DNA of 26,153 nucleotides from a virus: positions 1 through 26,153 of the IMG/VR virus record IMGVR_UViG_3300042507_001693. One strand, given 5' to 3'. Shown here piece after piece: positions 1 through 26,153 of this stretch (position 1 is its first letter; each line of letters begins with the position of its first letter). The position numbers were made by a program, and so were the translations under genes. The notes beneath the pieces are model-generated. The model was given only the letters and a program-made list of their open reading frames with translations. It made no database searches and had not been told where the DNA came from.

Positions 1-61
1 CTACACCACGATAAAGAATATTGTTGCCAATACTGATTACGTTTGTGTAAAAGTTGCTCAT
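1..61 (-). CDS. gp43: DNA polymerase gp43, first 20 codons (partial)
   Basis: The window cuts this gene after 61 bases. The readable start is MSNFYTNVISIGNN followed by ILYRG. This matches the opening of T4-like family B DNA polymerases, where an FY..V...GN.I...RG pattern begins the exonuclease-side N-terminus. The ATG directly follows the TAA of the upstream gene with no gap, so translation is probably coupled. The position also fits: gp43 follows regA in T4-like phages, although here ten genes intervene. The call rests on 20 residues plus context; the catalytic motifs lie outside the window. Confidence 0.8.
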   Translation of the reverse strand, partial: MSNFYTNVISIGNNILYRGV

Positions 62-364
62 TTAATATTTTGGAATTGTTGATGCAATCTGGATGCCTGA
101 TCCGAACATTGTATTATACTGATTTTCTAGCTCACGCACAGGTGAATTGATGGTAAGAATGTCACTGCGATAGATTGTGATGCCAGTTTCAAACTCTTGT
201 GCATATTCTAGGTATGGAATAAATCCAAGCATTGGACCATCTTTGGTTACTTGAGTTGCGACTTGGACAGGCTTCTTGATAACAATCAAGTCGCCAGCAT
301 ACTCTTGCTCAACATCACCAAGAACCGTCTGATTGGTTTTGAAGGTAACAAGTTTCAATGTCAT
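62..364 (-). CDS. Sm-like (LSm-type) small protein, paralog of the gene at 19834-20247
   Basis: A 100-residue protein with no signal peptide or membrane segment. It starts with a beta-rich K-L-V-T-F-K segment, followed by a DLIVIKKPVQV strand, a GFIPYLEYAQEF segment and an ILTINSPVRELENQYN segment. The same pattern occurs in the 137-residue protein encoded at 19834-20247 (MSPWLPIEL, VLTIVEPRSALIEYYN), so I regard the two as paralogs. Such proteins occur in T4-like cyanophages next to uvsW; an Sm-like fold is my inference from strand pattern and size, and RNA binding would follow from that. The ATG overlaps the upstream stop (ATGA), and the stop abuts the gp43 start. Confidence 0.6.
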   Translation of the reverse strand: MTLKLVTFKTNQTVLGDVEQEYAGDLIVIKKPVQVATQVTKDGPMLGFIPYLEYAQEFETGITIYRSDILTINSPVRELENQYNTMFGSGIQIASTIPKY

Positions 365-660
365 CGTGCTGGCTCCAGCAACTTGTTGACATTAGCTTCA
401 CCGAAAAATGTTTTCAGTGTTACCCACTTCTTGGGAAACAACATTTCACGACCGCGGAAGTCATTGATGTTCAATGTTGGATCATTGACCAGACCAACAA
501 GCTCGACCATGTTGTCAAACTCACGCAGAAACAAGTCATACTTGTATGCTTGCAGATTATTTGCTACAGCCAATTTATAGGCTAGCTTCGATGTATCGAT
601 ATTATTCAATTTCGATGTTACTCCATTGTTTAAGTTTTTCAAATTTATATTGTTTAGCAA
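361..660 (-). CDS. Conserved hypothetical protein, non-ATG start
   Basis: Not recognised. The protein is up to 99 residues, helical and soluble, with a well-conserved-looking core (KLAYKLAVANNLQAYKYDLF) and a C-terminal FFGEANVNKLLEPAR segment. There is no ATG near the 5' end. The TTG at 660 has an AAAGGA 7 bases upstream but lies 59 bases inside the MazG-like gene. An alternative TTG at 609, overlapping the MazG-like stop and preceded by GGAG, would give 83 residues. It ends in an ATGA overlap with the Sm-like gene, so it belongs to the run leading into gp43. Confidence 0.6.
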   Translation of the reverse strand: MLNNINLKNLNNGVTSKLNNIDTSKLAYKLAVANNLQAYKYDLFLREFDNMVELVGLVNDPTLNINDFRGREMLFPKKWVTLKTFFGEANVNKLLEPAR

Positions 661-880
661 GCATTAGTCCTTTCCATTCTACACCAACATCTTTTTTCAC
701 AAGCAAATCAATCATGGCTAACAGATCACCCAATTCTTCTTGGAGCATCTGGATATTCGTACAATCTTTACCAGGTTTTATCTGGTCAGGACCGAAACGA
801 AAGCACTTACTGATTGCTTGAGTTACCTCTGCACATTCTTCTTGGAGAATCAGCAGTATCTCTCTGGTATCTTCGTTCAT
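602..880 (-). CDS. MazG-like nucleotide pyrophosphohydrolase
   Basis: A 92-residue all-alpha NTP pyrophosphatase of the single-domain phage MazG type. The metal-binding pattern is visible as E14-E15-x-x-E18 in LQEECAEV and E49-x-x-D52 in EELGD, in two helices separated by a short loop. The family hydrolyses (d)NTPs to NMPs plus pyrophosphate; in phages it is proposed to trim nucleotide pools or lower (p)ppGpp. The preceding gene encodes another MazG-type domain, so the two may have different substrates. The stop of the upstream gene is 4 bases before the ATG. Confidence 0.85.
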   Translation of the reverse strand: MNEDTREILLILQEECAEVTQAISKCFRFGPDQIKPGKDCTNIQMLQEELGDLLAMIDLLVKKDVGVEWKGLMLAKQYKFEKLKQWSNIEIE

Positions 881-884
881 TATA

Positions 885-1403
885 TCAGGCTTTCACGAAA
901 GGTGCAAGCTCTGGAGCAGTCCAACCCTCAGGTTTTAGAACTTTACCATCCGCACGTTTGATAACTTTACCAGTTACCAAATCAATTTTGGCTAAGTTAC
1001 TTCGCGCAACCTCAGCCCATGCTCCATCAACATCGTAACCTTTCATCTTGCAGTAACCCAAGATAACCCAGATCATGTCCATGCAAGCATCAAGTTGTTC
1101 AACCTCATCATTGGCTTTCATTGCGTCTTGAAATTCCCAATACTCTTCATTGATCAGATTACGATACAAGCTAACATTTTCTTTGCTAGGCAGTTGGTCA
1201 CATGCATCAATGAATGTATTCACGTCCTGATTCATGTCGGTGTTCAGTTTTTTCAAAATAATTGCTCCATTTTCCATACTAATATTTAATCTGGTACCTT
1301 CGTACCAACCCATGTCTTGCACCAAATCATCAGGCAACTGTAGAATGGCATCACCATTATCCAGAATCTCCACGATTTCAGCACTATAAGTTTTATCCTT
1401 CAA
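885..1403 (-). CDS. AbrB-like domain fused to MazG/PRA-PH-like pyrophosphohydrolase
   Basis: A two-domain protein of 172 residues. Residues 1-52 look like a SpoVT/AbrB (MazE-type) swapped-hairpin DNA-binding domain: a run of strands around ILQLPDDLVQDMGW, then GTRLNISMENGAIILKK. Residues 56-172 look like a MazG or phosphoribosyl-ATP-pyrophosphatase-like domain, with NEEYWEF (E86, E87, E90) and EQLDACMDMIW (E102 to D109). I chose the TTG at 1403 because AGAGGG lies 6 bases upstream and the AbrB domain begins there. An ATG at 1424 has no ribosome binding site, and the frame is open to 1430. It overlaps the end of the Tat-signal gene by 11 bases. Confidence 0.75.
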   Translation of the reverse strand: MKDKTYSAEIVEILDNGDAILQLPDDLVQDMGWYEGTRLNISMENGAIILKKLNTDMNQDVNTFIDACDQLPSKENVSLYRNLINEEYWEFQDAMKANDEVEQLDACMDMIWVILGYCKMKGYDVDGAWAEVARSNLAKIDLVTGKVIKRADGKVLKPEGWTAPELAPFVKA

Positions 1404-1707
1404 TTGACACCCTCTTCCATTCATCACCAATTTTCATCCACAATCTGTCATCTTTTCCCACAGCCATTGCAACAGAGTTTGTCACACGCGGATTAGAATG
1501 AAATTGAATTCCATAAGGACTAGCTGGAGCTTTTGGTTCATCATATGATCCAGTAAGTTGTAGCGTGTAAGCAGTTTTCGGTGGTGCAAGATGTGTAATA
1601 TCACGATTGGCTTCTCCAATCTCTTTTACTTGCCTATAAGATGCTGCACCCACAGCGAATGCACCGATGATGCCTGCACCTTTTAAAAAATTTCTTCGCA
1701 TGTTCAT
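1393..1707 (-). CDS. Small protein with a twin-arginine (Tat-type) signal
   Basis: 104 residues. The N-terminus MNMRRNFLKGAG carries the Tat consensus (R-R-x-F-L-K; R4-R5, F7, L8, K9). A mildly hydrophobic, Gly/Ala-rich stretch follows at residues 11-23. There is no obvious A-x-A cleavage site, so it could remain anchored. The mature part is polar, about 80 residues, and ends with a strand-rich VGKDDRLWMKIGDEWKRV segment. The function is unknown. The sequence suggests export of a folded protein to the host periplasm, which is unusual for a phage accessory protein. Its ATG overlaps the dCMP deaminase stop (ATGA). Confidence 0.7.
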   Translation of the reverse strand: MNMRRNFLKGAGIIGAFAVGAASYRQVKEIGEANRDITHLAPPKTAYTLQLTGSYDEPKAPASPYGIQFHSNPRVTNSVAMAVGKDDRLWMKIGDEWKRVSIEG

Positions 1708-2132
1708 AATTTTTCCACTTTCACTCCGGCTCTCTCCAAGAACTGAACGCCATCAGCATTACGATAATGATTACGATAATACACAGAAGAGATACCACTT
1801 TGAAAAACAAGTTTGGCGCAATCAATACAAGGGGCATGAGTGATAAACATAGTAGCACCGTCGCCAGACTCGGTACTTTTTGCCAGTTTTGCAATTGCGT
1901 TGGTTTCTGCATGTAATACCTCTGGTTTTGTTTTTAGTACGGGTGCACCCTTATCATAACCAACAATATTCTCACATGTATTGTCCCAGCCAGATGGCAT
2001 GCCGTTATATCCGATGGATATAATTCTATCATCTTTTACAACGATAGCACCGACCTGCAATCTAACTGCGGTTGAACAGTTAGCAAATGTTTCAGCAGTC
2101 GTCATGAATGCTTCAATGTGCTTTGTCTTCAT
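1704..2132 (-). CDS. cd: Deoxycytidylate (dCMP) deaminase
   Basis: A 142-residue zinc-dependent enzyme of the dCMP/ComEB deaminase family, as in T4 Cd. It makes dUMP from dCMP for thymidylate synthesis. The active-site signature is complete: H74-A-E76 (zinc ligand and general acid/base) and P101-C-I-D-C105 (two zinc cysteines). GYNGMPSGWDNTCE is the usual substrate-loop sequence. Length matches non-allosteric or compact phage versions (T4 Cd is 193). Its neighbours include two MazG-type genes, so this stretch serves nucleotide metabolism. The ATG has no strong ribosome binding site that I can see. Confidence 0.93.
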   Translation of the reverse strand: MKTKHIEAFMTTAETFANCSTAVRLQVGAIVVKDDRIISIGYNGMPSGWDNTCENIVGYDKGAPVLKTKPEVLHAETNAIAKLAKSTESGDGATMFITHAPCIDCAKLVFQSGISSVYYRNHYRNADGVQFLERAGVKVEKL

Positions 2133-2162
2133 AGCAATTATGTATGTTAGTTGAACATGCAG

Positions 2163-2558
2163 TCATTTTGTTTTCTCCGCAATTTGTTTATAACCTGAAG
2201 TGGTAGGATGAACGCCATCTTTACTCAATCCTGTAATTGGAAGAACGGTGTCACCATACTCTTTTGACACATCTTGGATCATCATCTGAATGTCTGGTTT
2301 TATTGCAGGTAAAATCCAAAAAACTCTAGCTGTTCCAACTTTCTCACGAATACGTTGAAGCTCTGCTTTAGTTCTAATGCCATTATGATCATTGCTACCT
2401 AAACTAATGATCACAGTCTTTGCAGATAAATCATTTTTTAGATAGTTACGATTCCACTGCATACTGTTCCAACCAGTTTTTGCATGTACAACACACTCCG
2501 GTCTAGCCATGTGTGTTCCTACTGCAATACTGTCACCAAGAATTAAGCAATCAATCAT
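2163..2558 (-). CDS. Compact SGNH/GDSL-type hydrolase
   Basis: A 131-residue protein with the SGNH hydrolase blocks. Block I is LILGDSIAVG (nucleophile S10), block III is SLGSND (G54, N56) and block V is KDGVHPT (D114, H117). It is short for the family, which is usually 180-230 residues. There is no signal peptide, so it should act in the cytoplasm or as a lysate or virion protein. The substrate (ester, acetyl group or thioester) cannot be read. Its ATG overlaps the stop of the metallophosphoesterase (ATGA), so the two are probably made together. Confidence 0.8.
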   Translation of the reverse strand: MIDCLILGDSIAVGTHMARPECVVHAKTGWNSMQWNRNYLKNDLSAKTVIISLGSNDHNGIRTKAELQRIREKVGTARVFWILPAIKPDIQMMIQDVSKEYGDTVLPITGLSKDGVHPTTSGYKQIAEKTK

Positions 2559-3472
2559 ATGTCAAGGTATTGAAGTTCAAAACGATCAGCGCAATCTTCA
2601 TAATTGATGTATCCGCGTGGATTACATACAATGCGAGTTGAGCCGATCATGTAGTCAAAACGATCATGTGTATGACCGTGTGTCCATAGTTTGATCTGTG
2701 GATGATCAAGAATAAACTCTGACAAGTCAGAAGAGTATGCACCATTCATCATCACATCGTTTTGATATTGTGGCTTTGTTGACAATTTACATGGAGCGTG
2801 GTGACCCACAACTACAAATTTTTCATCAAACATTCCCTCAATAACATGGCGAATATATTCCTTCATGGCTACATGATCCGCATATGCATCTTCTGGGCTG
2901 AATGACGCAATATCTTCTTTGAATTTGAATCCATCAGGAATCGCCATTCCTTTTTCATCAAGTACGTATTGGCCATCATCGCCACGTTTGTATACAGGAA
3001 CTTTACGAGTGACTACGCGCTTGCTATTTTTAACAATGCGGAAATCGTTCATCATGCTACGAACATGGTATAATGTTAGTGCATCACCATTGTTCATATC
3101 TGTCCACAAAGTGCCGCCAATAAATGTCACACCATTTACTGTAACATATTCACGGTCTAGAATGTGTAGATTTTTCAGATATCCAAGTTTCTCTTTGAGT
3201 CTGGGAAGAGACAGTGCATAATCACCATGATAGTGTTCATGGTTGCCAGCAACATACAAGACTGTAGGAAATCGCTCGGAGCATTCTTGGAAGAATGTGT
3301 GATATCGATTAGACTTGTCGGATGCGCCCAACAGATTATGGACATCCTGGTCGTTCAACTCATTGGCTAAGCAAATGTCACCTGAAAGAATCAGAACATC
3401 GGCGTTTTCTGTGTTTTGGAGGGAGATTGTTCCGAATTCTAGGTGTAGATCGGATGCGAGTGCAATTTTCAT
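2555..3472 (-). CDS. Calcineurin-like metallophosphoesterase
   Basis: 305 residues with the full metal-binding set of this family: D8-x-H10 in ASDLHLEFG, GD in LSGDICL, GNHEHYH, VGHHAP and THGHTHD. The family includes phosphodiesterases, phosphatases and cyclic-nucleotide or Ap4A hydrolases; the substrate here cannot be told. A segment at about residues 150-190 (strand-rich, with RGDDGQYVLDEKG) is an insertion relative to a minimal core. It is distinct from gp47, which is also in this window. The gene has its own near-consensus sigma70 promoter in the gap upstream and runs into the SGNH gene with an ATGA overlap. Confidence 0.88.
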   Translation of the reverse strand: MKIALASDLHLEFGTISLQNTENADVLILSGDICLANELNDQDVHNLLGASDKSNRYHTFFQECSERFPTVLYVAGNHEHYHGDYALSLPRLKEKLGYLKNLHILDREYVTVNGVTFIGGTLWTDMNNGDALTLYHVRSMMNDFRIVKNSKRVVTRKVPVYKRGDDGQYVLDEKGMAIPDGFKFKEDIASFSPEDAYADHVAMKEYIRHVIEGMFDEKFVVVGHHAPCKLSTKPQYQNDVMMNGAYSSDLSEFILDHPQIKLWTHGHTHDRFDYMIGSTRIVCNPRGYINYEDCADRFELQYLDI

Positions 3473-3482
3473 AATATAAGAT

Positions 3483-3516
3483 GCCTTTCTATGCTGTTAG
3501 TATAGCACAGAAAGGC
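3483..3516 (-). other. Inverted repeat between hsp20 and the phosphoesterase gene
   Basis: Perfect 8-bp arms GCCTTTCT and AGAAAGGC. After one mismatch there is a further 4 bp (TGCT/AGCA), leaving a loop of about 8 bases. In RNA reading through from hsp20 this would make a 12-13-bp hairpin right after its stop. The tract after it (CATCTTATATT) is only weakly U-rich, so terminator function is uncertain. The -10 box of the phosphoesterase promoter lies in the loop. Confidence 0.7.
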
Positions 3517-3527
3517 TTTCCTGTCAA
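3499..3527 (-). promoter_or_regulatory. Sigma70-type promoter for the phosphoesterase gene
   Basis: On the minus strand: TTGACA (3522-3527), a 17-bp spacer, then TATACT (3499-3504). This is 11 of 12 consensus bases with optimal spacing, about 30 bases before the ATG at 3472. It presumably acts early, with host RNA polymerase, and serves the run of genes towards gp43. Confidence 0.8.
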
Positions 3528-3530
3528 GTA

Positions 3531-4013
3531 TTACTCTTGAAGAAGAGTTTTATTTTTGGTAGATTTGAGTACTTTATCGTTACCACCAGAAGCGATTGGA
3601 ATGCGTTTTGGCAGCTTTTCCTCAGGAATGACGTTCACTAGCTTGACGGTCAGAATACCGTTCTCCAGACCCGCTCCATCCACCTGAACCGTGTCCGCCA
3701 GGCGAACAACTTTCTTGAATGCGCGAGTACCGATGCCTCGATGCAAATAAGAACGATTCTCATCCACAGTAGCTTTCTTGCCTGTGATGGTCAATTCACC
3801 CTTTAGTGTCTCGATTTCGATTTCGTCTTCCGAGAATCCCGCAACAGCAAGTTCAACCAAATAATTGTTGTCGTCTAGCTTGACGATGTTATGTGGTGGA
3901 AAAGTGTTTGCTGGAAGTTTTTCTAGTGCGAGTTGATCGAATGCATCAAAGAAACGATCAAAGCCGACAGTTTGTGGGACCAATGGTCCAAAGTTTATAC
4001 GTCCTAATGTCAT
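3531..4013 (-). CDS. Small heat shock protein, Hsp20/alpha-crystallin family
   Basis: 160 residues, typical IbpA-class length. The alpha-crystallin domain spans about residues 40-130, with VELAVAGFSEDEIEIE, the GELTITGKK strand and ENGILTVKL corresponding to the family's A-x-x-x-n-G-v-L motif. The C-terminal I-x-I anchor is present as KRIPI (138-140). The protein holds unfolding clients and is found in T4-like cyanophages, where a role in assembly or stress is assumed. The ATG at 4013 is chosen because AGGAG sits 7 bases upstream; an open frame runs 27 codons further but lacks family sequence. It has its own late promoter and a leader of about 170 bases. Confidence 0.93.
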   Translation of the reverse strand: MTLGRINFGPLVPQTVGFDRFFDAFDQLALEKLPANTFPPHNIVKLDDNNYLVELAVAGFSEDEIEIETLKGELTITGKKATVDENRSYLHRGIGTRAFKKVVRLADTVQVDGAGLENGILTVKLVNVIPEEKLPKRIPIASGGNDKVLKSTKNKTLLQE

Positions 4014-4050
4014 AAGTTTTCTCCTATAAAAGCAAGTTGTGAAATGATAC
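4014..4050 (-). promoter_or_regulatory. Possible ROSE-like RNA thermometer over the hsp20 ribosome binding site
   Basis: In the mRNA, CUUGCU (4031-4036) lies 5 bases before the Shine-Dalgarno AGGAG (4021-4025). The two can pair as C-G, U-A, U-G, (bulged G), C-G, U-A around the loop UUUAU. This is the arrangement of ROSE elements, whose conserved U-(U/C)-GCU pairs with AGGA with one G out of register. A second hairpin lies just upstream at 4045-4064: GAUAC/GUAUC plus CU/AG around a UUCG loop. The pairing is seen in the sequence; the heat response is inferred from the known ROSE family of small heat shock genes. Confidence 0.5.
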
Positions 4051-4064
4051 CTCGAAAGCGTATC
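4045..4064 (-). other. Hairpin in the hsp20 leader
   Basis: On the mRNA, GAUAC pairs with GUAUC. After a bulged G, CU pairs with AG around a UUCG tetraloop. It sits directly 5' of the proposed RBS-masking stem, as the stabilising 5' hairpins of ROSE elements do. Further upstream, CCGUU/AACGG (about 4149-4165) can form another weak stem. Confidence 0.5.
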
Positions 4065-4185
4065 GTTGTGCTGGTTACTTTCTCCAGCGTACACTAACGA
4101 GGTACAGTCTTATTCATCCGGACGCCTGAAAATGATCACTCATTCTCTAACCGTTAACGTCAAACGGCCCTAAGGTGGGTTCTGT

Positions 4186-4193
4186 TATTTATA
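4186..4193 (-). promoter_or_regulatory. Late promoter (TATAAATA) for hsp20
   Basis: An exact match to the T4 late -10 box on the minus strand. It overlaps the TAA stop (4189-4191) of the upstream small gene. RNA from here would carry a leader of roughly 170 bases before the hsp20 ATG at 4013, containing the hairpins noted above. gp55, which reads this box, is encoded at 19198-19761. Confidence 0.75.
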
Positions 4194-4371
4194 CAATTTT
4201 GACAAATGCAGCACCATTCACAAAATATTTTCTTTGTGGGTTTTGCTCTGTGTATACCTGTATGAATGTCATTGTGCTATCGACACGTTTCTCATACAGG
4301 TTGCTTGTTATGACAATTTCACCTGTGTAGATGTTCTTTAGCTTTGTCAATTTCTCTTTCACTTTTTTCAT
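4189..4371 (-). CDS. Small hypothetical protein, 60 residues
   Basis: Not recognised. A basic N-terminus (MKKVKEKLTKLKN) is followed by a strand-rich body (GEIVITSNLYEKRV, TMTFIQVY, KYFVNGAAFVKIV), suggesting a small beta fold, perhaps a nucleic-acid-associated one. No signal peptide or membrane segment. It starts 9 bases after the regA stop, so it is co-transcribed with regA. Its stop codon lies inside the hsp20 late promoter box. Confidence 0.6.
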   Translation of the reverse strand: MKKVKEKLTKLKNIYTGEIVITSNLYEKRVDSTMTFIQVYTEQNPQRKYFVNGAAFVKIV

Positions 4372-4380
4372 AATATAAAA

Positions 4381-4782
4381 TCACTCTGGACTCTTCTTAC
4401 CTATGTTGTATTTGCTGACTAGCTCCCAATCGTCTTTCTCACGGAAGGGAATGATTTTGATATGGTGAATCTCAGCGATCTTGTCTACCATAATTTCTGG
4501 ATTAACAATCGTAACTAAGCCCCACTGCTCAAGCAATTTGGCAATTGCATTACGTCTTTCAATGTCGTTGTCTACGATACTAGATGGCTTTCCATCCAAT
4601 GCAAACAGTTCTTTAAAATGTGTAATGTAATATTGACCGCGCTTATGTAGGATATGGCACGACTGGTACAGTATTTTCTCTTTGCGAGAAGACACACCAA
4701 TCCGTGTTAATGTCTCACGTACTTTCAAAAAATCATCTTGTTCTTTCAGCTTCACCTCAACAAATGTTGATAAATCTACCAT
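4381..4782 (-). CDS. regA: RegA translational repressor
   Basis: 133 residues (T4 RegA is 122). The protein represses translation of phage early mRNAs by binding near their start codons. Recognisable features are the N-terminal FVEVKLKEQDDFLKVRETLTRIG, the CHILHKRGQYYITHFKELF segment with its basic and aromatic residues, and DIERRNAIAKLLEQWGL. The order gp45-gp44-gp62-regA matches all T4-like phages. The ATG follows the gp62 stop after 2 bases. In T4, regA lies directly before gp43; here it does not. Confidence 0.92.
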   Translation of the reverse strand: MVDLSTFVEVKLKEQDDFLKVRETLTRIGVSSRKEKILYQSCHILHKRGQYYITHFKELFALDGKPSSIVDNDIERRNAIAKLLEQWGLVTIVNPEIMVDKIAEIHHIKIIPFREKDDWELVSKYNIGKKSPE

Positions 4783-4784
4783 GG

Positions 4785-5171
4785 CTACTTCCCCAATCCA
4801 CCTTTATCGGTCTTTTCTTTTAATTCTTGGATTTGTTTGTCAGTAAGCAGTCTGAGTGCATCCCTAGCTTTCGCATCAGAGAAACCGTAGAAAGATTTTA
4901 TACATGCTATATCATCACTTTTTTCAGGCTTTATCCACTTATTGAAAGGCCTTTTCTTAGCCCTGATAGTATTTAGTAAAAAATCATTCTGTAGCTTTTT
5001 GTCCAGCTGGTGTCTACGATTCATTTCATTGGCATACAATACACAGTCTTTATGGTAGGACAGTGCTCGGTTGACCATGAATGGTACGTATTCAGCCTCA
5101 GTAGATTCATCAACGATCAGTTGTTTCTTACCCTGCAGAATTTGATTTGCATATTCAAAGGGATTACTCAT
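4785..5171 (-). CDS. gp62: Sliding clamp loader small subunit gp62
   Basis: 128 residues, shorter than T4 gp62 (187). With gp44 it forms the clamp loader that places gp45 on DNA. It carries no nucleotide-binding motif, as expected. The N-terminal MSNPFEYANQILQGKK and the VNRALSYHKDCVLYANEMNR segment (helical, with the conserved NRALSYH pattern) are characteristic. It starts in an ATGA overlap with the upstream hypothetical and ends 2 bases before regA. Confidence 0.9.
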   Translation of the reverse strand: MSNPFEYANQILQGKKQLIVDESTEAEYVPFMVNRALSYHKDCVLYANEMNRRHQLDKKLQNDFLLNTIRAKKRPFNKWIKPEKSDDIACIKSFYGFSDAKARDALRLLTDKQIQELKEKTDKGGLGK

Positions 5172-5455
5172 ACTCTATCCAGTTTAATGCGAGGAACTTT
5201 ATTCCATAGTTCCTCACTGACAACATTTCCATACTGATCGTGCTTTGTATGTTTCACCTGTAGTTCAACACCATCGGGCTGTCCATCTTTTGTCCATTCC
5301 ACAACCCTAAATTGATAAGACAATGGATAAGGAACAACTGTGGGAAACGATCCAGTTATTGTAGCAGTCAAACCAGAAGATGCCGGTGCATATGATGTGG
5401 GCAAACTGGAAATGATACTGGTTGTATCTAATTTAGTTGATTGGTCTAGCTTCAT
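5168..5455 (-). CDS. Hypothetical protein in the clamp loader operon
   Basis: Not recognised. 95 residues: a Ser/Thr-rich N-terminal half (residues 1-42), probably flexible, followed by a strand-rich half (YQFRVVEWTKDGQPDGVELQV, NKVPRIKL). No signal peptide or membrane segment. It overlaps both neighbours by ATGA junctions, so it is firmly part of the operon between gp44 and gp62. It is absent at this place in T4. Confidence 0.6.
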   Translation of the reverse strand: MKLDQSTKLDTTSIISSLPTSYAPASSGLTATITGSFPTVVPYPLSYQFRVVEWTKDGQPDGVELQVKHTKHDQYGNVVSEELWNKVPRIKLDRV

Positions 5456-6033
5456 GATAAAAACTCATTCAGATTATTTTTGATTCCGAAGTCACGCAAT
5501 TGACCGGATTTAGAAGAAGGTATTCCCGTATTCCTTGTTGTATTTTCAGCAAGATTCAAAAGAGGAGGTTTACTCCAACGTCTTTGATATAGGTATATAA
5601 ACTCCTGCTCAACAACACTCAGATATCCTCTAACATTTTGTGATAGAATGGAATTGCCAGGAACACAAACATTCATAAAAATTGTTTTGTGTGGATTTAT
5701 TTTAGGCAAATAATAGTCATGAAAGCCTCTATACTTTTCATCAAAAGTATCATTTATCTTTGTCAAGTTGCGCCAGTGATATTTCTGGCGATATGCGAAT
5801 CCTGTGAAATATTCTTTTTTGTTACTGTCATATGTGTACTCAAAAGATGTTCCACCAGACATGCCAATGTAGAAAGTATCTTCAAGTTCGTATGGCAAAA
5901 CTTTATCACTTGGCTTTTCATCAAGAAAAGCAAATGCATATACTGCCGCAGTAATATGATTTTTCATCTCACGAATTTCAGTTTGAGTAAACCAACCCAA
6001 TGATCTACCACCATCATCATACAAATAACTCAT
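5452..6033 (-). CDS. GIY-YIG superfamily nuclease-like protein
   Basis: 193 residues. The GIY-YIG elements can be laid out as VYAF (31-34), FYIGMSG (54-60), R82 in YRQKYHWRNL, a glutamate at 142 or 144 in VVEQEFIYLYQRRW, and N160 in PPLLNLAE. The spacing is stretched by inserts (about 35-52 and 90-135), so this is a divergent branch rather than a simple homing nuclease of the I-TevI type. It is on the operon's strand with ATGA overlaps on both sides, unlike the inserted endonuclease at 7346. It could be an active nuclease, or a former homing gene now kept as an operon member. Confidence 0.65.
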   Translation of the reverse strand: MSYLYDDGGRSLGWFTQTEIREMKNHITAAVYAFAFLDEKPSDKVLPYELEDTFYIGMSGGTSFEYTYDSNKKEYFTGFAYRQKYHWRNLTKINDTFDEKYRGFHDYYLPKINPHKTIFMNVCVPGNSILSQNVRGYLSVVEQEFIYLYQRRWSKPPLLNLAENTTRNTGIPSSKSGQLRDFGIKNNLNEFLS

Positions 6034-6317
6034 GCTAACATCCTAATCAAACCGATAGTGTCTATGGTAGTAAGCAAGAGGTAGTTAGCCAACATGCCAA
6101 AAGATTTGCGAGTAAAAGCAGCCCAAGCATAGAGACCGCAGCCGATGATCCAAATAGGATAAAGAGCAAGTAGGGGCGGATTCGGGACTGTAAGAGCCAT
6201 GGTAATGCTACAGCCAATTGAAATAGCCCAAGCAAGCAACTCAACGCCAAAACGAAAAGGATGAGAGTCAATGTCATTTTTGATCCACTCAATGGTTGGT
6301 TTAAAAAACGTAATCAT
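6030..6317 (-). CDS. Small integral membrane protein
   Basis: 95 residues with about three hydrophobic segments: roughly 24-43 (VELLAWAISIGCSITMALTV), 48-66 (LLALYPIWIIGCGLYAWAA) and 75-93 (LANYLLLTTIDTIGLIRML). The N-terminal part (FKPTIEWIKNDIDSHPFRF) is soluble. The function is not recognised. It overlaps gp44 (ATGA) and the GIY-YIG-like gene (ATGA), so it should be made early with the clamp loader. Confidence 0.7.
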   Translation of the reverse strand: MITFFKPTIEWIKNDIDSHPFRFGVELLAWAISIGCSITMALTVPNPPLLALYPIWIIGCGLYAWAAFTRKSFGMLANYLLLTTIDTIGLIRMLA

Positions 6318-7255
6318 TTGAATTCCACACCAACCATCAACTCAGTCAAACATGCAACCGTGTTGATTTCTGCATCAGCAACGAATGCATGTTTATACTG
6401 ATAGTCTGCGAGAATAATCACAGCTTGAGGAATACTCTGTGGCTGCAACACATCATACATTCCATCGTAGAGTTTACGATACAGTGTAGCTGGATCAATA
6501 TCACTTGATGCAACCCACTTGCGCAAGGCACCAAAGTCTTTGTCTTTCAAAAACTTGATGACTTCACCCATGCTAACGTCACCAACCTGTGACAGAATGC
6601 CAACGTCAATAGTCTTGTCTACGTTGGATGAATATCTTTGTAGTTCATTCAGAACACGGCGAAAGTCTGGAAAGTGTTTCTTCACAACCTCAGCGATTAC
6701 TTTAGGATCAAACTTGACATTTTCCTCAGCAAGAATACCGGAAACACGCTTGAAGAATTGACCAGCCATTCCAGTTTTCTCAGGTGATTTCAGTGTGAAA
6801 TCCACAACAGCACATCGGCTGTGCAGTGGATCAATGATCTTGTTTTTGAAGTTGCATGTGAAGATGAAAGAACAATTTGATGCAAACTCTTCAATCACAT
6901 TCCTGAATGCGGCTTGTGCGTTAGGTGAAAGATAATCAGCCTCATCAACGATGATGACCTTTCGTCCACCAGTGAATGACATGGTAGAAGCAAAGTCTTT
7001 GATCTTGCTTCGTACCATATCAACACCAGTTTCATCTGAGCCATTGATGACCAAATAGTCTGCATCAACTTCATTACACATCGCTTTAGCAACAGTAGTC
7101 TTACCAACACCTGCGCCACCATGTAGCAACAGGTTTGGAATTTCGTTCTTGTTGACGTACTCCTGAAAAGGAGCTTTCAGTCGGTCAGGAAGAATACACT
7201 CCGCGATTGTTTTTGGGCGATACCGTTCCACCCACAAAAGATGATCTAAACTCAT
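6314..7255 (-). CDS. gp44: Sliding clamp loader ATPase subunit gp44
   Basis: 313 residues (T4 gp44 is 319). An AAA+ ATPase of the RFC/DnaX type; it forms the gp44/gp62 clamp loader. Seen: the WVERYRPKT N-terminal motif, Walker A GGAGVGKT (46-53), Walker B VDEAD (103-107) and the SRC arginine-finger motif (146-148), followed by the collar domain. The spacing before its ATG is weak in Shine-Dalgarno sequence (GAAAGTG). The 90 bases upstream hold the plus-strand late promoter of the inserted endonuclease. Confidence 0.96.
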   Translation of the reverse strand: MSLDHLLWVERYRPKTIAECILPDRLKAPFQEYVNKNEIPNLLLHGGAGVGKTTVAKAMCNEVDADYLVINGSDETGVDMVRSKIKDFASTMSFTGGRKVIIVDEADYLSPNAQAAFRNVIEEFASNCSFIFTCNFKNKIIDPLHSRCAVVDFTLKSPEKTGMAGQFFKRVSGILAEENVKFDPKVIAEVVKKHFPDFRRVLNELQRYSSNVDKTIDVGILSQVGDVSMGEVIKFLKDKDFGALRKWVASSDIDPATLYRKLYDGMYDVLQPQSIPQAVIILADYQYKHAFVADAEINTVACLTELMVGVEFK

Positions 7256-7279
7256 ATTTCACTTTCAAATAACAAAATA

Positions 7280-7287
7280 TATAAATA
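7280..7287 (+). promoter_or_regulatory. Late promoter (TATAAATA) for the homing endonuclease
   Basis: An exact T4-type late box on the plus strand, 58 bases before the endonuclease ATG. It is the only recognisable promoter for the one plus-strand gene. Transcription would start near 7294, inside the left arm of the adjacent hairpin. Confidence 0.7.
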
Positions 7288-7321
7288 GGTATAGGTCGCC
7301 GAGCGGGAACTCGCACCTATT
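7284..7321. other. Hairpin in the gp44/endonuclease intergenic region
   Basis: AATAGGT (7284-7290), or alternatively ATAGGT (7291-7296), can pair with ACCTATT (7315-7321). An inner CGAG/CTCG stem closes a loop of six bases. It works on either strand. On the minus strand it would lie in the gp44 leader, on the plus strand at the 5' end of the endonuclease leader. No U-tract follows on either side, so it is not a standard terminator. Confidence 0.55.
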
Positions 7322-7345
7322 CTAACATGAAAGGACCATGCCAGC

Positions 7346-7906
7346 ATGATTATTTATCAAATCACCAACAAACTTACCGATGATTTTTATATTGGTAAGA
7401 CTAAGAATCATCAAGAACGATTCTATAGGCACAAGTATAACGCAACCCACAACAAAAGTCAAACATACATACACCGCGCCATGAGAAAATATGGAGTAGA
7501 AAACTTCACATTTTCCATTTTGGAAGAAGTTGAGTCTCCGGAAGTTTTGAATCAACGAGAAATGTATTGGATAGATCAACTCAAACCAAAATACAATATG
7601 ACTAGTGGTGGTGATGGCGGAGACACATCAAATTCACCAAACTACAGAGCAGCTATAAAAAGAATTCACTCAAATAAGAATCCGAAAGATTACGCGACAT
7701 ATGGAATGCTGGGTAAAAAGCAATCTTGCAATTTTTTTGAGGCGATTACAAAAGCAAACTCATGTCCAGTCTCTTGTGATGGCGTTGTTTATGATTCGGT
7801 GGGAAAAGCCCAATCTTCTTTTCCTGGAATCAGTATCAGAAAACGATTGGATAGTGAAAAGTATCCAACGTTTTTCAGACTTAGACCTAAAACCAGAAGA
7901 AAATGA
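7346..7906 (+). CDS. Free-standing GIY-YIG homing endonuclease
   Basis: 186 residues, the only plus-strand gene. GIY-YIG catalytic domain at residues 1-95: IYQI (3-6), FYIGKT (14-19), R25, an R-x-x-Y-x-H segment, E72 in REMYWIDQLKPKYN and N84. The C-terminal 45 residues (VSCDGVVYDSVGKAQSSF, then IRKRLDS) resemble the NUMOD1-type DNA-binding repeat found behind such nucleases. The ATG at 7346 follows AAAGGA at 10 bases. It sits between gp45 and gp44, its stop 6 bases from the converging gp45 stop. It presumably spreads by cutting phages that lack the insert. Confidence 0.92.
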   Translation: MIIYQITNKLTDDFYIGKTKNHQERFYRHKYNATHNKSQTYIHRAMRKYGVENFTFSILEEVESPEVLNQREMYWIDQLKPKYNMTSGGDGGDTSNSPNYRAAIKRIHSNKNPKDYATYGMLGKKQSCNFFEAITKANSCPVSCDGVVYDSVGKAQSSFPGISIRKRLDSEKYPTFFRLRPKTRRK

Positions 7907-7912
7907 TATCAA

Positions 7913-8596
7913 TCAGGCTTCGCTGTTTGAACCAATCTCAGTTGCGATCCAATACTGAATCTGCTTTGCGGTATTCTTGAAACTTGCGATACCCTTGAAT
8001 GAAATTGACACTTCATATGCGCCAGGAATCATCTTCAAGTTTTCTGTTTTAAATAGCATAGAATATCGCTTGCCATTTCCAACACCAACCTCAAGTTCAT
8101 TCGTATGTGACGATGTATTTTTGTTGTCTAGTGCATGAAGGAAGATTTTTGATCCATCAGATTTGAGAGCAACGTGTGGCGTAGCAAGACGACCAGATGC
8201 TTTTACAATGTGTTCCAAATCTTCCTGTGACAACTGAAATGTCACATCAGGTGTTGGCATGTTCACACTCTTTTCCGGTGCGTTTTTGATGTTGCTCGCA
8301 TCACAAATGCGGTAAACTGTTTTGCTTCGTCCTGATGCCGCAGAGACAACAACGGAATTCGTAGATTCTTCAAACACAAGTGTTGAATTCTCACCTTCAA
8401 GATCAAGTGCTGACAGAAAACGATTCAAGTCAAAGATACCAAAATCATTTGGAATAACCTCACTGATGGTAGTCTCAGCGAGAATTTGTTTCTGTGCGTC
8501 ACATGTACGCAAAACATTACCTTGACGGAACACAATTCCATCATTGATGTTGGCGAAATTCTTCAAAATGCTTAGTGTGTCTTTAGATAGCTTCAT
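7913..8596 (-). CDS. gp45: Sliding clamp gp45
   Basis: 227 residues, like T4 gp45 (228). It is the trimeric processivity clamp for the polymerase and, in T4, the activator of late transcription through gp55 and gp33. The start MKLSKDTLSILKNFANINDGI and the later FGIFDLNRFLSAL are the family signature. The ATG at 8596 is chosen because GGAG lies 8 bases upstream and the family sequence begins there. A strong sigma70-type promoter lies just ahead, so it can be expressed early and independently of the upstream gene. Confidence 0.95.
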   Translation of the reverse strand: MKLSKDTLSILKNFANINDGIVFRQGNVLRTCDAQKQILAETTISEVIPNDFGIFDLNRFLSALDLEGENSTLVFEESTNSVVVSAASGRSKTVYRICDASNIKNAPEKSVNMPTPDVTFQLSQEDLEHIVKASGRLATPHVALKSDGSKIFLHALDNKNTSSHTNELEVGVGNGKRYSMLFKTENLKMIPGAYEVSISFKGIASFKNTAKQIQYWIATEIGSNSEA

Positions 8597-8618
8597 AATA
8601 TACTCCAATAAAAAATCA

Positions 8619-8647
8619 ATTGTACAACATTCATTCTGCTTTGTCAA
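8619..8647 (-). promoter_or_regulatory. Sigma70-type promoter for gp45
   Basis: Minus strand: TTGACA (8642-8647), a 17-bp spacer, then TACAAT (8619-8624). This is 11 of 12 consensus bases with ideal spacing. It overlaps the end of the dATP/dGTP diphosphohydrolase-like gene and lies about 23 bases before the gp45 ATG. Confidence 0.85.
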
Positions 8648-8981
8648 CAGAATATTTCACATCATGTTCGTATAGGAAATACAAACAACATGCGGCGTGA
8701 GCGAGGTGATGAATACCAGATTCAGAATCTAGTTTTTCACCTTGTTTCCATGCCCATAGATGCCTTTGTAAGGCGGCAAAGTATCTGCGTTTGGAATCAG
8801 GCACTTTTTGCCAGTTGTCTGGCTCATACTTCTGTGCACCAAACGTCAGAACCTTTACCATTTCTTCCAGTGCTAGTGGCGGCACCAAATCATAGCGCAA
8901 CTTGTCACTGTCAAATTTGCGACCGGGTGTGGTATCAGTCGCACTCACATGTACAGTTTCATCATCAGTGAAATGTCGCAT
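8631..8981 (-). CDS. dATP/dGTP diphosphohydrolase-like protein (MazZ/DUF5664 type)
   Basis: 116 residues. The conserved opening GRKFDSDKLRYDLVPPLAL, then FGAQKYEPDNWQK and LQRHLWAWKQGE, is typical of the phage family described as the dATP/dGTP diphosphohydrolase N-terminal domain. IHHLAHAACCLYFLYEH is a metal-binding-type helix. The family is related to all-alpha NTP pyrophosphatases and would turn a purine dNTP into dNMP. Substrate preference cannot be read. Its ATG overlaps the glycosyltransferase stop by one base (TAATG). Confidence 0.8.
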   Translation of the reverse strand: MRHFTDDETVHVSATDTTPGRKFDSDKLRYDLVPPLALEEMVKVLTFGAQKYEPDNWQKVPDSKRRYFAALQRHLWAWKQGEKLDSESGIHHLAHAACCLYFLYEHDVKYSVDKAE

Positions 8982-9796
8982 TACAACTTTCCAGTCAACT
9001 CTGCAATCTTAGGCATGTTACCAGTGAAAGCGTATGTGCCAATATGTTGAGTCTTCATCCATGGGCACAGATAGATTTTACCACCAGTTTTTCTCCACAG
9101 TTGGCAGAACATATAGTCCTCAGACAAATAACGATCAGAGCCACCGCCAGTTGCACTGTCTTTGGTATCAATGATTGTGTCAAAGTATGCGTGGATATAA
9201 CGTGTGCCATCAAAGTTGGCTTGACCAACGTGATCGGGTTTGTATCGCAACTGAGGATAGGCTTCGGCCAGCACAGGGAAAACTTCACGTTTCACCATCA
9301 TAAATCCTGTACCAATCTCAAGAACTTCCAATGGCTCAGTCACTGTGAATTGTTGTGTGCCTTTTACTACGTTGAAAACGTAATCGCCCACCAAGTTTTC
9401 CAATTCGCTTGCGGGCATATCAGGATGTTTCCTTGCAGCCTCAGCAATATTATTCCAATTGATTGACTTCTTTGGATATGGTCCGCCAATAACATCTTTA
9501 TCCAAAGCAAGTAGTGCCACAACGTCTTGAGGACTAAAATGTACGTCAGAGTCTATGAATAGCATATGCGTACAATCGGAACGCAAAAATTCATCGACCA
9601 GATAATTTCTTGCGCGGGTAATTAATGATTCGTTGAATAGGAAAGAAAAACGAATTTCAACTCCATACTTCATCATCATCGTCTGTAAATCCAGGCAAGA
9701 TTTCATATACATGCCGTGATTCATACCACCATACATTGGCGTTGCAATGAACAGTTTGTTCTTTTTCAAATCTTCAATTTTGACTTTGATTTCCAT
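8981..9796 (-). CDS. GT-A-type glycosyltransferase
   Basis: 271 residues. The Rossmann-like N-terminus KLFIATPMYGG is followed by SLITRARNYLVDEFL and the metal-binding D-x-D in MLFIDSDVHF (D82-S-D84). GGPYPKK, EIGTGFMMVKR and LSEDYMFCQLWRKTGG are the usual acceptor-side and catalytic-region segments of family-2-like enzymes. The protein is soluble and has no signal sequence. The acceptor could be DNA, a virion protein or host glycan. It is separated from the upstream HTH gene by a clear terminator, and I see no strong promoter of its own. Confidence 0.8.
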   Translation of the reverse strand: MEIKVKIEDLKKNKLFIATPMYGGMNHGMYMKSCLDLQTMMMKYGVEIRFSFLFNESLITRARNYLVDEFLRSDCTHMLFIDSDVHFSPQDVVALLALDKDVIGGPYPKKSINWNNIAEAARKHPDMPASELENLVGDYVFNVVKGTQQFTVTEPLEVLEIGTGFMMVKREVFPVLAEAYPQLRYKPDHVGQANFDGTRYIHAYFDTIIDTKDSATGGGSDRYLSEDYMFCQLWRKTGGKIYLCPWMKTQHIGTYAFTGNMPKIAELTGKL

Positions 9797-9805
9797 AATG
9801 TTTCC

Positions 9806-9843
9806 ATAAATAAAGGGAGTGATACAGTATATATCACTCCCTT
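9806..9843 (-). terminator. Intrinsic terminator after the HTH gene
   Basis: A 12-bp perfect stem (arms AAGGGAGTGATA and TATCACTCCCTT) around a 7-base loop. On the minus strand it is followed by TTTATTTATGG. It begins about 20 bases after the HTH gene's stop. No T-tract follows on the plus strand. Confidence 0.85.
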
Positions 9844-9863
9844 GATCAGATTTTATTGATCAA

Positions 9864-10127
9864 TCAGGCAAAAGTGGCAACACGCTTTGTTTTAGACTGA
9901 GTAGCCAACATGCGCTTAGTTGGTGTACCCAGGCGATAGAAACTAATCTTGCGACCATCTTCCAAAGTCTTGGTGTTGGTATAGATAGCATGACCTTCTT
10001 TGCGCAACTCGCCGATCCGTGCGGCGACATTGGAAATGCCAAATCGTACACGGGCTTGTGCGGTAGTAAAGGTATTGTATCCCTCAGTTTTGCTCAGAGC
10101 AAGCAACATTTTCTGTTTTACGTTCAT
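9864..10127 (-). CDS. Winged-helix/HTH DNA-binding protein
   Basis: 87 residues. The core is a helix-turn-helix of the type annotated HTH_39 in phages: TTAQARVRFGISNVAARIGELRKEGHAIYTN, followed by a wing (RKISFYRLGTP). The C-terminus is basic (KRMLATQSKTKRV). It is likely a phage transcriptional regulator. It is a single-gene unit, with a sigma70-type promoter in front and a terminator behind. An inverted repeat overlapping its promoter could be its own operator, but that is inference. Confidence 0.82.
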   Translation of the reverse strand: MNVKQKMLLALSKTEGYNTFTTAQARVRFGISNVAARIGELRKEGHAIYTNTKTLEDGRKISFYRLGTPTKRMLATQSKTKRVATFA

Positions 10128-10186
10128 AAGAACTCCATAATAAAATCACACTTGTTTTGTGAGAGGTGATTGAAATCTCATTACAC

Positions 10187-10215
10187 ATGATAGCATAACG
10201 CCCAGAGTAAATCAA
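10187..10215 (-). promoter_or_regulatory. Sigma70-type promoter for the HTH gene
   Basis: Minus strand: TTGATT (10210-10215), a 17-bp spacer, then TATCAT (10187-10192). Four of six and five of six consensus bases match. The -35 box lies in the loop of the inverted repeat at 10199-10226. The leader to the ATG would be about 55 bases. Confidence 0.6.
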
Positions 10216-10226
10216 TACTCTGGGCG
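10199..10226 (-). other. Terminator-like inverted repeat after the CobS-like gene
   Basis: Perfect 10-bp arms CGCCCAGAGT and ACTCTGGGCG around an 8-base loop, 16 bases after the CobS-like stop. The following tract (TTATGCTATC) is poor in U, so it may terminate weakly, protect the 3' end, or act as an operator. It overlaps the HTH promoter. Confidence 0.75.
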
Positions 10227-10241
10227 GTAAACATGTGTCAA

Positions 10242-11432
10242 TTAGAAAGGAATTTCTTCATCAACTGGAACGCGCTTCATTGTGGGAACAGCCTGTTCGT
10301 CAGCAGGAATTTTGGCTTTTGTAGCCTCAACGTCCAGTTTAGTGTACAAGTCAAGGAAGGATGTCTTGGTATCGATATCAAAACGATTCAGACACAAGCC
10401 AACAGCCTTCAGGCGGTCACCATGCACACCATAAGTTTTGCAGATGTGTACCAAACGGCGAGTGGAGATAATCTCGTCCACACCACCTTCTGCAAAGGTC
10501 TTCCGTGTGATATCAGCCCAAGTCACCAACAGATCGGCAAATTCATCATCTTGACGACCGAATGCAGCCATTTCCTTACGCACAATTTTCTTTTCAACTG
10601 CGGTTGGTGGATATTCTTGTTCATAGGTATTCAAGAAACGCTCAAGGAAGGCTTCGTTCAAAACGTTGGTGAACATATAACGACCATCATCGGAGCCTTT
10701 ACCTTTTGTGTTAGCCGTAGCAACAACGGTAAAGCCCTCAGCGGGTGCAACCAATTCATTCTTCTTTTTCAGCAAGAATGGTTTGCCTTCCAGAACACGT
10801 TGGAGACATGCCAAATTCTGTGCACCATAATCGATTTCGTCAATACACAATACAGCGCCTTGGCGGGCTGCTACGGTAACAGGACCATCACGCCATTCCA
10901 TCTGACCATTAATCAGTACATAGTTACCAAGCAAGTCGCCTTCATCGGTGTCAGGTGTCATTGACACACAGATAAATTTGCGACCAAGTTTGGCACAAGC
11001 CTGTTCGACGGACATGGTCTTACCGTTACCAGATTGACCAGTGATAAAGATGGGAAAGAATTGGTTGCTTTTGAAGATGGAAACCAAGTCATCAAAATTA
11101 CCAAACGGAACATAATTCTTGTACTTTTGTGGAACAAGATTCTCAGTTTCCAACTGAGTTACAAGATTGGAGATTCGTGGTGCATCAACCACTTCTTTTT
11201 TAGTGTCTGGCTTTTTAGTAGTCATGGGAACAACATTTTGAACCAATGCAGTAGGCATTTTATACATGCCGCGTCCTGCGCGATTGGCTAGGTCTTTGAG
11301 GAACCATTGAGGTTCCTTGATATCATTTTCTGCACACAGGCTTTTGACTTCCTGCAATGTCATAAACTCTTTACCAGTTGCGCTGGCAATGGCAATAAAC
11401 TTCTCACGCTTGTCCATCTGAATGGTACGCAT
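10242..11432 (-). CDS. cobS: CobS/MoxR-like AAA+ ATPase
   Basis: 396 residues. Walker A is GQSGNGKT (132-139) and Walker B is LCIDEID (195-201). VVATANTKGKGSDDGRY and LNEAFLERF are typical of CobS-type MoxR ATPases. CobS homologs are frequent in T4-like cyanophages, where they are annotated as cobaltochelatase. Here the next upstream gene is a VWA protein with CobT-like layout, so the pair may be a MoxR-VWA remodelling machine. The N-terminal 60 residues are an extra region before the AAA+ core. The ATG at 11432 is chosen for GGAG 6 bases upstream. It has its own sigma70-type promoter. Confidence 0.88.
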   Translation of the reverse strand: MRTIQMDKREKFIAIASATGKEFMTLQEVKSLCAENDIKEPQWFLKDLANRAGRGMYKMPTALVQNVVPMTTKKPDTKKEVVDAPRISNLVTQLETENLVPQKYKNYVPFGNFDDLVSIFKSNQFFPIFITGQSGNGKTMSVEQACAKLGRKFICVSMTPDTDEGDLLGNYVLINGQMEWRDGPVTVAARQGAVLCIDEIDYGAQNLACLQRVLEGKPFLLKKKNELVAPAEGFTVVATANTKGKGSDDGRYMFTNVLNEAFLERFLNTYEQEYPPTAVEKKIVRKEMAAFGRQDDEFADLLVTWADITRKTFAEGGVDEIISTRRLVHICKTYGVHGDRLKAVGLCLNRFDIDTKTSFLDLYTKLDVEATKAKIPADEQAVPTMKRVPVDEEIPF

Positions 11433-11465
11433 AATAAACTCCAAATCAATCAAATCAATAAACTA

Positions 11466-11494
11466 ATTATACAAGGAACATACCACAAAGTCAA
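11466..11494 (-). promoter_or_regulatory. Sigma70-type promoter for the CobS-like gene
   Basis: Minus strand: TTGACT (11489-11494), a 17-bp spacer, then a perfect TATAAT (11466-11471). This is 11 of 12 consensus bases. The -35 box lies in the loop of the inverted repeat at 11477-11504, whose right arm fills the spacer. Confidence 0.85.
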
Positions 11495-11504
11495 GTGGTA
11501 TGTT
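11477..11504 (-). other. Inverted repeat after the CobT-like gene
   Basis: Perfect 10-bp arms AACATACCAC and GTGGTATGTT with an 8-base loop, beginning 8 bases after the CobT-like stop. The following sequence (CCTTGTATAATTA) is not a U-tract, because it is the promoter of the next gene. Confidence 0.8.
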
Positions 11505-11511
11505 GTAAAAA

Positions 11512-13842
11512 TCACACAGCAATTTCTGTAATGAATCGGTTCACAAGAACGCGGCTGACTTGCTTCTTTTTATTCATCTTGATAAATGCATTCTTTAGTT
11601 TGCTTGCTGTGAAGCTACCAGAAATTTCCAGTTCACCATCATCGGCTTGCAGGTCAGCATCACCAGGAATAAAGAAAAACTTATTGTAGCCATGATTGAA
11701 AGATTCCACAAACCGCTCTTCCTTCAAATCCTCGGTGAGTTTTTTAGCCAGTTCTTGGCGCTTGTGATAACCGCCATCACGATCAGGATATTTCTCATAC
11801 AAGTTTTGACCTGTAGAGTCAGTGTAACGGCGAGACAAATTAGACCGTGCTGAGGCACCAGTACCTGCAATATAGAAACCAATGATTTTGGCTCCAGTTG
11901 CATTGCGATACCAATCAAAAACTACACTACGCAGGGCGGTGTCGTAATTGCCACTAGGAGCCAGCTTCTGAAACTTTGTTTTAGTGTCAACCAAAACATA
12001 GTTCTTACTGTTGAAATAATTGTACATTGTGTTGGTACCACCATCCACGTAATGGTACGAAATTTCATCAGCATCACCATCATGAATCAACGCAAGGTTC
12101 ACGATATCAAGATTGTTCACTTTGCGGAATTGCTCAGTCAGTGGCTTCAATGCAACCATTGCTTCCATCATAGGTGTTGCAGACAATGGCTCACTCAAAG
12201 GAATACGAAAATTGCGCACATCACCATAATTCTTTTTAGAATATGCATCAGCCAATGTAACCATGTTACGAACACAGTTATTGAATTCAACATTACCCAT
12301 ACGTGAATTGAAATACTCACGCAAGAATACGTGGGAGAATGCCAACTCATTTTCGCCGCGGGTAAATGAATCTTTGGCAGTACGACCATGATCCATTTTG
12401 AAGCCGTCTGTTTCATTACCAAAACCATATACCACAAAAGGAATATTGACTTTACGGCAGAACATAACAAGAATCAAAATCTGCTCAATGGCCGCTGCCA
12501 TTTGACCCTTCATTGAACCAGAGCGATCCAACAGCAGAATCAAACCATGCGATTTACCTTTCGGCACACGGTTCATTTTCTTGAAAATGTTGTCGTCAAT
12601 TTGGTATTTGTAGATGCGATTCACATCAATGTCACCAGTATTAGACACTTTAGTCTTTGAAAACTTTTCTGCGGCTTTGCGCATTTCAAATTCTTTGGCC
12701 AACAGGCTGATATATCGATCATTGTTGTTTTTGAAATCTTTGACCAATGCATCTTGCTCGGCGCGCAAATATGGGCTCCAAAACTCTTGCATTTGTTTAT
12801 GCACAATGGATGCTGGTGTCAAAATTTCAGACATGATCGGTGTAGGAACATTCATGTAAGAATAGTCTTTAGACTTTTCGTCCAGAAGTTTATACTCATT
12901 TTCACGGTAAGCCTCATCCGTTTCACACGTTGGCTCAAAATCATCTTGACCAGCTACAGACTGAGTTGGTTTGAAACGATTGATTTGGTTGCCAGGTTTT
13001 GTGTCTTCGCTTTTTTCATCAGACTTTTGTGCATCAGCATTTGACTTTTTATTGCCAGGCTTTTGCTCACCATCTTCGGATGATCCATTAGTTTCTTTAC
13101 CTGAACCACTATCGGATGATCCATCAGTTTCTTTATCTGGACCATTACCAGTTGTTTCTTCCGAATCATCAGACTGGTCCGAATCATAATCAGACTCAGA
13201 GAATTCACCATCGTCCATTTCATCCATGTCCATACTAAATTGCATGGCAGGAAGTTTGTTTTGCTTTTGTTGATCTTGCTTAGAGTAATCAAAAATTGCG
13301 CCAGTGATTTCTACAACATCATCCCAAGTCTCAGCGGCTTCTACCTTGCGAACAAACTCAGACTCTTCATCCGTAAATTTGACGCCAGTTGAAATACCAC
13401 CTTTAGTGTATACGTTCAGGCGGTCAATGAATGGGAAGGTATTGATATCACGGTCACCGAGACCGAAAAAGTCACGGGACAACAATTCGCCATATGCTTT
13501 GACGAATGAATTACGGAGACCAGGAAAGCGGCGCTTGATTTTCTTTTCGATGCGGGCATCTTCAACCACATTCAGAAAATGCTTGAAGTTGCGGCTGATC
13601 TTTTTGTCTTTGCTTGTTACGGCATTGTGCCAACCTTCTTCAGGTGTTTCCAATGCGTGACCAACTTCATGACCAAGCAATAGATCATAAAGTTCACCAG
13701 ACATATCAGTCCAGATAGGGCAGTAAAGTGTGCGATTCTTCAAGTCAAAAGCCGCAGTTTGCATCTTGCGGTGTTCAACTCGGATGTTTTCAGTAGCCAT
13801 CAACTTGGCCAACTGCGACTTAGATTCTTGGGAAAAATTCAT
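11512..13842 (-). CDS. CobT-like VWA-domain protein with HExxH motif
   Basis: 776 residues, by far the largest gene here. The N-terminal part (about 1-200) carries HEVGH (58-62), a zinc-metallopeptidase-type motif. Residues about 210-300 are a low-complexity linker rich in Asp, Ser, Gly and Lys. The C-terminal half holds a von Willebrand A domain with the MIDAS motif DRSGSM near residue 440 and hydrophobic strands either side. This layout (acidic linker plus C-terminal VWA) is that of CobT, the partner of CobS. It may bind and activate the AAA+ protein encoded next. Whether the HEVGH site is a working protease is unknown. A strong extended -10 promoter precedes it. Confidence 0.85.
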   Translation of the reverse strand: MNFSQESKSQLAKLMATENIRVEHRKMQTAAFDLKNRTLYCPIWTDMSGELYDLLLGHEVGHALETPEEGWHNAVTSKDKKISRNFKHFLNVVEDARIEKKIKRRFPGLRNSFVKAYGELLSRDFFGLGDRDINTFPFIDRLNVYTKGGISTGVKFTDEESEFVRKVEAAETWDDVVEITGAIFDYSKQDQQKQNKLPAMQFSMDMDEMDDGEFSESDYDSDQSDDSEETTGNGPDKETDGSSDSGSGKETNGSSEDGEQKPGNKKSNADAQKSDEKSEDTKPGNQINRFKPTQSVAGQDDFEPTCETDEAYRENEYKLLDEKSKDYSYMNVPTPIMSEILTPASIVHKQMQEFWSPYLRAEQDALVKDFKNNNDRYISLLAKEFEMRKAAEKFSKTKVSNTGDIDVNRIYKYQIDDNIFKKMNRVPKGKSHGLILLLDRSGSMKGQMAAAIEQILILVMFCRKVNIPFVVYGFGNETDGFKMDHGRTAKDSFTRGENELAFSHVFLREYFNSRMGNVEFNNCVRNMVTLADAYSKKNYGDVRNFRIPLSEPLSATPMMEAMVALKPLTEQFRKVNNLDIVNLALIHDGDADEISYHYVDGGTNTMYNYFNSKNYVLVDTKTKFQKLAPSGNYDTALRSVVFDWYRNATGAKIIGFYIAGTGASARSNLSRRYTDSTGQNLYEKYPDRDGGYHKRQELAKKLTEDLKEERFVESFNHGYNKFFFIPGDADLQADDGELEISGSFTASKLKNAFIKMNKKKQVSRVLVNRFITEIAV
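13076..13147. repeat. Two tandem 36-bp units in the CobT-like linker
   Basis: Units 13076-13111 and 13112-13147 differ at four positions. They keep the reading frame and encode two copies of a 12-residue Ser/Gly/Glu-rich unit (K-E-T-[DN]-G-S-S pattern) in the acidic linker. This is most simply a recent in-frame duplication. Confidence 0.8.
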
Positions 13843-13867
13843 GACATTCTTTCTATCAACAGGATCA

Positions 13868-13895
13868 ATTATATCAGGTGCAGGAAGAATGTCAA
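13868..13895 (-). promoter_or_regulatory. Strong sigma70-type promoter for the CobT-like gene
   Basis: Minus strand: TTGACA (13890-13895), a 16-bp spacer, then TATAAT (13868-13873), all twelve bases matching consensus. A TG one base before the -10 box makes it an extended -10 promoter. It is in the 90-base gap before the ATG at 13842. Confidence 0.88.
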
Positions 13896-13932
13896 GTACT
13901 AAAAAAGTATTAATTCACTAAAAAACAACAGT

Positions 13933-14838
13933 TCATGGCTTCCAATTGCGAGTCAGTTTCATTCCGTACTCATTATCACCTTCCGGAAGAACCACACCAG
14001 GCTTGAATCTCAGTTCATTCTTTTTGAATGGATTGTAGTCAACGTAATGGTGCCATCTACCATAGCGCCAAACAACTCTTGCAACGTCTGGATGCATTTC
14101 CTCAAGCATCTTAGATTTGTTGATTGTACCGCTACTATTATAGCCAGTCTTTTTGAAGTTTTCATCCTCATCAGCGAATTCTTTGTGGTAGAATTCTTCG
14201 GTGTTTCCACCCTTGACAGTTTGTGTAGCAGCCTTACCTTGTAAGAATGCATTGAATTGGATGGTACAATCACCATCTTTCAACACACGCAAGCAGATAT
14301 CAGTGTCTTCATTGTAGCGGCCACGCCAACGGTGCTTGCAATCATTTGAAATCAACAAACAGGAATAGATTCGTGTGTTTGTGACGTATGGTGGATATTT
14401 AGAATTCGGTGCAATAAAGAAACGATATTGAAAGCCTGAGATTGGTACGTTTTCATAACGATCAACAAAGTCCTCAGCAGCTTTGAAGATAGCTCCAGAC
14501 TCAACACGATATCGCTTGTTTTGTTGCAGACGGTAGAAGTCTGTGATGTTGTCATCAAGAACCCAATGCTTTTCGGCACCAATCGAAATCGCATGATCCC
14601 AACACCAGTTTCTTGCACGACCTGGACCATCACCATGATTACTGAATGGTGCAATCAACAAGGTGACATATGGGCGAATACCAAATGCATCAAGTGCTTT
14701 CTCATAATTTTCTTCATCTTGTGGCTCAATTGCAATGAAGTGTGGCACTTTCATTCTAGCCAAAGACCTAGAGGTCAGCATGGATTCATGGCGACCTTTA
14801 GAGATAATGTAAACGGGATGTTTTGGGTTGATGATCAT
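13933..14838 (-). CDS. TET-associated-type glycosyltransferase (TAGT family)
   Basis: 302 residues. The N-terminus NPKHPVYIISKGRHESMLTS with the SKGR motif, then GPGRARNWCWDHA and HWVLDDNI (D95-D96-N97, probable metal/nucleotide site), is the signature of TET-associated glycosyltransferases. These are GT-A-like enzymes linked to DNA base hypermodification in phages. NEDTDICLRVLKDG is the later catalytic-region acidic motif. No TET/JBP oxygenase or hydroxymethylase is in this window. The ATG at 14838 overlaps the upstream TGA (ATGA), which fixes the start. The acceptor (modified base or otherwise) is unknown. Confidence 0.8.
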   Translation of the reverse strand: MIINPKHPVYIISKGRHESMLTSRSLARMKVPHFIAIEPQDEENYEKALDAFGIRPYVTLLIAPFSNHGDGPGRARNWCWDHAISIGAEKHWVLDDNITDFYRLQQNKRYRVESGAIFKAAEDFVDRYENVPISGFQYRFFIAPNSKYPPYVTNTRIYSCLLISNDCKHRWRGRYNEDTDICLRVLKDGDCTIQFNAFLQGKAATQTVKGGNTEEFYHKEFADEDENFKKTGYNSSGTINKSKMLEEMHPDVARVVWRYGRWHHYVDYNPFKKNELRFKPGVVLPEGDNEYGMKLTRNWKP

Positions 14839-15197
14839 TCTACAATCCAACGAGTCAATGAGTTGTCTTCAATTTCAAGTTTAGGATACCAGATGCTTTT
14901 TGTTTTGTCAGTGAGTTTCTGGTCAACAAGTTTTGCAAATTCATTATAGTCTTCCTCACTGCGAAAGTTCAGATAGATTTGTCTCCAAGGAGGGTTATCA
15001 TTCTGATCATATGTCGGCATGCCTTTCCAGTGCTTCTTCCAAATCTGATCACGAGTCAGCAGAGAGTCGTCTGGTTCAGCAATCAAATTTTCTTGCACAC
15101 CACCATCAATGAATTTGGTAACATCGATGTAATCTTCGGCTTGAAAGTCTAGGCAACTTTCATATTCAGTTGTTTCTTCAACTTTTTTATCTGTCAT
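14835..15197 (-). CDS. Small WYP-motif protein coupled to the glycosyltransferase
   Basis: 120 residues. Acidic N-terminal half (VEETTEYESCLDFQAEDYIDV), then a compact alpha/beta C-terminal half: QIYLNFRSEEDYNEFAKLVD followed by LTDKTKSIWYPKLEI. I recall this last block from phage proteins associated with ParB-like nucleases and DNA modification, but cannot name a family. It overlaps the glycosyltransferase (ATGA) and the deformylase (ATGA). Its tight link to the glycosyltransferase suggests a shared job. Function unknown. Confidence 0.65.
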   Translation of the reverse strand: MTDKKVEETTEYESCLDFQAEDYIDVTKFIDGGVQENLIAEPDDSLLTRDQIWKKHWKGMPTYDQNDNPPWRQIYLNFRSEEDYNEFAKLVDQKLTDKTKSIWYPKLEIEDNSLTRWIVE

Positions 15198-15766
15198 TTG
15201 TTTCTCCGAACGTGTTTCTTGATTACCTTAGCTTGGCGCTTTCTTGCCATTTGTAGTGCTACAGGTTTAACATGCTGAGTATACACTACACCGTTCATAT
15301 GGTCAAGCTCATGCTGGTAAACTTGTGCTGTCAGACCTTCAAAATGTGTAGTAACTAAGTTTGCTTTTTCATCATAGTACTCAACATCAATACTACCATA
15401 TCTAGGAACGTTTAAATTCAAGCCAGGAAATGATAGGCAACCTTCAGGTTTACGAATCTCTTCACCTTGCGTGGCAACAATCTTTGGATTGAAACACACG
15501 ATACCATCACCAATCACGAACACCCTAAAGCCGATGCCGACTTGATTCGCAGACAAACCAAGACCACTATATGCGGCTTGTGTCTTTTGCAGTTGGCGAA
15601 TAAATTTTTGTATGCCTGGTTGCATGATTTGAGTGATATCAAAATCAGGCATGACCTGTGATAGCTTAGGATGTCCCTCAGCTAGTATGGGCAAAATTGA
15701 AACAACCTCTTCAACAACTTTTGTTGGTGAATTGGTATTAATTGTTATAACGTCATTGTCATTCAT
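15194..15766 (-). CDS. def: Peptide deformylase
   Basis: About 190 residues with all three deformylase motifs: GLGLSANQVG (motif 1), EGCLSFPG (motif 2, zinc cysteine) and QHELDHMNG (motif 3, two zinc histidines and the catalytic Glu). The enzyme removes the formyl group from nascent peptides. Phage-encoded versions are known in marine T4-like phages. The ATG at 15766 is preferred over 15775, because AAGGA is 8 bases upstream and it overlaps the previous stop. The N-terminal 25 residues precede the domain (ILPILAEGHPKL). Confidence 0.95.
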   Translation of the reverse strand: MNDNDVITINTNSPTKVVEEVVSILPILAEGHPKLSQVMPDFDITQIMQPGIQKFIRQLQKTQAAYSGLGLSANQVGIGFRVFVIGDGIVCFNPKIVATQGEEIRKPEGCLSFPGLNLNVPRYGSIDVEYYDEKANLVTTHFEGLTAQVYQHELDHMNGVVYTQHVKPVALQMARKRQAKVIKKHVRRNK

Positions 15767-15957
15767 CGTGTCCATCCTTCAGCGCATCCTTCGGCTTTTT
15801 CATATTTCATAAAATACTCAGCATGATTATAGTCAGTATCTGCATCATAATAAAGTACCATATACTTATGTTTTCCATTGACTAAAAAAATCTGAGCAGA
15901 CTTTGCTCCATTGCTATACTCACTAAGAGATTTCAGCACGGTGTAATCTCCTTCCAT
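15763..15957 (-). CDS. Small hypothetical protein after gp46
   Basis: Not recognised. 64 residues from the ATG at 15957, with an AGG-centred ribosome binding site 5 bases upstream formed by the end of gp46. A GTG at 15963 is possible. Predicted strands (AQIFLVNGKHKYMVLYYDAD) are followed by a short helix (HAEYFMKYEKAE). No signal peptide or membrane segment. It lies between gp46 and peptide deformylase, nearly abutting both. Confidence 0.6.
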   Translation of the reverse strand: MEGDYTVLKSLSEYSNGAKSAQIFLVNGKHKYMVLYYDADTDYNHAEYFMKYEKAEGCAEGWTR

Positions 15958-15959
15958 AC

Positions 15960-17672
15960 TCACCTCGCAATCCTCGAAAAATTATTGACCTTCTCAAACC
16001 TTATAAGATTTCTAAACTTATCTTGTAAAATATCACCCTTGTGGCTGATAACAAACAGATTGACATCCTCTAGCATCTGTAGAATCGTCATCAGATAATC
16101 TGTTCCGTTTGTATCTAGTGATGAATCAAACACTTCATCCAGAATCAGTAAGTTGGTGTTTGTTGAGTTCTTCAACTTAGCAACCGCTCTCCATGTCAAC
16201 ATAAGTGCCATGTCAATTCGTTGTTTCTCACCTTCACTGAAGGATGCGTAACTAAATTCATCACGGTGCCTAGACTTGATTGTTTCTTTGAATGACTCAT
16301 CCAAATTGAAGTTGACAAAGAAGTCTAGTGAAGCCAGATACTTATTCACCAATTTGTTGATGATTGGTAGATATTGTTTGATGATCTTAGTCTTGATACC
16401 AGTGTCTTTCAACAGAACGGATGCGGCATCAAGATATGTTTTTTCTTCAATCAATGCTTGCTTTTCATCAGTCAATGCAGACAGCTTATTACGCAAGTCA
16501 TTCAGTTTCAAGTTCTCTGCATCCAAATCATCCTTTGTTGAGGAGAGTGATGCAATCTCTTTTTGAAGTCGATTGATGTATTTGTTTGTCTCAATGATTG
16601 TCGCATTGTTTGATGCGAGGCTTACTTGGCGAACACGAACCTCGTTAGACACACGAATGATTTCATTCAGTCTGTTTTGTTGCTCGGATATCTCAGTCGC
16701 AATTTTCTCAAGACCATCAGACATTTGCTTTGATGCACCAGATAGTGTGGATATTTGTTGCTCTTTGAAGTCTTGCTGAATCTCTTGTCTGCAAGTTGGG
16801 CAACTATCACTATCATGGAAGAACTTCAAGTCTTTCTTATGCTTACTCAGATTGGTTTCAATCTTTGTTTCAAACTGGTGCAGCTTTTTTATCTTACCTT
16901 CAATAACATCACGGTCAACAATTCCAGCTTGCAAGTGTTGAACCTCAGCATTCAGAGTTTCAATGACAGATTGTACTGTCTCCATCTGCAAAAGAACTAC
17001 ACCAATTTCACGATTCTTTTCACTAATCATGTCATCATTGTTCTGTTTCAACTTTGAAATATGACTGTTCTGCATGTCATATTTTGAAGTTGTCAGTTCA
17101 ATGTTGTGCTTGTTGGAAGAAATAGAATCTTTGTTTGTGCTGATTTTGTCTTTCAGCACAGTGTTCATTGTGGAGAAGATTTGGATGTCCAGCAAGTCTT
17201 CAATGATTGCTCTACGATCAGCAGCAGACAACTGCATAAACGGCACAAAGGATGCTGATCCAAGAATGACAATCTGCGTGAACGACTTGTAATTCAGTTT
17301 CAGAATCTGTTTCTCAAGTGTTTCCTGATAGTCTCTTGATGCTGCATCCTGATTCATCAGTTCGCCATTGACGAAAATCTGAAAGACTGTTGGCTTTATT
17401 CCACGTACAATCTTGTATTGCTTTGTGCCAATGGTGAATTCACACTCAACAACACAGTCTTTCATATTGATGGAGTTCACCAACTGTGGCTTATTGATGT
17501 TGCGGAATGCTTTACCAAACAACACATAGCACAATGCGTCCAGCATAGTGGATTTGCCAGCACCATTAGTGCCGACAACCAGTGTGTTTGGAGAATTGTC
17601 TAACTTGATTTCTGTCCAGTAATTGCCAGTTGACAGGAAGTTTTTAAATCTAATTGTTCTAAAGAAAATCAT
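15960..17672 (-). CDS. gp46: Recombination nuclease subunit gp46 (SbcC/Rad50-like)
   Basis: 570 residues (T4 gp46 is 560). It is the ATPase of the gp46/gp47 complex that resects DNA ends for recombination-dependent replication. Seen: Walker A GTNGAGKST (34-42), two long coiled-coil arms, the zinc hook CPTC near residue 291, the ABC signature SFSEGEKQR near 477 and Walker B LLILDEVFD near 509. It overlaps gp47 by 4 bases. Confidence 0.96.
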   Translation of the reverse strand: MIFFRTIRFKNFLSTGNYWTEIKLDNSPNTLVVGTNGAGKSTMLDALCYVLFGKAFRNINKPQLVNSINMKDCVVECEFTIGTKQYKIVRGIKPTVFQIFVNGELMNQDAASRDYQETLEKQILKLNYKSFTQIVILGSASFVPFMQLSAADRRAIIEDLLDIQIFSTMNTVLKDKISTNKDSISSNKHNIELTTSKYDMQNSHISKLKQNNDDMISEKNREIGVVLLQMETVQSVIETLNAEVQHLQAGIVDRDVIEGKIKKLHQFETKIETNLSKHKKDLKFFHDSDSCPTCRQEIQQDFKEQQISTLSGASKQMSDGLEKIATEISEQQNRLNEIIRVSNEVRVRQVSLASNNATIIETNKYINRLQKEIASLSSTKDDLDAENLKLNDLRNKLSALTDEKQALIEEKTYLDAASVLLKDTGIKTKIIKQYLPIINKLVNKYLASLDFFVNFNLDESFKETIKSRHRDEFSYASFSEGEKQRIDMALMLTWRAVAKLKNSTNTNLLILDEVFDSSLDTNGTDYLMTILQMLEDVNLFVISHKGDILQDKFRNLIRFEKVNNFSRIAR

Positions 17673-18736
17673 TCAATAATTTCAACGTTTAGTGACTCAA
17701 CGTAGAGTTCACGCATAAGACCTTTTAGCTTTGTTGAGTCAACGTTTGTTGCTAATCCATCAATGTACTTTGATAGAATCGTCATAGTATCCTCAGCTTG
17801 ATCAACCAAGTCGCCATCGTCAATGATTGTATCTGTGAAATCTTCAACGACAGCCACGTCTGCGACACCACCTTTATGAAGGTTGTCAATCACTGTATCA
17901 AACATGTATGCATTCTGTTTGTTAGCAACGATAACCTTCACGAAAGTGTTTGCGTATTGATCAAAATCATATGCGTTCCAAAAAGCAAAATCTTGCTGAG
18001 TGTCATCGTATATGATCTTGTGAAACATTTTATATGGATTCGCAACAAATGTCAAGTCTCTTGTGTTGGTATCAAAGATGTGGAATCCTCGTTGATCACC
18101 GTAATCAATCCAGGTGATCTCGTATTGATTTCCAAGGTAGGTAATGGTTCCATCTGTAGATTTATGATGGAAATGACCAGATAGTACCATATCAAAACGA
18201 TTAAAAGTCTTGCGATCCAAGCCTTCATGTGCAATGTTTCCTTTATCCATTTCAAAGCCAGCAATTTCAAAATGACCCATGACGATTTCAGCTTTAGTAT
18301 CTCGCAGAGACTCCATTGAATGATCATAGTTGCTAGAGTTAATCCATGGCACCAACAAGACGTTTAGACCATCATAGGTCATGTCTTTAGCTGTTGTGAA
18401 TACGTTGATGTTTGTATAGCGATCAAACAACTCATGCATCGCATTGATTTCATTTGTGTTCTTGTATGTCACATCATGGTTGCCCACGATCACGTCCATG
18501 GTGATGCCGTCACGCTCCAGAACGTCAAAGAATCTTTTGCGCCACTGATTCAGGATAACATAGTTGATGAACTTGCGGCGATCAACAACATCACCTAGAT
18601 GAATGATGTGTGTAATGCCATGTTGCTTCAGGTATGGAAAGAATGTGTTCTCCCAGAACTTGAAGAAGAATTCGTTGAACAGGAGACTGTCGCCTCTGGC
18701 TCCTGCATGAGTATCATTTATCAGTGCAATTTTCAT
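17669..18736 (-). CDS. gp47: Recombination nuclease subunit gp47 (SbcD/Mre11-like)
   Basis: 355 residues (T4 gp47 is 339). It is the metallophosphoesterase nuclease of the gp46/gp47 complex. The metal-binding motifs are all present: INDTHAG (D8, H10), LGDVVDRR, VGNHD, a GHFE segment and SGHFHH. The C-terminal part after residue 250 is the cap and gp46-binding region. It starts in a 4-base overlap with the cytidylyltransferase-like gene and ends in a 4-base overlap with gp46. Confidence 0.95.
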   Translation of the reverse strand: MKIALINDTHAGARGDSLLFNEFFFKFWENTFFPYLKQHGITHIIHLGDVVDRRKFINYVILNQWRKRFFDVLERDGITMDVIVGNHDVTYKNTNEINAMHELFDRYTNINVFTTAKDMTYDGLNVLLVPWINSSNYDHSMESLRDTKAEIVMGHFEIAGFEMDKGNIAHEGLDRKTFNRFDMVLSGHFHHKSTDGTITYLGNQYEITWIDYGDQRGFHIFDTNTRDLTFVANPYKMFHKIIYDDTQQDFAFWNAYDFDQYANTFVKVIVANKQNAYMFDTVIDNLHKGGVADVAVVEDFTDTIIDDGDLVDQAEDTMTILSKYIDGLATNVDSTKLKGLMRELYVESLNVEIIE

Positions 18737-19182
18737 GGGCGAACTTTACTCGCAACACGATTGCGCAACTCAGTCGTTGAAAAACTGTGCCTGCGTTGAT
18801 TGTAGTAAATTTTGATATTGCGCTGTTCACAGATGCTCTTGCCTGTGAAATTCTTGTCAGCATACTCTTCACCAATGATGCGGATGCTGATCGGCAAGAA
18901 CATCAACAAGTCTTCCAAATCTTTCTCTGTTTGGTACACGATGATTTCATCAACGTATTTGACTGCACTCAGTTGAACAAATCTCTCAACGACAGATTGC
19001 ACAGGTGAATTCTTGGTATCTGGGCGGTCGATGGATGGATCCAGTTGCAAACCTACGATGAGGTAATCACACACAGACTTAGCTTCGGCCAGCATAAGGA
19101 TGTGACCGGAATGTAGTAGATCAAAGGTGGAACAGGTGAATCCGACTGGCTTTCCAGTCATGTCGTCAGGTAAAGATAGCAT
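18733..19182 (-). CDS. Cytidylyltransferase-like nucleotidyltransferase (TagD/glycerol-3-phosphate type)
   Basis: About 149 residues. The nucleotidyltransferase signature is present: GFTCSTFDLLHSGHILML (H-x-G-H as HSGH) and the C-terminal FSTTELRNRV, equivalent to ISSTxIR. Activation of a small phosphorylated substrate with CTP or a related NTP is expected. The same kind of gene sits near gp47 in some T4-like cyanophages. The ATG at 19182 is preferred over 19194, because GGAG lies 6 bases before it. The downstream gp47 overlaps by 4 bases. Confidence 0.82.
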   Translation of the reverse strand: MLSLPDDMTGKPVGFTCSTFDLLHSGHILMLAEAKSVCDYLIVGLQLDPSIDRPDTKNSPVQSVVERFVQLSAVKYVDEIIVYQTEKDLEDLLMFLPISIRIIGEEYADKNFTGKSICEQRNIKIYYNQRRHSFSTTELRNRVASKVRP

Positions 19183-19197
19183 ATTGAACTCCATGAA

Positions 19198-19761
19198 TTA
19201 TAATTCGTCAGGCAATGGGTCTTCTAGTATATCAGGTTCCATGAACTTTTCAAGACCTTTTGCTTTGGTTTTCTTCTTTTCCTTCTTCTTTTCCTCAAAA
19301 GTCTCAATGAATTCCGAAATGTTATCATACAACACGAACTGTTTCATGTTACCTTCCGAGTCTTCATACATCTCACCAGAGTCTAGGATACCAAACTGTT
19401 GAGTCGCTTTGTACTTCACATACAATTGCTTCTTTTCTTTTTGGATTCTGCGTAGGAACGCGAAGTAAATTACCTGTGTGAAGTATGCGAATGGATTGGA
19501 AGACTTTGTTGGGTCAAAGTTTCTGAAATACATGATGCAGTTTTCGATACCATCACAAATCATTTCCTCTCGGAAAGAGTATGATATGAAGTTTGGCTTC
19601 CTGGATAGATGATTCGCAATCTTTAAAAAGCACTCACCGATATAGTTTGGAATAATCGGGTCTTCTTTACCTGCTTCTTTGGCTGCATCACATGCGGCTC
19701 TGTAACTGATCAGTGCGGCTAGAAAGTCCGCATTGTTTACGTAGTGTTTCACTTTTGTCAT
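19198..19761 (-). CDS. gp55: Late transcription sigma factor gp55
   Basis: 187 residues (T4 gp55 is 185). It is a minimal sigma-like factor that directs host RNA polymerase to TATAAATA late promoters, stimulated by the gp45 clamp. The region-2-like core is evident: FISYSFREEMICDGIENCIMY followed by FRNFDPTKSSNPFAYFTQVIY. The C-terminus is a Lys-rich stretch (EEKKKEKKKTKAKG) and then an acidic tail. The position after uvsW and before gp47 is as in cyanophages. Four matching late boxes occur in this window. Confidence 0.94.
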   Translation of the reverse strand: MTKVKHYVNNADFLAALISYRAACDAAKEAGKEDPIIPNYIGECFLKIANHLSRKPNFISYSFREEMICDGIENCIMYFRNFDPTKSSNPFAYFTQVIYFAFLRRIQKEKKQLYVKYKATQQFGILDSGEMYEDSEGNMKQFVLYDNISEFIETFEEKKKEKKKTKAKGLEKFMEPDILEDPLPDEL

Positions 19762-19782
19762 TATGTTTACCTAAAACATCAC

Positions 19783-19812
19783 TTGACATGCCATGGAGAC
19801 TTGTCATATAAT
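19783..19812 (+). promoter_or_regulatory. Perfect-consensus sigma70-type promoter on the plus strand
   Basis: TTGACA (19783-19788), an 18-bp spacer, then TATAAT (19807-19812): all twelve bases match. It lies in the 72-base gap between gp55 and the Sm-like gene, and points away from gp55 into the antisense strand of the Sm-like gene and uvsW. No plus-strand gene follows. Confidence 0.65.
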
Positions 19813-19833
19813 GGGGGTGTTGGGTGTTTAGAA

Positions 19834-20247
19834 TTAATGTATTGTTTGTTTATTAGTACTTGGTTCTTGAGGTAGTTCATCTGTATCATCTTCTAGATCA
19901 AGTTCTTCACCAGAATCAAATTCATCAAGTAATGAATTGTCAATCTGATCATTGAAGTTCGCAACGACTTCATTAGCTTCAACGACTGCATTGTTATAGT
20001 ATTCAATCAATGCTGATCTAGGCTCAACAATAGTAAGTACCTCACTCATAGAAATACATGCAGAGTTTGTTTGAATGAGTTCGATAGGTAACCATGGAGA
20101 CATTAACAACATTGATTTACCAGCAGACATTCTCTTATAGAAGAGTGTCATTGGATCATACATCTCTATTATGCCATTGCTATTCAGATGGTATGATGCG
20201 ATGATATCTTCACCGTCTTTGAGCCTAATAATTTTAACATTATCCAT
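19834..20247 (-). CDS. Sm-like (LSm-type) protein next to uvsW
   Basis: 137 residues. A strand-rich N-terminal part starts NVKIIRLKDGEDIIASYH and continues with IIEMYDPMTLFY, SPWLPIELIQ and VLTIVEPRSALIEYYN. The C-terminal 40 residues are acidic (EFDSGEELDLEDDTDELPQE). The core matches the 100-residue protein at 62-364. Homologs sit between uvsW and gp55 in marine T4-like phages. The Sm-like fold and RNA binding are inferred. Its ATG overlaps the uvsW stop by a few bases. An opposing promoter lies just beyond its 3' end. Confidence 0.65.
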   Translation of the reverse strand: MDNVKIIRLKDGEDIIASYHLNSNGIIEMYDPMTLFYKRMSAGKSMLLMSPWLPIELIQTNSACISMSEVLTIVEPRSALIEYYNNAVVEANEVVANFNDQIDNSLLDEFDSGEELDLEDDTDELPQEPSTNKQTIH

Positions 20248-21709
20248 TTTTTATATCTATCTTGTAAAATTTGTAAGAGAATTTCTCCTCTTCATATATT
20301 TTAACACGTTCCACGAAATGTTTCAATGTAAAATTGGTATGTTTACCTATTCTAAAATCATCAGCAATATCATATAATGTCGCAGAGTCTTTGTTATCAC
20401 CTTTACGCAAGACGCGACCTAGAGATTGTAGATTACGAATCCGAGACTTTGATGGTGATGCAAAGATCGCATTGTGTAGATTCTTTATATTTATGCCTGT
20501 AGAAAAAGTGCCATATGAGGCGATGATGATAGCATCATTTTCTTTCTCTGTGATATGACGAATCTGTTCACGAGTTTCAACATCTGTACTACCATGCACA
20601 AAGAATACCTTACGATCTTTTTTCTCAGCGTCAATCAGTCGCATCAATTCTTTGCCATGCTTTTCAACTAGCTGAAACAAAATCAGTGAGTTGCCTTTCA
20701 GAGACAACGCTAGATTTTTGATGAATGCATTTCGCTGTGGATTCTTTACCAAGTAATCTATCTCAGCTTGGTAGTCCCAATCACGACTCAGTTTGCATAC
20801 GGCATCTGAGTATTTCAGGGTCAGGCATTTGATTTTCAATGATGATACTTGGTCATTGTCCATCAATTCTTTTGTTGTAATGACTTTCAGCACAGGACCA
20901 AATAGTCCTTCTAAGACTAACTTGTGTGTCTGTGTGCCATCCAAAGTGCCAGTACAACCGATGCGATACTCTGTGTTCTCCAGATTTGACATGATTGTTG
21001 TCAGTGACTTTGCTTTGAAGTCGTGCGCTTCATCACCTAGAACAAAATCAAACTGTTCAAAGTACTCTTTAGGTAAATTGTATATTGATTGCCATGTGGT
21101 GATAGTCAAAAACTTATCTGTGCTTTTGTCTTTGCCTGCGTACTGTCTGTGGCAGTATTGATCTGAGTCATAACCATAGGATTTGAAATCAGAAAACATC
21201 TGTTCAGCAAGAGAAGTTCTAGGAACAATTAGCAGACCCTTCTTGCAATTTTGCTGAATGTGGCGTATAATCAGATACAGAATGAAAGACTTACCACTTG
21301 ATGTTGGAGATAGTAAAAGTGCTCTCTTATTACGTATTGCATGAACAAACGCATCAATCTGATAATCACGCTGTTCTAGGTGCTTTGGGATGCCTAGAGT
21401 TTCGATGAAGTCTTTTGCCTCTTTGATTGAGAAGTTCTCTAATCCATCTATAGACTTATCGTACACGACGGTGTACTCTCTATCATCACAGAATTTTTGA
21501 ATGTATGGAATCAATCCATAGTAAATCTTGTTACTACGGACATCCATGAGTCTGATCTTGCCGTCCCAGAGTTTGTTCTTGAATGCTGGAACAAACTGAT
21601 ATCCTGGAACCAAAAAAGTAAAGTGATCTGATAGCTCTTGCGCTAGGCTTCGCTCACACTTTATATGCACATACGCACCATTCACTTTACTAATAATTAG
21701 ATCACTCAT
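20240..21709 (-). CDS. uvsW: DNA/RNA helicase UvsW
   Basis: 489 residues, close to T4 UvsW. It is a superfamily 2 helicase that unwinds R-loops and branched recombination intermediates and ends origin-dependent replication late. Seen: an N-terminal UvsW-specific domain (1-100), the Q-like motif RDYQ, Walker A SPTSSGKS (134-141), DEAH (226-229), GCTGTLDGT (motif III region), and LQSLGRVLRKG (motif VI) with STGINIKNLHNAIF before it. It shares one base with the uvsY stop. Confidence 0.95.
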   Translation of the reverse strand: MSDLIISKVNGAYVHIKCERSLAQELSDHFTFLVPGYQFVPAFKNKLWDGKIRLMDVRSNKIYYGLIPYIQKFCDDREYTVVYDKSIDGLENFSIKEAKDFIETLGIPKHLEQRDYQIDAFVHAIRNKRALLLSPTSSGKSFILYLIIRHIQQNCKKGLLIVPRTSLAEQMFSDFKSYGYDSDQYCHRQYAGKDKSTDKFLTITTWQSIYNLPKEYFEQFDFVLGDEAHDFKAKSLTTIMSNLENTEYRIGCTGTLDGTQTHKLVLEGLFGPVLKVITTKELMDNDQVSSLKIKCLTLKYSDAVCKLSRDWDYQAEIDYLVKNPQRNAFIKNLALSLKGNSLILFQLVEKHGKELMRLIDAEKKDRKVFFVHGSTDVETREQIRHITEKENDAIIIASYGTFSTGINIKNLHNAIFASPSKSRIRNLQSLGRVLRKGDNKDSATLYDIADDFRIGKHTNFTLKHFVERVKIYEEEKFSYKFYKIDIKNG

Positions 21710-22143
21710 TATACACCCTGTATGAATCGCTCCCAGTCAATTAAAGATTTTAGCTGGAACGTTCTACTATGTAGTTCTTTTAAAACAGACTCACAGTAAC
21801 TAATGATCTGTTCATTCATACGTCTAGCAGCAAGATACTTGTTCATATCTTCGTCTGCATCCATGTAAGTTGCAATATCAGATTTTAATACGAATGGAAA
21901 TGGTTCCCATCCATGTTTCTTCAAGTCTTCATTACTCATCTTACCAGTATAGTATTCCCACTTGATTTTCTTCATGCGGTTGTACTTGAACTCCAAGTCC
22001 TGAAGTTGGTACTTGTGGTGTGATAAGATGTTTAGGTATTTTGCGTGGAGCTTAGGTATGTCTAACATTGCTTTGCCAGGCTCAGTCCTGTCAACGTTAG
22101 CATCTTTTATCCACTCATTCATAATTTCATCAAGTTTGCTCAT
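21709..22143 (-). CDS. uvsY: Recombination mediator UvsY
   Basis: 144 residues (T4 UvsY is 137). It loads the UvsX recombinase on gp32-covered single strands. The sequence is helical throughout, with the characteristic LDEIMNEWIKDANVD start, PKLHAKYLNILSHHK and YNRMKKIKWEYYTGKMS. The gene precedes uvsW directly, as in T4-like phages. A good ribosome binding site (TAGGAG) lies 7 bases before the ATG. Confidence 0.93.
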   Translation of the reverse strand: MSKLDEIMNEWIKDANVDRTEPGKAMLDIPKLHAKYLNILSHHKYQLQDLEFKYNRMKKIKWEYYTGKMSNEDLKKHGWEPFPFVLKSDIATYMDADEDMNKYLAARRMNEQIISYCESVLKELHSRTFQLKSLIDWERFIQGV

Positions 22144-22172
22144 AATAATCTCCTAAGTGGAGTTTACACTAA

Positions 22173-22709
22173 TTAGGTCAGTTTTTCAATGTTATAATAG
22201 GTAAATCTGATTGAAGCATCAGCAGTCAATACATTGTCTGGTGTGTCTTGTGTGGACAGCACAAAGGATGATAGTGACGTTGGGAATGCATCAAAGAAAT
22301 TGAATCTGACAAGAGGTGTAAACGATGATGAATACACAGTCAATGTTGCATCCGAAAACTGTGGCTGTATTTTGTTTGCGTACTTACTTTGCTTGGATAA
22401 ATTTTTATAATCCTCAAAGTTTTCTGGGAAAGTCATGCCTCTGATCCAATTATGAATCTCTAGCCAAGAGGACATCTTTTCATCTATAGCAAAAGTCACG
22501 TTCATGATATCGTATATTGCTTTTTCACCAGGTGAATACATCTCCACAAATGGTGTTGCAATTGGAATCTCACCCAATGAAATGCCAGGAACTGATACCG
22601 ATTGACAAAAGAACTGTACGTTAGGAACCCTACTGAACGTCAAGTGAAACTTGTTCGGATGTAGAAAATTCTGATTGTCCGGTGTGTTTGATAGTGCTAT
22701 ACTTGTCAT
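22173..22709 (-). CDS. Virion structural protein, tail-tube-like
   Basis: 178 residues. The pattern FHLTFSRVPNVQFFCQSVSVPG, then FVEMYSPGEK and WLEIHNWIRGMTFPENF, belongs to tail-tube/baseplate-type proteins of T4-like phages (gp19/gp54-like fold). In cyanophages the gene at this place, between gp23 and uvsY, is often labelled gp3, so an assignment as tail terminator is possible; I cannot decide between them. A terminator and a late promoter box lie just upstream. The box ends only 5 bases before the ATG. Confidence 0.75.
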   Translation of the reverse strand: MTSIALSNTPDNQNFLHPNKFHLTFSRVPNVQFFCQSVSVPGISLGEIPIATPFVEMYSPGEKAIYDIMNVTFAIDEKMSSWLEIHNWIRGMTFPENFEDYKNLSKQSKYANKIQPQFSDATLTVYSSSFTPLVRFNFFDAFPTSLSSFVLSTQDTPDNVLTADASIRFTYYNIEKLT

Positions 22710-22714
22710 GATAC

Positions 22715-22722
22715 TATTTATA
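22715..22722 (-). promoter_or_regulatory. Late promoter box (TATAAATA) before the tail-tube-like gene
   Basis: An exact late box directly after the gp23 terminator. The box ends 5 bases before the ATG at 22709, so an RNA started at the usual distance would have almost no leader. No Shine-Dalgarno sequence is visible between the box and the ATG. Confidence 0.6.
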
Positions 22723-22724
22723 CA

Positions 22725-22753
22725 AATAAAAAGAGGGAACCGAAGTTCCCTCT
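22725..22753 (-). terminator. Intrinsic terminator after gp23
   Basis: A 9-bp perfect stem (AGAGGGAAC / GTTCCCTCT) closed by a UUCG tetraloop and followed by UUUUAUUUG on the minus strand. This is a classic T4-style terminator, 44 bases after the gp23 stop. Confidence 0.93.
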
Positions 22754-22796
22754 GGAGGTGTCTATCTTAACGTAGACTTGTTTTCTTACATAATGC

Positions 22797-24122
22797 TTAC
22801 ATTATATTCGTGATCTTAAATGCGCGATAGTAGTTGTTCTTACCAGCGTTCAATGCACCTGCGCCTTGCGCTGTACCTTCAGCGAATGGGTTAGCAACTA
22901 GACCGTAACGAGTCTTGAAGCCAATTTTTGGCTGGAAGGTGTTAGTGTCAACTGCGCGAACCATTTGCAAAGGAACGTATGGGCAGTAGAACATACCTGC
23001 GTCATATGCGTTAGAACCCTTGTAACCAACAACTGCGAACTCAGATGTGGATGCTGTTGGGAAGTATGGATCGATATAGACCTTGATACGACCGAACAAT
23101 GTACCAGCAAATGTGTTGCCTGTGTCGTCAACTTGCAAGCTAACTTGGCTAGCCAAAGCGGATTGATAATCCAATAGACCTGCCATTGCGAATGCGGAAG
23201 CCACATCAGAAGAGCAGATTAGGGTGTTACCCTTACCACGGCGTGTCAACTTAGCGATTTGGTTAGCTTCGCGTTCGATTTGGAATGCCAAACCTTTTAC
23301 TTTTTCAACCATCCAACGACCGTTAGAGTCAGTATCCAAGTCAAAAGTACCAGCTGTTGTTGTACCAACCAATGCGCCTGGCTTAGCAACTGTGTAAACA
23401 GTACGCAGAACTTCACGGTTGATTTCAGCAAGAATTTCGCTAGAAAGAATGTTGCTCAATTCAGTTTCAGCGTCAAGACCATGAACTGCTTTCAAGTCTT
23501 GTGCCAATTCCATTGAGTACTCAGCCTTCAATGCGCGAGTCTTAGCAGTAACGGTAACTTTCTCGATAGAGAAGCCCATTTCAACTGGTGTCAGACCTTC
23601 AGCAGTAGCTGTAGGCATTGCAGTTGCTGTGTTAGCGTTGAAAATCTGGAATGGACCGTCAGAAGTTGTGGACTTCATAGACAATGTTTGGTGTGCGCCT
23701 TCACCGGAGAAGCTAGTGTTAGCTTCGTTGTAGAAAGCCTCAGTGCCAGTCGATGGAACACGATCAGTACCATACATAGAACGCATTGCGAAAATCATGC
23801 CGGTAGGTCCAGTCATTGGCTGAACACCGCAGATATCGTAAGCGATCAAGTTAGGTAGCGAACGGCGAACCAAGCTGATCAAGATTGGATCGAAACCTGC
23901 TACTGGACCAGTAGTAGTTGCACCACCACCAAAACCACCTGTACCGGCAGAGTTAGTTGGAGCTGTTTCGTTTAGCATACCAGCGTCTTTTTGCATCGCT
24001 TGGATTTGGTTCTCAAGAACCACCGCAGTAACGGCGCGCTTGTATGGATCGGTGATCTTTGGAAGATCAGCGTGTTCTAGGACCGGAGCCCATTTTTGTT
24101 GTAGTTGTTCGGAAAGAAACAT
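22797..24122 (-). CDS. gp23: Major capsid protein gp23
   Basis: 441 residues, shorter than T4 gp23 (521) but normal for cyanophage-type relatives. The N-terminal propeptide ends in a likely gp21 cleavage site, L50-N-E52, followed by TAPTNS and a Gly-rich stretch. LVRRSLPNLIAYDICGVQPMTGPTGMIFAMRSMYG is the family signature. The C-terminal half has EREANQIAKLTRRGKGN and the conserved GLVANPFAEG. An AAGGAG ribosome binding site is 8 bases before the ATG. A terminator follows. Confidence 0.97.
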   Translation of the reverse strand: MFLSEQLQQKWAPVLEHADLPKITDPYKRAVTAVVLENQIQAMQKDAGMLNETAPTNSAGTGGFGGGATTTGPVAGFDPILISLVRRSLPNLIAYDICGVQPMTGPTGMIFAMRSMYGTDRVPSTGTEAFYNEANTSFSGEGAHQTLSMKSTTSDGPFQIFNANTATAMPTATAEGLTPVEMGFSIEKVTVTAKTRALKAEYSMELAQDLKAVHGLDAETELSNILSSEILAEINREVLRTVYTVAKPGALVGTTTAGTFDLDTDSNGRWMVEKVKGLAFQIEREANQIAKLTRRGKGNTLICSSDVASAFAMAGLLDYQSALASQVSLQVDDTGNTFAGTLFGRIKVYIDPYFPTASTSEFAVVGYKGSNAYDAGMFYCPYVPLQMVRAVDTNTFQPKIGFKTRYGLVANPFAEGTAQGAGALNAGKNNYYRAFKITNIM

Positions 24123-24144
24123 CTAATATCTCCTTGTTATATAA

Positions 24145-25137
24145 TTAGATTCGGGTTGTTTTTGAAATTGACTGAACGATAGAATTCATGAATGCATCAG
24201 AAACTACTTTCTTTTCTGCAACATCTTCTACTTGTTCGTGAAGTGCGGTGGCATCAGCCTTCTTTACACCGGAAGGGAAATAGTTTTCACGGATAGTATC
24301 AAGTTTAGCTCTGTACTCTTCCTCTGTGGAATAGTCTACACTCTCTGCAAGTGCTTTGATCTTCTCAACTTGTGTCGCGGTCAAACCTTCACATACTTCG
24401 CGGGTCACTTCAGCTTTGTGAGCATCAAAGAGTGCATTACGGTACTCAATAGAACGCTCAACTTCTTCGTCCAACTTGCCGCTTAGTTCTTCAACTTTAG
24501 CTGCTAGTTCGTCAACGAGATCAACTTTTTCAGCAGGAACATCAATGTAGTGTTCTGCAAATAGATTCTTCAAACCATTGATAAAGTCTTCGGCCAATTC
24601 GGAGCGAATACCATTGTCAATAGCGATTTGATTTTCTTCCATCCATTGCTCAACAACATATGAAAGGTAATCGTTTACTTTGTCTGTTAGTTCTTCTTTG
24701 ACAGATTCAACAGCTTCTTCCAACATGGAAGCATAGTGTGTTTCGATCTGTTCTTCAATCTGAGCAACGCGGTCTAGGACGCGAGCTTCAAAGATTGTGG
24801 AAACTTTTGTTCTGAATTCTTCGGAGATGGTCGAGTCGTCAGCAAAGATTGCATTGATATCTTCCGATACAAAGCTGGTTTGCTCTTCTTCAACTTCTTC
24901 TTTCTTCAAAGAATCTACAACTTTACTGGATGCATCTGATCCTTTAGTTGTTGGTGCAGTTGCACTCTTAGATGTGAAACTCATCTTGTGTGAGTTGTCA
25001 TCTGGTTTAGCGTTTTCTGGTGTTGGACCGCCGGCGTCAGTAGTCTCGCCTTCCAGCTTTTGTGGAGGCATTGCATTCTTTCCCTTGCCTGAAGCAAGGA
25101 TTTCAGCAGCAGCCTCAAAAAGTTTATTAGTAGCCAT
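24145..25137 (-). CDS. gp22: Prohead core scaffolding protein gp22
   Basis: 330 residues (T4 gp22 is 269). It forms the internal core around which gp23 assembles and is later cut up by gp21. It is highly charged and helical: an acidic, disordered N-terminal third, then long coiled-coil-like stretches (VAQIEEQIETHYASMLEEAVESV, and ELAAKVEELSGKLDEEVERS). FEAAAEIL at the N-terminus is typical. It starts after a late promoter and an AGGAG site, and gp23 follows after 22 bases. Confidence 0.93.
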   Translation of the reverse strand: MATNKLFEAAAEILASGKGKNAMPPQKLEGETTDAGGPTPENAKPDDNSHKMSFTSKSATAPTTKGSDASSKVVDSLKKEEVEEEQTSFVSEDINAIFADDSTISEEFRTKVSTIFEARVLDRVAQIEEQIETHYASMLEEAVESVKEELTDKVNDYLSYVVEQWMEENQIAIDNGIRSELAEDFINGLKNLFAEHYIDVPAEKVDLVDELAAKVEELSGKLDEEVERSIEYRNALFDAHKAEVTREVCEGLTATQVEKIKALAESVDYSTEEEYRAKLDTIRENYFPSGVKKADATALHEQVEDVAEKKVVSDAFMNSIVQSISKTTRI

Positions 25138-25159
25138 TTAGGAATCTCCTTTGTTTGTT

Positions 25160-25167
25160 TATTTATA
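25160..25167 (-). promoter_or_regulatory. Late promoter (TATAAATA) for gp22
   Basis: An exact late box on the minus strand, in the gap between gp21 and gp22. The box is 22 bases before the gp22 ATG, leaving a leader of about 15 bases with an AGGAG ribosome binding site. It should drive gp22 and gp23 strongly late in infection. Confidence 0.85.
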
Positions 25168-25171
25168 TAAT

Positions 25172-25825
25172 TTACAGTTTCGTTAGAAAATTTTCAAAGA
25201 GGCGAGCAGCCACTTTTTCAATGTCTTTTCTTGAGGCATTTCGAATTGCTTGTTTCGTTCTATCGATATCCATTTCAACGAAACGTCCTTCGACAAACAA
25301 CCACTCTTTGTTTTCCATAATACCATCGACGAATGCGCCAGGTGCAGATGGATCAGCAACAACATCAGCAGCAGTAGCTAGCCTGAAGTCATCGGAAACA
25401 ATATTGATACCGTCACGTCCTTGAACAAGTGAACCCATACCCCTTGAAGATACACCTAGACTTACGCCACAATCAATAAAGTTCTTCACTATATTGCCAT
25501 ATGGTGTATCTAAAACTCTAGCTTTGCCGATAAATCTATTCTGATCATCTTCTGTAAGTGATTCGATCTTGATACACACGCGCTCAAGGTTGATTGATGG
25601 TGTATCAGGATGTCCAAGTTCACCCAATGCGCGGTTTGTTGTGATGTACTCTTGTGTGTAACGTCCAACTTCTTCACGCAATGTGCCGATCTTATACATT
25701 CTGCGATTACGGTTAGCTTGTTCACCAACCAGAAATACGCCTTGAATGTATAGATTCTTTTTGCCGTCTTCAGTACTTTCTGTTAAGTACTTTATGTCTT
25801 CAATTGTTTCTGTAATTAGTTTCAT
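25172..25825 (-). CDS. gp21: Prohead core protease gp21
   Basis: 217 residues (T4 gp21 is 212). It is a serine protease of family U9 (herpesvirus-assemblin-like fold) that matures the prohead. The catalytic histidine is probably H72 in LGELGHPDTP, and the serine lies in GVSLGVSSRGMGS (S126 or S127). VFLVGEQANRNRRMYK is the family N-terminal motif. The start overlaps the upstream virion gene (ATGA). Confidence 0.95.
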   Translation of the reverse strand: MKLITETIEDIKYLTESTEDGKKNLYIQGVFLVGEQANRNRRMYKIGTLREEVGRYTQEYITTNRALGELGHPDTPSINLERVCIKIESLTEDDQNRFIGKARVLDTPYGNIVKNFIDCGVSLGVSSRGMGSLVQGRDGINIVSDDFRLATAADVVADPSAPGAFVDGIMENKEWLFVEGRFVEMDIDRTKQAIRNASRKDIEKVAARLFENFLTKL

Positions 25826-26153
25826 AGGTCTCTGCTATATGTTGCTGTTTTGCTCATGACCAAAAGTAGTGTGCCGACTGTGCCATCGTTTGTCACAAAA
25901 ACGTTTGATGTTGCACCGTTAGCAATTGCTCCAATACCCATATCTTCTAAGTTGATCGTGTGGTTCTTATTCAACTCCAGAACAAGTGTTCCTGTTGCAT
26001 CATTACCACGATAAACTTTCCATGTGCCATCACTGCTTGATGAAACGTGTGCGATTGCTGCTGCTGATACGGTTTCAAGCTGTGTGTTAGATGACAATTG
26101 TGCCAACGTAACCAACGTGTTTGTATTTCCCGTTACACGGATCGTAGACTTCG
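25822..26153 (-). CDS. Probable virion protein before gp21 (5' end outside window)
   Basis: The frame is open to the right edge, so the true start lies beyond 26153. About 110 residues are visible, beginning KSTIRVTGNTNTLVTLAQL. It is strand-rich, low in charge and high in Ser, Thr, Ala and Gly (SSNTQLETVSAAAIAHVSSS, GTWKVYRGNDATGTLV, IGAIANGATSNVFVTNDG), like small beta-sandwich structural proteins of phage particles. It overlaps gp21 by ATGA, so it belongs to the head gene cluster. No family is named with confidence. Confidence 0.6.
   Translation of the reverse strand, partial: KSTIRVTGNTNTLVTLAQLSSNTQLETVSAAAIAHVSSSSDGTWKVYRGNDATGTLVLELNKNHTINLEDMGIGAIANGATSNVFVTNDGTVGTLLLVMSKTATYSRDL

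Follow-up and report, generated by a model that had tools for sequence, protein, structure and literature searches.

What the small heat-shock protein Hsp20 does in cyanophages, where hsp20 is a core gene (PMC3037559), is still guessed at. The window, i.e. the whole stretch of DNA analysed (26,153 nucleotides, a 26-kb IMG/VR virus record), carries upstream of hsp20 a short leader element that is probably an RNA thermometer of the ROSE type.

The hsp20 gene and its leader

On the minus strand of the window, genes for the sliding clamp, the clamp loader large and small subunits, regA, a 60-aa ORF and hsp20 follow each other; the order clamp, clamp loader, regA, hsp20 matches that of T4-like phages. 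The hsp20 gene (3531..4013, minus strand) encodes a 160-aa small heat-shock protein with an alpha-crystallin domain (Pfam PF00011, E 3.1e-16; PHROG 432, E 3.7e-35). Its AUG start codon occupies 4013-4011, and a terminator-like hairpin with a T-rich tail, a consensus match only, lies immediately 3' of the gene (3483..3516, minus strand). The translational repressor gene regA was identified at 4381..4782 (minus strand; Pfam PF01818, E 1.2e-45; PHROG 242, E 3.9e-59). Between regA and a structured RNA that we call module A lies the 60-aa ORF (4189-4371, minus strand), which had no match in Pfam or PHROG; it is kept in relatives, ending in ...RKYFVNGAAFVKxx, and its stop codon overlaps a late-promoter motif. 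By eye, two ORFs within the clamp/clamp-loader block of the window (7346-7906, plus strand, and 5452-6033, minus strand) resemble homing endonucleases of the GIY-YIG type.

Read 5' to 3' on the minus strand, the hsp20 leader comprises TATAAATA, a T4-type late promoter motif (4193-4186), a structured stretch (4181-4070), a first hairpin (hairpin I), the strand CUUGCU, the Shine-Dalgarno (SD) sequence AGGAG and the AUG. TATAAAT is the T4 late promoter (PMC3037559). In several phages, the window included, TATAAATA is placed about 10 nt ahead of module A, so that the hsp20 leader would be part of late transcripts; counted from this motif, its predicted length is about 165–170 nt.

The last part of the leader is a complete ROSE-type two-hairpin element of 44 nt (4021..4064, minus strand), as delimited by a match to the covariance model R2 described below. 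Hairpin I (GAUACGCUUUCGAGGUAUC, 4046..4064, minus strand) reads GAUAC-G(bulge)-CU-UUCG-AG-GUAUC. A spacer separates it from the anti-SD strand CUUGCU (4031..4036, minus strand), which contains the ROSE motif U(U/C)GCU (motif definition in PMC3669281) with its G bulged. The SD sequence AGGAG (4021..4025, minus strand), aligned as such in the R2 match, is the 3' strand of hairpin II, in which CUU.CU pairs with AGGAG around the single bulged G, the loop is UUUAU and the hsp20 start adjoins the helix. A reading of the sequence alone had located at 4014-4064 a UUCG-capped hairpin followed by a CUUGCU/AGGAG stem with a bulged G, and both the position and the pairing are right on the minus-strand sequence. 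To this the present analysis adds that hairpin I has a bulged G of its own and covaries, and that a larger structured RNA lies upstream (4070-4181).

Conservation and covariation of the two hairpins

DNA-level searches of named phages with the window hsp20 region, and with the leader L011, gave no match; relatives were therefore collected via the protein. Queries for IMG/VR hsp20 loci were the window protein, an alignment of seven members and two distantly related phage proteins; the loci retrieved and the named phages together provided 193 distinct hsp20 leaders. The bulged-G anti-SD/SD helix was observed in 174 of the 193 (173 by a first tally), compared with just 13 of the 764 leaders taken from other genes on the same contigs, and with 4.0 +/- 2.0 of 193 leaders when the upstream sequence was shuffled. 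Eight of these 13 other-gene leaders have the same element before a small gene that precedes hsp20. Similarly, in an unselected count, the bulged-G hairpin I was found in 169/193 leaders versus 11/797 controls and about 1/193 shuffles; it is present in 172 of the 173 leaders scored as ROSE-positive. The folding energy of the 51-nt piece alone was ordinary compared with shuffled sequences (z -0.14), and it is the comparison among leaders, not folding energy, that excludes chance.

The element is conserved in Synechococcus, Prochlorococcus, Pelagibacter and Methylophilales phages. Leaders without the helix mostly have a wrong or truncated start, stand second behind a small gene, or belong to a clade with CUGUCU/AGGAG; the S-TIM54 leader is without the element. 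The latter clade, deep and pelagiphage-like (L340, L341, L342, L346, L347), has CUGUCU instead of the U(U/C)GCU motif, with the bulged G apparently shifted by one position. At eight loci (L050, L058, L060, L102, L104, L114, L120, L123), a small gene separates the ROSE-type element from hsp20 and is itself the gene in thermometer position; its product has NMAID(S/A)IQ near its start.

Both hairpins show compensatory changes. First, 111 leaders have C-G as the outer pair of the SD helix, 57 have G-C and 5 have U-G. The change from CUYGCU/AGGAG to the cyanophage GUYGCU/AGGAC is a compensatory swap in which the SD sequence itself is altered and the pair is kept; it tracks the cyanophage clade, hence represents few events. 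Two pairs further in, a second variable pair alternates between C-G and U-G, and S-CREM2 has CUUGCC/GGGAG, by eye a second compensatory variant. Second, hairpin I occurs in 47 distinct versions, with two-sided changes in 5 of its 7 pairs and a covariation score of 0.70, compared with 0.20 in shuffles (reached in 0/500 shuffles); its bulged G and the first inner C-G pair are invariant in this set. Sequences entered the alignments A4 (restricted to 6-nt loops) and A5 on the basis of the hairpin, and their 100% pairing therefore reflects selection, whereas the double changes do not; an earlier MAFFT alignment (A3) of the element misplaced the SD and was left out. Thus the stem proves conserved and covarying in related phage leaders, as the sequence-only reading required.

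The covariance model R2 was made from 23 leaders, none of them from the window's clade. It has a sole match in the window, at 4021-4064 (41.1 bits, E 8.6e-9). When 18 whole phage records were searched, the top match was the hsp20 leader in all 18, with E <0.002 in 17; in HTVC008M, the hsp20 leader was matched with E 0.28. The S-RSM4 leader belonged to the training set, and its score is not independent.

These results bear on the view that the motif regulates nothing, being just a strong ribosome-binding site preceded by a stabilising 5' hairpin. It would agree with spacers that are short and an SD sequence that is common, as well as with U/A-rich leaders, which are presumably normal in phages. 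However, the anti-SD strand is conserved together with a complementary change of the SD from AGGAG to AGGAC, away from consensus, a move not expected of an unregulated site, and other genes of the same phages mostly lack the motif (the 13 of 764 leaders above); we regard an unregulated site as very improbable.

Calculated energies, on which we place little weight, raise a different doubt, about the window copy in particular. With nearest-neighbour parameters, which leave out the non-canonical stacking of ROSE helices, hairpin II of the window has -0.5 kcal/mol at 15 C and +0.4 at 25 C, versus -1.4 to -2.6 kcal/mol at 25 C for the CUCGCU and cyanophage versions, and a competing SD-start hairpin comes out ahead of hairpin II in the prediction. 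In a ViennaRNA scan, SD exposure in the window was flat, from 0.40 to 0.43 over 10 to 50 C, and the three main anti-SD classes differed in level more than in slope. Taken at face value, such energies could mean that the window copy opens below 25 C, which would fit cold fresh water. They could also mean that this copy is degenerate or overridden, its SD being held in the hairpin AUAGGAGAAAACUUAU, which nearest-neighbour energies prefer, or in a long, window-specific helix with module A, as in longer folds that join GUACCUCG to CGAGGUAU across module A and hairpin I; translation would then not be controlled by temperature. We rejected the long minimum-free-energy helix, since in relatives its strands show covariation with different partners. 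Moreover, the hairpin AUAGGAGAAAACUUAU would keep some of the SD unpaired in the loop, the energies that prefer it disregard the stacking mentioned above, and the compensatory CU/AG inner pair of hairpin I has been kept in the window's clade. Loss of temperature control in the window is therefore quite unlikely, and the two-hairpin element is retained as the structure of this leader.

Module A, a structured RNA between regA and the element

The stretch at 4070..4181 (minus strand) between regA and the ROSE-type element, module A, was matched by a covariance model (R1) with E 3e-18. From covariation, it is predicted to fold as a double pseudoknot with two 3' hairpins: the fold would comprise the hairpins CCC/GGG and CYGU/ACGG, the loop of the second being pseudoknotted with GCGUC, a second pseudoknot CGN/NCG, and the two 3' hairpins. 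In 28 sequences, 98.2% of cells are paired and 12 pairs show two-sided changes; this covariation was equalled in 0/500 shuffles, and no shuffled or slid version came close. The family, undescribed and about 91 nt long, was found on at least 120 IMG/VR contigs and, among 84,980 prokaryote genomes, on one contig; it matches no Rfam family.

Module A is present in single copy in 11/11 phage records that have it. Of 90 distinct cases, 81 have regA upstream of it on the same strand, and the other nine are mostly cut contigs; hsp20 comes after it in 72 of the 90. Long contigs without hsp20 usually still have regA (L054, L069, L129, L133, L139), and for this reason we tie module A to regA and not to hsp20. 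It is also independent of the ROSE-type element, because Melnitz and C48C1 have the element and lack module A. Candidate functions to consider first are stabilisation of the clamp-loader/regA transcript at its 3' end and that of a protein operator. A composite control unit was also considered, in which the pseudoknot RNA tied to regA would sense a phage protein or signal, temperature would act alongside through the ROSE-type thermometer, and the two would jointly set chaperone translation; we hold this to be rather unlikely.

Other copies of module A were observed at L011:3850-3942 and L034:3857-3947, and in L054, L129, L133 and L139. Five members of the window's clade (L002, L005, L007, L008, L026) have the middle of the pseudoknot RNA swapped for a longer, different multi-hairpin sequence, both ends of module A and the ROSE-type element being retained. 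The viral contig L034, which has no hsp20 but has the pseudoknot RNA as well as a match to a tRNA, carries at 301-772 (plus strand) a permuted tmRNA (RF04321, 130 bits) that also matches the beta-proteobacterial tmRNA model; this contig may include host sequence.

A thermometer reading and its place among known elements

The Rfam ROSE_3 model (RF02523) was made by others from bacterial sequences. In whole-genome searches with this model, four phage records had their top match at the hsp20 leader: Melnitz-3 (E 1.6e-6), two IMG/VR genomes (2.1e-6 and 4.1e-6) and C48C1 (1.3e-4). The model was matched over its full length (positions 1-69 of 69) by Melnitz-3, C48C1, L079, L080, L083 and L094, but not by the window. 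None of the phage leaders reaches the cut-off, the best having 34.1 bits for a gathering score of 43, whereas a Pseudomonas ibpA-type leader (L158), used as control, scored 69.2 bits. Rfam at gathering level gave no match on the window, no ROSE match was obtained on 221 nt of its leader at E up to 10, and the matches listed for the phage leaders include none of the other ROSE families. The covariance search with the Rfam ROSE families that the sequence-only reading had called for thus succeeded in part: ROSE_3 recognises the leaders of relatives, at sub-gathering scores, and the window itself is unmatched.

The sequence and structure features of the ROSE-like class were observed, as was its location: a U(U/C)GCU strand pairs with the SD around one bulged G, the hairpins number two (the class having two to four) with the SD in the last, and the element directly precedes a heat-shock gene (hsp20, PF00011). 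These features, the conservation and the ROSE_3 matches in relatives bear out the original proposal of a ROSE-like element before a phage hsp20. Judged by its sequence and structure, the element is a ROSE-type variant carried by phages; we keep it out of the ROSE_3 family because its score is below the Rfam cut-off.

The phage element is read as a thermometer because its anatomy equals that of the Pseudomonas putida and P. aeruginosa ibpA leaders, in which a stable hairpin I precedes a weak hairpin II that has U(U/C)GCU on the SD and is opened by heat (PMC3669281). In P. putida ibpA, structure probing shows that of the two hairpins only hairpin II melts; in the Pseudomonas ibpA thermometer, hairpin II alone suffices, and a helix perfected by removal of the bulged G stays closed (PMC3669281). 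ROSE_3, a family of short thermometers from Pseudomonas ibpA leaders, has the same two hairpins, with a UGCC...GGGU bulged-G core in hairpin I, and the same U(U/C)GCU/AGGAG pairing with one bulged G directly before the ibpA/hsp20 gene. It differs in that its carrier is not a phage, that the cyanophage versions use GUYGCU/AGGAC, and that the Pseudomonas control L158 has extra upper pairs in hairpin II, absent from the phage hairpin. Since close matches to the window Hsp20 protein include a Pseudomonas sequence, ibpA and its leader may have been transferred jointly from a proteobacterium.

On sequence, structure supported by covariation, gene context and conservation, we consider it likely that the 44 nt ending at the hsp20 SD are a ROSE-type translational thermometer, blocked in the cold and opened by heat, in a transcript from a late promoter; from these data we infer pairing in the cell, melting by heat and an effect on the Hsp20 level. 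Transcription would probably start at the late promoter about 170 nt upstream. Hairpin I, with its bulged G, would be a stable folding anchor, and the CU(U/C)GCU strand of hairpin II would lie on the SD AGGAG with one G bulged and block ribosomes in the cold; on warming, the weak helix would open and the phage chaperone would be made. Phage timing would thus set the mRNA supply, and temperature its translation.

Alternatively, the two-hairpin RNA could be mainly an operator to which phage Hsp20 or another phage protein binds as a repressor, temperature acting indirectly. When the phage proteins were aligned with what we take to be the IbpA sequence, 207 of 222 were found to have an arginine matching IbpA Arg93, but such an arginine is common among small heat-shock proteins, and the phage proteins do not conserve K98, which is also required in Escherichia coli. 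The precedent is E. coli IbpA, which represses its own mRNA via the 5' UTR and requires Arg93 to do so (PMC10474464). The helix, however, has retained weak pairs and just a single bulged G, as suits melting, and the two mechanisms may coexist, as in IbpA; a function mainly as operator is unlikely.

The many aquatic phages that have this element before hsp20 probably carry their own heat-controlled chaperone switch. If true, a conserved heat-controlled leader implies that chaperone levels should track temperature, and the reason why aquatic phages keep hsp20 becomes open to direct test; ROSE thermometers, known from bacteria, would also extend to a widespread group of T4-like phages. No description of ROSE elements before phage hsp20 genes was found in the open-access literature (subscription journals and preprints were outside the search), and the open-access papers on phage small heat-shock proteins covered here, including PMC3037559, do not treat the leader.

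Among bacterial elements, the long ROSE elements (rhizobial, and E. coli/Salmonella ibpA) share with the phage element the U(U/C)GCU anti-SD strand, the bulged G and the position before heat-shock genes, but have three to four hairpins (PMC3669281) instead of two. The ROSE-like descriptor of Robo-Therm (h3 NCUU:GAGN, bulge G, h4 CUNN:NNAG; PMC11342760) has the same NCUU/G/CU-AG/GAG core; the elements reported with it are bacterial and precede ABC-transporter genes, phages being unmentioned in the text. Few phage RNA thermometers are known so far: lambda cIII, SPbeta blyA and Caudoviricetes sigma70 (PMC11182007). These are temperature-responsive RNAs carried by phage genomes, as the element described here would be; blyA and sigma70 are of the fourU type and lambda cIII is a switch between alternative structures, and none of the three stands before a small heat-shock gene.
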